A DNA stretch of 64,000 nt from Mangrovimonas sp. ST2L15. Lineage in GTDB: Bacteria; Bacteroidota; Bacteroidia; Flavobacteriales; Flavobacteriaceae. Each line of letters starts with the position of its first letter. Position 1 is the first letter of the stretch. The stretch covers positions 1 to 64,000 of the forward strand of contig NZ_LBIQ01000014.1 of assembly GCF_001280515.1 (NCBI RefSeq), given 5' to 3'. The notes below the pieces were generated by a model that did no database searches, was not told the origin of the DNA, and saw only the letters and a program-made list of their open reading frames with translations. The position numbers and the translations under genes are program-made. Positions 1-64,000 of the stretch are shown in pieces.

Positions 1-3000
1 TGGCATCTGGGTTGGCCGTACAGTCCAGGTCCTTGGTAAGCACGGTGCTCAAGGAAATGGTCGGTAGCGGATCGATGGTCATGGTCTCGCTGTATGTACA
101 CTCATTGGCATCCATCACCTGGAAGGTATAGGTTCCCGGAGCCAGGTCTGGGAACGTATTGGATGTCTGGTATGGGGTAGCTGCCGAAGCAGGAGCTATG
201 ATCTGGTACTGTAGCTCGCCGCTTCCCCCGGTGACACTTGTAATGGTCACATCGGATGAATTTGCAGGACAGGTAATGGCCGTCATATCAAACTCCATAT
301 CGGTAGGAGGGTCCAGGGCATCGATGGTGATGCTTCCCACTGCCAGGGAACATCCACTGGCATCCTGTACGGTGATGGTGTAGGTTCCGGCTGTAAGGCC
401 CGTAAAGGTATTGCCGGACTGGAAGTTGGTCCCGTCGATACTGTATGAATAGGGAGGCGTACCACCCGTTACACCGGTAACTGAAATGGTCCCACTCCCG
501 TTACATGTGTAAGGGGAGGTGAGTTCTAAACTACCTGTAAGTGGTTCACTAGCTGAGATAATAACAGTTTGAGGCTCTGTAAGACACACAGAATCTTCTA
601 TGGAATATTGAACTACAACTTCATAATTTCCTTCAGGAAGGTTATTGAATACAGGTGCATCAAAGAATGTGTTGCCTCCATCGATGCTATATTGAAGTGT
701 ATTGCCATTAGCATTGGTTACTTCTATGGTAATACTACCCGTATCATTACCAGCACAAGCAATATCTGTAGAATTGATTGTGAATTCTGGAGCTTCAATA
801 GCATCAACCACGATAGATGTTTCTGCCTCACAATTGTTAGAGTCGATAACCAAAATGTTATAGGTTCCGGGGCTCGTTACCGTAATTTCTGGATAGGTTT
901 GAAAATCTGTTGTACTATTTACATAATAATAATATGGAGGCGTTCCTCCTTCAGGGTAAATAGTGATTTCCCCGTCGTCACAGGTTAAGGGGCTTGTCAA
1001 TGCAGCAGTTACTGTTAATAATGGCGGTTGAATAATTTCAATTTCTTCTGAATATTCACAGCCATCATCAGTACTTGCTGTTACCGTATATGTACCAGCA
1101 TTTAACGATGTGAAATTATAATCACTATTATTGGTTGGTCCAACGTTATCTATTAATGTACTTCCTTGATAAACATTGAAATAATATTGAGGAAGGGCAT
1201 TATTAACTGCTAAATGAATACTTCCAAAATCTCCATAACAATCTGGTTGCGTTATTTGGGAAGTGACATTAAAATCTCTTTCTTGAATGTGAACACTTGG
1301 TGTTTCAAAAATACAAGGGTTTGTTTCCACACCTACCTGTTGAATGTAGATTGTATAATAACCTGGTGATGTCACGGTGAAAATATTACTTGATTGATAG
1401 TTTACACCATCAATACTGTATTCATATCCACTTGGAACACCATTAACAGTAATGGACCCTGGAGTTTCACATATTATATCTTGAGCAACAGCTGTTGGAT
1501 TTAATAAGTTTTGGTAAACATTAAAGTAGAAGATACTATAACAACCTCCAGGATAGTTAATAATAAGTCTAAATTGACCAGCCGTATTTGCTGTATAGTT
1601 TGGTCCTGTTCCTACTTGGTTCCAGGTACAAGCGTCATTTTCATTGGCGCAATCTTCATTTTCTACAGCAGCACAACTAGACTCATCTAACTGTTCCCAA
1701 ATAATTGAGGCGGCATCACTAATTCCAGTTAAAATTTCTCTGGTATCATTGGCACCACATAAGAAAATATTTGGCAAAAGTTTTCCATCGTTTGGACAGG
1801 TGACTACTTCGTCTGCATAAGGAATAACGGGATTTGTTTGGGTTTCACCGTATAATACCACTGTTATCACTTCTTCAATTGATAAACAAGTAGCATCAGT
1901 TGTATTGGTTACATAATAAGTTCCTGTTTCAGTGGCTGTATATGTTTGACCCGTACCAATAACTGGGGAGCCAGAAGGACTTGTAGACCAAGAATAGGTG
2001 TCATAACCATCAGCAGCAACTAGATTGACACTGTCCCCACAAAGGACTTCTTGTCTTTCGAAGTTACAGTTTGAAATATCCACTAAAAAGTTGGTTGGCT
2101 GAGGAACGCCAAAACATTCTTCTTCAGTATAACTTCCTTCATCACTTACCGAAATACCACTTATAGCACCCGTATAATCTCCAAATGCTTGATTGGAAAT
2201 CTCATTGGAGCAGGCCTGACTTAAATCATAACAATTAGGCACTACTTGAACCGCAATACGAATAACAAATACTGGGTCACCGAATTCTACCGATTCATCT
2301 GGGATGGAGAAAACAATGGTATTTGTTGCAGGATCATAAGATTGAAGTGTTGCACCCCCTGCATTACTTAAATCTAGATCTGTAGCTGGATCAAAAATGA
2401 TGTTATCAGGTAATACATCTGTAATAGTAAAGTTTGTTACATCTTCATTACCCGTATTTTGGTATGTTATTTCGTAAAATAAATTTTGACCTAGAATCAC
2501 ATTATCTCCGTTGATTTCAGTTCCAAATTCATCTTCGACTGTTTTAATCAAAGTGATTTCTGGTGAAATAATATCTACAGCAAAGGCACTAAAAAATGAA
2601 AATAATGGATCGGCTTGTCCTTGTGCAACTTGTAAAGTAAAAGAAGCAGATGTATCACTATGGTTAATGTATTCTGGTTCAGAGTTCAAGACAGTTAAAT
2701 ATCCTGTATCGTAACCTAAGGTATTGGTCCCTGAAGGATTTCGAGGAAGAACTACACCATTATCATTTTCAATTACCGCTCCAAAAAACTTATTAGCTGG
2801 TCTTAAAGGAGTTGTAACCTCTTTGTTGTTGATTTCCAGTTTTGTAGCTCTTTTTGTTTTGTCGCCATCTAAAACGGCATAGGCAAATTGTAAATCGATA
2901 TGTCCCGCAGGAGGTGTTGTAAAACCTGACACAGGAATTTCTTCATAGTGGTCGTCATAAATATGGCTAAATCCATCAAAAGTGGTGAAGGATTTCATAT

Positions 3001-3652
3001 GTAAAGCTTGATCTTCATAAATTACAAACAAAGTCCAACCAGCCGATAATCCTGTAGAATTATTAAATCCTTCACTTGAAATTACATTGGCAACTGTATA
3101 AGATCCTTCAATGTCTGTCAACGAATTTAATAGATCTGTTACATCAGCATAGCAAGCATAGGGTGTGTTTCCTGGTTCATCATCTTCAGAAATAATAGGT
3201 TCCACTATCGCATCATAGATGAGTTCTCCTGTTATGTCTGTATATGTAGAGCTTCCCGGTGTTTTAAATTTAACTGTATGAATATTTGATCTATCTCCAG
3301 CTTGGAGCATAGCTCCCCAGTATAAACCAGCGTAAGCAACCGAGTAACATTCTGTAGCTGAGCCATCTTCATGTACGGGTAAAACGATATCTGCACTACT
3401 GGAACTGAAGGTTGAAGCATCTGAATCGATATCTATGTATTGCATATCGACATCTTGGTTATCTATGGAATTGTCATTTCCGGGTTGGTTATCAACACCC
3501 AAAATGTTATTTCCAATAACCAGCATGCTACCTTTAGTTTCAATTTGTTCCCTTATTGTAAAAGGCTCATATGTTTGGGCCATTCCTTTCGCGAAAAGGA
3601 AAAGCACAAAGAGAGGGAATAGCACCTGTTTGTAATAAGTAGGCTTTTTCAT
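1..3652 (-). CDS. SprB-repeat giant surface adhesin, N-terminal 1217 codons (truncated by window edge)
   Basis: An open frame runs from an ATG at 3652 to the left edge without a stop, so the C-terminus is missing here. Residues 1-25 are a signal peptide ending GMAQ. About residues 30-350 are a beta-rich exported region. A DUF11-like domain follows at about 360-475 (YEITYQNTGNEDVTNFTITD, VLPDNIIF). After that come Ig/PKD-like segments. From about residue 720 to the edge are SprB-type repeats with the recurring pattern GTPPYSYSIDG ... F..L..GTYTITV.D..GC. Such proteins are exported by the type IX secretion system and serve as gliding or attachment adhesins; a type B sorting domain is expected beyond the edge. 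It is last in a minus-strand cluster, 62 bases after the PorP/SprF gene, the usual pairing for an SprB-class cargo. The far-left repeats are much richer in G+C than the rest. The family assignment is firm; the ligand is unknown. Confidence 0.9.
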   Translation of the reverse strand, partial: MKKPTYYKQVLFPLFVLFLFAKGMAQTYEPFTIREQIETKGSMLVIGNNILGVDNQPGNDNSIDNQDVDMQYIDIDSDASTFSSSSADIVLPVHEDGSATECYSVAYAGLYWGAMLQAGDRSNIHTVKFKTPGSSTYTDITGELIYDAIVEPIISEDDEPGNTPYACYADVTDLLNSLTDIEGSYTVANVISSEGFNNSTGLSAGWTLFVIYEDQALHMKSFTTFDGFSHIYDDHYEEIPVSGFTTPPAGHIDLQFAYAVLDGDKTKRATKLEINNKEVTTPLRPANKFFGAVIENDNGVVLPRNPSGTNTLGYDTGYLTVLNSEPEYINHSDTSASFTLQVAQGQADPLFSFFSAFAVDIISPEITLIKTVEDEFGTEINGDNVILGQNLFYEITYQNTGNEDVTNFTITDVLPDNIIFDPATDLDLSNAGGATLQSYDPATNTIVFSIPDESVEFGDPVFVIRIAVQVVPNCYDLSQACSNEISNQAFGDYTGAISGISVSDEGSYTEEECFGVPQPTNFLVDISNCNFERQEVLCGDSVNLVAADGYDTYSWSTSPSGSPVIGTGQTYTATETGTYYVTNTTDATCLSIEEVITVVLYGETQTNPVIPYADEVVTCPNDGKLLPNIFLCGANDTREILTGISDAASIIWEQLDESSCAAVENEDCANENDACTWNQVGTGPNYTANTAGQFRLIINYPGGCYSIFYFNVYQNLLNPTAVAQDIICETPGSITVNGVPSGYEYSIDGVNYQSSNIFTVTSPGYYTIYIQQVGVETNPCIFETPSVHIQERDFNVTSQITQPDCYGDFGSIHLAVNNALPQYYFNVYQGSTLIDNVGPTNNSDYNFTSLNAGTYTVTASTDDGCEYSEEIEIIQPPLLTVTAALTSPLTCDDGEITIYPEGGTPPYYYYVNSTTDFQTYPEITVTSPGTYNILVIDSNNCEAETSIVVDAIEAPEFTINSTDIACAGNDTGSITIEVTNANGNTLQYSIDGGNTFFDAPVFNNLPEGNYEVVVQYSIEDSVCLTEPQTVIISASEPLTGSLELTSPYTCNGSGTISVTGVTGGTPPYSYSIDGTNFQSGNTFTGLTAGTYTITVQDASGCSLAVGSITIDALDPPTDMEFDMTAITCPANSSDVTITSVTGGSGELQYQIIAPASAATPYQTSNTFPDLAPGTYTFQVMDANECTYSETMTIDPLPTISLSTVLTKDLDCTANPDA

Positions 3653-3673
3653 GGTTAACGTTGTTTGTTTCTT

Positions 3674-3697
3674 ACTTTTCAAGGGGCGTTGAAAAGT
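3674..3697 (-). promoter_or_regulatory. Intercistronic hairpin before the adhesin gene
   Basis: A perfect 9-bp inverted repeat (ACTTTTCAA / TTGAAAAGT) with a 6-base G-rich loop lies in the 62-base gap between the PorP/SprF gene and the adhesin gene. There is no T-run after it on either strand, so it does not look like an intrinsic terminator. It may act as an mRNA processing or stability element that sets unequal expression of the two genes; that role is inference. Confidence 0.5.
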
Positions 3698-3714
3698 GAG
3701 AAATGGGGGTTACA

Positions 3715-6234
3715 TTAATTTTCTATTTTCACTAGCGATATTTTATTATTATAGGGTTGGCTACCTTTTGAACTTACTGCTTTATTTGCAGATTGAATAT
3801 CATCAAACTTTTGATAATAGATATAATATTTATTAGTGTTGACATCAAAGAAGAAATCAATATCATCTCTTCCGTAGGCTACCACTTTTCTTAGGAACTC
3901 ATCACGTTTTGCTACATCGTCATGAACTGCTAGAATAGCGTAGTATCCATTATCAACTCCTTTAATATTTTTGAGTATTTGAATGTTTGAGCTTCTTTCC
4001 TCACCAAAATCCAAATCTTCAGGTTTTAACTCAGAATCACTCATTGCTGTATTTTCTCTTATTCTCTTTAAGGCTGTTCTGTCTTGTTGGTATCTGTCTT
4101 CATCATTGTTATAAACAGCTCTTTTAATTCGTCGTTTTTTCTCATAGTCTGTAGCAATTTTAATAGTTTCTAGTTGGGATTCTAGATCTGCTTTGGCTTG
4201 TACAGCAACCATTTGCTCAGATTTTAATTTTTTGATTTCTTTTTTATAAAATAAAACCATTTCATCAAGTTGAATTGTATCCGTTTCTTGAATTTGATCG
4301 TATAAGGTTTCTAATCTTCTAATTTCCTCATTTCTGGCTGTTATTTGTCTGTTCAAATCAGCTTTAATTCCTTCAATTTTTCTGTTTTCCTCAGTAGCAC
4401 TCTTAAATGGTTTAGGATCTTGATAAATTCCTTGCTCACTTAAATCATTCTCACGTTTTAAGTCTTTAAGATCTTGATCTTTAACGGCTACAGCCTCACG
4501 TAGTTTATTCAATAATTCGTCCTGTTCTTTCTTAGAAGCTTCTGTGTTTTTCCTTGCTGCTTCCATGGCATCACCTATCTGATTATTAATAGCTGGAGGA
4601 GTTAATTCCTTCTCATTTTGAGCTTCTGCAGCTAATCTGGCTTGTTCTTCAGCTTCAGCTTGAGCTAGGGCTTCTGCAGCTAATCTGGCTTGTTCTTCAG
4701 CTTCAGCTTGGGCTTGAGCCTCTGCAGCTAATCTGGCTTGTTCTTCAGCTTCAGCTTGGGCTTGAGCCTCTGCAGCTAATCTCGCTTGTTCTTCAGCTTC
4801 AGCTTGAGCTAGGGCTTCTGCAGCTAATCTCGCTTGTTCTTCAGCTTCAGCTTGAGCTTGGGCTTCTGCCGCTAATCTGGCTTGTTCTTCGGCTTCAGCT
4901 TGAGCTTGGGCTTCTGCAGCCAATCTGGCTTGTTCTTCAGCTTCAGCTTGGGCTTGAGCTTCTGCAGCCAATCTGGCTTGTTCTTCGGCTTCAGCTTTGG
5001 CTTGAGCTTCCGCAGCTAATCTCGCTTGTTCTTCAGCTTCAGCTTGAGCTTGGGCTTCTGCAGCCAATCTGGCTTGTTCTTCGGCTTCAGCTTGGGCTTG
5101 AGCTTCTGCAGCTAATCTGGCTTGTTCTTCGGCTTCAGCTTTTGCTAGTGCCTCTGCAGCTAACTTGGCTTCTTCATCGGCTTTAGCTTTGGCTTCAGCA
5201 CCCGTAGTAGCAACTGCTGTTGTTGGTTTTTTTCTAGGTTTATTAGATTTGGTAGCTGGTTTTCTTTTCTTATCGGTAGAGATAAGTGCGCTTACACGGT
5301 CTTCACGACTGTAATCGTAGCGTTCCTTATTTTCAAATTTATAAGCTAAGGTGATGGCATGGGAGGAACCAAATTCGGAATAATCTCCCATTGATTTTTC
5401 GTAGTTATATTCTATTAGGATATTATTAGTTATGTTTAAACCTAAACCTGCGTGAACACCATATAATGTATTGTAACCTATTTGTCCCCATATACCAGCT
5501 GGAACTGTTAACATGGCAGTTCCCGATAGAATGGTTTGATCTTCTCTAAATTCTGATTTAATAATTCCCGAGAATTTTGTTTGGTCAAAAAATCCTCTGG
5601 TATCCATATAACCTGTGTACATTATATGTGCTAAAATACTTTGATCTGGATTGTTTTTAATCATTTCAGATGTATTCACATTATAAAGAACAAGGTTGTT
5701 TAGAGCGACTCCAAAATCTAAAAAGGCAGTACCATAATTAATCCCTGGCGTAACACTTACTAAAAAGTTTGAAGGAATATTATCTAAAGAAGGGTCTTGA
5801 AAGTTACTAACCACTTTTCCGCTGTTAAGTCCACTTTGGTAGGCACCAACATTTAAACCAAATGTTAAATTGTTGTCTGCACTCATTCTAGCATTGTATG
5901 CAAAGTTTAGAACGCCTCCAAAAGTTGTTAGCACTCCATAATTTTGTTGAAACACGCCAACTCCAAGTCCAATATTTTCTCTGAATCTACCGGAATAGCT
6001 ACCAAGATAGGTGAGAGGAGCATCCTCAAAAGATACCCATTGACGTTTGTTATAAAAGCTAATGTATTTGTATTGTTGTCTTACAAAACTAAAAGTAGGG
6101 TTTACCGTGTATTGATTAAAGGTTAAAGAATTTCGCACTGGAAATGCAAGTGACACCACCCCATCATCTTCTTGTGCAAAAGTTGAAAGAGTACTTAGTA
6201 TCAATAACATTATGACTACCCAATGCGTTTTCAT
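3715..6234 (-). CDS. PorP/SprF-family T9SS outer membrane protein with helical rod and SPOR-like C-terminus
   Basis: The protein has 839 residues, against about 300 for a plain PorP/SprF barrel. Residues 1-20 are a signal peptide ending TFAQ. About residues 25-310 match the PorP/SprF barrel (LTFNQYTVNPTFSFVRQQY, FGLNVGAYQSGL, AYKFENKERYD). A Lys/Pro-rich linker follows, then about 190 residues of 16-residue Ala/Glu/Gln repeats (about 351-540), then a second charged coiled coil (about 545-730), and a C-terminal segment (GYYAILAVHDD ... YYIYYQKFDD) resembling a SPOR fold. PorP/SprF proteins help attach or secrete particular T9SS cargo at the outer membrane. The start lies one base after the stop of the upstream gene, so the two are translationally coupled, and the likely client adhesin follows directly. 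The helical region looks TolA-like and could span the periplasm; that is inference. Confidence 0.88.
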   Translation of the reverse strand: MKTHWVVIMLLILSTLSTFAQEDDGVVSLAFPVRNSLTFNQYTVNPTFSFVRQQYKYISFYNKRQWVSFEDAPLTYLGSYSGRFRENIGLGVGVFQQNYGVLTTFGGVLNFAYNARMSADNNLTFGLNVGAYQSGLNSGKVVSNFQDPSLDNIPSNFLVSVTPGINYGTAFLDFGVALNNLVLYNVNTSEMIKNNPDQSILAHIMYTGYMDTRGFFDQTKFSGIIKSEFREDQTILSGTAMLTVPAGIWGQIGYNTLYGVHAGLGLNITNNILIEYNYEKSMGDYSEFGSSHAITLAYKFENKERYDYSREDRVSALISTDKKRKPATKSNKPRKKPTTAVATTGAEAKAKADEEAKLAAEALAKAEAEEQARLAAEAQAQAEAEEQARLAAEAQAQAEAEEQARLAAEAQAKAEAEEQARLAAEAQAQAEAEEQARLAAEAQAQAEAEEQARLAAEAQAQAEAEEQARLAAEALAQAEAEEQARLAAEAQAQAEAEEQARLAAEAQAQAEAEEQARLAAEALAQAEAEEQARLAAEAQNEKELTPPAINNQIGDAMEAARKNTEASKKEQDELLNKLREAVAVKDQDLKDLKRENDLSEQGIYQDPKPFKSATEENRKIEGIKADLNRQITARNEEIRRLETLYDQIQETDTIQLDEMVLFYKKEIKKLKSEQMVAVQAKADLESQLETIKIATDYEKKRRIKRAVYNNDEDRYQQDRTALKRIRENTAMSDSELKPEDLDFGEERSSNIQILKNIKGVDNGYYAILAVHDDVAKRDEFLRKVVAYGRDDIDFFFDVNTNKYYIYYQKFDDIQSANKAVSSKGSQPYNNKISLVKIEN
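4618..5190 (-). repeat. In-frame 48-bp tandem repeat coding an Ala/Glu/Gln helix
   Basis: Eleven clear copies and one degenerate copy of a 48-bp unit encode EEQARLAAEAQAQAEA, with a few Q-to-L or Q-to-K changes. Copies differ mainly at synonymous sites, for example ctcgct versus ctggct on the plus strand. The unit is a multiple of three, so gain or loss of copies keeps the frame and only changes rod length. The amino acid content predicts an uninterrupted charged helix or coiled coil. Confidence 0.93.
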
Positions 6235-6235
6235 A

Positions 6236-7699
6236 TCATTTAATAAGGGTAATAGATCCCTTTTTTGTTCCGTTGTTTTGTGATTTAATTATGTAATAAA
6301 AAACTTGATTGACACTGCCTAAATCATAATTAGTATCTGGCCAATTGTTTTGATAATCATTTGTTTTAAGGACAACTTTACCTTGGTTGTCTAAAATAGT
6401 GACCTCCGTATTGGTGCCCATGACAAAGGCTTGAGGAATGGTCCATGTATCGTTAATGCCATCTCCGTTAGGACTCACTATGTTCGGTATATTTTCTACT
6501 TCTGGAAAGGGGGCGATGGGTTCAGAAATCGTGAACAAAAACTCGATACTTCCCGTACAACCCGTATTTTCGGTAATAACTACCTTATAATTTCCAAATT
6601 CTGTTGCTTCAAAGGAATCAGTAGTTTCCCCTGAGATAATATTGTTATTGTAGTACCAGGTATAGGTAGGGTTTGAGGCTGTAGCATCTACCCAAACATT
6701 AATTGATTCACCTGGTTCCATTGTATTTTCTTCTGGAATATTAATGGAAGCAGAAAATAATTCACTTTCCAAATTGATAGAACCAGAAGCTTGACAACTT
6801 CCTAGGTCTACTTGCACTGAATAAATTCCAGATTCTTCAGTAGTAAACATTTGACCTGTAGCTCCAGAAATTATGGAGCCGTCTTTATACCATTGGTAAC
6901 TCTCACCATTAATGGTGCTTAGAGTGGTTGGTCCTTGATCTGGACAAAATGGGTTTCCTAAACTGGAGACAATAGTAGCACTAGCCTCACCAGATTCCAC
7001 TGCACTAATAGTTACCCTATTTGAATAGGAATTGGAAGTACAAGTTCCATAGTTGGTTTCGACAAAATAGGTTCCTTCTTGGGATACTTCCAAAGTGTTC
7101 CCTTCGGCAACAAAGACAGAAGTTGTAGGACTTGTTTCTCTATACCAATTAAAAGTTAAAGAAGGATAATTTAAAGGAGAATCGTTTAACCCAGTGCCCG
7201 GATTATCAATAGTTAATAGGTAACTTCCACCAGAACAGTATGCACCGGTAGAAACCAGATTATTGATGGTAAAAGGGCTATCCTGTAATTTGTAATAAGC
7301 TGCAAAATAACTAGAACCAGAGCTGGTTGCTGCTGGAGCAGTGCTTTTGATTCTAATTCTATAATTTTCACCAGACGTAGTAGTTGGTAAAGAAAAACTT
7401 AAAGTAGCGGGCGATGTCGTAATTTCACCTGCATTTGAAGTATAGACCACTGTTGGGTCTGAGAAACTACCTTCCGAATCAGATAATTCAATGATGAATT
7501 GGTTGCTGGCTCCTAATCCGTTTTCAGGTGAGAAAACAAAAGTCGTGTTATAAGTATTAAAAGAAGCACTTGCGCAAGCCTGACTGAAACCTAAGTTTGG
7601 GGAACCAATAACAATTTGGGCGTTTGCCTTCTCTAAAGAAAGAAAAGACAGCATACCAAAAGCTACAAGGATAGTGGTTAGTTTGGTAATTTTTAGCAT
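6236..7699 (-). CDS. T9SS type B sorting domain protein with Ig-like domains
   Basis: The 487-residue protein has a signal peptide (residues 1-27, ending KANAQ). Several Ig/PKD-like modules carry the YQWYKDG and YTWYYNN signatures. About residues 398-487 form a gliding-motility-associated type B C-terminal domain (VSPNGDGINDTW, then KKGSITLIK at the end). Type B cargo is moved across the outer membrane by the T9SS and usually needs a PorP/SprF partner, which is the next gene, starting one base after this stop. The order Ig-like protein, PorP/SprF, SprB-like adhesin resembles the logic of spr loci in gliding flavobacteria but is not identical to them. The family is clear; its partner or ligand is not. 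Confidence 0.9.
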   Translation of the reverse strand: MLKITKLTTILVAFGMLSFLSLEKANAQIVIGSPNLGFSQACASASFNTYNTTFVFSPENGLGASNQFIIELSDSEGSFSDPTVVYTSNAGEITTSPATLSFSLPTTTSGENYRIRIKSTAPAATSSGSSYFAAYYKLQDSPFTINNLVSTGAYCSGGSYLLTIDNPGTGLNDSPLNYPSLTFNWYRETSPTTSVFVAEGNTLEVSQEGTYFVETNYGTCTSNSYSNRVTISAVESGEASATIVSSLGNPFCPDQGPTTLSTINGESYQWYKDGSIISGATGQMFTTEESGIYSVQVDLGSCQASGSINLESELFSASINIPEENTMEPGESINVWVDATASNPTYTWYYNNNIISGETTDSFEATEFGNYKVVITENTGCTGSIEFLFTISEPIAPFPEVENIPNIVSPNGDGINDTWTIPQAFVMGTNTEVTILDNQGKVVLKTNDYQNNWPDTNYDLGSVNQVFYYIIKSQNNGTKKGSITLIK

Positions 7700-7744
7700 G
7701 ACGCTTAGGTTAGTTGTTGGTTAAGGTTTTGAGGCTTAAAACCC

Positions 7745-7774
7745 AAGGGATTTGTATCATATCCCAAATCCCTT
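7745..7774 (-). promoter_or_regulatory. Hairpin in the leader of the T9SS surface operon
   Basis: A perfect 10-bp inverted repeat (AAGGGATTTG / CAAATCCCTT) with a 10-base loop lies 46 bases upstream of the start at 7699. It is flanked by two copies of aggcttaaa (7732-7740 and 7775-7783 on the plus strand). No T-run follows on the minus strand. It could be a 5' UTR structure or an operator. It may instead terminate the upstream gene (stop at 7854), but the missing T-tract argues against that. Confidence 0.45.
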
Positions 7775-7853
7775 TAGGCTTAAATAATTGTTTCAATTTG
7801 CTAAATATGACAAAATAGGTGACTCTTACTTATAAGGAATGAATTCCTAAAGT

Positions 7854-9158
7854 CTAATCATCTTCATATTTAGAGGCTAAAATTTTATTGATCTTCAGTC
7901 TAAAATCTGGAAGCCTTGGATTTTTGGCATCAATAAAGGTTTCGTTATCGTCACCTTTTGAATATACATTGAAGAAACTGCTATTTCCATACCAATCTTC
8001 TAGGTCATCATTATTTGGATTTCCTTTAGTGAAAATATTACCATTACAATTGTTGAAATACATTTTTCTGAATTGGATGTTTGCTAAATTCTCACCGTTG
8101 ATCTTAATTTTACTATCAAGTATCACAGCAGGATTAAATCCAGAAATCACAGATTGGTTCAAAGATAAAGAGGCATTAGGTTCAATATAAATACCTTCTT
8201 TCACAAGTCCCATTTTGACATGAGAATCCAAGTCATTACTTATATTGATCAAACTTAAATTGTCACCTTCTACCAAAGTTCCAGGCTTTGAGAAGTTAAC
8301 TTTGGTTTCATCATCATAAGATGCAACATGAAGACATTTAGGTCTATTAGCACCAGAGACAAAAGGATCTCTTATAGCCAAAGAGTTAGAAATCTTGCAC
8401 TGTGTACCATTATTGAACACATAATCAGTTCCACTTGATTTATAAGAAACAAGTTTGGTAAGTTTTAAATCTCCACCAATAATACTAAATGCATTACCAT
8501 TTGAATTACTGACCATGACATTTTCAATCACTGTTTGGTTACCTACACCTGCCAATGTTAAAGCATTGTAGTAACCATAATCTACTGTTCTTTTACCAGC
8601 AAATTCAATTCTAACGTATCGAAGAATTCCAGAATTACTTTCTTGATTTCCTCCACCGTAGGCTATATTCTTATAGTCAGTAGGTTTTAAGCCGTATTCA
8701 ATGGCTGCTACATTTCCAAATTGATTGATTGAAGCATCACCTAATAAGAAGATACCTCCCCAATCACCTTGCTTTTTAACGCTGCGATTGGAAGTGAAAA
8801 TAATGGGGTCAGTTTCTGATCCTTCGGCAACAATCTTTGAACCATTGCTGATTATTAAAGATCCGTTGGTTTTAAAGTCTCCTAAAATAACTGTACCTGG
8901 TTCAATTGTCAGGGTAGTGCTGTCAGTTACAAATACACTACCTAATAACAAATAGGTGTTTTTTTTAAGAAGTTTTGTGTCTTCTGAAATATTACCACTT
9001 AAAATTTGGTTTGGTTCCCTGTAGGAAACGTTGCTCGGTTGGAACTCTGTCCATGAATTTAACCAGTTGTTAAATCCGGTTATTCCTTTCTCCTGTTGTG
9101 CAAATACTTTAGGAAGTGTTGTGAGGAATATGCATAACACTAAAGTAAAGTTTTTCAT
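7854..9158 (-). CDS. Secreted right-handed beta-helix protein
   Basis: The 434-residue protein has a signal peptide (residues 1-20, ending KVFAQ). It belongs to a Bacteroidota family of exported beta-helix proteins, recognised by LTIEPGTVILGD, SLIISNGSKIVAEG, PIIFTSNRS and GDWGGIFLLGDA. The repeated short beta-strands between about residues 50 and 350 (IENVMVSNSNGNAFSI and similar rungs) fit a parallel beta-helix. No type A or B sorting domain is visible at the C-terminus, so its final location is unclear. It has its own promoter-like box upstream (9202-9209) and is separated by 154 bases from the T9SS operon downstream. The molecular function is not known. Confidence 0.75.
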   Translation of the reverse strand: MKNFTLVLCIFLTTLPKVFAQQEKGITGFNNWLNSWTEFQPSNVSYREPNQILSGNISEDTKLLKKNTYLLLGSVFVTDSTTLTIEPGTVILGDFKTNGSLIISNGSKIVAEGSETDPIIFTSNRSVKKQGDWGGIFLLGDASINQFGNVAAIEYGLKPTDYKNIAYGGGNQESNSGILRYVRIEFAGKRTVDYGYYNALTLAGVGNQTVIENVMVSNSNGNAFSIIGGDLKLTKLVSYKSSGTDYVFNNGTQCKISNSLAIRDPFVSGANRPKCLHVASYDDETKVNFSKPGTLVEGDNLSLINISNDLDSHVKMGLVKEGIYIEPNASLSLNQSVISGFNPAVILDSKIKINGENLANIQFRKMYFNNCNGNIFTKGNPNNDDLEDWYGNSSFFNVYSKGDDNETFIDAKNPRLPDFRLKINKILASKYEDD

Positions 9159-9201
9159 AGTTGCATAATTTATAGATTAATAGGGCACGTTAAAAACAAG
9201 T

Positions 9202-9209
9202 CAAACTTA
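9202..9209 (-). promoter_or_regulatory. Bacteroidota-type promoter -7 box
   Basis: On the minus strand the box reads TAAGTTTG, matching TAnnTTTG. A TTG element lies 21 bases further upstream, a spacing typical of the Bacteroidota sigma factor. The predicted transcript would start near 9196, giving a leader of roughly 38 bases for the beta-helix gene. Confidence 0.6.
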
Positions 9210-9370
9210 TTAATTTAATCCTTGAAATGCAAAAAAAAATCGATGAAATGTAATAAAAATAATTAAATGTAAGAAAAGTACTTCTAAAATATTCGATTAA
9301 GGAAGAGAAATTACTGGATAGAAATTTGATTTTTTTATTCGTACTGCAAAAAGCTTATTAATGGTAAACT

Positions 9371-9399
9371 AAAAAATCCCTAGAATTAGGGATTTTTTA
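9371..9399 (-). terminator. Bidirectional intrinsic terminator
   Basis: Inverted repeat AAAAATCCCTA / TTAGGGATTTTT with a short loop and A/T runs on both sides. It sits 28 bases beyond the stop of the small exported protein gene at 9427 and would end that minus-strand transcript. Confidence 0.8.
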
Positions 9400-9426
9400 G
9401 ATATCTATTGATGTAATTATATTATT

Positions 9427-9876
9427 CTAAAATCTGTTAAATTCATTATAGGTATGTAATGATTTTAATGTTTGCTCATAATACAAAATCGCAGCAATTA
9501 AATTGCTCTTATCTGAATATGGCAAAATTTTAGTTTGAAATTCAATCGTGTTTTCAAAATAATCATTGGCCGCTTTGATATTGTCTTCAAGTGCTTTTCT
9601 ATGATCTTTGGTATTTGGGATTCCCAAAGCCTCAATAGTTACTCCTGGCTTATTTGTAAAAGCAATATTAGGTAATACTTTTACAATGACTTCTATACGT
9701 TCAATGTACAGTTCCAACAATTTTCCTTTATTAAATTGTTGCAATTCTTCTTTATCATGATATTTCGCAATGGAAACATTTTGATTGATAATCGTTTGAT
9801 CTTTGTCCTTTTGGGCAAATCCAACGGTCGTAGTTAAGATTAATAAAACGCAGATTAGGGTCAGTTTTGTTTTCAT
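9427..9876 (-). CDS. Small exported protein of unknown function
   Basis: The frame stays open up to 9999, but the start at 9876 is preferred. It gives a clean signal peptide (MKTKLTLICVLLILTTTVGFAQ, cleavage near residue 22), and a TAnnTTTG box at 9907-9914 lies inside the longer frame. The mature part is about 128 residues and mostly helical (LLELYIERIEVIVKVLPNI, NLIAAILYYEQTLKSL), with no motif I recognise. It is probably periplasmic and transcribed alone between a promoter-like box and a terminator. Confidence 0.7.
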   Translation of the reverse strand: MKTKLTLICVLLILTTTVGFAQKDKDQTIINQNVSIAKYHDKEELQQFNKGKLLELYIERIEVIVKVLPNIAFTNKPGVTIEALGIPNTKDHRKALEDNIKAANDYFENTIEFQTKILPYSDKSNLIAAILYYEQTLKSLHTYNEFNRF

Positions 9877-9906
9877 ATCCTTAATTTCAGATTCATACTT
9901 ATGAAG

Positions 9907-9914
9907 CAAATCTA
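9907..9914 (-). promoter_or_regulatory. Bacteroidota-type promoter -7 box
   Basis: The minus strand reads TAGATTTG, with TTG 19 bases upstream. The predicted start of transcription is near 9901, about 25 bases before the ATG at 9876. This supports the shorter start for the small exported protein. Confidence 0.65.
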
Positions 9915-9995
9915 AATAAATAATTCGAAGAAACAACAAAATAATCCGATAAAATGCATAAAAATATATATAAGTAGGTTTAATATTACATAATA

Positions 9996-10799
9996 TCAAT
10001 TCTTATTTTGTTTTAGTCGTAAAAAAAGATTGTAGTAATTTTTATCGATTATTTCATAATCATTTTTTAAAAGCAATTCTATAGGACTTAAATTGTCTGA
10101 AGAATGAAGATGCTCCATAATCACGTATTTTGGAAATAGATTTCTATCAGCGGAATCATAAAAGTGCTTTATAACTTTATACTCAAAGCCTTCGATGTCT
10201 ATTTTCATGCATGAAATTTTGGTGATTTTTGATTGATCAAGAATATCTATCAAACTCTTACATTTTATTTTAACGGTATTTTCTCCTTCATAAGCAAATG
10301 AGCAACCAGATCTATTACCTGTAGTATTAATACTTAATGATAATGTTTCACTTTTATCGCTAACGCCTAAATTAATAGCATCAATATTGTTTATTTCATT
10401 TAATGAAATGTTTTTCTTCAGTTTTTTGAAATTGTAAGGTTCTGCTTCAATGGCAACGACCTTACCTTCATCACCAATTAAATTGGAGGCTATCAAGGAG
10501 TAAGCTCCAATATTGGCACCTATATCAATAAAGCAGTCTCCATTTTGAAGTATTTCTTTTAGGAAATTGAATTCTTTCCTTTCATATAATTGAGGGTAAA
10601 AAAACAAAGCACCATCAACATTCTCGTAAGGTTCTAGCAGCATTTTAAAACCATTCACTTTTTGAAGATATTTTTCTTTTTTTCTTCTGCTAGTTCTAAA
10701 ATACATTTTTTTAAAACCTCGGTTTACAATTCCGGTTACTGAGGGAATATTAGGCAAGCTATTTCCTAGAGATTTATAGATATAAAGTTCTTTATTCAT
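9996..10799 (-). CDS. FkbM family SAM-dependent methyltransferase
   Basis: The 267-residue protein shows the FkbM methyltransferase pattern. The glycine-rich SAM loop is FIDIGANIGAYSLIAS, followed by the acidic strand VVAIEAEPYNFKKL. The later motif ISCMKIDIEGFEYKVIKHF carries the conserved KIDIEGFE. Members methylate hydroxyl groups on sugars or natural products, often on cell-surface glycans. The first 70 residues are basic and unrelated to the domain. No glycan genes lie beside it, so the substrate is unknown. It is transcribed away from ppk1 across a 181-base gap. Confidence 0.85.
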   Translation of the reverse strand: MNKELYIYKSLGNSLPNIPSVTGIVNRGFKKMYFRTSRRKKEKYLQKVNGFKMLLEPYENVDGALFFYPQLYERKEFNFLKEILQNGDCFIDIGANIGAYSLIASNLIGDEGKVVAIEAEPYNFKKLKKNISLNEINNIDAINLGVSDKSETLSLSINTTGNRSGCSFAYEGENTVKIKCKSLIDILDQSKITKISCMKIDIEGFEYKVIKHFYDSADRNLFPKYVIMEHLHSSDNLSPIELLLKNDYEIIDKNYYNLFLRLKQNKN

Positions 10800-10954
10800 G
10801 ACTACTTATTCTTAAAGAGGTATATAATGTATTGATTTTTAGTTGATAACAGGAATTAGTTTCGTTGAAGTGTAATAGATTATGGTTTAATTGACTATTA
10901 TTTAATAAATTTTTAAATCTTTAATTGCGGTGATGCCATTTAATCTTAATAAAA

Positions 10955-10962
10955 TATATTTG
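10955..10962 (+). promoter_or_regulatory. Promoter -7 box for ppk1
   Basis: The sequence TATATTTG matches TAnnTTTG and lies 18 bases before the ppk1 ATG. It predicts a 5' UTR of about a dozen bases. A TTG at 10925-10927 is somewhat farther away than the usual -33 spacing. Confidence 0.6.
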
Positions 10963-10980
10963 TAGGACAAGGAAAACTTC

Positions 10981-13041
10981 ATGACTAAGAACGAAAAACA
11001 AAACCAATACATAAATCGAGAAATAAGTTGGCTGCAGTTTAATGCCAGAGTCCTTCAAGAAGCAAATGATGAATCTGTTCCATTAATAGAACGCCTTCGT
11101 TTTTTAGGAATATTCTCCAATAATTTGGATGAATTTTTTAAAGTTAGATATGCAACGGTTAAGCGTATCGTGGAAGCTGGAAAGACTGGAAAAAGTGAGT
11201 TGGGAGGAATCAGAGCTACCCAACTATTAGAAGAAATAACTCAAGTAGTTATAGATCAGCAGAGTGAAAGTCTTGAAATTTTAAGTAAAATAAGATTAGA
11301 CCTGGAAAAGGAAAATATTTTTCTGATTAATGAAACTCAAATTCTTCCAGATCAAATAGAGTTTTTAAGAAACTATTTTTTAGAAAAAGTAAGTCCGGCA
11401 CTTGTAACCATTATTTTAAGTGAGGACGTGGGCTTACCAAATTTAAAGGATAGTGCTGCTTATTTAGCAGTTAAAATGACCTATAAAGATAAAAGTAATC
11501 GATTTGGTCTTATTGAAATTTCAAAACAAATGGATCGTTTTGTGGTCCTTCCCAAGAAGGAAGGAAAAAATTTCATTATCATGGTCGATGACTTATTGCG
11601 ATTTTTCCTAGATGATATATTCAATATTTTTAGTTATGAGGAAATAACAGCTCATATGATTAAAATCACAAGGGATGGAGAGTTGGATTTGGATAGTGAT
11701 TTGAGTAAAAGCTTCATTGAGAAAATTTCCGATAGTGTTAAACATCGCTCCATTGGGGACCCTGTAAGATTTGTTTATGACAAGACCATAGAAAAGGATA
11801 CACTGCAGTTTTTATTGAATAAAATGGGTATTGATAATCACGATAGTATTATTCCTGGTGGACGATATCATAATAGGAGGGATTACATGGGATTTCCTAG
11901 TCTGGGAAGAAATGATCTTTTATACAATAAAATTGAACCTTTAAGAGTAAAAAAATTAAGCTTGGAGGAAAGTATTTTTAAAAGTATCGCTCAAAAAGAT
12001 TATTTGGTTTACACTCCTTATCATACCTTTTCTTATGTGGTGAAATTTTTACGGGAAGCTGCTTTAGATCCAACTGTAAAGACTATTAAAATCACTATAT
12101 ATAGATTAGCCCAAATATCTCACGTAGCCAGTTCTTTAATCAATGCTGCTAAAAATGGAAAGAAGGTGACTGTTTCTATTGAAATTCAAGCCCGTTTTGA
12201 TGAACAGAACAACATTGATTATGCCGAACAAATGGAAAATGAAGGTGTGAATCTCATTTTTGGTGTTCAAGGATTGAAAGTTCACAGTAAAATGTGTGTC
12301 ATAGAGCGCGAAGAAAATGAAAAATTGGTGCGTTACGGTTTTATAAGTACAGGAAACTTTAATGAATCTACGGCTAAGATTTACACAGATTTTACTTTGT
12401 TTACTGCCAATCAAAAGGTTTTAAAGGATATTAATAAAGTGTTTAACTTTTTTGAAATCAATTATAAAATCTACAGATATAAGCATATTATAACCTCACC
12501 ACATTACACCGAGAAAGCATTTTACAAACTCATTGATAATGAAATTAATAATGTAAAAGAAGGGAAACCAGCATACATACGAGTCAAAATCAACAGTTTG
12601 TCAAGCTATAAAATGGTTGATAAACTTTATGACGCAAGTAGGGCTGGAGTAAAAATACAAATGATAGTAAGAGGCATTTGTTGTTTGATTCCTGGAATTG
12701 AAGGAATGAGTGAAAATATTGAAGTTATTAGTATTGTAGACAAATTTTTGGAGCACTCCAGATTGTATATGTTTTGCAATAATAATGAACCGAAAGTGTA
12801 TATTTCCTCTGCAGATTGGATGACTAGAAATATTGAAAATAGGGTAGAAGTTACCTGTCCTATTTATGATGAATCAATTAAGAAAGAATTGATTGAAACT
12901 TTTGATATCTGTTGGAGCGATAATGTGAAGGCCAGGTTACTTAATATTGAGCAGAAAAATGAATACAAGAGAAATAGTCTGCCAAAAGTAAGGGCCCAGT
13001 TTGCAACTTATGAATACTACTATAACAAATTAAACGGTTAG
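10981..13041 (+). CDS. ppk1: Polyphosphate kinase 1
   Basis: The 686 residues match the family length. The enzyme reversibly makes inorganic polyphosphate from the terminal phosphate of ATP. The N-domain opens with YINREISWLQFNARVLQEA and FLGIFSNNLDEFFKVRYATV. The autophosphorylated histidine is His435 in LKVHSKMCVI, and the second essential histidine is His592 in LEHSRLYMF; both fall at the numbering known for the E. coli enzyme. The exopolyphosphatase gene follows after a single base, giving a polyphosphate synthesis and breakdown operon. A short basic tail at the C-terminus is the only non-core part. Confidence 0.97.
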   Translation: MTKNEKQNQYINREISWLQFNARVLQEANDESVPLIERLRFLGIFSNNLDEFFKVRYATVKRIVEAGKTGKSELGGIRATQLLEEITQVVIDQQSESLEILSKIRLDLEKENIFLINETQILPDQIEFLRNYFLEKVSPALVTIILSEDVGLPNLKDSAAYLAVKMTYKDKSNRFGLIEISKQMDRFVVLPKKEGKNFIIMVDDLLRFFLDDIFNIFSYEEITAHMIKITRDGELDLDSDLSKSFIEKISDSVKHRSIGDPVRFVYDKTIEKDTLQFLLNKMGIDNHDSIIPGGRYHNRRDYMGFPSLGRNDLLYNKIEPLRVKKLSLEESIFKSIAQKDYLVYTPYHTFSYVVKFLREAALDPTVKTIKITIYRLAQISHVASSLINAAKNGKKVTVSIEIQARFDEQNNIDYAEQMENEGVNLIFGVQGLKVHSKMCVIEREENEKLVRYGFISTGNFNESTAKIYTDFTLFTANQKVLKDINKVFNFFEINYKIYRYKHIITSPHYTEKAFYKLIDNEINNVKEGKPAYIRVKINSLSSYKMVDKLYDASRAGVKIQMIVRGICCLIPGIEGMSENIEVISIVDKFLEHSRLYMFCNNNEPKVYISSADWMTRNIENRVEVTCPIYDESIKKELIETFDICWSDNVKARLLNIEQKNEYKRNSLPKVRAQFATYEYYYNKLNG

Positions 13042-13042
13042 T

Positions 13043-13954
13043 ATGTTATCGATCAAAAAATATGCAGCTATTGATATCGGATCAAATGCCGTACGGCTGC
13101 TCATTGCCAATATCATTGAAGAAAAGGATAAAGAACCTAGATTTAGAAAGAGTTCTTTGGTAAGGGTACCTATTCGTTTGGGAGCAGATGTATTTCTTAA
13201 TCAGGAGATTTCAGAGTATAACAAGAATCGGATGGCCGATACGATGTTGGCTTTTAATCTTATTATGAAGTCCCATAATGTGGTCAAGTATAAAGCCTGT
13301 GCTACTTCTGCTATGAGGGAAGCCAATAATGGCGAGGAAGTGGTCGATTTAGTCCTTAAGAATTCAGGTGTTCAAATTGATATCATAGATGGGGAAGAAG
13401 AGGCGGCAATTATTGCGGCAACAGACTTACATTCCTTTTTGGATGACACTAAAACTTACCTTTATGTAGATGTTGGAGGAGGAAGTACGGAATTCACAGT
13501 TATTCACCTGGGTAAAAATGTGGCATCAAGGTCTTTTAAGGTGGGAACTGTTAGACTTTTAAATGATATTGTCAACAAGGAAACCTGGGATGAACTTCAA
13601 CTTTGGATTAAAGAAAACACCAAGGAATATGAAAAGGTGGATTTGGTAGGTTCTGGAGGGAACATCAATAAAATATTCAAACTGTCTGGAAAGCGAATGG
13701 GTAAACCTTTGACCTATTTCTATTTGACATCTTTCTATAATATGCTTCACACGTATTCCTATGAGCAGCGTATAACGGAGTTGGACTTAAATCAAGACCG
13801 GGCCGATGTGATTATTCCCGCTACAAGAATTTACCTATCGGCAATGAAATGGAGTGGGGCTAAGGATATCTATGTTCCTAAGATTGGTTTGGCCGATGGT
13901 ATCGTGAAAAGTATCTATTTTGATACGGTTTCAAGCCATACACAGTTAAAATAA
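13043..13954 (+). CDS. ppx: Ppx/GppA family exopolyphosphatase
   Basis: The 303-residue protein carries the sugar-kinase/Hsp70/actin-fold phosphate motifs of the Ppx/GppA family: AAIDIGSNAVRLLIANI near the N-terminus, then ATSAMREANNG, the catalytic glutamate region IDIIDGEEEAAII, and YVDVGGGSTEFTVI. It is the short form (about 300 residues), without the C-terminal HD-like domain of E. coli Ppx. The expected role is release of phosphate from polyphosphate or hydrolysis of pppGpp; the two cannot be told apart from sequence. It begins one base after the ppk1 stop and so is co-transcribed with it. Confidence 0.92.
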   Translation: MLSIKKYAAIDIGSNAVRLLIANIIEEKDKEPRFRKSSLVRVPIRLGADVFLNQEISEYNKNRMADTMLAFNLIMKSHNVVKYKACATSAMREANNGEEVVDLVLKNSGVQIDIIDGEEEAAIIAATDLHSFLDDTKTYLYVDVGGGSTEFTVIHLGKNVASRSFKVGTVRLLNDIVNKETWDELQLWIKENTKEYEKVDLVGSGGNINKIFKLSGKRMGKPLTYFYLTSFYNMLHTYSYEQRITELDLNQDRADVIIPATRIYLSAMKWSGAKDIYVPKIGLADGIVKSIYFDTVSSHTQLK

Positions 13955-14036
13955 TACCATTCATCTTTTTAATTATTTTCGCTTTCAGGAATTCATATAT
14001 ATTCGTGTAGATAAACCCAACTACTTTGAAAAATAA

Positions 14037-14570
14037 ATGATTATGAAGAAACAACTACTTTTTTTAGGTTTCATTTTTTGTGTGACTTTGTCCTTTTCCC
14101 AAATAGGAATGTATGGTGTTAGAGCAGGTATTAATGTGTCTAATATGGATTTTGAACCAGATGCTACCTTTTCCAATCAACATAGAAATGGTTTTGCTAT
14201 TGGATTTTTTGGTGAATACCTATTAGGAGATGCTATAGCATTAGCACCTGAAATTCAATTTTCAGCAGAAGGAGCTAAATCCAGAGATTTAAGAATTGAT
14301 TACATTCAAGCACCTATTTTATTTAAATTCTTTTTAGCGGACAGATTTGCAATTAGTGCTGGTCCTATGGTCGGCCTTAAGGTACATGAGTATGAAGATG
14401 GATTCAAAAATATGGCGTTTTCAGCAGCAGGTGGTCTTGAATTTAAAGTAACAGAAATGTTCTTTATTGATGCCCGCTACCATTATGGTATTTTAAATGT
14501 TTTAGATGACGATTTACCTATGGAAGCCAAAAATGCCAGCTTTCAATTTGGTGTAGGAATTAAAATTTAA
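14037..14570 (+). CDS. PorT-like outer membrane beta-barrel protein
   Basis: The 177-residue protein has a signal peptide (ending LSFSQ, about residue 21) and a small outer-membrane barrel: GVRAGINVSNMDF, FAIGFFGEYLLGDAIALAPEIQFSAEG, LRIDYIQAPILFKFFLADRFAISAGPMVG. This is the outer-membrane beta-barrel family common in Bacteroidota. ATG codons lie at 14037 and 14043; the second gives a more typical signal peptide (MKKQLLFLG). It is probably monocistronic: 82 bases separate it from ppx and a terminator follows. The function is unknown. Confidence 0.82.
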   Translation: MIMKKQLLFLGFIFCVTLSFSQIGMYGVRAGINVSNMDFEPDATFSNQHRNGFAIGFFGEYLLGDAIALAPEIQFSAEGAKSRDLRIDYIQAPILFKFFLADRFAISAGPMVGLKVHEYEDGFKNMAFSAAGGLEFKVTEMFFIDARYHYGILNVLDDDLPMEAKNASFQFGVGIKI

Positions 14571-14602
14571 CTTAACTAACAACACAAATATTTACGATTA
14601 GG

Positions 14603-14632
14603 CCTCCTTTATATTTTAAAGGAGGTTTTTTA
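14603..14632 (+). terminator. Intrinsic terminator
   Basis: The hairpin CCTCCTTT / AAAGGAGG, with an A/T loop and a following T-run, lies between convergent genes. The T-run end overlaps the last codons of the minus-strand gene at 14630, so the structure serves the plus-strand barrel gene. Confidence 0.8.
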
Positions 14633-15786
14633 TTTCTTTATGAACTTTATGACTTTTTGAACCCCAGTATTATTATAAAACCTTATAAAATACATGCCAG
14701 AAGAAATGGCTTGTAGCTCTATTGTGTTACTTTTAAGCTCATTTGATGAGAGTAGTTTTTGACCATTTATATTAAAGATTTCATAACCTAATTTATTTAA
14801 AGAAACACCCTTTACAAAAAGTAAATCGCTTACTGGATTTTGAATTAAGGAAACACTAACATCCTTATTTTCATCACTAATTGACAATGGTTGCCTCGAC
14901 AAAACAATACTAAATACATCAGTGGGTGTTGTAGATTTACCTCCTGTAGAGTCTCCTGATGTTTTAGTTATAATCAATTCTTGAGAATCACCTTCTCCTG
15001 AAACTTGAAATTGATAACTTTCATAAGCAATACCATCATTATCTAAAGAAAGAATGTCGAATAAATAGTCCTCAAATAAATTTTGTTCAGCAGTTTCACA
15101 AGAATTTAGCTCTCCCGAATTATTATAATAACTATCTAAATCTAAAGAATTTGTGTTATTTGTCATTCTGTAAACACCTCCAAACGTATTACAAACTCCT
15201 TCACCAATAAAATTTATTCCGTATTCAGATTCACCATCTAGTGTAAATTCTATGAATGAGGATGAATTATAAGAATTCGTATAGACTTCATTGTTATAGG
15301 TGATTTGATTAATATACCAAACTCCTGGTAGCTCATTGGTTTCAGGTAGTGTTTTTGTATAAACGGCTTGATTACCATCTTCTCTGATAATGTATAAAAT
15401 GCTTTCTTCCCCTAGGCCTGAAATATCAAACGAGCTGCTTAAAAGTGTGCCAGTTTCAAGGTTATTGGGGCTGAGACAATTCCAAAATAAGGGATGTAAA
15501 AAAAAAAATCAGTTTCCAAGGTGAAATTGCAAATTCCTGCTAAAGCACTAAACTCGGAAATAAAATAATCACTACTAATATTATAACTTCCATTGAACCC
15601 ATTATCACAAGTTTCGCCCTGAAAAGTTCCATTCTCAAAGAACTGTATGGTGTTAATAGCATTAGGTATGGTACTATAGCGAGTTTCGCCTTCAAAGATT
15701 ATATGATCTAGATACCAATCTCCAACCAAGTTTTGGGAGAACATATTAAAGGGTATAAGGAGAAGGAATAAGTAGCTTGATTTCAT
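14630..15786 (-). pseudogene. Secreted T9SS type A protein with two similar domains, interrupted by a homopolymer frameshift
   Basis: Two frames make one gene. The N-terminal part (15786 down to about 15500) has a signal peptide (MKSSYLFLLLIPFNMFSQ) and a domain beginning VGDWYLDHIIFEGE. It meets a run of 11 T on the coding strand (plus-strand A-run 15498-15508), after which the reading frame ends quickly. Shifting frame there restores a continuous product: LSSSFDISGLGEESILYIIR, then a second similar domain (GVWYINQITYNNEVYTNS), and a type A sorting domain (SLIQNPVSDLLFVKG ... VQKVIKFIKK). With 12 or 9 T the frame would be whole, giving about 385 residues. Possible causes are slipped-strand phase variation, a real null allele, or a sequencing error in the homopolymer. 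The two domains resemble each other and suggest a lipocalin-like duplication. The function is unknown. Confidence 0.8.
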
Positions 15787-15829
15787 AGGATTAGAATTTG
15801 GTTCAAAGTAAATATACTAAAATCTCTAC

Positions 15830-16411
15830 TTATCCATGAATCGTTTCTTTTTTTCCAAGATCCTTCATGATATTGGCTTCATAATCTAAGAGTTCCTGCC
15901 ATTTTTTATCAACTACTTCTCGGTCACCATATTGTCTAGCAAATCCTAAAAACATGGTGTAATGATTTGCTTCGCTAACCATAAGTCTTCTATAAAACTC
16001 TGCCAATTCCTTGTCTTTTAATTCTTCTGACAAAAGTCTGAAGCGCTCACAACTTCTGGCCTCAATTAATGCGGCATAGAGCAGTCTATGTACCAATTGA
16101 TCGGTTCTGCTGCCGCCTTTAGGGAAAAACTTAAGTAAGGCAATCACGTAATCATCTTTACGGTCGCGACCTAGAGTCCAACCTCTATCAATGATTTTAT
16201 CATGAACCATTTTAAAATGGCTTATTTCCTCTTTGACCAAAGCAGTCATTTCTTGAACCAATTCAGTGTATTCAGGAAAACTAACAATAAGCGAAATGGC
16301 TGTACTTGTTGCTTTTTGCTCGCAGTAAGCGTGATCTGTCAAGATCTCTTCAATATTCTTTTCTACGATATTGACCCAGCGAGGGTCTGTGGGAAGTTTA
16401 AGGCCTAACAT
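15830..16411 (-). CDS. miaE: tRNA-(ms2io6A)-hydroxylase MiaE
   Basis: The 193-residue protein is a ferritin-like di-iron hydroxylase that hydroxylates the isopentenyl group of ms2i6A37 in tRNA. The iron-binding Glu and His residues are visible in order: CEQKATSTAISL, LVKEEISHFKMVHD, IEARSCERFRLL and VSEANHYTMFL. The start at 16411 (MLGLKLPTDPRW) is chosen over one 60 bases upstream because it matches the family N-terminus and falls one base after the stop of the preceding gene; the longer form would overlap that gene. It ends the dnaX-lipoprotein-miaE gene string. Confidence 0.93.
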   Translation of the reverse strand: MLGLKLPTDPRWVNIVEKNIEEILTDHAYCEQKATSTAISLIVSFPEYTELVQEMTALVKEEISHFKMVHDKIIDRGWTLGRDRKDDYVIALLKFFPKGGSRTDQLVHRLLYAALIEARSCERFRLLSEELKDKELAEFYRRLMVSEANHYTMFLGFARQYGDREVVDKKWQELLDYEANIMKDLGKKETIHG

Positions 16412-16412
16412 T

Positions 16413-16985
16413 TTAAATAATTTCTTCTGGTTCAACTTCAATAATTTGATAGGATCCATTTTCTTCAACAATCAAATTATAGAATAAACAAATATCAGAT
16501 TCAGGTCGACATAAATTCAATTCCAAAATGACCTTTTGATCGGTAGAATGTTCTTGATTGAGCCATGATCCTGATAATTGACTTGCTAATATTTCGGGTT
16601 TGTTTTCAGGAAAAAGTGCTATAAGTTCTAATTTATCCAAAGCTTTTTCAAAAATTAGCTCATCATTTTTAGCAACTTCTATGTGGGTGATTTGATCTCT
16701 ATAATAGTGTTTGTTTACAATGGAATCTGTTTCAAATTCGTTTAAAACTGCAGAATTCATATCTGTGTAATTTAAAATATGAACTCGAAATCCAGAAGCC
16801 ATAGTTGTATCTGTTTCAACTTGGTTATAACTTTCTGGAAAGTATTTAATGTTTTCTGAAAAAGAGTCGAGTAGTTTGTTTTCTTGTAATACTTCTTTGG
16901 GAGCTTTTTTCATGCGCTCCCTTCCATCACAATTAAAAAAAAGAATGGCTAGACAGAGAATGGCTAATTGAAACAAATATTTCAT
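16413..16985 (-). CDS. Putative lipoprotein of unknown function (DUF4738-like)
   Basis: The 190-residue protein starts with a hydrophobic signal followed by a cysteine (LFFNCDGRER, Cys19), so it is probably a lipoprotein, although asparagine before the cysteine is not ideal. The remainder is a small alpha/beta domain (GFRVHILNYTDMN ... YYRDQITHIEVAKNDELIFEK ... DICLFYNLIVEENGSYQIIE) that recalls DUF4738 proteins of Bacteroidota; this assignment is from memory and tentative. It lies 3 bases after dnaX and one base before miaE, so the three genes form an operon, but nothing in it suggests a link to replication or tRNA modification. Confidence 0.7.
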   Translation of the reverse strand: MKYLFQLAILCLAILFFNCDGRERMKKAPKEVLQENKLLDSFSENIKYFPESYNQVETDTTMASGFRVHILNYTDMNSAVLNEFETDSIVNKHYYRDQITHIEVAKNDELIFEKALDKLELIALFPENKPEILASQLSGSWLNQEHSTDQKVILELNLCRPESDICLFYNLIVEENGSYQIIEVEPEEII

Positions 16986-16988
16986 AAT

Positions 16989-18746
16989 CTAGATATCTAA
17001 ATCAAAGGTTTTTCTCAATACATCCAACATGGGGTTTTTCTCATTTAATTTTTCAAACTTTTCCCTTGTTGTAAACGCATACTGTTTTTCTATTTCCTCA
17101 TTTACCTCAATGGCTAAGTTAATAGAAAAATTATTTAATCGTTTTCTAATGAAGCTCATAAGGGGATATTGGCTTCTTTCTACTTCCACTTTATTGGTTT
17201 CATTAGGATAAGCCAAATGAATGGTTTGGTCTTTCAATTTGGGAGTATCAATAGACAAGATGGACGCCAAATTAAATTTCCCCTTCTTTTGTAGGTCTTC
17301 GACAAATTCATTCCAAACTTTAAGTAACTGTTCCTCAGTAAAATCATCCTTTGGCATGTCATCCATGCTGGGTTCAACTTCAATTTGTTTGAGACTATGT
17401 TCCTTTTTAGCTCTAATACTTTTTAAAGAGAGTCCTGATGTTACTTTTTTCGGGATGTTTATATTGACTTTGGGTATAGGTGTTTTAGGCACTTCCTCTT
17501 TATCTGCAAGCGAGGTAGAAAGATTTTGAGATACCTTTTCCTCTGTTTCTTTCGGGCTTTGAGGAGATGAAGCAGGAACTGTTTTGGGACTGGAAGCGGA
17601 AGTAGGTCTCTGAACTTTGATAGGTTCAATTCCCTTAGCTTTAAAATAGCTGGCTGGAATTATGTAGTTTTTGCTATTTTTTTTTTCTCCATCAAAAGTG
17701 ATGGAGGCAAGTTGCATTAAACATAATTCTACAAGCAGTCTTTGATTTTTACTGTTCTTGTATTTGAGATCACAGTCGTTGGCTAAATCAATGGCCTTGA
17801 TGAGAAAGTCCATAGAAGCCTTTTGGGCCTGTAAGAGATATTTTTCCTTGGTTTCGTCCCCAACTTCCAAAAGCTCAACGGTTGATTGATTTTTACAAAC
17901 CATTAAATCCCTAAAGTGACTAGCCAATCCGGTAATGAAATGTTGTCCTTCAAATCCTTTCGATAGAATTTGATTAAAATGAATCAACAATTCAGGTATA
18001 TTGTTTTCTAGGATTAGGTCTGTACTTTTAAAGTAAGTTTCATAGTCCAGGACATTTAAATTCTCTGTTACCGCTTGACGTGTTAGGCGTTTTCCAGAAA
18101 AACTAACCACACGATCAAAAATAGAAAGCGCATCTCTCATGGCCCCATCTGCTTTTTGAGCAATGATATGTAAAGCGTCATCTTCAGCTTCTATTCCTTG
18201 TTCTTCAGCAATATACTTCAGGTATTCTTTAGCATCCTTTACAGTAATTCGTTTAAAGTCAAAAATCTGACATCTGGATAGGATGGTAGGTATAATTTTA
18301 TGCTTTTCTGTAGTAGCTAAAATAAAGATGCAATGCTTTGGAGGTTCTTCCAAAGTTTTCAAAAAAGCATTAAATGCAGCTTGAGACAACATATGGACCT
18401 CATCGATGATATAGACTTTATACTTTCCAACTTGAGGAGGTATTCGTACTTGGTCGGTAAGATTTCTAATATCATCTACCGAGTTATTGGAAGCAGCATC
18501 CAGCTCAAAAATATTAAATGAAAAATCTTCACCTTCTTGTTCTGTCCCATCACTGTTAATCATTTTGGCTAGAATACGAGCACAACTGGTCTTACCTACT
18601 CCTCGTGGACCACAGAATAAAAGAGCTTGGGCCAAATGGTGGTTTTCAATGGCATTCAATAATGTATTGGTAATAGCTTGTTGCCCCACAACATCCTTAA
18701 AGGTTTGAGGCCTATATTTTCTAGCCGATACAACAAAATGTTCCAT
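16989..18746 (-). CDS. dnaX: DNA polymerase III subunit gamma/tau
   Basis: The 585-residue clamp-loader ATPase starts with SARKYRPQTFKDVVGQQAITNTLLNAI. Walker A is GPRGVGKTSCARILAK and Walker B is VYIIDEVHMLS; sensor 1 lies in IFILATTEKHKIIPTI. The four zinc-binding cysteines seen between Walker A and the LDAASN motif in E. coli are absent; the segment is short and acidic. I believe this is usual for the phylum. After about residue 370 comes a Pro/Ser/Lys-rich linker and a tau-like domain (about 475-585). A consensus -7 box lies just upstream at 18765-18772, divergent from the RNase P RNA gene. Confidence 0.96.
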   Translation of the reverse strand: MEHFVVSARKYRPQTFKDVVGQQAITNTLLNAIENHHLAQALLFCGPRGVGKTSCARILAKMINSDGTEQEGEDFSFNIFELDAASNNSVDDIRNLTDQVRIPPQVGKYKVYIIDEVHMLSQAAFNAFLKTLEEPPKHCIFILATTEKHKIIPTILSRCQIFDFKRITVKDAKEYLKYIAEEQGIEAEDDALHIIAQKADGAMRDALSIFDRVVSFSGKRLTRQAVTENLNVLDYETYFKSTDLILENNIPELLIHFNQILSKGFEGQHFITGLASHFRDLMVCKNQSTVELLEVGDETKEKYLLQAQKASMDFLIKAIDLANDCDLKYKNSKNQRLLVELCLMQLASITFDGEKKNSKNYIIPASYFKAKGIEPIKVQRPTSASSPKTVPASSPQSPKETEEKVSQNLSTSLADKEEVPKTPIPKVNINIPKKVTSGLSLKSIRAKKEHSLKQIEVEPSMDDMPKDDFTEEQLLKVWNEFVEDLQKKGKFNLASILSIDTPKLKDQTIHLAYPNETNKVEVERSQYPLMSFIRKRLNNFSINLAIEVNEEIEKQYAFTTREKFEKLNEKNPMLDVLRKTFDLDI

Positions 18747-18764
18747 TGAAAAATCTTAGATAAA

Positions 18765-18772
18765 CAAATTTA
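18765..18772 (-). promoter_or_regulatory. Promoter -7 box for dnaX
   Basis: The minus strand reads TAAATTTG, with TTG 21 bases upstream, the best spaced of the boxes in the window. It predicts a leader of about 13 bases for dnaX. Confidence 0.7.
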
Positions 18773-18836
18773 CACAAACGGTTTAAATTTCCTCAATGTG
18801 ACTTTTAAATTTACTTTTAGTTATTAACAATTTATG

Positions 18837-18844
18837 TACTTTTG
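18837..18844 (+). promoter_or_regulatory. Promoter -7 box for rnpB
   Basis: The sequence TACTTTTG matches TAnnTTTG and ends 4 bases before the first base of the RNase P RNA P1 helix, exactly where a start point for a mature-ended RNA would be expected. Confidence 0.75.
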
Positions 18845-18848
18845 CCGC

Positions 18849-19160
18849 AAGTAAATCGCCTTATCGCTCAGTTTTCTGGGAGGAAAGTCCGAACACCGTA
18901 GTGCAAACATAGTGGTTAATAGCCACCGGCCGAGAGGTTAGGAAAAGTGCAACAGAAAGAATGTACAGGTCATGCTGTAGTGAAATCAGGTAAACTCTAT
19001 GTGGTGCAATGCCATGTATACCATCGTTTGAGGGCGGCACGTTCAATGTTGGAGGGTAGGCAGCTAAAGTTTATTGGTAACAATAGATTCAGATAAATGA
19101 TAAGGCACTTTCATAAGATTTCTTATGATATGTGACAGAATTCGGCTTATAGATTTGCTT
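18849..19160 (+). ncRNA. rnpB: RNase P RNA, class A
   Basis: Catalytic RNA that trims the 5' leaders of tRNA precursors. The conserved 5' core GGAGGAAAGTCCGAACACC starts at 18879. The other hallmark boxes are GAGGTTAGGAAAAGTGCAAC, GAAATCAGGTAAACTC and the 3' core ACAGAATTCGGCTTATAGAT. The ends are set by the P1 helix: 18849-18857 (AAGTAAATC) pairs with 19152-19160 (GATTTGCTT) with one G-U pair. The length of about 312 bases is compact. A -7 box immediately precedes it and a strong terminator follows. The minus-strand frame across this region is a shadow. Confidence 0.95.
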
Positions 19161-19166
19161 GAAACT

Positions 19167-19198
19167 AAAAACGAGCGTTGATACAACGCTCGTTTTAT
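19167..19198 (+). terminator. Intrinsic terminator of rnpB
   Basis: The 10-bp perfect stem ACGAGCGTTG / CAACGCTCGT with loop ATA is flanked by AAAA and TTTT. It lies 6 bases after the RNase P RNA and can also serve the minus-strand SYLF gene (stop at 19217). Confidence 0.9.
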
Positions 19199-19216
19199 AT
19201 TTTATTCAGTTACCTT

Positions 19217-19750
19217 TTAAAAGGGTTCGTATTTAAATTTTTGACCTCCTACAGAGACTTCCGCCATCAGACCACCTTTAGTATGGGTAAATACAGCCAC
19301 ACCATCAGTATATTTGGCATCAAGAGAAACACTTGATTTTAGAGCCGTGGCAGAGATTCCAGCATCAAATTCAAAATTACCTTCTTTAAATTTCTCTAAA
19401 TCTTCCTTTTTTTCAAAAAAGATAATTTCTATCAATGCCTGTCCACCCGCTTGGAAACCAACATTAAGTTCCTTTAAACTGGCCATACCTATTTTTTGTC
19501 CGTAGGAATAAACCACACCATTTCCAGAGGCGCCGCCAATAATTAAACCTCCTTTACCAACATTTGGAAAAATAACACAACCTGCAGCCTTGTCAAAATA
19601 GGTCCTAAGACTTGGGTTGTATTTCAATAATTCTGAAACAGCCTCATCGGCATCTTTAATTACTTTTTTGTCTTTTTCTGATTGGGTATACCCAGATAGC
19701 GTGAAAAAGCACACGGATAGGACTACCAAAATACTTTTAATTCTTTTCAT
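19217..19750 (-). CDS. SYLF (YSC84/Ysc84-like) lipid-binding domain protein
   Basis: The 177-residue protein has a signal peptide (residues 1-22, ending SGYTQ) and the SYLF/YSC84 fold: AAGCVIFPNVGKGGLIIGGASGNG, followed by VVYSYGQKIGMASLKELNVGFQ and the C-terminal DGVAVFTHTKGGLMAEVSVGGQKF. In eukaryotes this domain binds phosphoinositides; bacterial homologues are exported and uncharacterised. The secreted or periplasmic location is inferred from the signal peptide. It is monocistronic between the shared terminator and a 92-base gap upstream. Confidence 0.88.
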   Translation of the reverse strand: MKRIKSILVVLSVCFFTLSGYTQSEKDKKVIKDADEAVSELLKYNPSLRTYFDKAAGCVIFPNVGKGGLIIGGASGNGVVYSYGQKIGMASLKELNVGFQAGGQALIEIIFFEKKEDLEKFKEGNFEFDAGISATALKSSVSLDAKYTDGVAVFTHTKGGLMAEVSVGGQKFKYEPF

Positions 19751-19842
19751 AATGATTGATTTTTAGCTTATTAAACCTAAAAATACAAAAAAAGTAGGTG
19801 AGAAGTCCTATGAAGAATCGATAAAAAAATGTTATAATTTAT

Positions 19843-20391
19843 CTATTCGGCTTTTGGCCATTCAAAAAAGCTAAAAGTGTTGCCCCCATAAGATTTTTTA
19901 AATGAAAAATTGTCTATATGATCCAGGCTAGTATGTTTGGAATGTTCTACAATCAAAAGGCCCTCTTTTTCTAATAAGTTCTTTTCAAATATGTAAGTAG
20001 GAATTTTTGAAAACTCTTCAATGGGTAAATTATAAGGAGGATCTGCAAATATGACGGTATATTGGCCTCTTGCATTTTCTAAATATTTGAAAACATCAGC
20101 CTTAATGGCATCAATGGGCATTTTAAATTGTTCTGCTGTTTGTTTAATGAATCTTACACATCCAAAGTCCCCATCTATTGCTGTGATGTTTTCCGTGCCT
20201 CTAGAAGCGAATTCATAGCTGATATTTCCTGTTCCTGAAAACAAATCCAAAACCGAAACCTCATCAAAATAATAATAATTATTTAAGATGTTGAATAAGG
20301 ACTCCTTGGCCATATCAGTAGTTGGTCTTACCGGGAGCTTTTTGGGAGCTACAATTTTTCTTCCTTTGAATTGTCCAGATATAATGCGCAT
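19843..20391 (-). CDS. rsmD: 16S rRNA (guanine(966)-N(2))-methyltransferase
   Basis: The 182-residue Rossmann methyltransferase has RIISGQFKGRKI at the N-terminus, the SAM loop VLDLFSGTGNISYEFASRG, and the catalytic motif FADPPYNLP, all typical of RsmD. It methylates N2 of G966 in 16S rRNA during 30S assembly. Its ATG overlaps the stop of the DUF3822 gene by one base, indicating coupled translation, an arrangement I associate with Bacteroidota. Confidence 0.94.
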   Translation of the reverse strand: MRIISGQFKGRKIVAPKKLPVRPTTDMAKESLFNILNNYYYFDEVSVLDLFSGTGNISYEFASRGTENITAIDGDFGCVRFIKQTAEQFKMPIDAIKADVFKYLENARGQYTVIFADPPYNLPIEEFSKIPTYIFEKNLLEKEGLLIVEHSKHTSLDHIDNFSFKKSYGGNTFSFFEWPKAE

Positions 20392-21215
20392 TAAAAACTA
20401 TTTGTTAAAACAAAATTGGAATGGTTGGAAGCAGTTACACCTTCTCCAAACCGATGATTTATTGGAGGGTCTGGAAAATCTACATACCTTACATATTTAA
20501 AAACCATCTGGTATAGATAATCATCTTTTTTAATCTTTCCAATGACATATAATTGAACCTTTTCTGGATTGAGATCTAATTGTTCTAAAGCAAATAGTAT
20601 GTAATAAATGAAATCTTCCTTGGAGTGATAGTCGTAGGAATTATACAATATTAAACCTTGATGGTCCATAGCTATAATTTCAAAATGAGACCTCCCCACA
20701 TGAACATAGACTTTAGGTTCCATGGTATTCTTCTCCTTTTTTAAAACATGTTCTAGAAGAATAGTTGAAAAATGAGTGTATGAGAAATCCCCAAATTTTT
20801 CAAATAGAAAATTGGTTATATTTACATAGGGTACATAAACATTGTAGCTATCATTGACACTTAAATGGTCATAAGCAATATAATCTGACTTTAAAATTTT
20901 TGAATTAAACTTTAAATAGTCCGCTAGGTTATTTTCATCAAATAAAGAGGCAGGAACTAAAGTGGAAAGATCATTTACAAAAATAGCTTTGATATTCATG
21001 AAGTCCATTTTTAAAACTTCTTCAGAATCAAATATTTGTTCCAGTTTCTCTAATATTTGAAAAGGGGAAAAGCGTTTCTCATATTCAAAATGTTTTAAAT
21101 AGGTAATGGTATTTGAAACATTGTTTAGAATACAAAAAGAAAGTCCATTCAAACTTATTTGAATGGACAAATCTTGATTAGTTAAGTTATGTTTGGTCTT
21201 ATTCGTTAGCCCCAT
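20391..21215 (-). CDS. DUF3822 family protein
   Basis: The ATG at 21215 (MGLTNKTKHNL) is chosen over one 36 bases upstream because it gives only a 17-base overlap with the preceding gene. The 274-residue product matches the DUF3822 family, thought to have an actin/FtsA-like ATPase fold (LSIQISLNGLSFCIL, VYVHVGRSHFEIIAMDHQGLILYNSY). The family is found almost only in Bacteroidota, next to rsmD, as here. The function is unknown; the neighbourhood suggests ribosome maturation or the cell envelope, but this is only inference. Confidence 0.85.
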   Translation of the reverse strand: MGLTNKTKHNLTNQDLSIQISLNGLSFCILNNVSNTITYLKHFEYEKRFSPFQILEKLEQIFDSEEVLKMDFMNIKAIFVNDLSTLVPASLFDENNLADYLKFNSKILKSDYIAYDHLSVNDSYNVYVPYVNITNFLFEKFGDFSYTHFSTILLEHVLKKEKNTMEPKVYVHVGRSHFEIIAMDHQGLILYNSYDYHSKEDFIYYILFALEQLDLNPEKVQLYVIGKIKKDDYLYQMVFKYVRYVDFPDPPINHRFGEGVTASNHSNFVLTNSF

Positions 21216-21933
21216 AGTTTTTTGGCCAGTTTCCAATGGTTTTGACCTCATCCATAGATCCTACTTTTAAGGCATTTCCGTTAACACCATCTACAGACAC
21301 AACTTCATTTTCTTGTGCCACTAAGTCTTTATTTTGATCAGCTAATATGACGCTTTTCTTAACGCTTGCTTCAAATACAGGGATTTTAGAAGTTCCTTGC
21401 TCTAACAAGCCAGCTTGCATTTCAAATTTAGCATCCGTTCCAGGAACGTTCATCATTCTTTTGTAACGATCAGAATCTTTAAATAACGAATCTTTTACTG
21501 GTACGTATCCTAAAGTATCAATTAAAGTAATTTCTTTTAAAGTTTCTACTCCTCCATATCTTTTTGTCAACTCTTCATCAACCACGGTTGTATCTCTTCT
21601 TTGAGTGATCACAAACTTAGAAGTATCAATAAAACTAATTAATTCGTTAAAATCACCTGCAAATTTACCCGTAATCTCACGGTGAGCTAGCTGAGCATCT
21701 CTAATATCGATTAATTTTTCAATCACTTTAGCATAACGCTTGTTCTTTTCTTGATTGAATTTAATAGGTTCATAAACAGAATTGAATGTCAAATATCCTA
21801 GATAGATAATTAACACCCATAAAACCAACGTTAAAATAGGTTTTACTTTTGCTGGTATAAATTTGTCTATAAGCCATACTAAACCTATGGTCAGTAAGAT
21901 AACAGCAACAATCACAATGATAATGGTAAGCAT
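21199..21933 (-). CDS. Conserved membrane-anchored protein of unknown function
   Basis: The 244-residue protein has two N-terminal membrane segments (about residues 2-21 and 31-52: LTIIIVIVAVILLTIGLVWL, ILTLVLWVLIIYLGYLTF). A soluble C-terminal domain of about 190 residues contains RDAQLAHREITGKFAGDFN and FVITQRRDTTVVDEE. I recognise the pattern as a conserved Bacteroidota hypothetical but know no function. The domain is probably periplasmic. It is first in an operon with DUF3822 and rsmD and has its own -7 box at 21967-21974, back to back with the promoter of the helicase operon. Confidence 0.75.
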   Translation of the reverse strand: MLTIIIVIVAVILLTIGLVWLIDKFIPAKVKPILTLVLWVLIIYLGYLTFNSVYEPIKFNQEKNKRYAKVIEKLIDIRDAQLAHREITGKFAGDFNELISFIDTSKFVITQRRDTTVVDEELTKRYGGVETLKEITLIDTLGYVPVKDSLFKDSDRYKRMMNVPGTDAKFEMQAGLLEQGTSKIPVFEASVKKSVILADQNKDLVAQENEVVSVDGVNGNALKVGSMDEVKTIGNWPKNYGANE

Positions 21934-21966
21934 AGTGTGTATATTAAAATTAAATTAGGTCTTAGG

Positions 21967-21974
21967 CAAATCTA
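21967..21974 (-). promoter_or_regulatory. Promoter -7 box for the DUF3822/rsmD operon
   Basis: The minus strand reads TAGATTTG, 33 bases before the ATG at 21933. Together with 22021-22028 it forms a compact divergent promoter pair in a gap of 107 bases. Confidence 0.55.
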
Positions 21975-22020
21975 CAATTTTTTTTTAATGGTGAAAACCC
22001 AAGGGGCTAAAAATCCTTTC

Positions 22021-22028
22021 TATATTTG
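22021..22028 (+). promoter_or_regulatory. Promoter -7 box for the helicase operon
   Basis: The sequence TATATTTG ends 12 bases before the ATG at 22041. It overlaps the TTG at 22026, so that TTG cannot be the translation start. The expected leader is only about 6-8 bases. Confidence 0.65.
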
Positions 22029-22040
22029 GAGAGAATTAAA

Positions 22041-23480
22041 ATGATACCGGACTCTATGAACGCCTCAGAATTCTATACACTTATAAAACAGCAATTTCCA
22101 TTTACTCCTACAAAAAAACAAGAGGTCGTTTTATTGCAATTATCAGAATTTATTTTTTCTACAGATGCTAAAAGTCTGTACTTAATGAAGGGATATGCGG
22201 GAACCGGTAAAACAACTATTATTGGAACTCTGGTTTCCAATTTATGGAAGGCTAATAAAAGTGCCGTCCTTTTGGCTCCAACAGGTAGAGCGGCCAAGGT
22301 GATTTCAAATTACTCGGGAAAGGAGGCCTTTACAATTCATAAAAAGATTTATTTCCCCAAAAAAGAAAAAGGTGGCGGGGTTAAGTTTGTGTTACAACCT
22401 AATAAGCATAAAAACACCATTTTTATTGTAGATGAGGCATCAATGATTCCTGATACTCCTGGAGAATCAAAATTTTTTGAAAATGGCTCACTTCTCGATG
22501 ATTTGATGCAATATGTCTATTCGGGTTTTAATTGCAAACTTATGTTGGTTGGAGACACTGCCCAGTTGCCTCCAGTTAAATTAGATATGAGTCCGGCATT
22601 GAATCCAAACGTTCTAAATCTAAATTACAATAAGGAGGTAAAAAATATTGAGTTGGATGAAGTCGTAAGGCAGGAAAGTGACTCTGGAATACTCTTTAAT
22701 GCAACAAATCTTAGGGAGCAATTGAATGATGGAGCTACTGACGATTTTAAGTTTGATTTAAACGGTTTTAAGGATATAGTACGGTTGGTTGATGGTTATG
22801 AAATTATGGATGCCATAAATGAATCCTACAGTAATTTGGGATATGAGGAAACGGCTATAGTAGTGCGTAGTAACAAGCGTGCTAATTTATATAATCAACA
22901 AATTAGAAATAGGATACTATTTAATGAAAATGAGTTGACTGCCGGTGATTATTTGATGGTAGTCAAAAACAACTACTTTTGGATTAAACCCACAACAGAA
23001 GCAGGATTTATTGCCAATGGTGACATTATTGAGGTTTTGGAGATTTTTAAAATCGAAGAACTTTATGGATTTCGTTTTGCAGAGGTAAAAATTAAAATGG
23101 TCGATTATCCTAAAATGAAACCATTTGAAACGGTTCTTTTATTGGATACCATCACTTCTGAAACCCCATCGTTATCCTATGATGATAATAATAGGCTTTA
23201 TCAGGAAGTCATGAAAGATTACCAAAATGAAACAAGCAATTACCGGAAGTTTCTAAAAATCAAGAACAATAAGCATTTCAATGCGCTTCAAGTTAAGTTT
23301 TCATATGCTATGACGTGCCATAAATCCCAGGGAGGGCAATGGCATACGGTGTTTGTTGAGCAACCTTATTTACCCGATGGTATTTCTAAAGATTATTTAC
23401 GCTGGTTGTATACAGCAGTCACTCGAGCCAAAGAAAAGTTGTATCTTATTGGTTTCAAAGATGACTTTTTTAAAGTATGA
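22041..23480 (+). CDS. RecD-like ATP-dependent DNA helicase
   Basis: The 479-residue superfamily 1B helicase has Walker A in YLMKGYAGTGKTTIIGTL, motif Ia LLAPTGRAAKVI, motif II IFIVDEASMIPD, motif III MLVGDTAQLPP, and the C-terminal motifs TCHKSQGGQW and YTAVTRAKEKLYL. It resembles the stand-alone RecD2-like helicases of Bacteroidota rather than RecD of RecBCD. The ATG at 22041 was chosen because an in-frame TTG at 22026 lies inside the promoter -7 box. It opens a plus-strand operon and overlaps the next gene by 4 bases (ATGA). The role in repair is inferred from the family. Confidence 0.92.
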   Translation: MIPDSMNASEFYTLIKQQFPFTPTKKQEVVLLQLSEFIFSTDAKSLYLMKGYAGTGKTTIIGTLVSNLWKANKSAVLLAPTGRAAKVISNYSGKEAFTIHKKIYFPKKEKGGGVKFVLQPNKHKNTIFIVDEASMIPDTPGESKFFENGSLLDDLMQYVYSGFNCKLMLVGDTAQLPPVKLDMSPALNPNVLNLNYNKEVKNIELDEVVRQESDSGILFNATNLREQLNDGATDDFKFDLNGFKDIVRLVDGYEIMDAINESYSNLGYEETAIVVRSNKRANLYNQQIRNRILFNENELTAGDYLMVVKNNYFWIKPTTEAGFIANGDIIEVLEIFKIEELYGFRFAEVKIKMVDYPKMKPFETVLLLDTITSETPSLSYDDNNRLYQEVMKDYQNETSNYRKFLKIKNNKHFNALQVKFSYAMTCHKSQGGQWHTVFVEQPYLPDGISKDYLRWLYTAVTRAKEKLYLIGFKDDFFKV

Positions 23481-24040
23481 TAAATTCAGAAACGCTCATA
23501 AGTATTTTTCTAGGAATAAGTTTGGCTGCGTCTGTGGGATTTAGGGTGTTTTTACCACTGTTTGTATTAAGTTTAGCAGCGTATTTTGATGTTTTAGATG
23601 TCAATGAAAAATGGCAATGGTTAGCAAGCATACCAGCGTTGATCACCTTTGGCGTAGCCATGTTATTTGAAGTCTTTGCCTATTATATCCCTTTAATCGA
23701 TAATCTTTTAGATATCATTGCCGTTCCATTAGCTGCCATAGCAGGAACAGCCGTCATGGTTTCTACTTTAGTTGACTTAGATCCCCTTTTTACTTGGTCT
23801 TTGGCTATTATAGCAGGTGGGGGAACTGCCGCGGCAATATCCAGCAGTACTTCTGCTACGAGAGCAGTTTCCACGGCAACCACGGTTGGAATAGGTAATC
23901 CTATTGTTTCGACGGTTGAAACAGGCGCTGCCGCGACATTATCCATTGTATCAGTTTTTATACCTATCATAGGCATATTACTAACCATATTTGTTCTTTT
24001 CATTATCATTCGATTTTATCGAAAGATTAAGAAAGGGTGA
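23477..24040 (+). CDS. DUF4126 family membrane protein
   Basis: The 187-residue protein has about five hydrophobic segments and the DUF4126 pattern: [20 protein letters not shown] at the N-terminus and [20 protein letters not shown] in the middle. A Gly/Ala/Ser/Thr-rich stretch follows ([17 protein letters not shown]), then two C-terminal membrane spans and a basic tail (RFYRKIKKG). The function is unknown. It overlaps the helicase gene by 4 bases and is probably translated by coupling. The richness in Ser/Thr/Ala produces a long antisense open frame that is not a gene. Confidence 0.83.
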
Positions 24041-24092
24041 CCATACAATTGTCGTAAAAAATAGTATTTTTGAATCTGAATTTTCCTCCTTT

Positions 24093-24821
24093 ATGAAGAT
24101 AATCTCAATGATACCAGCACGATACAGTGCTTCCAGATTTCCTGGTAAATTAATGCAAGATTTAGGTGGTAAGTCTGTTATTTACAGAACCTACGAGGCT
24201 ACCGTTAATACCCAATTGTTTGATGATGTTTATGTAGTTACCGATAGTGACATCATTTACAATGACATTGTTAAACAAGGAGGAAAAGCCATTATGAGCC
24301 AAAAGGAACATGAATGTGGAAGTGACCGAATTGCTGAGGCTGTTGAAAAAATGGATGTGGATATTGTGGTTAATGTTCAAGGAGATGAACCTTTTACTGA
24401 AGTAGCTTCTTTAAGTAAATTAATAGAAGTCTTTAAAAATGATGCCAATCATGAAGTTGATTTGGCTTCTTTAAAAGTTCATATCACCGATTGGGAAGAA
24501 ATCAATAATCCTAATACCGTTAAAGTCATTACCGATCAAAGTGGGTTTGCTTTGTACTTTTCAAGGAGTCCTATTCCATATCCTAGAGATAAAGAGGTTG
24601 CTGTTAAATATTTTAAACACAAAGGCGTCTATGCTTTTAGAAAAGAGGCATTAATGGATTTTTACAGACTGCCTATGTTGCCTTTGGAAGCCTCAGAAAA
24701 GATAGAATGTATCAGATATTTGGAGTATGGTAAGAAAATAAAAATGGTAGAAACAGATGTTTTGGGAGTAGAAATTGATACCCCCGAGGATCTTGAAAAA
24801 GCGAAGAAACTTTGGAAATAG
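24093..24821 (+). CDS. kdsB: 3-deoxy-manno-octulosonate cytidylyltransferase
   Basis: The 242-residue enzyme activates Kdo, or an 8-modified Kdo, as the CMP sugar for lipopolysaccharide core assembly. Motifs: [19 protein letters not shown] (nucleotide loop), [42 protein letters not shown] and a C-terminal [13 protein letters not shown]. The ATG at 24093 gives the family length; the 34 upstream in-frame codons do not resemble the family. The next two genes (HAD phosphatase and KdnB-like oxidase) suggest that the true substrate may be the 8-amino sugar Kdo8N. Confidence 0.95.
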
Positions 24822-25528
24822 ATTACAGTAACATAAAAGTTATTGGATTTGACGCCGATGATACCTTATGGGTAAACGAAACTTATTTTAGGGAGGCAGA
24901 AGAAACCTTTGCCCAATTGCTTTCTCCGTATGAAACCATGAATAAGATCGATCAGGAGCTTTTTATGATGGAGATGAAAAATCTTCCGTTATATGGGTAT
25001 GGCATAAAAGGTTTTGTGCTTTCTATGGTTGAAATGGCTTTGGAGTTGTCTAACAACCAAGTTTCAAATCAGACCATTTCTAAAATTTTAGATATTGGGA
25101 AAGATATGCTTAATAAACAGGTTGAACTGTTACCTGGTGTAGAAGAGGTTTTAAAAAGTTTATCTAAGCAATACCGACTGATACTGGTCACCAAAGGAGA
25201 TTTGCTAGATCAAGAGAGGAAGTTAGAAAAATCAGGTTTGACTAATTATTTTCATCATATTGAAGTGGTTAGTGATAAACAAGAGTCTAATTACTCCAAA
25301 CTTTTGGGGCATTTGGATATTGATCCTTCTGAATTTTTAATGGTAGGCAATTCACTAAAATCAGATGTATTGCCGTTAATCAATATTAAAGCCAAGGCAG
25401 TTCACGTGCCTTTTCATACAACTTGGGCGCACGAGGAAGTCCATGAAAGTGAAACAAATGGCAAGTCTTATTTAACAATTGGAAGTTTGTTGGATTTGCT
25501 ACCTTTATTAAAGAACCAAACAAATTGA
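24812..25528 (+). CDS. HAD-superfamily phosphatase
   Basis: About 238 residues. HAD motif 1 is [11 protein letters not shown] with the nucleophile Asp, motif 2 is LILVTKGD, and motif 4 is [18 protein letters not shown]. An alpha-helical cap lies between motifs 1 and 2, so it is not the capless KdsC/YrbI type. No ATG is available before motif 1; a TTG at 24812, overlapping the end of kdsB by 10 bases, is the likely start. Its place between kdsB and kdnB suggests a sugar-phosphate substrate in Kdo metabolism, possibly replacing KdsC, but HAD substrates cannot be read from sequence. Confidence 0.85.
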
Positions 25529-25539
25529 TGATTCAATAA

Positions 25540-26622
25540 ATGAATTTTAAAAATTTCCCAATGGTGTCCAAAGTGGTTTTTGGTCGTGGCAGCTTTAATC
25601 AATTGCAAGATGTGTTAATGCCAAAAAGACTCAATGCCCATGCACCTTTTATTTATTTAATCGATGACGTATTTCAAGGAAACTCCTGGATAACGGGGAG
25701 AATTCCTTTGGCATACGAAGATAAAATTTACTACATATCTTCTGACGAAGAACCTAAGACATCTCAAGTAGATGAATTGGTAGAAGAAATCATTCTCCAA
25801 TTCAAAGAAAGACCTTCGGGAATCATAGGAATAGGAGGAGGTACCATTATGGATCTGGCCAAGGCTGTAGCTATCATGTTAACCAATGATGGTGAGTCTA
25901 AGGATTATCAAGGCTGGGATTTGGTTAAAAATCCGGCGCTTTATCACGTTGGCATCCCTACTATTTCAGGAACTGGAGCAGAGGTTTCGAGAACAACGGT
26001 ATTAACAGGACCTGATAAAAAACTAGGAATAAATAGTGATTATACACCGTTTGATCAAGTCGTTTTAGATCCTGAGCTTACTAAAGATGTTCCAAAAAAT
26101 CAATGGTTTTATACAGGAATGGATTGTTACATCCATTGTATCGAATCCTTAAATGGTACTTATTTAAACGCTTTTAGTCAAAGTTATGGCGAAAAAGCAT
26201 TTGATCTTTGTAAAGAAATTTTCCTGGAAAATTCATTATCCGAAGAGGACATTCAAGACAAATTGATGATGGCCTCCTGGCACGGAGGTATGAGTATAGC
26301 CTATTCACAAGTAGGGGTGGCTCATGCCATGAGTTATGGGTTAGGGTTTCTTCTAGGAACAAAACATGGAGTAGGTAATTGTATTGTATTTGACCATTTG
26401 GAAGAATTTTACCCGGAAGGGGTCAAACTTTTCAAAGAAATGAAAGACTTTCATGGTGTAGATTTACCTCAAGGATTATGTAAAAACTTAACAGATAAAG
26501 AATTTGATATCATGATTGATGTATCTCTTGGGATGGTTCCGTTATGGGAAAATGCTTTAGGGAAATCATGGAATAAAACGATTACCCGAGAAAAGTTAAG
26601 AGAACTTTACGAAAAAATGTAA
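25540..26622 (+). CDS. kdnB: KdnB-like 3-deoxy-alpha-D-manno-octulosonate 8-oxidase (iron-containing alcohol dehydrogenase)
   Basis: The 360-residue protein closely recalls KdnB of Shewanella oneidensis: the N-terminus MNFKNFPMVSKVVFGRGSFN, GIIGIGGGTIMDLAKAVAI, GIPTISGTGAEVSRTTVL, WFYTGMDCYIHCIESL and GGMSIAYSQVGVAHAMSYGL. KdnB oxidises the C8 hydroxyl of Kdo to an aldehyde, which the aminotransferase KdnA converts to 8-amino-Kdo. Metal ligands of the iron-ADH family are expected among the Asp/His of DCYIH, AHAMSY and KHGVGN. No KdnA-like PLP enzyme is present in this window. The position after kdsB and the HAD gene fits lipopolysaccharide sugar modification. The family call is strong; the substrate rests on resemblance plus context. 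Confidence 0.85.
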   Translation: MNFKNFPMVSKVVFGRGSFNQLQDVLMPKRLNAHAPFIYLIDDVFQGNSWITGRIPLAYEDKIYYISSDEEPKTSQVDELVEEIILQFKERPSGIIGIGGGTIMDLAKAVAIMLTNDGESKDYQGWDLVKNPALYHVGIPTISGTGAEVSRTTVLTGPDKKLGINSDYTPFDQVVLDPELTKDVPKNQWFYTGMDCYIHCIESLNGTYLNAFSQSYGEKAFDLCKEIFLENSLSEEDIQDKLMMASWHGGMSIAYSQVGVAHAMSYGLGFLLGTKHGVGNCIVFDHLEEFYPEGVKLFKEMKDFHGVDLPQGLCKNLTDKEFDIMIDVSLGMVPLWENALGKSWNKTITREKLRELYEKM

Positions 26623-26623
26623 G

Positions 26624-27172
26624 ATGCGGTGGTTAGCTAAATTTATTTACTTCCGGCTTTTAGGATGGAAAATTGTTGGCAACACCAATATGTCTAAGCA
26701 TGATATTAAAAAGGCTGTATTAATCGCGGTTCCACATACCAGTTGGCATGATTTTTATATCGGGATCCTCCTTAGGAAGATTTTAGGTATTAAAGCAAAC
26801 TTTATAGCCAAAAAGGAATTGTTTATAGGTCCATTAGGTTGGTATCTTAAGCGAGTAGGGGGTGCTCCCATTGACAGAGGAAATAAAGAAAATAAGGTAG
26901 AAGCTATTGCTAAAATATTTCAGGAAAAAGAAGAGTTTCGATTGGCTTTGGCACCTGAAGGCACCAGAAAAAAGGTAGAAGAGTGGCGTACAGGTTTCTA
27001 TTATATAGCCAAAGCAGCCAAGGTTCCCATTATCATGTTTACGCTAGATTTTGGTAAAAAACAAAACAAAATTTCTGAACCATTTTATCCAACAAATGAT
27101 AAAGAAGCTGACTTTCAATTCATGAAAGACTTTTTTAAAGATGTAAAAGGGAAGGTGCCTAAGTACTCCTAG
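26624..27172 (+). CDS. PlsC-family lysophospholipid acyltransferase
   Basis: The 182-residue protein has the acyltransferase HxxxxD motif in AVPHTSWHDFYIG and the glycerol-phosphate pocket motif LALAPEGTRKKVEEW, with GGAPIDRGNKEN between them. It is on the short side for 1-acylglycerol-3-phosphate acyltransferases and belongs to the compact subgroup common in Bacteroidota. The enzyme would transfer an acyl chain in phospholipid, or possibly lipid A, synthesis. It begins one base after kdnB, ending the operon; a terminator lies about 95 bases downstream. Confidence 0.85.
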   Translation: MRWLAKFIYFRLLGWKIVGNTNMSKHDIKKAVLIAVPHTSWHDFYIGILLRKILGIKANFIAKKELFIGPLGWYLKRVGGAPIDRGNKENKVEAIAKIFQEKEEFRLALAPEGTRKKVEEWRTGFYYIAKAAKVPIIMFTLDFGKKQNKISEPFYPTNDKEADFQFMKDFFKDVKGKVPKYS

Positions 27173-27265
27173 TTCGTTACAGGCATGGTATTTGTAATAT
27201 TGTTTCCATAGTGAATGAAACATAAAGTAAACTAGTAAGTCCCTAAAAAGAAACATTTATCTATA

Positions 27266-27296
27266 AAAAGAAAGCTACCTTTTTGGGTAGCTTTTT
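27266..27296 (+). terminator. Intrinsic terminator between convergent genes
   Basis: The stem AAAGCTACC / GGGTAGCTTT with a T-loop, preceded by an A-run and followed by a T-run, can serve both the plus-strand acyltransferase operon and the minus-strand gene ending at 27301. Confidence 0.85.
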
Positions 27297-27300
27297 ACTT

Positions 27301-28797
27301 TTAGGGGGTATAGGTTTCATCAACTTTAAAATCCTTCATTTCCTGTAATGGTTGAAGTACATTGTAATCCTTCCAGAAATTGGGATCATATTGTTTAGGT
27401 GTTTCATAATCAATATCCTTTTTCTCCTTTATGGCCTCATAGTCGCTATTAGTAATGTCATTAGTGCCCATGATCAATAATTCATTTCGTTCTTTAAAGG
27501 TCCCTTCAACCAAGAATTCAAATGAAACTTTATTATTTCCGTCATTTTCTTTGAACTTAAAAGGCCTATCAATGTAAAAATATCGGTCAATTTCTTCGGT
27601 TATAAATTTGGGATAATAATAATTGTCTGGACCTTTTTTATAGATAACTGATCCCGATTTTCCGTTTTCAGCATATTTAATTCCTAAAAGGAATTTCATG
27701 TTGAGTTTCTCGCCAACGCGTCCTTTAAAATATTTGTAATCCGTTTTTAAAACGGCAAATGTTTGATTGGAAATGTAAAGGGTACCTTCAAAATCAGCAG
27801 AACCTCTCCTAGGTTTAAAATCTACCACATAAACCAATTCGGAATCTAGAAACGAAATACCTTTTAACTCATAATCATATTTCCTTTGATCTGTTACAAA
27901 ATTAAATATGGAACCACTTTTAAAGTTATGCTCTTTGAGCATTTCATAGGTTAATTTTCTGATTAAACCTACCGAATTAATAGTGTCTTCCATTTTATTG
28001 TTTTCTCTACTACTTTCTCCTAATTTGACTGAATCTGAAATTTTAAACCATCCTGTTTTAACCGTATAGACTTTATTGGTGTCTAAATGTTTGGTGACAA
28101 TATCTTTCCCTCTTTCTGCCAATCTTTCAATGGTTTGATCATTTCTTTCATCCAATAATCTCATGGCTTTATCAATAGTCATTTTAGAGTTTTTCTCATC
28201 TAAAACACTTAAATCAGCCACAAATTCTGTGTATTGTTTAGACCTGTTGTTCAATAAGGAATTACCTAATTCTTGAAACTCTTTATTAAAGGCTTCAAGT
28301 TGTTTTTTCTTAAATCCAGTGGATTTATCTATTTCTAAATTGACATTTTTACCTTGAATATATTGGGTGGTCCTTCTAAATAGATTATAATTAACCATTT
28401 TGGTTTTATAGTTCTTGTCCAAATTTTTATCCATGTAATATAATATGGAGTCTAAAGTGAGCATTCTATTAGTTAAATAAACTTCTGAAAGTTCATTAAC
28501 TTTTTCAATCAAATGATAGTCTTGTGATTCAAATTCATTTAATAGCATGCCTATTTTCTCATAACCCATACAAGAAATTTTCACAGAGTCTGTAGGTTCA
28601 AAGCCTGAGGTATTGATCGAGAAGCTGCCTTCTTCATTGGTAATAACCCCAAAGTGTTCCCCAATTTGTACGGTAGCATAGGAAATGGGCTCTTCTTTAT
28701 CAGATAAGACTTTCCCTGAAATGCTTTGGGCGAATGAAGTGGCTCCAAACAATAGAATAAAATAAATAAGAAGGGACTTGATGGTAGTAAATGTCAT
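27301..28797 (-). CDS. Carboxypeptidase-like regulatory domain exported protein
   Basis: The 498-residue protein has a signal peptide (residues 1-23, ending TSFAQ). A CarboxypepD_reg-like beta-sandwich follows (SISGKVLSDKEEPISYATVQ, then ITNEEGSFSI and SCMGYE), like the plug-proximal domain of TonB receptors but without a barrel here. About 380 further residues contain YLTNRMLTLDSILYYMDKNL and FKPRRGSADFEGTLYISNQT. Such proteins are frequent in flavobacteria and are thought to sit in the outer membrane or periplasm; their function is not known. It is transcribed alone. Confidence 0.8.
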   Translation of the reverse strand: MTFTTIKSLLIYFILLFGATSFAQSISGKVLSDKEEPISYATVQIGEHFGVITNEEGSFSINTSGFEPTDSVKISCMGYEKIGMLLNEFESQDYHLIEKVNELSEVYLTNRMLTLDSILYYMDKNLDKNYKTKMVNYNLFRRTTQYIQGKNVNLEIDKSTGFKKKQLEAFNKEFQELGNSLLNNRSKQYTEFVADLSVLDEKNSKMTIDKAMRLLDERNDQTIERLAERGKDIVTKHLDTNKVYTVKTGWFKISDSVKLGESSRENNKMEDTINSVGLIRKLTYEMLKEHNFKSGSIFNFVTDQRKYDYELKGISFLDSELVYVVDFKPRRGSADFEGTLYISNQTFAVLKTDYKYFKGRVGEKLNMKFLLGIKYAENGKSGSVIYKKGPDNYYYPKFITEEIDRYFYIDRPFKFKENDGNNKVSFEFLVEGTFKERNELLIMGTNDITNSDYEAIKEKKDIDYETPKQYDPNFWKDYNVLQPLQEMKDFKVDETYTP

Positions 28798-28850
28798 AGA
28801 CGTTTTTTGTTAAAAGACGAAAAACCAATTGATTTTGTTACTGTTAAAAT

Positions 28851-28883
28851 AAAAAAAACCTGAACGAAAAGTTCAGGTCTTTA
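28851..28883 (-). terminator. Intrinsic terminator downstream of yebC
   Basis: The stem CCTGAAC / GTTCAGG with a 5-base loop is followed on the minus strand by a long T-run (plus-strand A-run 28851-28858). It lies 22 bases after the YebC stop. Confidence 0.88.
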
Positions 28884-28904
28884 TATATTTTTAACGTTTT
28901 GTGC

Positions 28905-29627
28905 TTATTCTTCAGCACTTTCTTCCATGGTATGGTAGACATTTTGTACGTCATCATCTTCTTCAATTTTCTCCAAAAGCTTTTCTACATCTTCCATTTG
29001 TTCGGGAGTCAATTGTTTTGTAACCTGTGGAATTCTTTCGAAGCCAGAAGATAGAATTTCAATACCACGACCTTCCAATTCCGATTGAATAGCTCCAAAA
29101 CTTTCAAAGGGGGCATATATTAAAATACCATCGTCATCAACAAAAACCTCTTCAGCACCAAAGTCAATTAGTTCAAGTTCCAATTCCTCAGCATCCAAGC
29201 CTTCAGCGTTAATCCTGAAATTACATGTATGGTCAAACATAAATGATACCGAACCAGAAGTACCTAAACTACCGTCACATTTATTGAAATAACTTCTAAT
29301 GTTGGCTACAGTTCTAGTATTATTATCTGTGGCTGTTTCCACCAAAACAGCAATACCGTGTGGTGCATAACCTTCAAAAAGTACTTCCTTATAATCTCCT
29401 TGGCTTTTGTCTGATGCTCTTTTAATAGCACGTTCAATATTGTCTTTAGGCATATTGACCGCCTTGGCATTTTGTATAACAGCTCGCAATCTGGAATTGC
29501 CATCAGGGTCGGGTCCACCTTCCTTTACTGCCATTACAATATCCTTACCTATACGTGTAAAGGCCTTACTCATTGCGGCCCAACGTTTCATTTTTCTTGC
29601 TTTCCTGAATTCAAAAGCTCTTCCCAT
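28905..29627 (-). CDS. yebC: YebC/PmpR (TACO1) family protein
   Basis: The 240-residue protein is a full-length YebC family member: MGRAFEFRKARKMKRWAAMS at the N-terminus, GGPDPDGNSRLRAVIQNAKA, NMPKDNIERAIKRASDK and GSLGTSGSVSFMFDH. The family was first annotated as DNA-binding regulators; more recent work links it to translation of proline-rich stretches. The C-terminus is acidic (EDDDVQNVYHTMEESAEE). A likely -7 box lies upstream and a terminator downstream, so it is monocistronic. Confidence 0.95.
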   Translation of the reverse strand: MGRAFEFRKARKMKRWAAMSKAFTRIGKDIVMAVKEGGPDPDGNSRLRAVIQNAKAVNMPKDNIERAIKRASDKSQGDYKEVLFEGYAPHGIAVLVETATDNNTRTVANIRSYFNKCDGSLGTSGSVSFMFDHTCNFRINAEGLDAEELELELIDFGAEEVFVDDDGILIYAPFESFGAIQSELEGRGIEILSSGFERIPQVTKQLTPEQMEDVEKLLEKIEEDDDVQNVYHTMEESAEE

Positions 29628-29655
29628 TAATTAACGCGTTTAAATTTTAAAGTAA

Positions 29656-29663
29656 CAAAATTA
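29656..29663 (-). promoter_or_regulatory. Promoter -7 box for yebC
   Basis: The minus strand reads TAATTTTG, 28 bases before the yebC ATG. No clear TTG at -33 was found, so support is moderate. Confidence 0.45.
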
Positions 29664-29675
29664 TGAAAAAACTAA

Positions 29676-30710
29676 TTAGTCATTAGGAATTTGCTTAGCC
29701 AAAAATGCATTGTTTGAATTATTTAGATTCTCAATAACATGACTACGCTCGTTGTTTAACTCTGCATTTAGTTGATTATACTCTTTTCCTCCCTTATTTA
29801 ATGCCTTTACTTTATCATTATAGGCATCAATTTGTTCTTTGGTTCTTTTCTTTTCTGGTGTTTTTTCAATGTTATTTTTGATGGTTTCAAAATCTTGATT
29901 AAGCACCAAAAATTCAACCATTTTAGGGATTTTATTCTCTGCTTCATCTATGTAAAATTCAAAAGCTTTTTTGGTAGCCTTAACAATAGAATCGTCATTA
30001 TTGTAAAGTTCTACCGAATTTAATTGTTCCAATCCTTCCCGGGCACTTTGACTTAAGGCGTTAGCATTTTGTTGCATACCGTTAATGTCATTATTACCAA
30101 GGGAGTTCATTAAATAAACTTCATTCATGTAAACCTTGAAAAAAATGAGATATAAAGTGTTGTAATGTTTGAATACCTGGCCAGATATAGCCATTTTTTT
30201 GCTTAGGTCTGATTCGTCTTCAATGATGTTTACATTGTTTTTGTTAGCAAAGGCATAAAAATGTGTTTCATAAAGTTCTTGGGATTCCTTCATTTTTTTA
30301 TCAGCCATTTCTTGAGCCATAATAAAGGCTTCCATGGCATCGTAGGATTGTTCTGCAATAGCCTTCATGTCGATTATTTTAGCATAATCATTCTTTAAAA
30401 GACTTTCATTAAATCTGAGATGCTCTAGTACCTGGTTTTTAAATTCATCACCATTATAGCCTTCGGCCTTGTCAATTTTTTCAATGGAGCTTTCTACTGA
30501 TTTGATTAAAATTTTTCTTCGATTTCCTACAGCACGTTCACCTCTATGAGCTATAGCTTGCGTATACTTCCACATGTTTTTTGTAATACCCTCTTGTTCT
30601 TTACCTACAAAATCTAGGTAGGACACGGCAGTTTTAAAGCTTTGTGATGAAGCATTAAAAACCTCAAACATTAGGAGTAATGTCAAGGCAAATTTTAAGT
30701 TGTTTTTCAT
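29676..30710 (-). CDS. Exported all-helical protein (possibly LIC11966-like)
   Basis: The 344-residue protein has a signal peptide (residues 1-22, ending NASSQ) and an almost wholly helical, Asn/Lys/Glu-rich body (TKNMWKYTQAIAHRGERAVG, NRRKILIKSVESSIEKIDKA, IMAQEMADKKMKESQELYE). It resembles the proteins annotated as LIC11966 family surface proteins, but this is from memory and weak. It starts one base after the stop of the upstream Prc-like protease gene, so the two are coupled; it could be a substrate or partner of that protease. The function is unknown. Confidence 0.7.
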   Translation of the reverse strand: MKNNLKFALTLLLMFEVFNASSQSFKTAVSYLDFVGKEQEGITKNMWKYTQAIAHRGERAVGNRRKILIKSVESSIEKIDKAEGYNGDEFKNQVLEHLRFNESLLKNDYAKIIDMKAIAEQSYDAMEAFIMAQEMADKKMKESQELYETHFYAFANKNNVNIIEDESDLSKKMAISGQVFKHYNTLYLIFFKVYMNEVYLMNSLGNNDINGMQQNANALSQSAREGLEQLNSVELYNNDDSIVKATKKAFEFYIDEAENKIPKMVEFLVLNQDFETIKNNIEKTPEKKRTKEQIDAYNDKVKALNKGGKEYNQLNAELNNERSHVIENLNNSNNAFLAKQIPND

Positions 30711-30711
30711 G

Positions 30712-32763
30712 TTAGTTTAGTTTGTTGATTAAGTCTTTTAAGATGTTAAATGATTCGCTTATATAAATATCATGAGATATATTATTCATTATGTCTTCAT
30801 TGATGAGTTGCATGTCTTCACTATACTGCAAAACTTCAATTGTTGATTTGGTATTTTCAACTTCTAGTTCAACATCGGTTGTATCCATATCTTGGAACGA
30901 CTTGTAGAGATTGTTTAATTGTTCAATATCCTCAAAAACATTATCAATCGTAAGGGCATAAGTCTTATTCTTATAGATGATTTCCCTGAGAAGCACTTGA
31001 TTCAATTCTTTAATCTTTTTGAAATCTTCTGAATGTTCCACGCGATTTTTACTTAACCCAGTAAGATGTTCAATGGGTAATTTTTTAAGTGGTCTCAGTG
31101 CTAGGGTTGGGGTAATATCATCATTAGGAATACTGAAATCATTAGATTTCTCGTCCATATTAAAATTTTCATACAACGAGGGCAGTTGAATATCTGGGAC
31201 AATTCCTTTTTGTTGAACCCCTTTTCCTGTGGCCCTGTAGAATTTTTCGAAAGTAATTTTGGTATAGCCTTGGGTTAAATCTAACGTATCTAATGGCAGA
31301 ATGACTTGCGCGGTTCCCTTGCCAAAAGAGTTTGATCCAACAATCAGGGCTCGGTTGTAATCTTGCATTGCCCCAGAGAAAAATTCGGAGGCTGAAGCAC
31401 TGGATTCATTAATCATTATAGCCACGGGCTTTGTAAATAAGGAACCTCTATTAGGGTCTCTTATAGTAAATTGATTGGAATATCTATCACTTTCAATGGC
31501 TATTGGCCCTTTGTCTATAAACATTCCCGAGAGATTGGTGGCTTCATGAATGGAGCCTCCACCATTGAATCTTAGATCAATAATGAGACCTTTAATATTT
31601 TCCTTTTGCAGTTTGTATAATTCTTTTGAAAAGTCCTGCGAAAGTCCAATGCCTCGTGGCGAATCAAAATCAGTATAAAAACTAGGTATTTTAATGTAAC
31701 CGAATGCTTCCTCATCTGACTTTAAAACAAAACCCGTGATAGAATTATCATCAGATTTCATAATAGTTTTGGCTAATTTAACTTCCTTAATGGTTCCGTC
31801 CCTTTTTTTAATTTTAAAGGTGGCCACTTTATGTGAATCATCATTTAGGAATTTATCTACTTCATTAATGGAAATACAATAAGTTTCTAAGGTTATCTGG
31901 CCTGAGGTGATACTTTTTATGACATCATCCTCCTCAATTTCTCCATTTTTAAAAGCACTACTCCCTGGAATGATTTGCTCAACTACCAAATCATTATCTT
32001 TATTCTTTGAAGGAAGGATTCCGTAGGTAAGTTGATTTGTTCCCAAGTAATGATGAAACAAATCACGCTCAGCATTGTTAAAATAGGTAGAATGTGGATC
32101 TTGATACGCGCAGTAGGCTTTAAGAAAGCACTCCTTTACAAAAGATTCAACTCCCCCTTTTTGGTTAGTAATTTCATTCAACTTGCATAGTTCCTTCTCA
32201 ATAACAACATTTTTAATTCCTTCTTCTTTTTTTGAAAAATTTGACTGAATCAGTTGAAGTGTACTATCTTCTTCTATTATGGTCTTAATAACTTCATACT
32301 TAATAATCTTGTTCCAATAAAGTTCCGAAGCCTTTTTGTTTTGCTTGTAATAGTGCTTTTTATGACTTGAATAATGGATGGTGTCCTTTCCTGTATAATC
32401 AAGTTTTACCTTAGATAGTGAAGCAATATAGTCTTTTGTTTCCTCAATGCGGCTTGTTAAAATATCAACATATTTATCAATGAAATCACTATTACTTGCT
32501 TCTAAATAATTATCGATGTTAAGAGAATCACTTGAAAAAGTTTTGAAGTCATCAATTCGAAGTAAATTTTGATCTTCATCTAAATTATTGATAAATAAAT
32601 GATAAACCCCAACGGATAAAGAATCATCTACTGGTTTACCAGCAAAGTGAAGTTCTTTATAGATATTATGAAGGGATTTGAGTTGACTGTTAAATAGGGT
32701 GTTAGATTGAGCTACTGCCAAGTAGTTCAAAAGAAGAAAACATCCAAGATAAAAATATTTCAA
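30712..32763 (-). CDS. S41 family C-terminal processing protease (Prc/Tsp-like)
   Basis: The 683-residue protein has a signal peptide (ending LAVAQ), a long N-terminal helical domain with AYQDPHSTYFNNAERDLFHH, a PDZ domain (about residues 225-340, starting YGILPSKNKDNDLVVEQIIP), and the S41 catalytic core: IIDLRFNGGGSIHEATNLSG, MINESSASASEFFSGAMQDY with the nucleophile serine, and SNSFGKGTAQVILPL with the general-base lysine. This is the Prc/Tsp architecture: a periplasmic protease that trims proteins from the C-terminus. The helical exported protein gene follows after one base. Confidence 0.92.
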   Translation of the reverse strand: MKYFYLGCFLLLNYLAVAQSNTLFNSQLKSLHNIYKELHFAGKPVDDSLSVGVYHLFINNLDEDQNLLRIDDFKTFSSDSLNIDNYLEASNSDFIDKYVDILTSRIEETKDYIASLSKVKLDYTGKDTIHYSSHKKHYYKQNKKASELYWNKIIKYEVIKTIIEEDSTLQLIQSNFSKKEEGIKNVVIEKELCKLNEITNQKGGVESFVKECFLKAYCAYQDPHSTYFNNAERDLFHHYLGTNQLTYGILPSKNKDNDLVVEQIIPGSSAFKNGEIEEDDVIKSITSGQITLETYCISINEVDKFLNDDSHKVATFKIKKRDGTIKEVKLAKTIMKSDDNSITGFVLKSDEEAFGYIKIPSFYTDFDSPRGIGLSQDFSKELYKLQKENIKGLIIDLRFNGGGSIHEATNLSGMFIDKGPIAIESDRYSNQFTIRDPNRGSLFTKPVAIMINESSASASEFFSGAMQDYNRALIVGSNSFGKGTAQVILPLDTLDLTQGYTKITFEKFYRATGKGVQQKGIVPDIQLPSLYENFNMDEKSNDFSIPNDDITPTLALRPLKKLPIEHLTGLSKNRVEHSEDFKKIKELNQVLLREIIYKNKTYALTIDNVFEDIEQLNNLYKSFQDMDTTDVELEVENTKSTIEVLQYSEDMQLINEDIMNNISHDIYISESFNILKDLINKLN

Positions 32764-32827
32764 TGCTTATTAAATTTGAGGCAGGACTAAAATATAAAAA
32801 TAAATGAAACTTATTTTTTATAAGTGC

Positions 32828-33118
32828 TTATTCTTGAACTTCAACAATAGTCTCTATAGCTTCAGCCAATTTAAAGTCCTTTTCAGTAACACCATCAACA
32901 TCATGTGTAGAAAGAGAAATGGTCAAAATATTGTAAACATTCGCCCAGTTGGGATGGTGATTTAAAGCTTCACATTCAAAGGCTATCCGACTCATGGCAC
33001 TGAAACAATCTTTAAAATTGTCGAATTCAAATTCAACATGAATGGCATTCTCGTAATACTCCCAATCTGGAAATCTTAATAATTTAGCTTCAATTTCTTG
33101 GTCTGATAGTTTAGTCAT
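32828..33118 (-). CDS. phhB: 4a-hydroxytetrahydrobiopterin dehydratase
   Basis: The 96-residue pterin-4a-carbinolamine dehydratase has the signature EALNHHPNWANVYNILTISL followed by STHDVDGVTEKD, including the paired histidines of the active site. It recycles the pterin cofactor after aromatic amino acid hydroxylation, or acts in molybdopterin-like pterin chemistry. No phenylalanine hydroxylase lies nearby in the window. Genes on both sides are on the same strand but separated by 41-64 bases. Confidence 0.93.
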   Translation of the reverse strand: MTKLSDQEIEAKLLRFPDWEYYENAIHVEFEFDNFKDCFSAMSRIAFECEALNHHPNWANVYNILTISLSTHDVDGVTEKDFKLAEAIETIVEVQE

Positions 33119-33159
33119 GATTAAAGGTTTTAGTTTCTTTTAAAGGTAAGGAATTTCAA

Positions 33160-33987
33160 TCAAACCTCTAACTCTTTTAAAATTTCATGGCTATATAATT
33201 GTAAGTGTTTGGGTAATAGGTTTTCTTGGGGAAGTACAGCTAAGTATCTGTCGTCATTCGTTGTATAAACACGTTTTAAAACGGGGTTCATACTACCCAA
33301 AGAATTTAAAATTTCTTTGATAAAATCATCATGGTGAACAAGATCATTACTTCCTAAGTGAAAAACGCCCGATTTATTTCTATTGATGATATAATGAATT
33401 TGTTGTGTTAATTTGGAATCGGTGGTGACATTCATGATTAAATTTGGAAACACTTCAATAGATTCCACTTCTTTAAATGCCTGCCTTAATTCTGAGATTC
33501 TAGGAGAGTGGGAACCAAAAACCATTGGTAATCTGGCGATTACTATTTGTTTTTTTGGTAATCGCATGAGCATGTTTTCAATTTTAATCTTAAAATGACC
33601 ATAAACACTATGGCTTAAGGTTTTATCGTTTTCATAGCTAGGGTATTTACTATACGCATCAAACACATTGGCAGAAGACAAGAAAATAAACTTGATTTTC
33701 TTCTCCTTTATATATTCAACCATGTGTGAATGAGCTATGGTTTGAGCAGAAAAATCACCTCGTAATGCTGAAATAATTAGTGTAGGTTTGACCGCATTCA
33801 AAATTTCAAAAACATCATCTTCTTCTATATCAAATTGAAAAAAGTGTTTGTTTTTTTCAAACTCGCGCTTTGAAGTTTTATAAGTGCCAAAAGTGTTAAA
33901 ATAGGGACATAGCTCTTTATAAAGCGAGTTGCCTAAAAAGCCACTTGCTCCAAAAATAAGTATTCTATGTTTGTCCGATTTTGGCAT
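33160..33987 (-). CDS. NAD(P)-binding SDR, dTDP-4-dehydrorhamnose reductase-like
   Basis: The 275-residue extended short-chain dehydrogenase has the dinucleotide loop ILIFGASGFLGNSLYKEL, the mid-domain IFLSSANVFDAYSKYPSYEN, and the catalytic YxxxK as VYGHFKIKIENML. It is nearest to RmlD, which reduces dTDP-4-keto-rhamnose, but no other rml gene is adjacent, so its sugar substrate is uncertain. It could act in another nucleotide-sugar pathway. It is monocistronic, upstream of phhB. Confidence 0.8.
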   Translation of the reverse strand: MPKSDKHRILIFGASGFLGNSLYKELCPYFNTFGTYKTSKREFEKNKHFFQFDIEEDDVFEILNAVKPTLIISALRGDFSAQTIAHSHMVEYIKEKKIKFIFLSSANVFDAYSKYPSYENDKTLSHSVYGHFKIKIENMLMRLPKKQIVIARLPMVFGSHSPRISELRQAFKEVESIEVFPNLIMNVTTDSKLTQQIHYIINRNKSGVFHLGSNDLVHHDDFIKEILNSLGSMNPVLKRVYTTNDDRYLAVLPQENLLPKHLQLYSHEILKELEV

Positions 33988-34018
33988 TTATACTTTTTTT
34001 GATACAGAATCTTAAACA

Positions 34019-34075
34019 AAAAAAATCACTGACTTTCATGATGATTACCTTAAAACGAAAGAGCAGTGATTTTAT
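34019..34075 (-). terminator. Possible terminator downstream of gcvT
   Basis: The inverted repeat AAAATCACTG / CAGTGATTTT is separated by about 32 bases and flanked by A and T runs on the two sides. The loop is unusually long for an intrinsic terminator, so confidence is moderate. Confidence 0.5.
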
Positions 34076-34090
34076 TTATTCGTTGGCATA

Positions 34091-35173
34091 TTATCCCTTG
34101 TAAAACGGCAATTTTACAATACTTGCCGGAATTGCATTTTTTCTAATTTGAATAAAAATCTTATTGCCTAGGGAAGCTTGTTCTGTAACTACATATCCCA
34201 AACCAATTCCTTTTCCTAGACTTGGTGCCATGGTACCTGAGGTCACGTGACCAATGTCATTTCCTTGTTCATCAACAATGGAATAATCATGTCTTGGTAT
34301 TCCTCTTTCATCCAATTCAAAAGCAATTAATTTTCTTTTTGGACCAGCTTCTTTCTCAGCTTTTAAGGCTTCACTATTAGTAAAATCCTTGGTGAATTTT
34401 GTAATCCAGCCCAAACCAGCTTCAATAGGAGAGGTGGTATCATCAATATCATTTCCATATAGACAATATCCCATTTCCAATCTTAAAGTATCTCTAGCAG
34501 CCAATCCAATAGGTTTTATTCCAAAGCTTGAACCAGCCTCCATAACTTTATCCCATACTTGTTTTACCTCACTGTTTTTACAATAAATTTCAAAACCTCC
34601 ACTTCCTGTATAACCAGTTGCAGAGATGATTACATGTTCAATACCAGCAAAATCACCAACAATAAAATTATAGAAAGTAATAGCCGATAAATCATGACTA
34701 CTTAAAGATTGCATAGCTTCAACAGCTTTAGGGCCTTGAATAGCCAATAGTGAATAGTCATCACTAAGATTTCTCATTTCAGCACCTACATCATTTTTTG
34801 ATGAAATCCAGTTCCAATCTTTTTCAATATTGCTTGCATTTACAACCAATAAATAGGTCTCTTCCTTAATTCGATAAATAATTAAGTCATCTATGATTCC
34901 ACCATTATCATTAGGCATACAACTATATTGCGCTTTTCCAATAGTAAGTTTTGAAGCATCATTGGTACTAACTTTTTGAATTAGTTCCAATGCATTGGGG
35001 CCTTCAATTAAAAATTCACCCATGTGGGACACGTCAAATACGCCAACTCCTTTTCTTACGGTTTCATGTTCTATGTTGACACCTTCATATTGAACGGGCA
35101 TATTATATCCTGCAAAAGGAACCATTTTGGCACCTAAAGCAACGTGGGTATCATATAGTGCTGTGTTTTTCAT
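34091..35173 (-). CDS. gcvT: Glycine cleavage system aminomethyltransferase (T protein)
   Basis: The 360-residue protein matches Gcv[21 protein letters not shown] and YNMPVQYEG at the N-terminus, [19 protein letters not shown]-like [17 protein letters not shown], and the C-terminal [19 protein letters not shown]. It transfers the methylene group from the H protein to tetrahydrofolate. The other gcv genes are not nearby. A consensus -7 box lies 20 bases upstream. I looked for a glycine riboswitch in the 154-base upstream gap and saw no conserved core. Confidence 0.96.
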
Positions 35174-35192
35174 TAGTTTGTTTTTAAAAGCA

Positions 35193-35200
35193 CAAATGTA
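35193..35200 (-). promoter_or_regulatory. Promoter -7 box for gcvT
   Basis: The minus strand reads TACATTTG, 19 bases before the gcvT ATG. It predicts a leader of about 14 bases, too short to hold a riboswitch. Confidence 0.65.
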
Positions 35201-35327
35201 AAGAAAATATAACGGAAATAAGGAGGCATAAAGGGTTCCTCTATCATTTAAATGTTAATTTTAATGACGATATAGTAGGTCTTTCAAAGATTTATGTATT
35301 TTAGTTAATCCTCTAATATTTAGTTAT

Positions 35328-36959
35328 ATGAAAACCTTTATTTTAAGTATTTTTTCCATTTTTATTTTTTCAGAAATAGTTGCTCAAACAGATTTGCCAA
35401 CAGATTATTTAAGTAAAGAGTTTCACAGAAATAGACGAGAAGCTTTAAGAGCCTCAATGCCTGATAATAGTGTAGCTGTCTTTTTTGCAAATCCGGTAAG
35501 AAATCGAGCTAATGATGTAGACTATGTTTACCATCAAGATCCCAATTTTTATTATTTAACAGGATACAAAGAACCACATGCTGTTTTAGTTGTCTTTTCA
35601 ACAGATCAAACTGACAAGGAAGGGAATACCTATAACGAATTAATGTATGTTCAGGAGAAAAACCCTATGGCCGAGATGTGGACAGGTCATCGATTAGGGA
35701 TTGAAGGAGCAAAAAATCAATTAGGCTTAGAAAATGCTTATAATGGCAAGGAATTTCTAGAAAACAATATTGATTTTTCGAAATTTGACAAGATCATGTT
35801 TGAGAATTTCAATGATGATTACAGAAATTCTTCTAGAAATAAGGCAGACCTTCATGATTTGGTTCAATCATTCAAATCCCAAATCAATTTTGAAACTTTC
35901 AAACCTTCTTCTCAGATGCAGGAACGGGCTTATCAAATGATTAAATCTACCGAAATTGAAAACAGTGCCAATGTGGCCCAAACTTTAGGTAAGGTGTTAG
36001 AATATTATCCCGATTTAAAAGAGGATCAAATTATATCTAAATATGCGGCATCAGATAATGATGAACTGAGAAGAGAGTTAAAACAGCAAGTCATCAAAAT
36101 TGAGGCAGAAAACCAAAGCAATATTGATGTAAGAGGTTTATCCACGCTTATGGCCCAATTGAGACAAATTAAGACAACAGAAGAATTAACGTTGTTAACC
36201 AAAGCTGTGAGAATCTCGTCCATGGGACAACGGGAGGTTATGAAGGCGATGCATCCAGGAATGTCTGAACTTGAAGTTCAAGGCATTCATGAGTATGTTT
36301 ATAAAAAATATGGCAGTGAGTATGAAGGCTACCCAAGCATTGTAGGTGCTGGAAACAATGGATGTGTATTACATTACATAGAAAACAGTAAAATGCATGT
36401 TGAAAATGAATTGGTATTAATGGATTTAGGTGCCGAATACCATGGCTATAGTGCTGATGTGACCAGAACAATTCCGGCAAATGGAAAGTTCAGTAAAGAA
36501 CAAAAAGCCATTTATGATATTGTTTATGAGGCTCAGGAAGCGGGAATTGAGGCATCTGTGGTTGGCGCTAGTTTTCAGTCGCCTAATATGGCTACACGTC
36601 AAGTAGTGAATGAAGGCTTATTTAAGCTAGGTATTATTAGTTCCATAGATGAAGTTCATTCCTATTACCCGCATGGAAGTAGCCATTATTTAGGTCTTGA
36701 TGTACATGATCCAGGAACCTATGGTAATTTTGAAGCTAATATGGTTATTACAGTAGAACCCGGAATCTATATACCAGATGGAAGTCCTTGTGATGAAAAA
36801 TGGTGGGGAATTGCTGTAAGAATTGAAGACGATATTCTTATTACAGAGAATGGTCCTGTTAATCTTTCGGGAGAAGCACCAAGATCATCTACAGAAATTG
36901 AAGCCTTAATGAAGGAATCGAGTGCTCTCGATGATTTTGTATTACCAAAGTTAGATTAA
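35328..36959 (+). CDS. Exported Xaa-Pro aminopeptidase (M24B)
   Basis: The 543-residue protein has a signal peptide (residues 1-19, ending EIVAQ), the AMP_N domain (VFFANPVRNRANDVDYVYHQ, YYLTGYKEPHAVLVV), and the creatinase-fold catalytic domain. Metal ligands appear in order: the Asp pair in VLMDLGAEYHGYSADVTRT, the His in SSHYLGLDVHD, and the Glu residues in ITVEPGIYIPDG and GIAVRIEDDILIT. It cleaves X-Pro bonds at peptide N-termini, here in the periplasm according to the signal peptide. It is longer than cytosolic PepP because of an insertion of about 80 residues between the two domains. Confidence 0.93.
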   Translation: MKTFILSIFSIFIFSEIVAQTDLPTDYLSKEFHRNRREALRASMPDNSVAVFFANPVRNRANDVDYVYHQDPNFYYLTGYKEPHAVLVVFSTDQTDKEGNTYNELMYVQEKNPMAEMWTGHRLGIEGAKNQLGLENAYNGKEFLENNIDFSKFDKIMFENFNDDYRNSSRNKADLHDLVQSFKSQINFETFKPSSQMQERAYQMIKSTEIENSANVAQTLGKVLEYYPDLKEDQIISKYAASDNDELRRELKQQVIKIEAENQSNIDVRGLSTLMAQLRQIKTTEELTLLTKAVRISSMGQREVMKAMHPGMSELEVQGIHEYVYKKYGSEYEGYPSIVGAGNNGCVLHYIENSKMHVENELVLMDLGAEYHGYSADVTRTIPANGKFSKEQKAIYDIVYEAQEAGIEASVVGASFQSPNMATRQVVNEGLFKLGIISSIDEVHSYYPHGSSHYLGLDVHDPGTYGNFEANMVITVEPGIYIPDGSPCDEKWWGIAVRIEDDILITENGPVNLSGEAPRSSTEIEALMKESSALDDFVLPKLD

Positions 36960-37087
36960 AAAATTTCTTACATAACTTTAAATTAACAGTCTTAACCTAA
37001 GCTTGAATTTTATTTAATATTTCCTTTAGTAGGACTTTACATTGTTGTTGTTGTTTTGCTTCATCATTTAAAAATTAATCAACAAAG

Positions 37088-38560
37088 ATGAACAATTACT
37101 ACAAAATTTCTTTAGGCCTTTTTGGTCTTTTAGCTTTGGGAGCTTGTAATAATGACGATGACAACACCCCAACTGCAAACCCAGAACCTACTAATTTGGT
37201 ACAATTACAGGCCCACTCACAATCTCCAGCATTATTGGATGTGGCACCAGAGTTTTCTGGAATTAATGTATATACCTTATTGTCTTCTGAAGATCAATTG
37301 GTAAACACACCAAATTTTGTTTATGGTTCCATGGCTGATGGAGCTGGATTATTAAGAAATTCAGATAACACCTTTACCCTAATCAATAATATTGAAGCCG
37401 ATTATTCTATCGCTCGTATTACTCTAGACGAAACCTTTAAACCAGTTGCAGGAGAATATATTTTAAATGCTCAAGCTACTGCAGCTACAGCACAATGCTC
37501 AGGTTCGATGATTACTCCAGAAGAACATGGTTTCGGACCATTATATTTATCTGGAGGTGAATGGGGCGGATCTTCTCAAGGTGTTTTTGCAACAGATCCA
37601 TATAAAGATGCATCCAGTGCTTCAGTGGCCACCATGTTAAATAATATGGGACAATGGGATACTGAAAATGCTGTTGCCATAGGTAAAGATGCATATCCTG
37701 GTAAAACAGTAGTTTTTATTGGTGATGATCATTCTGATAATACAGTTCCTTCTGGTCAATTGGGAATGTATGTTGGTAACACAGGAGATCTTACCGGCGG
37801 CCAATTGTACGGTTTGAGAGTAACAGACGCCAATGTTAATTTTGAAATGGATATGGAAGAAGGCCAGACTTATGCGATAGATTTTGTTGAGTTGGAAGAA
37901 ACCCAAAAAGATCTTTTGGATGCCGAATGTAAAAATAAAGGAGTTATCGGTTTTTCTAGATTGGAAGATATCGATTGGAGAAGAGGTTCTGCTGCCAACA
38001 ATAGAGAAATTTATTTCTGCGTAACTGGACGTCAAAAGCCAGACTTAATAGGTAAAGGTTCTGTTTATGGTAGAGTTTACAAAGTTAATTTGAACCCTAA
38101 CGATCCTACAGGTGCCGGTACCATTACTTGCGTATTGGATGGAGATAAATTAGACGGAATAGCAAAAGACTTTTCAAGTCCTGATAATATTGTTGTAACT
38201 GAAAATTTCGCTTACATTCAAGAAGATCCAAACGGTTATTTTGATACAGCCGATAAAACTCACTTTGCTAGACTATACCAATATGATTTAAATACAGGTG
38301 CAATGAAAGTTGTTTTAGAGTGTGACCAAGTGGCGGCTCAAGCTCAAGGTTACGGTACTGTTGATAGTATTTGGGAAATTACTGGAATGATTGATATTTC
38401 AGATATTGTAGGAAAGGAAGATACTTTCTTAATGATGACCCAAAATCATGGTTGGGAACCAGCAGATGGTTCAGCTTTTACAGATCCTAATGCCAATCCT
38501 GCTGCTGATAGTAGAAAGGAAGGAAGTATGTTGTACATTCTAGAAGGATTGGATAGATAA
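37088..38560 (+). CDS. PhoX-like (DUF839) beta-propeller lipoprotein
   Basis: The 490-residue lipoprotein has a lipobox LGAC with Cys20, followed by NNDDDNTPT as in many surface-exposed Bacteroidota lipoproteins. The body resembles the PhoX/DUF839 propeller: SRLEDIDWRRGSAANNREIY, GRVYKVNLNPNDPTG, SSPDNIVVTENFAYIQEDPN. In PhoX these loops hold calcium and iron for phosphomonoester hydrolysis; whether all ligands are kept is not certain. The last base of its stop is the first base of the next ATG, so translation is coupled to the imelysin-like/peroxidase fusion. This makes a role in iron handling or a redox process plausible as an alternative to phosphatase activity. Confidence 0.75.
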   Translation: MNNYYKISLGLFGLLALGACNNDDDNTPTANPEPTNLVQLQAHSQSPALLDVAPEFSGINVYTLLSSEDQLVNTPNFVYGSMADGAGLLRNSDNTFTLINNIEADYSIARITLDETFKPVAGEYILNAQATAATAQCSGSMITPEEHGFGPLYLSGGEWGGSSQGVFATDPYKDASSASVATMLNNMGQWDTENAVAIGKDAYPGKTVVFIGDDHSDNTVPSGQLGMYVGNTGDLTGGQLYGLRVTDANVNFEMDMEEGQTYAIDFVELEETQKDLLDAECKNKGVIGFSRLEDIDWRRGSAANNREIYFCVTGRQKPDLIGKGSVYGRVYKVNLNPNDPTGAGTITCVLDGDKLDGIAKDFSSPDNIVVTENFAYIQEDPNGYFDTADKTHFARLYQYDLNTGAMKVVLECDQVAAQAQGYGTVDSIWEITGMIDISDIVGKEDTFLMMTQNHGWEPADGSAFTDPNANPAADSRKEGSMLYILEGLDR

Positions 38561-40353
38561 TGAACACTTTCCAGGTTAAGATAAAAAAGGCACACCTTAT
38601 TTGGGTGTGTCTTTTCCTCGTTATAATAGTGGGTTGTAAAAAGAATGAGGAAATCAGACAGGTACCAGTAGCAGAACAGCTTGAGAGTAAGTACAAAAAT
38701 CAATTGGATAGCTGTATAGCTTCGTTAGAAAATTTCAAAAAAGCTAATACTCAAGAGGAATTTTTAAAACACTATAAGCAAGCTCGAACCCATTTTAAGC
38801 GTATAGAGCCTATTTTTGCGTTTACTGATAAGGAAAATTACAAGTCCTTAAACGCGCCTAATATTTTAAAAGTTGAAGAAGAAGACGCGACTGATATTAA
38901 AATTAAAAAGCCTTTTGGTTTTCAAGTTATGGAGGAATTGATTTTTGAGGATTCTTTAGACATCAAAAATCTTCAGGAAGTGGCAAATAAAACTCAAGAC
39001 CGCTTAAAATTGATACAAGCAAATGTTTCCTTAAAGTTGAAGGATTATCATATTATATGGATGATTCGGGATGAAATTGCCAGAATTGCTTTAACAGGAA
39101 TCACAGGTTTTGATTCTCCAGTTTTGGAAGCATCTTTAGATGAAGCTGTCATGTGTTATGGTAGTTTAAATGACATTATGAATCTATATCAATCTGAATT
39201 CAATTCTGTAGCGTTGTTTAATCAGTTTAAAATGGAGATTGAATCAAGTATGGAACAATTACAAGCTTCAGACTTCGAAACTTTTGACAGATTTCAGTTT
39301 ATCAAGGAACATTCACATAAACAACTGGAATTACTTTATGAGATTCAAAAGGATTGGGAGGTACAATTTCCATTTGAATTGGCTTTTAAAAATGATATGA
39401 CTTCCTTGTTTTCAAATAATACCTTCAATTTAGATTTTTATTCAGATTATCCAGAAGTTGATTCCTTAAAAGCTTTGAAAACCCAATTAGGAAAACAATT
39501 GTTCAATGACACCAGATTATCTAAGGATAATACGATGAGTTGCGCCACTTGCCACCATAGTGATAAGGCGTTTACCGATGGCAAAAAAGTGTTTCCCAAA
39601 CAATTAAGAAATACACCAACCCTACCTTATGCAGCATTGCAGCAGAGTTTTTTCTATGATGGAAGGACTGGAAATTTGGAGGGACAAATAGTAGATGTGG
39701 TTAATAACAATAATGAATTCCACTCCAATTTAGTGGATTTGGAAGCATTGGTTTCTAATGATTCCATTTATACCAAACAATTCAAAAGTATCTATAAAAA
39801 AGGGGTGACTCAAAACAATGTGAGAAATAGCATAGCTGTTTACGTAAGAAGTCTTGGGGATTTCAGCTCCAAATTTGACAAGAACATTAATGGTATGGAA
39901 TCAAATTTAACTGATTCGGAAGTCAGGGGTTTTAATCTTTTTATGGGTAAGGCCAAATGTGCTACCTGCCATTTTGCTCCTGTTTTTAACGGAACTGTAC
40001 CGCCTAATTTTACAGAAAGTGAATTTGAACTACTGGGGGTTCCCAAGGATACCATTTCTAATTTGGTGGATACAGATTTGGGTCGGTATGATGTTTTCCA
40101 AACGGAGGAAAAGAAGCATTTCTTTAAAACACCCACTATCAGAAATATTTCTAAAACAGGTCCTTATATGCATAATGGTGTTTATGAAACATTAGATCAA
40201 GTTATGACCTTTTACAATGATGGTGGAGGTGCAGGATTGGGAATGGAGTTGGAATATCAAACTTTACCTACAGACCCACTTAATCTAACAGAGCAAGAAA
40301 TGGATGACATCATTGCTTTTATGGGCACTTTGGAAGATCAATCCAAAAGTTAA
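38560..40353 (+). CDS. Imelysin-like domain fused to MauG-type di-heme cytochrome c peroxidase, lipoprotein
   Basis: The 597-residue lipoprotein has a signal with Cys26 (IIVGC). About residues 30-290 are helical and imelysin-like: YKQARTHFKRIEPIF, then GFQVMEE at 120-126, where the GxHxxE motif of imelysins has Gln in place of His. About residues 300-597 are a bacterial di-heme cytochrome c peroxidase with heme sites CATCH at 328-332 and 467-471, and typical LRNTPTLPYAALQQSFFYDG and GPYMHNGVYETLDQVMTFYN. It would act in the periplasm on H2O2 or another substrate. Imelysins and di-heme oxidases often share iron-responsive operons, so the fusion with a propeller protein upstream suggests iron or peroxide handling. 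The first codons also form a terminator-like hairpin. Confidence 0.87.
   Translation: MNTFQVKIKKAHLIWVCLFLVIIVGCKKNEEIRQVPVAEQLESKYKNQLDSCIASLENFKKANTQEEFLKHYKQARTHFKRIEPIFAFTDKENYKSLNAPNILKVEEEDATDIKIKKPFGFQVMEELIFEDSLDIKNLQEVANKTQDRLKLIQANVSLKLKDYHIIWMIRDEIARIALTGITGFDSPVLEASLDEAVMCYGSLNDIMNLYQSEFNSVALFNQFKMEIESSMEQLQASDFETFDRFQFIKEHSHKQLELLYEIQKDWEVQFPFELAFKNDMTSLFSNNTFNLDFYSDYPEVDSLKALKTQLGKQLFNDTRLSKDNTMSCATCHHSDKAFTDGKKVFPKQLRNTPTLPYAALQQSFFYDGRTGNLEGQIVDVVNNNNEFHSNLVDLEALVSNDSIYTKQFKSIYKKGVTQNNVRNSIAVYVRSLGDFSSKFDKNINGMESNLTDSEVRGFNLFMGKAKCATCHFAPVFNGTVPPNFTESEFELLGVPKDTISNLVDTDLGRYDVFQTEEKKHFFKTPTIRNISKTGPYMHNGVYETLDQVMTFYNDGGGAGLGMELEYQTLPTDPLNLTEQEMDDIIAFMGTLEDQSKS
38585..38615 (+). 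terminator. Terminator-shaped hairpin inside the peroxidase gene start
   Basis: A 12-bp stem with one G-U pair (AAAAGGCACACC with GGTGTGTCTTTT) and a 7-base loop, with T residues closing the 3' arm, begins 25 bases after the PhoX-like gene stop. It lies within codons 9-19 of the overlapping peroxidase gene, so if it works it would cut transcription of that gene after the PhoX-like gene. Confidence 0.6.
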
Positions 40354-40745
40354 TGATTCTCGATATCACTAATGTGATGCTCTAGAGCTTTTACCGAAAT
40401 TTGAATTTCGATAATTAATAGGAGTAGAGAGACAATTAAAAGAATAAGGGCAACCCCAAAAATCCAAACTGCCAAATTGTGGAGTTCTATGTAGATTAAA
40501 AACATGGTCAACACACATAGCAGTAGACTGGAAATACCAAATATTTGCATGGATCTAGTCAAGTACAATCGTTTTTTAATGTTTTCTATCTGTTTAATAT
40601 AACGCTTGTCTGGATCCTTCAAATAGGTAGCATGCAAACTTCTTACCACTGCAGCATAGGCCAAAAACCGATTGGTGTATGCTAACATAATTAAAGAAAT
40701 GGCTGAAAATAAAAGTGCAGGGGTAGTTAAGGTTAATTCTGTCAT
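40350..40745 (-). CDS. DUF2721 family membrane protein
   Basis: The 131-residue protein matches DUF2721: LLFSAISLIMLAYTNRFLA at the N-terminus, then RYIKQIENIKKRLYLTRSMQ, followed by two membrane spans (IFGISSLLLCVLTMFLIYI, IFGVALILLIVSLLLLIIEI) and the C-terminal EIQISVKALEHHISDIE. The function is unknown. It lies 5 bases after sdpI and probably belongs to the sdpR-sdpI transcript. Its stop overlaps the stop of the convergent peroxidase gene by 4 bases. Confidence 0.85.
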   Translation of the reverse strand: MTELTLTTPALLFSAISLIMLAYTNRFLAYAAVVRSLHATYLKDPDKRYIKQIENIKKRLYLTRSMQIFGISSLLLCVLTMFLIYIELHNLAVWIFGVALILLIVSLLLLIIEIQISVKALEHHISDIENH

Positions 40746-40750
40746 GATTT

Positions 40751-41401
40751 TTAAACTTTAGAAATTTGTTTAAAACGTTGATACGAATATACAATAGGAA
40801 TAATGGTTATGATGGCCGTAATGATCATAAAAAAGATGAAATTGGTCTTTTGATTGAAAATTAGACAACCTAAAATAATTACCAATCCGCCTGCAAACCA
40901 GAGTTTTCCTCCCAATTTATGGGTGTCTTTCCAAACAGTTTCATTTTCTAGTGTCCACGGTGTTTTAATCCCGATGAAATAATTCGCTTTTATGGTTTTA
41001 AAGTAGTTTCCAAGAATCACATATAAGACACCAATAAGCAATAAAATGTAATTAGGATTGGATAGGGAAGCGTTTTTAGTACTATAAATGATATATAAAG
41101 CCAAAACCGACATAAATGTTGTGAGAAGAACTTTTATGGTTTGAAATTTATTACCCATTTGTTGAAGCTTGTTTTTAGGATCAATTTTAGGAACCACAAG
41201 AAAGACAATATAAATCAATACCGGCATGATAAAAGGAATGATAAGTAATTCAGATTTATCACCATAGCGATCTATTTCTCCTTTAATATTATAATGCATA
41301 GGTACACGCTGTGGTAAATCAGGCCAAACGTATGCCAAATAAAGAAAGGGGAGTAGGATGATACCTATCAGAGGTAGTTCTTTTTTAAGTTGAAAAGCCA
41401 T
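40751..41401 (-). CDS. SdpI family integral membrane protein (DUF1648 + SdpI)
   Basis: The 216-residue protein has about six membrane spans. The N-terminal DUF1648 signature is YVWPDLPQRVPMHYNIKGEIDRYG-like (31-54 region), and the C-terminal SdpI domain has YFIGIKTPWTLENETVWKDT followed by HKLGGKLWFAGG. In Bacillus subtilis, SdpI gives immunity to the SdpC toxin and sequesters the SdpR repressor at the membrane. Here the ArsR-type repressor gene lies 4 bases upstream, keeping the sdpR-sdpI order, but no toxin gene is present. Confidence 0.9.
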   Translation of the reverse strand: MAFQLKKELPLIGIILLPFLYLAYVWPDLPQRVPMHYNIKGEIDRYGDKSELLIIPFIMPVLIYIVFLVVPKIDPKNKLQQMGNKFQTIKVLLTTFMSVLALYIIYSTKNASLSNPNYILLLIGVLYVILGNYFKTIKANYFIGIKTPWTLENETVWKDTHKLGGKLWFAGGLVIILGCLIFNQKTNFIFFMIITAIITIIPIVYSYQRFKQISKV

Positions 41402-41405
41402 GTTT

Positions 41406-41660
41406 TTATTTTTTTAAGGTTAGTATCCAATTGAGTACATCTTCTAGAATGGTTGTGTTAAGGGAATAAGTTATGAACTGTCCTTTCTTTTCACTTGTAA
41501 TGAGATCTGCTTGTTTTAAAATATCTAGATGATGGGAAATACTGGGTTTTGATATGTGGAATCGATCTGCAATTTCACCCGCATTCATATCACCCTCTTT
41601 CAACATTTCCAAAATACCACGACGGGTTTCATCATTTAATGCCTTGAAAAGAGAATTCAT
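41406..41660 (-). CDS. SdpR-like ArsR family winged-helix repressor
   Basis: The 84-residue winged-helix protein carries ALNDETRRGILEMLKEGDMN and AGEIADRFHISKPSISHHLD, the recognition helix of ArsR/SdpR repressors, with no metal-binding cysteines. As in B. subtilis it precedes sdpI and would repress its own operon until captured by SdpI at the membrane. An inverted repeat (41670-41691) immediately upstream is a likely operator. Confidence 0.9.
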   Translation of the reverse strand: MNSLFKALNDETRRGILEMLKEGDMNAGEIADRFHISKPSISHHLDILKQADLITSEKKGQFITYSLNTTILEDVLNWILTLKK

Positions 41661-41669
41661 TTAATTAGG

Positions 41670-41691
41670 TATTTAGGTAAATATCTAAATA
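41670..41691. promoter_or_regulatory. Candidate SdpR operator
   Basis: The perfect inverted repeat TATTTAG-N8-CTAAATA has its near end 10 bases from the sdpR start codon, the place expected for an autorepressor site. Its symmetric half-sites about 15 bases apart centre-to-centre suit a dimeric winged-helix protein. Confidence 0.55.
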
Positions 41692-41975
41692 CTTTATTTT
41701 ATTTACAAGTAATTTCATCAAAATATTTAGTTTCATAACTATATAGGAAAGAAATACGACTCTTAAAGAATTTTGATTCTTGTAATTGATATCCTGAAGA
41801 TATTTTGGCTTTTAGATAGAAACAAACTAATTTCACCACATGTCATACAACTACAAAACCGCTAACTGAATCCGCAAGTTTTCCCTCATAAAAATGGGAG
41901 ATTGAGTTAAAAATGGTTGTAGTTATGTTTGATTATAATCCTCACTCTTAACGAGTATAATGTAATTTTTGAATA
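41692..41975. other. Non-coding gap, no gene seen
   Basis: This A/T-rich divergent gap lies between the sdpR operator and the TPR membrane protein gene. I see no RNA gene, clear promoter box, or protein-like frame in it. A weak repeat (CCCTC ... GGGAG near 41883) is too short to interpret. Confidence 0.5.
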
Positions 41976-42914
41976 ATGAAAAAGTGGTTTGTTGTACCCA
42001 TAGTATTTTTAATTTTAGGGTTCTTCTTTAAAATATTTGATGTCCCAGGCAAAAATATTTCTATGGTTATTGGATTTGTTTGGTTAGGAATATTATTTAT
42101 TGTTAGGTTAATTAAGACTCACAATAAAACATCCCTATTATCAATAATATTTCTCATTTCTTTAATACTAACAACTTTTGCTCTATATACACGTTACTTG
42201 TTTTTTAGTATTGGGGATTACCCATCACTCATAATTATTCCTTTATTTTTATTAATTGCCTTAGTATATTTTTTATCTGAGAAAAATAAACCTGCTATTT
42301 TTACATTATCTACTATTAGTTATGCTTTACTTATAATAGTAATTTTTATCCCTAGAGCAGAAGGAATTTGTTTGGGATTATTCCCAAATAAAAAACAAGA
42401 AAATGATCTTCCCAATGTGAATAAAATTGAAGGTCTAAGCCAATTTAATAGTGATGAAGCTTATAAAAATTTTAATTTTGGAGTAAAACATTCCAATTTA
42501 GAGGAGTATTCTTTGTCTAAAACTTATTTAGAAAAAGCTAACTCAATTGAACCAAACAATATGGATATCCTTAGGGAATTATCGACTACTTATTTTAATT
42601 TAAAAGATGTAGATAAAGCCATAGAAACCATTACTAAAGCTATAGAATTATACCCAGATAATGAGTTTTTATATAATAACAGAGGGTATTTTTATTACCA
42701 TGGCAACAAGTATACAAAAGCTGAGTCAGACTATTCACAAGCGATTCGTATAAATCCCAAAAACCCAATATTTTATAGGAATATTGTCTTGAGCTATTAT
42801 TATTCTGGAAATAATGAAGATGTTTGTCATTATATAGATAAATTAAAGGAGTTAGATTATAATATTACGAATGACAAGGAAATCGATTGGATAGAATATT
42901 CTGTTTGTGATTAA
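41976..42914 (+). CDS. Membrane-anchored TPR protein
   Basis: The 312-residue protein has four to five hydrophobic segments in its first 130 residues (WFVVPIVFLILGFFFKIF, LLSIIFLISLILTTFALYT and others). Then come about four TPR units: FGVKHSNLEEYSLSKTYLEK, ILRELSTTYFNLKDVDKAIE, FLYNNRGYFYYHGNKYTKAE and IFYRNIVLSYYYSGNNEDVC. The TPR domain would bind a protein partner on one side of the inner membrane. It is very A/T-rich compared with its neighbours and stands alone between divergent and convergent genes, so it may be a lineage-specific addition. The function is unknown. Confidence 0.8.
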   Translation: MKKWFVVPIVFLILGFFFKIFDVPGKNISMVIGFVWLGILFIVRLIKTHNKTSLLSIIFLISLILTTFALYTRYLFFSIGDYPSLIIIPLFLLIALVYFLSEKNKPAIFTLSTISYALLIIVIFIPRAEGICLGLFPNKKQENDLPNVNKIEGLSQFNSDEAYKNFNFGVKHSNLEEYSLSKTYLEKANSIEPNNMDILRELSTTYFNLKDVDKAIETITKAIELYPDNEFLYNNRGYFYYHGNKYTKAESDYSQAIRINPKNPIFYRNIVLSYYYSGNNEDVCHYIDKLKELDYNITNDKEIDWIEYSVCD

Positions 42915-42949
42915 GAAGGTTAAGGAGCGGAATGTTTTCATTAACATAT

Positions 42950-44245
42950 CTAAATATCACTCAAAAACCTCTTCAAATCATCATAAGTTGAAATCTCAAT
43001 AGATCGTTTCTTTTTGCTCATCACTTTTAAAATTTGTTTTGGTAATTCAATGTTTTCTTGAATAGTATCTTCTACCACGTCCAAAAACTTGGTGGGATGT
43101 GCCGTTTCTAAAAATACACAATGGGCATCTGGGTGCGATTTCAAATAATCTTTGCACGCTAAATATCCAATAGCACCATGTGGGTCGGCTATATAAGAAT
43201 ATTCGTTATATAGCTCTTTAATACCTTCAATGGTTTCATCATCTGTATAGCTAAATCCGGATAAATTCTTTGCAAGGGTATCATAATTCTTATTATAGAG
43301 CTCTTGTATACGAACAAAGTTACTGGGATCACCCACGTCCATAGCGTTACTAATGGTTTGTACAGATGGTTTTGGATTGTAGTTTTTAGTCTCTAGATAA
43401 TCGGTTACTACTTTGTTAGCATTATTGGCTGCTACAAAATGTTTGATAGGTAGACCCAATTTTTGAGCCATCATTCCAGCGCAAATATTTCCAAAATTTC
43501 CGCTAGGAACCACAAAAGTCAGGTTTTCATAAGTTTTGTAAAGTGCTTTGTATGCAAACATAAAATAAAACATCTGTGGCAACCATCTGGCTACATTAAT
43601 TGAGTTGGCAGAGGTTAATTGCTTTTTGCTTATTAATTCTTCATCTAAAAAGGCACGCTTAACCATAGCTTGACAATCATCAAAAGTACCATGTACCTCA
43701 AGGGCAGTGATGTTTTTTTTAAGGGTTGTTAATTGTTTTTCTTGAATATCACTCACCTTTCCACTGGGATAAAGAATCACTACTTTCACGCCTTCTACAC
43801 CCAAAAACCCGTGAGCCACAGCTCCACCAGTATCACCAGAAGTAGCTACTAGTACCGTTACTTCCTTATCATTTGATTGATTGAAATACCCGAGACAACG
43901 AGCCATAAAACGTGCCCCCACATCTTTAAAGGCCATGGTTGGACCATGAAAAAGTTCCAATGAATAAATCTGGTCAGTTATTTTTTCAACCGGAAATTCA
44001 AATGATAAGGTTTCTTCAATAATCTGCTTAAGAACATCTTCTGGAATGTCTGGTGTAGCAAATTGTTTGATTGCCTCAAAAGCAATTTCTGCTTCTGAAA
44101 GCTGATCAAGACTTTCAAAAAATGAATCGGGTAGTGGTGATATACTTTCTGGGAAATAAAGTCCTTTATCTGGCGCCAATCCTTTTATTACAGCATCCTT
44201 GAAGCTTGTTTTAGAGGCTTTATGATTGAGTGAGTAGTAGTTCAT
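42950..44245 (-). CDS. thrC: Threonine synthase
   Basis: The 431-residue PLP enzyme makes threonine from O-phosphohomoserine. It has YYSLNHKASKTSFKDAVIKG at the N-terminus, the PLP-lysine motif HGPTMAFKDVGARFMARCLG, and TLVATSGDTGGAVAHGFLG-like (VLVATSGDTGGAVAHGF). The first codon adjoins the thrB stop directly. It is the last gene of the thr operon; no strong terminator is visible in the 35-base gap to the convergent TPR gene. Confidence 0.96.
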   Translation of the reverse strand: MNYYSLNHKASKTSFKDAVIKGLAPDKGLYFPESISPLPDSFFESLDQLSEAEIAFEAIKQFATPDIPEDVLKQIIEETLSFEFPVEKITDQIYSLELFHGPTMAFKDVGARFMARCLGYFNQSNDKEVTVLVATSGDTGGAVAHGFLGVEGVKVVILYPSGKVSDIQEKQLTTLKKNITALEVHGTFDDCQAMVKRAFLDEELISKKQLTSANSINVARWLPQMFYFMFAYKALYKTYENLTFVVPSGNFGNICAGMMAQKLGLPIKHFVAANNANKVVTDYLETKNYNPKPSVQTISNAMDVGDPSNFVRIQELYNKNYDTLAKNLSGFSYTDDETIEGIKELYNEYSYIADPHGAIGYLACKDYLKSHPDAHCVFLETAHPTKFLDVVEDTIQENIELPKQILKVMSKKKRSIEISTYDDLKRFLSDI

Positions 44246-45166
44246 TTACAATATTTTTATTCCATTTGGATTAATTCGTGATACATAGAGATTAAATTCG
44301 ATACCAGTTTGGCCATATACACTCTTAAAGGCTGCAGCTACTTTATGAGCCGTTTCTTCGCCTTTGTTTAAACTGAAAATAGAAGGTCCCGAACCAGAAA
44401 TACCAACACCTAAAGCGCCTGCTTCCAATGCCGCTTTCTTTGCATTATCAAAATAGGGAATGAGTTGTTTACGAAATGGTTCAACCACAACATCCTTAAG
44501 TGCAGAACTAATTAGTTCGTAATCAGAGATATGCAAGCCATGGACTAAACTGCCCACGTTTGCCCATTGGGTAATGGCATTTTGTAGGACTATTTCCTTG
44601 GGCAAAATAGCTCTTGCCTCTGAAGTTTTTATTTCTATCTGAGGGTGAACAATCGTGGCATACATGTCATGGGGTGTAGGTAATTCAAGAATTTCCAATG
44701 GATGTGTGCTCTTTACCAAAGTAAAGCCGCCAAAAATCCCAGGGGCAATATTGTCGGCATGTTCACTGCCACTTGCCACCGCTTCTCCCTTCATGGCAAA
44801 GAAGGACAATTGTGTTTTATTAAATGGCCTTCCTAAGAGTTCGTTCATGGCAAACACCACACCCGATGCACTAGCAGAGCTGCTTCCTACACCACTTCCA
44901 GGCTTGATGTTTTTATAGATTTCAATTTCAAAACCAAAGTCAACCTCTACTTTTTCTAGAAGAGCTAATGCTGCAACTCCAGCTACATTTCTTTTGGTTT
45001 CCATGGGTAGGTCATAACCTTCTATCTTAGAAATTGAAATGTCTTTATTTGCAGTTTTTCTAACAACCATTTCATCACCAACAGTATCCAAACAAAACCC
45101 CAAGACATCAAATCCACAAGCAACATTGGCTACGGTAGCGGGAGAAAATATTTTTATCTCATCCAT
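44246..45166 (-). CDS. thrB: Homoserine kinase
   Basis: The 306-residue GHMP kinase has IKIFSPATVANVACGFDVLG at the N-terminus, the phosphate-binding loop IKPGSGVGSSSASASGVVFA, and the C-terminal GALGVGISGSGPSIFSL. It phosphorylates homoserine with ATP. It begins 3 bases after thrA and abuts thrC, fully within the operon. Confidence 0.96.
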   Translation of the reverse strand: MDEIKIFSPATVANVACGFDVLGFCLDTVGDEMVVRKTANKDISISKIEGYDLPMETKRNVAGVAALALLEKVEVDFGFEIEIYKNIKPGSGVGSSSASASGVVFAMNELLGRPFNKTQLSFFAMKGEAVASGSEHADNIAPGIFGGFTLVKSTHPLEILELPTPHDMYATIVHPQIEIKTSEARAILPKEIVLQNAITQWANVGSLVHGLHISDYELISSALKDVVVEPFRKQLIPYFDNAKKAALEAGALGVGISGSGPSIFSLNKGEETAHKVAAAFKSVYGQTGIEFNLYVSRINPNGIKIL

Positions 45167-45169
45167 ATC

Positions 45170-47614
45170 CTAGTCATTTCCTATTCTAATGATATCTGCA
45201 AAAAGACCTGAGGCCGTAACATCGGCACCAGCGCCAGCCCCTTTAATAATCATAGGTTGATCTGCATAACGTTGTGTATAGAACATCACAATATTGTCTT
45301 TTCCTTCCAAATTATAAAAAGGATGTCCCATAGGAATCTCTTTCAGTCCCACCTTGGCTTTTCCTTCATTAAATTCGGCTACATATTTTAATTTAGAGCC
45401 TTTTTCTTGAGCTTCTGCATATAGATTTTGGAAATGAGCTTCATCATCTATAAGTGTTTGATAAAAATCATCTACAGTATCACTGCTTAAATTAGATTCA
45501 GTTAAAAAGGATTCATTCTCAATATCTTCAAGTTCCATGATGGTGCCTGATTCTCTGGCCAAAATAAGTATTTTACGAGCTACATCAACTCCGCTTAAAT
45601 CAATTCTAGGGTCGGGTTCTGTATAGCCTTCTGCTTGGGCTTGTTTCACCACATCGTGAAACTTGGTTTGGTTGTTAAAATTATTAAACACAAAATTTAA
45701 ACTACCAGACAGAACAGCTTGGATAGAGGTGATTTTATCACCTGAAGCTATTAAATTATTTAAAGTATCAATAACCGGCAGACCAGCACCTACATTTGTT
45801 TCAAATAGGAATGGGGCATTATATTTTCGTGATAAAAATTTTAATTGTGCATAGTTTGCAAAATTACTTGAGCACGCAATTTTATTACAGGCAACCACAG
45901 CGATACTTTCTCGTAAATAGGCGTCATAGAGGTTGGCCACATCTTTATTGGCGGTTACATCAACAAAAATGCTATTTCTTAGGTTGAATACCTTGGCTTT
46001 AAAGAAGAAACCATCTAGTGAAGCAGGCTCACCGACTTTTAATTGTTCTTTCCAATTTTTGAGGGAGATACCTTCGTCATTAAAAATCATTTTACGAGAA
46101 TTTGATAAACCAATGACACGCAAATTAATTTTAAGGGTTTCCTTAAGGTATTTTTTTTGTTGATGAATTTGTTCAACCAATCTTTCTCCCACATTACCAA
46201 CGCCAGTAATAAAGACATTGAGCTGTTTTGTTTTGGATTCAAAAAATACCTCGTGCAAAGAATTTAAGGCCTTTTTGACGTCTCTTTCAGCAATTACAGC
46301 AGAAATATTTTTCTCTGATGCTCCTTGGGCAATGGCTCTTACATTGATATTATTACGACCTAAGGTACTGAACATTTTGCCACTAATCCCTTGGTGATTC
46401 TTCATGTTGTCTCCAACTAATGCTACAATGGCCAAATCTTCTTCAACCAGAATAGGGTTGATCTTATTTAGAGATATTTCATATTCAAAGGTTTGATCAA
46501 TCACTTCCTGAGCTAGTTGAGAGTCAGAGGCATTAATTCCAAAGCAAATGGAATGCTCTGACGATGCTTGGGTTATAAAAATGATATTGATTTTATGATT
46601 TGCCAATGCTTCAAACAACCTCTTTGAAAAACCAGGAATACCAACCATGCCACTTCCTTCAAGGGTTAACAGGGCTATATTATTGATGTTACTAATTCCT
46701 CTTACTGTAAGTCCGTTTACTCCATAATTATTTGAAATAAACGTACCGGTTGCTTTGGGATCCATGGTGTTTTTAATCACCAAAGGAATGTTTTTGCTCA
46801 ATACAGGTTGAACGGTTGGTGGATATAACACCTTGGCTCCAAAGTGAGATAGTTCCATAGCTTCCTGATAGGATAATTTTTCAATGGGGTAAGCTTGTTT
46901 TACCAATTTGGGATTGGCTGTAAACATACCACTTACATCTGTCCATATTTCCAAACGTTCTACTTCTAAGGCAGCAGCCAATAATGCAGCAGTGAAATCA
47001 GATCCACCACGACCTAACGTTGTAATTTCTCCTGCTTCAGATTTGGAGATAAAACCTGGTAATATAGTGATGTCTTGATTATTGGACTTAAAATAACTTT
47101 TTATATAATTGAACGTGAGGTCATATTTCACCTCGGCTTTTGTGAATTGAGAATCTGTAATTATGAGTTCTTGACTGTTTTTCCTGACAGCATTCAATCC
47201 TCTTTCTTTCATCGCTTCTGCAATAATAAAAGAGGAGAGGAGCTCTCCAAAACTCACTAATTTATCAGAGGTTTTAGGAGATAATTCATTTATTAAATAG
47301 ATGCCATCCAAAAGACTTTTCAAGCGGTTCAATTTCTTTTCCAACGCCTCCAATGTTGGTTTGGGGCAGTTTGGAATTAAATTAGATAAAATATTTAAGT
47401 GAATACTCTTAATCTCTTCAAATTCAGAAATATAAGATTCGTCTTTTATTTGGGCTAAATAGCCAGATTTTAATAATTTATCGGTGATGCCTCCTACGGC
47501 TGAGACAACGGCTATCACTTTATTTTCTTCGGAATATTCCTTTAAAATACCTATGACTTGATTGATATTTTCAACAGAACCTACAGATGTTCCTCCAAAC
47601 TTTAAAACGTTCAT
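45170..47614 (-). CDS. thrA: Bifunctional aspartate kinase / homoserine dehydrogenase I
   Basis: The 814-residue fusion has the aspartate kinase domain (about 1-285: VLKFGGTSVGSVENINQVIG, LGRGGSDFTAALLAAALEVE), two ACT domains (about 310-460: NNIALLTLEGSGMVGIPGFS, AIVALVGDNMKNHQGISGKM), and homoserine dehydrogenase (about 465-814: VFITGVGNVGERLVEQIHQQ, DPRIDLSGVDVARKILILAR). It catalyses the first and third steps of threonine synthesis, and the ACT domains are expected to confer threonine feedback. About 76 bases separate its start from the leader peptide stop, which places it under probable attenuation control. Confidence 0.97.
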   Translation of the reverse strand: MNVLKFGGTSVGSVENINQVIGILKEYSEENKVIAVVSAVGGITDKLLKSGYLAQIKDESYISEFEEIKSIHLNILSNLIPNCPKPTLEALEKKLNRLKSLLDGIYLINELSPKTSDKLVSFGELLSSFIIAEAMKERGLNAVRKNSQELIITDSQFTKAEVKYDLTFNYIKSYFKSNNQDITILPGFISKSEAGEITTLGRGGSDFTAALLAAALEVERLEIWTDVSGMFTANPKLVKQAYPIEKLSYQEAMELSHFGAKVLYPPTVQPVLSKNIPLVIKNTMDPKATGTFISNNYGVNGLTVRGISNINNIALLTLEGSGMVGIPGFSKRLFEALANHKINIIFITQASSEHSICFGINASDSQLAQEVIDQTFEYEISLNKINPILVEEDLAIVALVGDNMKNHQGISGKMFSTLGRNNINVRAIAQGASEKNISAVIAERDVKKALNSLHEVFFESKTKQLNVFITGVGNVGERLVEQIHQQKKYLKETLKINLRVIGLSNSRKMIFNDEGISLKNWKEQLKVGEPASLDGFFFKAKVFNLRNSIFVDVTANKDVANLYDAYLRESIAVVACNKIACSSNFANYAQLKFLSRKYNAPFLFETNVGAGLPVIDTLNNLIASGDKITSIQAVLSGSLNFVFNNFNNQTKFHDVVKQAQAEGYTEPDPRIDLSGVDVARKILILARESGTIMELEDIENESFLTESNLSSDTVDDFYQTLIDDEAHFQNLYAEAQEKGSKLKYVAEFNEGKAKVGLKEIPMGHPFYNLEGKDNIVMFYTQRYADQPMIIKGAGAGADVTASGLFADIIRIGND

Positions 47615-47651
47615 TGTAATTTAATTTAAGTATAAAAATCTTTTGATTTTC

Positions 47652-47668
47652 GTGTTTTATAAAAACAC
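47652..47668 (-). promoter_or_regulatory. Downstream leader hairpin of the thr operon
   Basis: The inverted repeat GTGTTTT / AAAACAC with a 3-base loop lies between the leader peptide stop and thrA. It is followed on the minus strand by an A/T-rich stretch. It is a weak candidate for the terminator half of an attenuator; the stem has few G-C pairs. Confidence 0.35.
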
Positions 47669-47690
47669 TAATAGGACGGAGAGAATATAA

Positions 47691-47807
47691 TTAATAACAA
47701 CCCAAACGGGTTGTAATAATTGTAGTAATAGTTCCAAAAATAGCAGCAGTTCCACTAATAGAATTAGCAGTTATTGCGCTGATATTATTTGTAAACTTGT
47801 CTATCAT
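47691..47807 (-). CDS. thrL: thr operon leader peptide (38 aa)
   Basis: An open frame of 38 codons on the minus strand, too short for the usual cutoff, starts with ATG at 47807 and stops with TAA at 47691-47693, 76 bases before thrA. It reads MIDKFTNNISAIT through SGTAAIFGTITTIITT and ends RLGCY. The segment TITTIITT gives eight consecutive Thr or Ile codons (four Thr, four Ile in the nine codons after the last Gly counting TITTIITT), as in the E. coli thrL peptide, where shortage of these charged tRNAs stalls the ribosome. A stable hairpin overlaps the codons just after this run. A -7 box sits immediately upstream. The position, strand and composition all fit an attenuator; it has not been tested. 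Confidence 0.82.
   Translation of the reverse strand: MIDKFTNNISAITANSISGTAAIFGTITTIITTRLGCY
47697..47714 (-). promoter_or_regulatory. Attenuator hairpin at the end of the thr leader peptide
   Basis: The perfect 7-bp stem ACAACCC / GGGTTGT with a 4-base loop covers the last Thr-Thr-Arg-Leu-Gly-Cys codons of the leader peptide. A ribosome stalled on the Thr/Ile run would block it; a ribosome reading through would reach the stop just beyond it. It could thus be the switchable element of the attenuator. Confidence 0.65.
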
Positions 47808-47814
47808 TACATAT

Positions 47815-47822
47815 CAAATGTA
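47815..47822 (-). promoter_or_regulatory. Promoter -7 box for the thr leader
   Basis: The minus strand reads TACATTTG, with TTTG 23 bases further upstream. The ATG of the leader peptide is only 8 bases after the box, so the transcript would begin at or just before the start codon, close to leaderless. Confidence 0.65.
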
Positions 47823-47900
47823 TTATTTTTACCTTAATAAAAAAACAAATCCGAGCTTTTTACGGAAAAAGCAGAAAACCTATTAAGTTTTTAACAAAAA

Positions 47901-49451
47901 ATGAAAATATTATCCAAAGAACAAGTATATGAAGGTGATCGAATAACCGCTGAAAAACAGCAGATTTCCTCAACTGAATTGATGGAGCGTGCGGCTACCC
48001 AAATTTTCAATTGGATTCATCTGAGAATGCAAGGAGCACAAGTGCCAATCCATGTTTTTTGTGGCATAGGGAATAATGGAGGTGACGGTTTAGTACTTGC
48101 CAGACACTTGATTAATCATGGGTATCAGGTTCATACGTATGTGGTGAATTATAGTGATAAACGATCAAAGGATTTTTTGATTAACTATGATCGCATCAAG
48201 CAAGCCACTAAAGATTGGCCTGTGTTGTTGGACGATTCTAAAGATTTACCCGACATTAATGTCAAAGACATCATTGTTGATGCCGTGTTTGGAATTGGCT
48301 TAAATCGTCCAGCAGATGAATGGGTTCAAAAGTTATTTCAGCATTTTAGGAATTCGGGAGCATTTACGCTTTCAATTGATATTCCTTCTGGATTATATAC
48401 AAATCAAGTTCCAAAAGATGAAAATAGCGTTGTATGGGCCAATTATACCTTGACTTTCCAAACTCCAAAATTGGTATTCTTTTTACCCGAAACAGCGAAG
48501 TATACTAAAGAATGGGAGGTTTTGGATATTGGAATCGATCCCGAATATCTTTATAAATTAGAAACCGAAGCAGAACTCATAGGGAAATATGAAATGCTTT
48601 CTGTTTACCAACCTAGGGATAAGTTTTCACATAAAGGAAACTATGGTCATGCGTTGGTTATTGGTGGAAGTCATGGCAAAATGGGAGCAGTCACTCTAAG
48701 TACTAAGGCAGCTTTAATTGTAGGGGCAGGATTAGTAAGTGCTTTCATTCCAAATGGAGGTTATCAGGTTTTGCAAACAACGTTCCCTGAAGCTATGGTA
48801 TTAACGGATGAGGATGATTGGAAAATTTCAAATATCGAATTTGGTTTCGAACCCACTGTCATTGGATTGGGTATGGGAATGGGGAATCATGAAAATACCT
48901 TAGCAGCTTTTGAGCAATTTTTGAAAACAAACAAGGCTCCTTTGGTAATTGATGCGGATGGCCTCAACTTACTGGCAAAAAAGAAAACTCTGTTAAAATT
49001 GTTACCCGAATTAACCGTTTTAACACCTCACTCTAAAGAGTTAGAGCGGTTAGTAGGAAGCTGGAATGATGATTTTGAGAAGCTCAATAAAGTCAAGAAG
49101 TTTTCTAAGAAAAATCATGTGGTTGTAGTTATCAAAGGAGCCAACACCATAACTGTTTTTAAGAATCGAATGTACGTCAATACAACTGGTAATCCTGGAT
49201 TGGCAACTGCAGGTAGCGGTGATGTATTGACAGGTATGATCACTGGATTAATATCACAAGGGTATGATCCTATATCAGCAGCTGTTTTCGGAGTTTATTT
49301 ACATGGGAAATCAGCTGATATTCAAGTTGAAAAATATGGATATCAAGCTTTAATAGCCAGTCATGTGATTGAAGGTATTGGAGCAGCCTATTTGGATTTG
49401 TTTGCAAAACCAGAAGAACCTGTGCTTGAAGAAGAACCAAATGAAGCTTAA
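47901..49451 (+). CDS. nnr: Bifunctional NAD(P)H-hydrate epimerase / ADP-dependent dehydratase
   Basis: The 516-residue fusion repairs damaged NADHX and NADPHX. The N-terminal YjeF_N epimerase domain (1-210) has VFCGIGNNGGDGLVLARHLI and SIDIPSGLY. The C-terminal dehydratase (about 225-500) has FSHKGNYGHALVIGGSHGKM and GNPGLATAGSGDVLTGMITG, the ribokinase-like active site. A short acidic tail follows (KPEEPVLEEEPNEA). It is transcribed divergently from the thr leader across a gap of 93 bases and ended by a strong terminator. Confidence 0.96.
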   Translation: MKILSKEQVYEGDRITAEKQQISSTELMERAATQIFNWIHLRMQGAQVPIHVFCGIGNNGGDGLVLARHLINHGYQVHTYVVNYSDKRSKDFLINYDRIKQATKDWPVLLDDSKDLPDINVKDIIVDAVFGIGLNRPADEWVQKLFQHFRNSGAFTLSIDIPSGLYTNQVPKDENSVVWANYTLTFQTPKLVFFLPETAKYTKEWEVLDIGIDPEYLYKLETEAELIGKYEMLSVYQPRDKFSHKGNYGHALVIGGSHGKMGAVTLSTKAALIVGAGLVSAFIPNGGYQVLQTTFPEAMVLTDEDDWKISNIEFGFEPTVIGLGMGMGNHENTLAAFEQFLKTNKAPLVIDADGLNLLAKKKTLLKLLPELTVLTPHSKELERLVGSWNDDFEKLNKVKKFSKKNHVVVVIKGANTITVFKNRMYVNTTGNPGLATAGSGDVLTGMITGLISQGYDPISAAVFGVYLHGKSADIQVEKYGYQALIASHVIEGIGAAYLDLFAKPEEPVLEEEPNEA

Positions 49452-49462
49452 AAAATAGAAAC

Positions 49463-49492
49463 AAAAAAAACCACTCATTTGAGTGGTTTTTT
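49463..49492 (+). terminator. Intrinsic terminator
   Basis: The stem CCACTC / GAGTGG with loop ATTT is flanked by an A-run and a T-run. It lies between nnr and the convergent TlpA-like gene and can serve both directions. Confidence 0.9.
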
Positions 49493-49511
49493 ATTTATTG
49501 TTTGAGCTGAA

Positions 49512-50573
49512 TTAAATGCCTTCGGCATCAAATAATTTTATAAGCTCCTCACTAGAAGGTCTTGGAGCATCTGCAGAAACCACCTTACCGTTTGGATCTA
49601 ACAAAATAAATCTTGGAATTCCTGTAATGTAATAGTCTTGGATAAACTCGGTTTGCCATCCATTAGGAGCAAATAATTGAATACCTCCTAATTCCATACC
49701 AGTTACAAACTCTTTCCAGTCTGCATTTGCCTCTTCCCATGAAGGTTTTCCATCTACATCCTTGTGAGTTCTATCATCATCAATAGAAATACTTACAAAC
49801 TGAATGTTTTTGTCGTGATATTTTTCTTCAACTTCTTTAAGTGAAGGAATTTCAGCTTTACAAGGTCCGCACCAAGTTGCCCAAATATCAATATAAGTGT
49901 ACTTTCCTTTTAAATCTGCTAAAGAAGTTTTACCACCTGCATGATTTTCAAATCCTTCAAAATTAGGAGAATCAGCACCTTTAGGTAAATTGGTGTTCAA
50001 ATCTATTTTTTGCTTTACAAATGACTTGTACATCCCTAGCATAGGATCTAATTGCTTTTTTGAAGATTCAATTAGGGTAGAGTCTATAGTTTTATCGGCT
50101 TCATAAAAGTTGTTGAATTCCGTTTTTAGACTTTCAAACTTTTCATTTAAAGCAACCGTATCTTCAAGTTTACTAAGTTCATCCAAATCTAAAAGAGCTT
50201 CTTGCTTCAAGCTATTTTGGGCCAAGAAATTACTGTTTTCAGACCCTTCGCCCGTATATTTAACAGTTTCGTCAAACATCTTGGTATCAATGGTCATTTT
50301 TATATCATACCCATTTTTTAAGAAAACGCTAGTTACTTCAGTACCATCACCAACTGTAAAAGTACCAGGCTCGTTAATTTTCAATGTATCACTAAAAGTA
50401 CCATCGGCATTCACCTTAATGGTTTTGGAATAATCTCTACTTCTTACAAAGATGGAGTCACTATTCATATTAGTGATTTGGCCAGAAAAGGTCACATAAT
50501 CTTTAGGTTGTTCTTCCTTTTCATTACATGCCAAAACAGAACAGGCAAGGGCTACAACAAATAATTTTTTCAT
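49512..50573 (-). CDS. TlpA-like thioredoxin-fold lipoprotein with DUF4369-like domain
   Basis: The 353-residue lipoprotein has a lipobox VLAC (Cys15). An N-terminal DUF4369-like beta domain (about 20-125: VTFSGQITNMNSDSIFVRSR) is followed by a helical middle and a TlpA/ResA-type thioredoxin domain with the redox pair in IWATWCGPCKAEIPSLKEVE. It would act in the periplasm in disulfide reduction. The ATG at 50573 is chosen over the in-frame one at 50597 because it gives the correct lipoprotein signal, and a -7 box (50595-50602) overlaps the longer start. Confidence 0.9.
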   Translation of the reverse strand: MKKLFVVALACSVLACNEKEEQPKDYVTFSGQITNMNSDSIFVRSRDYSKTIKVNADGTFSDTLKINEPGTFTVGDGTEVTSVFLKNGYDIKMTIDTKMFDETVKYTGEGSENSNFLAQNSLKQEALLDLDELSKLEDTVALNEKFESLKTEFNNFYEADKTIDSTLIESSKKQLDPMLGMYKSFVKQKIDLNTNLPKGADSPNFEGFENHAGGKTSLADLKGKYTYIDIWATWCGPCKAEIPSLKEVEEKYHDKNIQFVSISIDDDRTHKDVDGKPSWEEANADWKEFVTGMELGGIQLFAPNGWQTEFIQDYYITGIPRFILLDPNGKVVSADAPRPSSEELIKLFDAEGI

Positions 50574-50594
50574 ATTATGTATTTTGGGTTTTGT

Positions 50595-50602
50595 CAAATG
50601 TA
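50595..50602 (-). promoter_or_regulatory. Promoter -7 box for the TlpA-like gene
   Basis: The minus strand reads TACATTTG. It overlaps the upstream alternative start codon (50597) and gives a leader of about 16 bases to the ATG at 50573. Confidence 0.65.
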
Positions 50603-50701
50603 ATTAGAAAAACTAATAAATGAGAAATATTTTGGATTTATAATTAAATGTTTGGAAATATTAAAGTGAATGCGGAATTTTGCGCAAAATTTTGACAAAT
50701 C

Positions 50702-52210
50702 ATGAAAGATACCCATATAATTTCTTCAGATCATTTAGGACTTAAAAAGTTATTTGAAATTGTTTCCAATAATTTCAAATTGGAGCTTTCTGAGGATTCT
50801 AAGACTAAAATCACTACTTGTAGAAATTATTTGGATGAGAAATTGAAAAGTCAAAAGAGCCCGATTTATGGAATAAATACCGGGTTTGGGTCCCTTTACA
50901 ATGTCAAAATTTCAGAAGAAAATCTGACAAAACTACAAGAAAACTTGATGATGTCCCATGCTTGCGGTACAGGTGATTTAGTGCCAAAGCAAGTAGTTAA
51001 ATTGATGTTGTTATTAAAGATACAATCGTTAAGCTATGGACATAGTGGGGTGCAGTTGGAAACGGTCCAAAGATTGGTAGACTTCTATAATTATGACATA
51101 TTACCGTTGGTATTTACCCAAGGTTCTTTAGGGGCTTCAGGTGATTTAGCTCCATTGGCACACCTTTCGTTGCCGTTAATAGGGAAAGGGGAGGTATTTT
51201 ATGAAGGTCAAGTACATGATGCGGCTGAAATTTTAGAGAAGTTTAATTGGCACCCCATTGAATTGCATTCCAAGGAAGGTTTGGCTCTTTTAAATGGTAC
51301 CCAGTTCATGAGCGCCTATGGAATTCATTTGTTGTTTGAAGCACATAAATACAGTTATTTGGCAGATCTAATTGGTAGTGTTTCGTTGGAAGCCTTTGAC
51401 GGAAGAATTGAGCCGTTTGATGAATTGGTACATCTAGTTAGACCTCACAATGGTCAATTGAAAACTGCTGAGCGAGTAAGAGAGTTTTTGGAAGGAAGTG
51501 AGTTGATTAGTCAAGAAAAGAAACATGTTCAAGATCCTTATTCATTTAGATGTATGCCGCAAGTTCATGGAGCATCAAAAGATACGTTGGCATTTGTAAC
51601 CAAAACGTTTATTACTGAAATCAATTCGGTGACAGATAATCCCAATATTTTTGTTCAAGAAGATAAGATTATATCCGGAGGAAACTTTCATGGTCAACCC
51701 TTGGCATTGGCATTTGATTTCCTCAAAATAGCAATGGCCGAATTAGGGAATATATCGGAGAGGAGGACTTTTCAATTAGTTTCAGGATTAAGAGAACTTC
51801 CTACTTTTTTGGTTGAGAACCCTGGTTTAAATTCGGGTTTTATGATTCCTCAGTATACGGCTGCAAGCATCGTTAGTGCCAATAAACAGCTTGCTACTCC
51901 TGCAAGTATTGATAGTATTGTTTCAAGTAATGGTCAAGAAGATCATGTAAGTATGGGGGCAAATGCGGCTACGCAATCTTTTACATTGATTACCAATTTG
52001 AAACGTATTTTGTCAATTGAATTGTTTAATGCATCGCAAGCCTTAATGTTTAGAAATCCTTTGAAATCATCGGAGTTTATCGAATCAGTTTTGAGCTTAT
52101 ATCGAGCAGAAGTACCTGTAGTACATAATGACAGGGAATTGCATCATGATATAGAAGCTTCGATTCGTTTCCTGGAATTTTTGGATATTGATTCAGAAGA
52201 GTTGTTCTAA
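50702..52210 (+). CDS. hutH: Histidine ammonia-lyase
   Basis: The 502-residue lyase converts histidine to urocanate. The Ala145-Ser146-Gly147 triad in QGSLGASGDLAPLAHLSLPL forms the MIO prosthetic group. Other family motifs are YGINTGFGSLYNVKI, LLNGTQFMSAYG, and NPNIFVQEDKIISGGNFHGQ. No hutU or hutI gene is adjacent, so the rest of the histidine degradation pathway is elsewhere. A tyrosine ammonia-lyase activity is less likely from the general sequence but cannot be ruled out by eye. Confidence 0.93.
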   Translation: MKDTHIISSDHLGLKKLFEIVSNNFKLELSEDSKTKITTCRNYLDEKLKSQKSPIYGINTGFGSLYNVKISEENLTKLQENLMMSHACGTGDLVPKQVVKLMLLLKIQSLSYGHSGVQLETVQRLVDFYNYDILPLVFTQGSLGASGDLAPLAHLSLPLIGKGEVFYEGQVHDAAEILEKFNWHPIELHSKEGLALLNGTQFMSAYGIHLLFEAHKYSYLADLIGSVSLEAFDGRIEPFDELVHLVRPHNGQLKTAERVREFLEGSELISQEKKHVQDPYSFRCMPQVHGASKDTLAFVTKTFITEINSVTDNPNIFVQEDKIISGGNFHGQPLALAFDFLKIAMAELGNISERRTFQLVSGLRELPTFLVENPGLNSGFMIPQYTAASIVSANKQLATPASIDSIVSSNGQEDHVSMGANAATQSFTLITNLKRILSIELFNASQALMFRNPLKSSEFIESVLSLYRAEVPVVHNDRELHHDIEASIRFLEFLDIDSEELF

Positions 52211-52211
52211 A

Positions 52212-52595
52212 CTAAAAAAGGGCAAGTTTTTCATTATATAGATTCGTGGCCCAAAACTTAGCTTCTTCAAAATTGTTGAATATTTCGAATGGTTTGGAAA
52301 TGAAGAGTTTTTCAACAGCTGTGTTATCAATAACTGTATTGTTTTCTAGAACAATGGCAATTCCTACCAAATTTTTAATTTGCATGGATTTTAAATAAAC
52401 CTTAGGATTTACAGAATAAGAATTTTTCCTTCTAGAGATATAAATTACTGGTTTATTGGCGAAGTACTTTAAGGCAATTTCAATAAGAACTTGGTTTAAC
52501 TCGTAAGATACCAAAACACCCTCATTCATCTCCCCAACAAGGAAGAAATCATGGATGGTAATGGTACCAAAACTATAAGTCAATTTAAGCCTCAT
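52212..52595 (-). CDS. Small conserved hypothetical protein (STAS-like fold possible)
   Basis: About 127 residues from the ATG at 52595 (MRLKLTYSFGTITIHDFFLV); an in-frame ATG at 52616 would add 7 residues. The alternating beta and alpha pattern (FANKPVIYISRRKNSYSVNP, KNLVGIAIVLENN, AVEKLFISKPFEIFNNFEEA, KFWATNLY) resembles the SpoIIAA/STAS-like proteins of unknown role found in flavobacteria. No catalytic residues stand out. It is convergent with hutH, with one base between the two stops, and lies downstream of a terminator for clpC on the same strand. Confidence 0.65.
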   Translation of the reverse strand: MRLKLTYSFGTITIHDFFLVGEMNEGVLVSYELNQVLIEIALKYFANKPVIYISRRKNSYSVNPKVYLKSMQIKNLVGIAIVLENNTVIDNTAVEKLFISKPFEIFNNFEEAKFWATNLYNEKLALF

Positions 52596-52627
52596 ATTTA
52601 AAATTAAATAATTCACTTTTATAAACT

Positions 52628-52657
52628 AAAAAACTCCGCTAAAGTGCGGAGTTTTTG
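52628..52657 (-). terminator. Intrinsic terminator of clpC
   Basis: The stem AAACTCCGC / GCGGAGTTT with a 6-base loop is flanked by A and T runs and lies 22 bases beyond the clpC stop. Confidence 0.9.
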
Positions 52658-52678
52658 GTTTATAATGTTAAGAAGCTT

Positions 52679-55225
52679 TTAAGACTCAGTGGTATTTTCT
52701 TTGGTTTTTTTAATAGTCACTGTTAGATCTTGGGTTTTCTTGTCTAAGTCAAGAATGATTTTATCTCCTTCCTCTATTTTAGAATTAATGATTTCTTCAG
52801 CCAATGTATCTTCTACATATTTCTGAATAGCACGCTTTAAAGGTCTAGCTCCATATTGCTTATCAAAGCCTTTGTCAGCAATGAATCCTTTCGCACTATC
52901 TGTTAACTCTAGATCATAACCAATATTCTTTATTCTTACGAATAACTTCTCTAATTCAATATTGATAATTTTGTCAATATCTTCTTTTTCTAGAACATTA
53001 AATACAACAACATCATCAATTCTGTTCAAAAATTCTGGAGCAAACGCTTTCTTTAGAGCATTTTCAATAACACTTCTAGCATTGGCATCCTCTTGAGCTT
53101 TTTGAGAAGCTGTTCCAAAACCTACACCTGTTCCAAAATCCTTTAATTTTCTGGATCCAATATTGGAAGTCATAATGATAATAGTATTTCTAAAATCAAT
53201 CTTTCTTCCAAGACTATCAGTTAAATAACCATCATCAAGAACTTGCAACAACATATTGAATACATCTGGATGAGCTTTTTCGATCTCATCCAATAATACG
53301 ACAGAGTAAGGTTTGCGTCGTACTTTCTCAGTCAATTGGCCTCCCTCTTCATAACCTACGTATCCTGGAGGCGCACCCACCAATCTGGAAATGGCAAATT
53401 TTTCCATGTATTCGCTCATGTCAATACGTATCAAGCTATCCTCACTATCAAATAAAAGTCTGGACAATACTTTTGCCAATTGGGTTTTCCCAACTCCCGT
53501 TTGACCGAGGAAAATAAAGGAACCAATGGGTTTATTAGGGTCTTTTAATCCTGCTCTATTTCTTTGAATAGCCTTAACCACTTTAGCAACTGCCTCATCT
53601 TGACCAATGACTTTGCCTTTAATCATTTCTGGCAATTGAGCGAGTTTATTGCTTTCGGTTTGTGCAATCCTGTTAACCGGAATACCAGTCATCATAGAAA
53701 CTACATCAGCTACATTATCTTCAGTAACGGTTTCTCTGTGTAATTTGGTTTCTTCTTCCCATTTCTCTTGAGCTACCGCCAATTCTTTTTCCAAACGTTT
53801 CTCATCATCACGCAATTTGGCAGCTTCTTCATACTTCTGTTTTTTAACTACAGAAGTTTTGGATTCTTTAACCTCTTCCAGCTGTTTTTCCAAATCCAAA
53901 ATCTGTTTTGGAACATCGATGTTTTTAATATGAACACGCGATCCCGCTTCATCCAAAGCATCTATAGCTTTATCCGGAAGAAATCTGTCCGTCATATAGC
54001 GGCTGGTCAATTTGACACAAGCTTCTATGGCTTCTGGTGTATAAATAACATTATGATGATCTTCATATTTTTCCTTGATGTTATTCAAGATTTCTATGGT
54101 TTCGTCAATACTAGTGGGTTCAACGATAACCTTTTGAAAACGTCTTTCTAGGGCACCATCTTTTTCAATATATTGTCTGTACTCATCTAAAGTGGTTGCG
54201 CCAACACATTGAATTTCACCTCTAGCCAATGCTGGCTTAAACATATTAGAAGCATCTAAACTTCCCGTTGCACCACCTGCACCAACAATGGTATGAATCT
54301 CATCAATAAATAAGATAATGTCATCATTTTTTTCAAGCTCGTTCATAACGGCTTTCATACGCTCTTCAAATTGTCCTCGATATTTGGTGCCTGCTACCAA
54401 ACTTGCCAAATCTAAGGTAACCACTCGTTTATTGAAAAGAATTCTTGAAACCTTTCTTTTAATAATGCGATTTGCCAATCCTTCGGCAATGGCACTTTTT
54501 CCTACACCTGGTTCCCCAATAAGTAGAGGGTTGTTTTTCTTACGTCTGCTTAAAATTTGAGAAACGCGTTCTATTTCTTTTTCTCGACCTACAACGGGGT
54601 CAAGCTTTCCTTCTTCGGCTAGAGCCGTTAAATCACGTCCAAAATTATCTAAAACAGGTGTTTTGGATTTCTTGTTAGATTTACTTGAAGGTGTGTTAAA
54701 GATGTCTCCTTTAGAAGTATCATCTTCTGGAGCATCGTCATCAAATGCCTCGGCGCGAGGTTCGATGTATTCTTCGTCGTTTGTGATCATAAACTTGAAT
54801 TGTTCTTTAACGTTATCATAATCCACTTTTAGCTTATTTAAAAGTTTGGTAGTGGGATCGTTTTCATTTCTTAAAATACACAATAATAAATGTGCTGTAT
54901 TAATGGAACTGCTTTGAAACAATTTAGCTTCAAGAAAGGTTGTTTTCAAAGCGCGTTCAGCCTGCCTAGTCAAATGCAGGTTTTTCTTTTCATTGGATGC
55001 AATAGCCACATTAGGGTTGGCCGGACTTAAAATCTCAACTTTTCGCCTTAAATGACTTAAATCGACATCCAAGGCGTTTAAAATGTTTATAGCCTTACCG
55101 CTACCATCTCGCAATAATCCAAGCATCAAGTGTTCGGTACCAATAAAATCGTGTCCTAATCTTAGAGCTTCTTCTTTGCTAAATGCTATTACATCTTTTA
55201 CTCTTGGGGAAAAATTATCATCCAT
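52679..55225 (-). CDS. clpC: ClpC-type AAA+ chaperone, ATP-binding subunit of Clp protease
   Basis: The 848-residue protein has a double Clp_N repeat (1-150: FSPRVKDVIAFSKEEALRLG, IGTEHLMLGLLRDGSGKA), AAA module 1 (Walker A GEPGVGKSAIAEGLA), a short coiled middle domain with a UVR-like KKQKYEEAAKLRDDEKRLEK, AAA module 2 (GQTGVGKTQLAKVL), and the C-terminal D2-small domain (DKGFDKQYGARPLKRAIQKY). It unfolds substrates for ClpP. No ctsR or mcsAB operon is linked, so control differs from that in Firmicutes. The 258-base gap to gyrA holds the divergent promoters; I see no gene in it. Confidence 0.95.
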   Translation of the reverse strand: MDDNFSPRVKDVIAFSKEEALRLGHDFIGTEHLMLGLLRDGSGKAINILNALDVDLSHLRRKVEILSPANPNVAIASNEKKNLHLTRQAERALKTTFLEAKLFQSSSINTAHLLLCILRNENDPTTKLLNKLKVDYDNVKEQFKFMITNDEEYIEPRAEAFDDDAPEDDTSKGDIFNTPSSKSNKKSKTPVLDNFGRDLTALAEEGKLDPVVGREKEIERVSQILSRRKKNNPLLIGEPGVGKSAIAEGLANRIIKRKVSRILFNKRVVTLDLASLVAGTKYRGQFEERMKAVMNELEKNDDIILFIDEIHTIVGAGGATGSLDASNMFKPALARGEIQCVGATTLDEYRQYIEKDGALERRFQKVIVEPTSIDETIEILNNIKEKYEDHHNVIYTPEAIEACVKLTSRYMTDRFLPDKAIDALDEAGSRVHIKNIDVPKQILDLEKQLEEVKESKTSVVKKQKYEEAAKLRDDEKRLEKELAVAQEKWEEETKLHRETVTEDNVADVVSMMTGIPVNRIAQTESNKLAQLPEMIKGKVIGQDEAVAKVVKAIQRNRAGLKDPNKPIGSFIFLGQTGVGKTQLAKVLSRLLFDSEDSLIRIDMSEYMEKFAISRLVGAPPGYVGYEEGGQLTEKVRRKPYSVVLLDEIEKAHPDVFNMLLQVLDDGYLTDSLGRKIDFRNTIIIMTSNIGSRKLKDFGTGVGFGTASQKAQEDANARSVIENALKKAFAPEFLNRIDDVVVFNVLEKEDIDKIINIELEKLFVRIKNIGYDLELTDSAKGFIADKGFDKQYGARPLKRAIQKYVEDTLAEEIINSKIEEGDKIILDLDKKTQDLTVTIKKTKENTTES

Positions 55226-55483
55226 AAATTATCCTTTCTACATTAAAAATACTAAAATCATAAAGATTAAGGACAAAAACTATACCTTAATTTTCGGGGT
55301 GTATGCTAATAGATAAAAAAACCTCCGAAAATCAAAATTTTTCACCTTTTACTTATTAAATATTTTATGATATTATTGTTAATAAAAATAACCAAAAAAG
55401 GGTTTATAATCACCTGCTATTACTACTATAATGGTTATATTAGCACGAATGTAAACTTTTGAAATTAACTAATTAATTTATAT

Positions 55484-58039
55484 ATGGTAGAAGGAGAAAA
55501 ACTCATTCCAATTAACATTGAAGATGAAATGAAATCGGCTTACATTGATTATTCAATGTCGGTCATCGTGTCACGTGCTTTACCAGATGTAAGAGATGGT
55601 CTTAAGCCCGTTCACCGAAGAGTTCTTTTCGGTATGCATGAATTAGGAGTAAGATCTAATACAGCATACAAGAAATCTGCAAGAATTGTTGGAGAGGTTT
55701 TAGGTAAATATCATCCCCATGGAGATACTTCTGTTTATGATACTATGGTACGTATGGCTCAAGAGTGGAGTCTGCGATACATGTTGGTAGATGGACAGGG
55801 AAACTTTGGGTCTGTTGATGGTGATAGTCCAGCGGCGATGCGTTATACAGAGGCAAGAATGAGAAAGATATCAGAGGATATGCTTGCTGATATTGATAAA
55901 GATACTGTAGACCACCGTTTAAATTTTGATGATACATTACAAGAGCCAACTGTTTTACCAACTAGAATTCCTGGTCTTTTAGTTAATGGGGCTTCTGGGA
56001 TAGCTGTAGGTATGGCAACCAACATGCCTCCGCATAACTTATCTGAAGTTGTTGATGGTACAGTAGCTTATATAGATAATAATGAGATTGACGTTGATGA
56101 GTTAATGACTCACATCAAAGCACCTGATTTTCCAACAGGAGGAACAATCTATGGATATGATGGCGTTAAAGAAGCATTTCATACTGGGCGTGGACGTATT
56201 GTTATGCGTGCCAAAGCTAATATAGAGGAAGTTAATGGAAGAGAATGTATTATTGTAACTGAGATTCCATACCAAGTTAATAAAGCAGAAATGATTAAAA
56301 AGACTGCAGACTTGGTTAATGATAAAAAGTTAGATGGTATTTCAACCATTCGTGATGAGTCCGACAGAAATGGGATGCGAATAGTGTATGTGTTGAAGCG
56401 TGATGCTATTCCTAATATTGTTTTAAACAAGCTTTATAAATACACCGCTTTACAATCTTCTTTTAGCGTTAACAACATTGCCTTAGTTAATGGTAGACCA
56501 GAATTGTTAAATCTTAAAGATTTAATTCTTCATTTTGTGGAACACCGTCATGAGGTTGTAGTAAGAAGAACCACTTACGAATTGCGTAAAGCTGAAGAGC
56601 GTGCCCACATATTAGAAGGTTTAATTATCGCTTCTGATAACATTGATGAGGTCATTGCAATCATTAGAGGTTCTTCAAATGCTGAGGAAGCTCGGGAAAA
56701 ATTAATGGAACGCTTTAAGTTGACTGAGATTCAAGCAAAGGCTATTGTAGAAATGCGTTTGCGTCAGTTAACGGGTCTAGAACAAGACAAACTTCGTTCA
56801 GAGTATGAAGAACTTTTAAAGACCATTGAGGATTTAAAGGACATTCTTGATAAGAAGGACCGAAGAATGGACATTATTAAACAAGAATTACTTGAGGTTA
56901 AGGATAAATATGGAGATGAGCGTCGTTCGGTTATTGAATATGCTGGTGGCGATTTAAGTATTGAGGATATGATTCCTGATGAGAAGGTAGTTATTACCAT
57001 TTCTCATGCTGGTTATGTTAAGCGTACACCTTTATCTGAATACAAAACCCAAAATAGAGGTGGAGTAGGTCAGAAAGCATCTACTACAAGAAATGAAGAC
57101 TTTTTAGAAGATATGTTTGTTGGTACCAACCACCAGTACATGCTATTCTTTACCCAAAAAGGTAAGTGTTTCTGGATGCGGGTTTATGAAATTCCAGAGG
57201 GAAGCAGAACCTCAAAAGGTAGAGCCATCCAAAATCTAATCAATATTGAACAGGATGATAAGGTAAAAGCCTTTATCTGTACACAAGATCTTAAAGACGA
57301 AGATTATATAAACAGTCATTATGTCATAATGGCAACCAAAAAAGGTCAGGTTAAGAAAACGTCTCTTGAACAATACTCCAGACCGAGAACGAATGGTATC
57401 AATGCCATTACAATTAAAGAGGACGACGAATTACTGGAAGCAAAGTTAACAACTGGAGAAAGCCAGGTGATGATTGCCTTAAAATCAGGAAAAGCGATTC
57501 GTTTTGAAGAAGCCAAAACCAGACCAATGGGAAGAAATGCTTCTGGAGTACGAGGTATTACCCTAGCTAGCAACAAAGATGAAGTTGTTGGTATGATTAC
57601 CATTAATAATCCACAGGAAGAAACTGTTTTAGTTGTTTCTGAAAATGGTTATGGAAAGCGTACGTTTATTGATGACCCAGAAACTGGTGAAGAAATTTAT
57701 CGCATTACCAACCGTGGAGGAAAAGGGGTCAAGACCATTTCAATTACAGATAAAACCGGAAATTTGGTGGCCATTAAAAATGTCTCTGATACCGACGGAT
57801 TAATGATTATTAATAAATCGGGAATTGCCATCAGAATGGAAGTAAAAGATTTACGTACCATGGGTCGTGCAACTCAAGGTGTTAAGTTGATCAATTTGAA
57901 AAATAATGATTCCATTGCAGCAGTTGCCAAAGTAAAGCAAGATGAAGATGATATGGAAGATTTGGAAGGCAATGAGAATATTGTTGATCAAAATGATGAT
58001 GGCACAACTCTTGATACAACACAGGACAGTGAACAATAA
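55484..58039 (+). CDS. gyrA: DNA gyrase subunit A
   Basis: The 851-residue type IIA topoisomerase subunit opens with [20 protein letters not shown] and [11 protein letters not shown]. The catalytic tyrosine is Tyr121 in AMRYTEARM. The quinolone region reads [10 protein letters not shown], with Thr82 at the place of E. coli Ser83 and Asp86 at Asp87; the Thr appears natural. The C-terminal beta-pinwheel carries the GyrA box as [11 protein letters not shown]. The acidic tail ([15 protein letters not shown]) is typical of gyrase rather than ParC. The TPR protein gene follows after 24 bases. Confidence 0.96.
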
Positions 58040-58063
58040 ATTATAAAATAAATACGAAACGCA

Positions 58064-59314
58064 ATGAAAAAACAATTAGTTGTAGCATTGACATTGGCAA
58101 TTTCTTCGTTTTCTTTTGCTCAAAAAAAAGAATTGAAGAACGCTGAAAAGGCTATAAAGAATAATAATTATGCAGAAGCAAAAGCTGCATTGTCTGAAGC
58201 GGAGGGATTGATGTCCTCCATGGATGATAAATTAAAATCAAAATATTACTATTTAAAAGCAGCTTCTTTATATGCTGGAGGTAACGGAAGCAATCCAGAT
58301 ATAAAAACGGCTTTAGGTGACTTGGAAAATGTTACTGCTGATTATCAAACGGAAGCTGCAGAATTAAAAACTCAAATGGTACAAAATTTCCTAACTAAGG
58401 GAAATGATGCTTATGAGAAAAAGGACTATAGTACATCTTCAAAGTATTTTGAAAATGCCTATAGAGCTTCCACCCAAGATACTTTATACCTATATTATGC
58501 AGCAGCGACTGCGGTAAGTGTTCAAGAATATGATCGTGCGTTGACGCTTTATGAAGAATTGAATACTTTAGGATATGAAGGCGTTGAAACTCAGTTTGTG
58601 GCTACAAATAAAGAGAGTGGTGAAGTAGAAACTTTTGATGACCAAAATATGAGGGATTTATCTGTAAAAGCAGGAACTCATATCAAACCGTCCACTCAAA
58701 AAACAGATTCTAAACGTCCTGAAATCATTAAAAACATAGCGCTTATTTACATCAATAATGGTGAAAATGAAAAGGCAGAAGCTGCTATGGAAGAAGCTAG
58801 AAAGGAAAATCCAGATGATTTGAATCTATTGATGTCACAAGCTAATCTGTATTTCAAAATGGGAAAAACAGATAAGTTTAAAAGTGCTATTGAAGAAGCT
58901 GCAGCTAAAGATCCTAATAATCCAGAATTACAATTTAATTTAGGTGTAGTTGCGCAAGAGTCCGAAGATTTGGAAGCGGCTGAAAAGTATTATAAAAAAG
59001 CGATTGAATTGGATCCTACCTATTTAAATGCGGAAATCAATTTAGCTGCTTTGATTTTAGGTAGAGAAACGGCTATTGTTGAAGAAATGAACGGACTTGG
59101 AAATTCTTCTGCTGATAACAAAAGATATGATGAGTTAAAAGAGGAAAGAACTCAGGTTTATAAGAGTGCAGTTCCATATTTAGAAAACGTTTTGAAACAA
59201 GATCCTGATAACTTAGAGGTAACAAAAACCTTAATGAATATTTATAGTGCTTTAGGAGATACTGCAAAATTTAAAGCAATGAAAGCTAAAGTAGATGAAT
59301 TGAGTAAGGGCTAG
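58064..59314 (+). CDS. Exported TPR protein
   Basis: The 416-residue protein has a signal peptide (residues 1-19, ending FSFAQ). TPR-like helical pairs fill the rest: NNNYAEAKAALSEAEGLMSS, KKDYSTSSKYFENAYRAS, NGENEKAEAAMEEARKENPD, EDLEAAEKYYKKAIELDPTY and the last YLENVLKQDPDNLEVTKTL. It is probably periplasmic or outer-membrane associated as a protein-interaction scaffold. It is likely co-transcribed with gyrA (24-base gap); a terminator follows. The specific partner is unknown. Confidence 0.85.
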   Translation: MKKQLVVALTLAISSFSFAQKKELKNAEKAIKNNNYAEAKAALSEAEGLMSSMDDKLKSKYYYLKAASLYAGGNGSNPDIKTALGDLENVTADYQTEAAELKTQMVQNFLTKGNDAYEKKDYSTSSKYFENAYRASTQDTLYLYYAAATAVSVQEYDRALTLYEELNTLGYEGVETQFVATNKESGEVETFDDQNMRDLSVKAGTHIKPSTQKTDSKRPEIIKNIALIYINNGENEKAEAAMEEARKENPDDLNLLMSQANLYFKMGKTDKFKSAIEEAAAKDPNNPELQFNLGVVAQESEDLEAAEKYYKKAIELDPTYLNAEINLAALILGRETAIVEEMNGLGNSSADNKRYDELKEERTQVYKSAVPYLENVLKQDPDNLEVTKTLMNIYSALGDTAKFKAMKAKVDELSKG

Positions 59315-59334
59315 TATAAATTTTAATACTACAA

Positions 59335-59368
59335 TAAAAAAGTCGCAATGAAAATTGCGACTTTTTTT
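59335..59368 (+). terminator. Intrinsic terminator between convergent genes
   Basis: The 9-bp stem AGTCGCAAT / ATTGCGACT with loop GAAA sits between an A-run and a T-run. It can end both the gyrA-TPR transcript and the minus-strand peptidase transcript. Confidence 0.92.
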
Positions 59369-60116
59369 ATATGATCTTTTTAATCACCCTTAGTTTATGG
59401 GTGTGTCTTCTTAAATCTTGATTGAAAATACCAGAGTGGTCAATGCGGTCAATCCTTACCTTGCCATGGGCATGAATGATATAATTGTCATTCATGATAA
59501 TTCCAACATGAACTATATTTCCCTCATTATTGTCAAAAAAGGCTAAATCACCAGGTTCACTCTCTTCAATAAAACTGAGAGCCTCTCCTTGAGTGGCCTG
59601 TTGGGAAGCATCTCTAAAAATAGAATAACCATTTAGACGATATACCATTTGGGTGAATCCTGAGCAATCGATTCCGAAAGGTGTTTTCCCTCCCCAAAGG
59701 TAAGGAGCGTTTAAGTAATTGAAAGCTGTCTCTAAAAGAAATTCTTTGCCATTTTTTCCCTGAAATTTATGACCATCATGTTTATGATTCAAAAGGGGTA
59801 AACCGTTTAAGGTTGATCCCATTGGGATTGGGTAAAGCTGGTCATTTGAATCTTGTACAAATTCCACCAAATCAGTTGATAGAATTGGGGATGAAGATTT
59901 CAGGTGCAGGTAATCCTCTTCCGAAATTTCAAGATATTGCTTGTTGTCAATCCAACCTTCATATTTATCATGAGAAATACGGATTCTGCTCCATTGTTTC
60001 CTTTGTTCGAGAACTTTAAAAAATTCACCGTACAAGACTTGTGATACCAATTCAGTTTTATCTGAAGGCTCCAATCTTAAAGGAACAATACCAAGGTTAC
60101 AGATTCCGTACTTCAT
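59367..60116 (-). CDS. C40 (NlpC/P60) peptidase with SH3-type domains
   Basis: The 249-residue protein has N-terminal bacterial SH3-like modules (about 1-115: GICNLGIVPLRLEPSDKTEL, WSRIRISHDKYEGWID) and a C-terminal NlpC/P60 domain. The catalytic Cys is in GIDCSGFTQMVYRL, the His in NIVHVGIIMND, and the polar third residue in YIIHAHGKVRID. It hydrolyses peptidoglycan stem peptides, probably in recycling, since no signal peptide is visible. It starts 13 bases after the thiolase stop, so the two are likely co-transcribed although functionally unrelated. Confidence 0.93.
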   Translation of the reverse strand: MKYGICNLGIVPLRLEPSDKTELVSQVLYGEFFKVLEQRKQWSRIRISHDKYEGWIDNKQYLEISEEDYLHLKSSSPILSTDLVEFVQDSNDQLYPIPMGSTLNGLPLLNHKHDGHKFQGKNGKEFLLETAFNYLNAPYLWGGKTPFGIDCSGFTQMVYRLNGYSIFRDASQQATQGEALSFIEESEPGDLAFFDNNEGNIVHVGIIMNDNYIIHAHGKVRIDRIDHSGIFNQDLRRHTHKLRVIKKII

Positions 60117-60129
60117 TCAATATAATGGC

Positions 60130-61308
60130 TTAATTTCTTTCTATAACCATTGCTGATGCACCACCACCGCCATTACAGATAGCAGCCGCACCAATTTTAG
60201 CATTATTTTGTTCTAATACATTTAATAAGGTTATCAGAATACGTACCCCAGAACATCCTAATGGGTGTCCTAATGATACCGCACCACCGTTCACATTGAC
60301 TTTATCATCTGATAGACCTAAAATTTTCATATTTGCCAATCCAACAACTGAAAATGCTTCATTAAACTCAAAGTAATCCACATCATCTATAGATAGTCCA
60401 GCTTTGGCAAGTGCTTTTGGCAGTGCTTTAGCAGGAGCAGTTGTAAACCATTCAGGTTCATGAGCTGCATCAGCATAACTTTTTATGGTAGCTAAAATTT
60501 CCAATCCTAATTCTTCAGCTTTTTCCTTACTCATTAGAACCATGGCTCCAGCACCATCATTAATGGTAGAGGCATTTGCAGCTGTTACAGTACCATCCTT
60601 TGTAAAGGCTGGTCTTAAAGCAGGGATTTTATCTAATTTGACATTAGTGAATTCCTCATCTCTAGAAACTACCAATGCGTCACCTCTTCGTTGCGGTACT
60701 TCAACAGGAATTACCTCATTATCAAACTTTCCAGTTTCCCATGCATCAGCCGATCTCTTATACGATTGAATTGCGAAAGCATCTTGGTCTTCCCTTGAAA
60801 ATTCATACTTCACAGCGCAAGCATCTGCACATACACCCATGGCATTATTATCGTAAGCATCTACCAATCCATCTTTTTGTAATCCATCTTCCAAAGTAGC
60901 TGGTCCAAATTTTGTCCCTGTTCTTGCATGATAATAATGTGGAATCATACTCATGTTTTCCATACCTCCAGCAACCACAATATCGGCATCACCTAAAGCA
61001 ATAGACTGCGCAGCATTCATAACACTTTTCATTCCAGAAGAACATACTTTGTTGATTGTGGTACATGGAACCGTATTTGGTATTCCTGCGTAAATAGCAG
61101 CTTGTCTTGCTGGTGCTTGTCCGGCACCTGCTTGAACCACATGGCCCATAAAAACTTCATCAACCATTTCAGGTTTTAATTGTATTTTATCCAAGGCTCC
61201 CTTAATGGCAACAGCCCCAAGTCTTGGCGCAGGTATAGTGGATAACGATCCTAAAAAACTTCCTATCGGTGTTCTAGCAGCAGAAACAATAACTACTTGT
61301 TTACTCAT
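60130..61308 (-). CDS. Acetyl-CoA C-acyltransferase (thiolase)
   Basis: The 392-residue thiolase has VVIVSAARTPIGSFLGSL, the acyl-accepting Cys in TTINKVCSSGMKSVMNAA, the central EFNEAFSVVGLANMK, the base His in GGAVSLGHPLGCSGVRI, and the C-terminal Cys in AAAICNGGGGASAM. It may act as an acetoacetyl-CoA thiolase or in beta-oxidation. The ATG at 61308 was chosen over one 27 bases upstream because it matches the family N-terminus. A -7 box lies at 61333-61340. Confidence 0.95.
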   Translation of the reverse strand: MSKQVVIVSAARTPIGSFLGSLSTIPAPRLGAVAIKGALDKIQLKPEMVDEVFMGHVVQAGAGQAPARQAAIYAGIPNTVPCTTINKVCSSGMKSVMNAAQSIALGDADIVVAGGMENMSMIPHYYHARTGTKFGPATLEDGLQKDGLVDAYDNNAMGVCADACAVKYEFSREDQDAFAIQSYKRSADAWETGKFDNEVIPVEVPQRRGDALVVSRDEEFTNVKLDKIPALRPAFTKDGTVTAANASTINDGAGAMVLMSKEKAEELGLEILATIKSYADAAHEPEWFTTAPAKALPKALAKAGLSIDDVDYFEFNEAFSVVGLANMKILGLSDDKVNVNGGAVSLGHPLGCSGVRILITLLNVLEQNNAKIGAAAICNGGGGASAMVIERN

Positions 61309-61332
61309 AATTAGTGATTTTTTTGTGTTGAG

Positions 61333-61340
61333 CAAAATTA
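61333..61340 (-). promoter_or_regulatory. Promoter -7 box for the thiolase operon
   Basis: The minus strand reads TAATTTTG. It overlaps the upstream alternative start at 61335 and predicts a leader of about 20 bases to the ATG at 61308. Confidence 0.55.
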
Positions 61341-61407
61341 ATCAAATTTTACAAGAATATAGAACAAATCAGATTTTAGGACTTCGGACATTGGACAATA
61401 TTTTTAT

Positions 61408-61415
61408 TACATTTG
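61408..61415 (+). promoter_or_regulatory. Promoter -7 box for the 7TM-HD gene
   Basis: The sequence TACATTTG lies 9 bases before the ATG at 61425 and 18 before that at 61434. If transcription begins about 5 bases after the box, the second ATG is the more comfortable start. Confidence 0.55.
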
Positions 61416-61424
61416 AAACTCTGA

Positions 61425-63488
61425 ATGTTATCAATGAAAGACCTTGTAAATTTCTTCTATAAGAACCATTCCTTACTGTATAAAGTTCTTCTTTTTGTAT
61501 GTACCACATTTATAATCGTTTACCTGTTTCCCAAGAGTGGAAAATTTAAATACGATTTTGAAAGAGGGAAACCTTGGCAATCAGAAAATCTTTATGCCCC
61601 TTTTGATTTTGCCATTAAAAAATCTGAAACGGAAATAGACCAAGAAAAGAAGCAAATTCAATCAGAGTCTTACTTGTATTTTAATTTAGATTCCAGTGTT
61701 AAAGAGTCTGTTTTAAACATTTATAATGAGGAATTTAAAGTAGATTTTCCAGATTCAATTTTGGTTGGTAGAAAAAGGGATGTTTACCAATTTGGAATGG
61801 ACTTTTTAAACAATCTCTATGCTCATGGGGTCTTGAGTGAAGATTATGATTTTGCAGAAGAGAAACAAGCCATAATACTAGACGACAACGTTGAAAAGAA
61901 AACAGTAAACTATTCTGAATTGATTAAGCAAAGCCAGATAAAGGCAATGTTAAACAATCAATTAAATAAGAAAGGTTTATCACAGTTTACCACACAGTAT
62001 GTAGCCTTGTTCTTTGATATCATTGAGCCTAACCTAACCTTCAATAAAAATTTGACGGAAAAGTCTCTTCAAAACGAACTCGATAAAATATCCTACACAC
62101 GTGGCAGTGTGGAACGAGGTACTTTACTTATTTCTAAAGGTGAGGTCGTTGAGGGTGACAAGTTTCAGAAATTAAAATCTTTAGAAGCTGAATATGAATC
62201 GCAAGTATGGACGAAAGCCAATTACAATTGGGTTTTGGTGGCATACACCTTATTGGTCTCATTAGCCTTATTAATGTTGTTACTCTTTTTGCGTAAATAC
62301 CGGTTTGAGGTCTATGAAAACAACACTAAGGTTACTTTTATCTTTTTCAATATTTTATTGATGGTATTCCTTACCACCTTGGTAGTTAATTTTAATTCAC
62401 AGTATATCTATGTAGTTCCTATATGCATACTTCCATTGGTTTTGAAAGCTTTTTTTGATGCACGCTTAGGGTTGTTTTCACATGTCTTGACGGTTTTGCT
62501 TTTAGGTTTTATAGTTCCTAATAGTTACGAATATATGTTTTTGCAAATTATTGCGGGAATAGTAACTATTTTAACGGTTTCTGAACTTTATAAAAGGGCC
62601 AATCTGTTTATTTCTGTAGGACAGATTACCTTAATATATTTAATAGCTTATTTCGCTTTTTATGTGATTCATGAAGGAAGTGTAGATGGTATTCAGTTGG
62701 TGACCTTTGGAATGTTTGTGTTATGTGGATTGGCGACACTATTTGCTCAACCCCTTATTTATGCCTATGAGAAGTTGTTTGGTTTGGTTTCTGACGTTTC
62801 ACTATTGGAATTGTCTGATACCAATTCTAAGTTATTAAAAGAACTTTCTAACAAGGCTCCGGGAACTTTCCATCACTCCTTGAATGTTGCCAATTTGTGT
62901 GAAGCTGCAGCCAGTGAAATAGGGGCTAATGCTATGTTGGTGAGAGTAGGGGCATTGTATCACGATATAGGTAAAATGTCCAATCCCACTTATTTTACCG
63001 AAAATCAGTCGACGGGAATCAATCCACATGATGAATTATCGGCTCGGGAAAGTGCAAAAATCATTATTGATCACGTCATCAATGGCATTGAAATAGCTAA
63101 AAAGAATAACCTTCCAGATCGTATTATTGATTTTATAAGAACCCACCACGGAACCAGTGTCGTTTATTTCTTTTATAAGAAAGAAAAAGAAGCTTTAATG
63201 CTGGATGAATTGGAGGTAGATGAATTTTCCTATCCAGGTCCTAAACCATTCAGTAAAGAAACAGCTATTTTAATGATGTGTGATAGTGTTGAAGCTGCTT
63301 CCAAAAGCTTAAAAGAACCGACTTCTACAAAAATTGATGCCTTTGTAGAAAACATTATTGATAAACAAATGGCGGACGGACAGTTTTTGAATGCCAATAT
63401 TACCTTTAAAGAGATACAGTCCATTAAAAAGGTTTTAAAACGGAAACTGGCGAATATTTACCATCTTAGGATTGAATATCCTGAATAA
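61425..63488 (+). CDS. 7TM-HD phosphohydrolase, PgpH-type c-di-AMP phosphodiesterase
   Basis: The 687-residue protein has one N-terminal membrane span (LLYKVLLFVCTTFIIVYLF), a large extracytoplasmic 7TMR-HDED domain (about 45-265), a seven-span membrane module (about 268-460), and a cytoplasmic HD domain with APGTFHHSLNVANLCEAAAS and LYHDIGKMSNPTYF (His513-Asp514), then FIRTHHGTSVVYFFYKK. PgpH enzymes degrade cyclic di-AMP. No c-di-AMP cyclase gene is seen in the window. ATG codons at 61425 and 61434 are both possible. A strong terminator follows. Confidence 0.92.
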   Translation: MLSMKDLVNFFYKNHSLLYKVLLFVCTTFIIVYLFPKSGKFKYDFERGKPWQSENLYAPFDFAIKKSETEIDQEKKQIQSESYLYFNLDSSVKESVLNIYNEEFKVDFPDSILVGRKRDVYQFGMDFLNNLYAHGVLSEDYDFAEEKQAIILDDNVEKKTVNYSELIKQSQIKAMLNNQLNKKGLSQFTTQYVALFFDIIEPNLTFNKNLTEKSLQNELDKISYTRGSVERGTLLISKGEVVEGDKFQKLKSLEAEYESQVWTKANYNWVLVAYTLLVSLALLMLLLFLRKYRFEVYENNTKVTFIFFNILLMVFLTTLVVNFNSQYIYVVPICILPLVLKAFFDARLGLFSHVLTVLLLGFIVPNSYEYMFLQIIAGIVTILTVSELYKRANLFISVGQITLIYLIAYFAFYVIHEGSVDGIQLVTFGMFVLCGLATLFAQPLIYAYEKLFGLVSDVSLLELSDTNSKLLKELSNKAPGTFHHSLNVANLCEAAASEIGANAMLVRVGALYHDIGKMSNPTYFTENQSTGINPHDELSARESAKIIIDHVINGIEIAKKNNLPDRIIDFIRTHHGTSVVYFFYKKEKEALMLDELEVDEFSYPGPKPFSKETAILMMCDSVEAASKSLKEPTSTKIDAFVENIIDKQMADGQFLNANITFKEIQSIKKVLKRKLANIYHLRIEYPE

Positions 63489-63491
63489 AAC

Positions 63492-63526
63492 AAAAAAGCC
63501 ATATCAAATGATATGGCTTTTTTTTG
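63492..63526 (+). terminator. Intrinsic terminator
   Basis: The stem GCCATATCA / TGATATGGC lies between A and T runs directly after the 7TM-HD gene and touches the tRNA-Arg fragment. It is usable from both strands. Confidence 0.9.
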
Positions 63527-63571
63527 TGATCGCGACAGGATTCGAACCTGTGACCGTCTGCTTAGAAGGCA
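63527..63571 (-). tRNA. Displaced 3' fragment of tRNA-Arg(TCT): element attachment site
   Basis: On the minus strand one reads an anticodon loop CTTCTAA (anticodon TCT), the 3' anticodon stem GCAGA, the T arm ACAGG-TTCGAAT-CCTGT, the acceptor strand CGCGATC and a discriminator A. The 5' half (acceptor, D arm) is absent: the bases further right do not fold as a tRNA, and the 5' anticodon strand reads TATGC, one mismatch from TCTGC. The identity ends in the anticodon stem, the usual crossover region of tRNA-targeting integrases. The intact gene should lie at the far end of the element, outside the window. Confidence 0.85.
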
Positions 63572-63610
63572 TAAACTAAGTTACAAATCAAACAAATATT
63601 TAAATGTATT

Positions 63611-63645
63611 AAAACCTTTATAAGTCAAACAATTATAAAGGTTTT
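63611..63645. repeat. Inverted repeat between attachment site and integrase
   Basis: The perfect 13-bp inverted repeat AAAACCTTTATAA / TTATAAAGGTTTT with a 9-base loop lies inside the element. It may be a terminator for transcripts entering from the chromosome or a recombination-protein site. Confidence 0.6.
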
Positions 63646-63701
63646 ATGTTTATAACTTATGGATTTATTTACTGTTTACTTTGTGCTATTGGGTTAAATT
63701 T

Positions 63702-63722
63702 GTGTTACAAATGTGTTACAAA
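63702..63722. repeat. Direct repeats GTGTTACAAA upstream of the integrase gene
   Basis: Two copies (63702-63711 and 63713-63722) stand 11 bases apart, one helical turn, just before the integrase start. A third partial copy (GTTACAAA) lies near 63580 beside the tRNA fragment. The arrangement suits integrase arm-type or excisionase sites. Confidence 0.5.
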
Positions 63723-63733
63723 CCAAAATTACA

Positions 63734-64000
63734 ATGAAAGCAACAGCGGAGATTTACTTAGACCCAAGAGAAAAAGCTACTGGAGAATGTTCTGTAAAGA
63801 TTAGAGTAACTTATAACAGAAAGCGTAAATACTACTCTACAGGAATAGATTTAACTGTTGGTGAGTTTGAAAAAATAATTAGGAGTAAAAGGCGAAGTCA
63901 TGAGCAAAAGGCTATTTTGACCAAACTAGAAGTTTTTAAAGCTAAGGCAAACAAAGTTATTGACAATTTAAAGGTGTTTACTTTTACTAAATTTTCCGAG
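63734..64000 (+). CDS. Tyrosine recombinase (site-specific integrase), N-terminal 89 codons, truncated by window edge
   Basis: The frame from ATG at 63734 is open to the right edge. It starts MKATAEIYLDPREKATGECS, then VKIRVTYNRKRKYYSTGIDL, and continues with a Lys-rich helix (FEKIIRSKRRSHEQKAILTK). This matches the N-terminal arm-binding and start of the SAM-like core-binding domains of Bacteroidota phage/ICE integrases; the catalytic domain would lie beyond the window. It faces away from the tRNA-Arg fragment and begins the integrated element. Whether the element is a prophage, an ICE or a smaller island cannot be told here. Confidence 0.88.
   Translation, partial: MKATAEIYLDPREKATGECSVKIRVTYNRKRKYYSTGIDLTVGEFEKIIRSKRRSHEQKAILTKLEVFKAKANKVIDNLKVFTFTKFSE

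Follow-up and report, generated by a model that had tools for sequence, protein, structure and literature searches.

The threonine operon of Mangrovimonas sp. ST2L15 (thrA, thrB and thrC) lies on the minus strand of the stretch of 64,000 nucleotides analysed here, which is referred to as the window. Directly upstream of thrA, the same strand carries a short leader ORF with a run of threonine and isoleucine codons and a hairpin (hairpin 1) at its end. The features, in the direction of transcription, are:

47815..47822, minus strand: -7 promoter box TACATTTG (consensus TAnnTTTG), 7 bases 5' of the leader ATG
47691..47807, minus strand: leader ORF, 38 codons with ATG start, MIDKFTNNISAITANSISGTAAIFGTITTIITTRLGCY
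47709..47732, minus strand: control codons TITTIITT, the last codon (ACC) inside the 5' arm of hairpin 1
47697..47714, minus strand: hairpin 1, ACAACCCGTTTGGGTTGT (ACAACCC-GTTT-GGGTTGT, 7 bp), within the ORF, 3 nt before its stop codon
47674..47696, minus strand: G-poor spacer TATTAATTATATTCTCTCCGTCC, then a C-rich tract; ATAT at 47688-47685, 8 nt beyond the base of hairpin 1
47652..47668, minus strand: hairpin 2, GTGTTTT-TAT-AAAACAC, no U-tract after it
45170..47614, minus strand: thrA, bifunctional aspartate kinase / homoserine dehydrogenase (NF006959)
44246..45166, minus strand: thrB, homoserine kinase (TIGR00191)
42950..44245, minus strand: thrC, threonine synthase (TIGR00260)

Read on the minus strand, the box TACATTTG is followed by 7 bases, the ATG (47807) and the 38-codon ORF, which encodes a peptide with the C-terminal end TITTIITTRLGCY and closes with GTITTIITTRLGCY; the ORF ends 3' of hairpin 1 with TAT TAA. 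The distance to the thrA start (47614) is 76 bases from the stop codon and 82 bases from the base of hairpin 1, and on its opposite flank the leader is bordered by a divergent NAD(P)H-hydrate repair gene. An earlier inspection of the same letters (the sequence-only reading) had described a 38-codon frame with TITTIITT upstream of thrA on the same strand, a 7-bp hairpin at 47697-47714 inside its last codons and a Bacteroidota -7 box ending 7 bases before its ATG; all three are indeed present, the box at 47822-47815. The 24-base string from the hairpin to the stop codon occurs only once in the genome, and the leader RNA of the window is more stably folded than shuffled sequences (z -2.88). As in leader-peptide attenuators, a short ORF with a cognate codon run thus stands immediately 5' of a biosynthetic operon, and an RNA structure is located where a ribosome on the control codons would alter it, i.e., a hairpin at the leader stop codon whose 5' arm includes the last Thr codon. 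An intrinsic terminator ahead of the first gene, which is a further mark of such attenuators, was not found.

For the comparison with other genomes, f1 denotes the family of the window, f2 a family of the same order, f4 and f8 families of the same class and f21 a family of the same phylum. The thrA search matched 97 of 120 genomes of f1, and 89 upstream regions represent this family (the window and L003-L090; L002 is the window itself and was replaced by the window sequence). Duplicates whose last 230 or 250 nt agreed completely were discarded ahead of all counts, and the profiles were calculated for 88 representatives, each below 70% identity. The alignment set contained 67 sequences (5 of 72 loci were left out), 34 of which are in alignment A1, which mixes hairpin registers; alignment A2 holds 33 of 53. 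Three partial matches (L331, L332, L358) and three f8 places without a locus were left unread.

Of 184 distinct regions upstream of thrA, 146 contain a hairpin of the CCC/GGG pattern (family, 71 of 89; 80 named relatives, 57 of 68 distinct regions; first phylum set, 18 of 27). In a second, more distant phylum set the pattern was found in 2 of 40 regions, and both of these matches look like chance. The background, determined in his and ilv loci, is 9 occurrences per 141,129 bases (0.019 per 300 nt). Note that the hairpin pattern sets the choice of loci, so that conservation within the pattern is partly by construction. The presence of the leader and hairpin before thrA is not due to chance. A test free of arm sequence, i.e., a Thr/Ile-rich ORF with a hairpin at its stop codon, revealed the module in f1 (106 of 167 regions), f4 (24 of 28), f8 (15 of 32), f21 (9 of 28) and the single f2 region (1 of 1), and in none of the 37 regions of other groups, which include L206 and L216 from f4 and f21 genomes. 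A hairpin with a score of at least 9 is located at the stop codon of 155 of the 161 Thr/Ile-rich leader ORFs in these five families and of none of the five elsewhere. When an ATG start and no fewer than 4 Thr/Ile per 12 codons were demanded, as a more stringent screen, 131 of 224 regions were retained. Furthermore, 25 genomes were scanned with model R1, which stands for one hairpin class, with 150 of the 450-3155 first-look candidates per genome being scored. Five of them, including that of the window, gave a single match, which was the thr leader; this is a weak indication that the module does not recur elsewhere in the genome.

The codon run is bound to the reading frame: of the eight codons ending at the hairpin ACC, on average 5.5 are Thr/Ile in this frame, compared with 0.35 and 0.10 when the other two are read (n=147). 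In the 88 representatives, the fraction of Thr+Ile is 0.30 at codon -10, 0.61 at -6 and 0.84 at -1, and lies between 0.56 and 0.84 over codons -6 to -1, whereas the ACC at codon 0 follows from the way in which these representatives were chosen. The sequence-only reading had depended on the frame, the Thr/Ile run and the hairpin being conserved among Flavobacteriaceae, and all three are kept in relatives well beyond this family; some lineages are without the leader (e.g., L026, L027, L032, L033 and others, in which it is missing without an IlvA context). The recurrence of the arrangement in distant relatives of the phylum probably marks an old, undescribed starvation switch.

Hairpin 1 is conserved as a structure over five families, with compensatory changes. 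For 71 distinct pairs of arms, 96.1% of the first five pairs are standard, vs 64.6 ± 2.4% if the 3' arms are swapped among loci; the choice of hairpins demanded at least four pairs, and hence the four loop-proximal pairs are standard by search. These four pairs are seen in CG, GC, AU, UA and GU forms. The outer arms match their own partner better than swapped ones (p 0.0005). In the five families, mean hairpin scores are 12.6-16.7 vs 0.7-1.8 in shuffled stretches searched identically, with hairpin 1 chosen as the best candidate close to the stop codon and a score of at least 9 needed for real loci. The arms are exchanged (ACGGG..CCCGT, with GGG in the 5' arm) in 14 of 15 f8 loci, and 4 of 24 f4 loci have the arms ATCCGC..GCGGAT. 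The stop codon lies inside the hairpin loop in 22 of 24 f4, 14 of 15 f8 and 9 of 9 f21 loci but only in 16 of 106 f1 loci; in f1 leaders, it mostly follows the 3' arm. In many loci, the part of the leader ORF that precedes the codon run contains a weak, variable extra hairpin, ~30-65 nt 5' of hairpin 1.

The second conserved element is a short motif after the hairpin. Of 155 loci, 124 have ATAT in the interval 5-14 nt past the stem base, mostly 7-11 nt from the stem; for six other intervals, the count is only 1-11 of 155. Its context is CATAT in f4, f8 and f21 and is more variable, often TATAT, in f1. CATAT/ATAT is kept as a sequence, ~8 nt after hairpin 1. In f8, the motif is retained in 11 of 15 loci despite the exchanged hairpin arms, and therefore does not act by pairing with the hairpin. 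The spacer after hairpin 1 is unstructured and has a G content of 3-7%; 63 of the 88 representatives have no G at all at +9..+20.

The promoter is not among the conserved parts, as a TAnnTTTG-like box is rare in f4 (3 of 24 loci), f8 (2 of 15) and f21 (1 of 9), with 75 of 106 loci in f1. Of the 88 representatives, 77 have such a box at most 40 nt 5' of the leader ATG, with a spacing of 0-30 nt, whereas only 15 of 175 control windows have one. The nearly leaderless transcript proposed previously holds for the window with its 7 bases but is not a general trait, the spacing being mostly 16-22 nt in these 77 representatives. A second TAnnTTTG box, 21-28 nt after hairpin 1, is present in one clade (23 of 106 f1 loci, and two more with the box further away; e.g., by eye, L010, L011, L013, L014, L019 and L024) and could be a second promoter overlapping hairpin 2. 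The window has no TAnnTTTG between the hairpin and thrA.

The leader carries no strong terminator, as had been noted from the letters alone, and in this it does differ from the his leaders found in the window's own genome and in relatives. In 47400-48000, the sole terminator-like site is hairpin 1 with its poor tail, TATTAATTAT. By a search for a stem plus U-tract, 16 of 17 his loci have a strong terminator (scores 23.5-35.5), but only 1 of 155 thr hairpin loci does (L063). Altogether 4 of these 155 scored at least 21: the terminator of L063 is real, and at the remaining three, all in f4, the site is hairpin 1 itself with its poor tail; 25 further loci of the 155 have weak terminators. Hairpin 2 is rejected as a terminator, since it lacks a U-tract. 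Its region is more structured than shuffled sequences in f1, f8 and f21 (mean z -1.65, -1.22 and -1.61, respectively) and not in f4 (mean z 0.19). Within the window's own genome, the his leader (L242, LHHHHFH...) is canonical with a scored U-tract terminator, and the ilv leader (L264, IISIIIVVII...) has a U-tract terminator recognized by eye.

Ordinary attenuators replace the module at several loci of the family and of distant groups (L063, L072, L204, L206, L210, L212, L213, L215, L222; terminators by search, leader peptides judged by eye). L063 and L072 belong to the family of the window, and their thr attenuator is of the canonical type, complete with U-tract terminator. At ten other loci (L042, L044, L046, L052, L197-L200, L287, L289), the end of an IlvA-like gene (IlvA confirmed for L197) lies just 5' of thrA and no thr leader is present, which fits co-transcription with a differently controlled operon. 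These ten loci come from 155 rows without the hairpin, which also hold duplicates of module loci and sub-threshold loci; the IlvA-like motif was found in none of the 155 hairpin loci (420-500 nt upstream).

The existence of a thr leader is thus well supported, and given the codon run, the operon and the hairpin, a ribosome-controlled attenuator is much more likely than any other kind of control. On balance, we favour the view that the leader is a ribosome-controlled transcription attenuator of thrABC which senses charged threonine (and isoleucine) tRNA. The transcript would begin near the leader ATG and encode a short peptide whose Thr/Ile run leads into hairpin 1. If threonyl-tRNA is short, the ribosome would stall on the last codons of the run and cover the 5' arm; hairpin 1 would be prevented, and RNA polymerase would proceed into thrABC. 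With ample threonyl-tRNA, the ribosome would finish and depart, and hairpin 1 would form ~11-14 nt behind the end of CATAT, where the polymerase is predicted to pause; the ribosome-free, C-rich and G-poor RNA downstream would then permit termination, most likely with Rho. Expression on starvation implies that hairpin 1 must be the OFF structure. The pause is read at CATAT because the ~11-14 nt between the stem base and the end of the motif come close to the ~11 nt of hairpin-stabilised pauses. Note that control codons 5-7 codons before the hairpin would, when stalled on, leave the 5' arm uncovered and would count against the attenuator reading. Points against it are also the loss of the leader, or a canonical attenuator in its place, in several lineages, the 38 of 40 regions of the second phylum set that lack the hairpin pattern, the unsupported hairpin 2 in f4 and the rarity of the -7 box in f4, f8 and f21.

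We infer a termination step that does without an intrinsic terminator. As there is no U-tract, the end of transcription needs another agent, and for the same reason this agent is most likely Rho. The rho gene is present in the genome (TIGR00767, 648 bits). After the hairpin, the C/G ratio is 3.9 at +8..+22, 1.7 at +22..+45 and 2.8 at +45..+70, with C accounting for only 16-24% and hairpin 2 interrupting the stretch. In the 80 nt before thrA, it is 1.77 for the 88 module loci vs 0.90 for a control of 26 loci without the hairpin pattern, from which 14 doubtful loci had been left out by hand; in his leaders, C and G are equal (n=16), and the codon run itself is C-biased too (C/G 2.7). The bias of C over G is weak evidence for Rho. 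The Rho-dependent mechanism suggested in the sequence-only reading fits this bias and the presence of Rho, and Rho would be the probable factor rather than an observed one.

Hairpin 1 could also be a weak intrinsic terminator, with the mixed A/U spacer serving as a poor U-tract and stalled ribosomes blocking its formation. It is the only terminator-like site in 47400-48000, its 7-bp stem is followed by 13 A/U bases, and the three f4 hairpins mentioned above pass the terminator score with their own tails. However, the tract is interspersed with A (and in other loci also with C), whereas his leaders in these genomes have proper T-tracts. The conserved ATAT, mostly 7-11 nt after the stem, would lie at or past the point where intrinsic terminators release RNA. 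We consider this explanation unlikely.

A classical attenuator with three structures would work differently: coverage of the 5' arm would free the GGG(G) run to pair with a YYCC tract 14-23 nt downstream (antiterminator), and otherwise hairpin 2 would terminate. Classical attenuators do exist in relatives (e.g., L072), and folds computed with a stalled ribosome for 62 of the 88 representatives give a pairing of 0.199 between the G-run and +18..+23, compared with 0.024 for shuffled sequences. Over all partners, however, the G-run is barely more paired than in shuffles (0.867 vs 0.851), and in a swap test own partners of the G-run and YYCC tract pair worse than swapped ones (z +2.75). In f8, moreover, the 3' arm is CCC and unable to pair with the CC-rich motif, which is still there in 11 of 15 loci, and the supposed terminator, hairpin 2, has no U-tract. 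The GGG:YYCC antiterminator, good in folds, is therefore not supported, as it failed the swap test and is impossible in f8; neither for the G-run and the tract nor for the other named pairings was an alternative antiterminator found. The other swap tests gave p 0.05 for the G-run with the hairpin 2 region, p 0.05 for the motif with the leader 5' sequence and p 0.98 for the G-run with the leader 5' sequence. This scheme seems quite improbable to us.

The leader might instead set the access of ribosomes to the thrA start. Bacteroidota initiate translation without Shine-Dalgarno sequences, and the leader is mostly at a modest distance from thrA (median 86 nt in f1), which would suit such translational control. 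In f1, however, the distance from hairpin to thrA start varies between 58 and 279 nt with the module intact, which argues for control before, and not at, the thrA start, and from +68 toward thrA there is little structure beyond that in shuffles (mean z -0.26, n=40). The alternative of mRNA access, raised earlier beside Rho, is thus less likely in view of the same range of distances, and we regard translational control as very unlikely. Finally, a chance ORF next to an internal thrA promoter, for which the TAnnTTTG box after the hairpin in one clade could be quoted, is hardly credible, since the frame, hairpin and motif are conserved over several families and the window lacks such a box between the hairpin and thrA.

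The favoured ribosome-controlled attenuator resembles enterobacterial thrL in having a short peptide with a Thr/Ile run directly 5' of thrABC and a structured RNA overlapping the coding end. Unlike thrL, the leader described here has neither a U-tract terminator nor a supported 2:3 antiterminator; instead, its stop codon is in or next to one strong hairpin, with a conserved CATAT/ATAT downstream. The his and ilv leaders of the window's genome and its relatives are likewise leader peptides with cognate codon runs (His, Ile/Val), but they carry U-tract terminators (16 of 17 his loci; for ilv, L264 by eye), which the thr module does not. TnaC and mgtL are Rho-dependent leader-peptide attenuators, and the likeness to them is that translation of the leader would decide the access of Rho to ribosome-free, C-rich RNA, provided that Rho acts here. 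To our knowledge, a conserved hairpin with a fixed distance to a motif is not part of the tnaC and mgtL systems. In the hairpin-stabilised pauses of the E. coli his and trp leaders, the hairpin is ~11-12 nt behind the RNA 3' end. The thr module has a hairpin at a similar spacing, which also overlaps the coding end of the leader; unlike in these pauses, a conserved sequence (CATAT) marks the putative pause site.

It is possible, albeit with less than even confidence, that much of the Bacteroidota uses a distinct kind of threonine attenuation without an intrinsic terminator or antiterminator. A single hairpin at the leader stop codon would act on a polymerase held at CATAT ~8 nt further on, and the leader ribosome, stalled or released, would decide between escape and factor-dependent termination; the hairpin would evolve by compensatory change, with the pause motif remaining fixed. 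Such an attenuator, which seems to operate without a terminator, could reveal how transcription and translation are coupled in bacteria that begin protein synthesis without Shine-Dalgarno sequences. The fixed distance between hairpin and motif predicts a polymerase pause site, for which his leaders in these genomes provide built-in controls.

The enterobacterial thr operon leader is presumably the family Thr_leader in Rfam (RF00506). For the leader described here, Rfam gave no match at gathering score in the window and none at E ≤ 10 in 47560-47900, the thr leader model included. The module points to an old cis-regulatory RNA common to distant Bacteroidota and absent from Rfam 15. The open literature that we searched contains no description of the thr leader module. 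The closest account concerns F. psychrophilum and presents, in its main text, clues for leader-peptide attenuation before amino-acid operons in general as well as structure in the 5' regions of pheA, hisG and further genes (PMC9723704); thrA and threonine are not mentioned in this main text, and the supplement may list thrA.

Two further observations concern other loci. A second aspartate kinase-homoserine dehydrogenase (L091, G000:C21:226117-228516), before which no thr leader was seen, is a 1133-aa open frame with an alpha/beta-hydrolase part (PF00561) in front and is perhaps a fusion with a homoserine acyltransferase. In the window itself, positions 18848-19165 of the plus strand encode the Bacterial RNase P class A RNA (187 bits).
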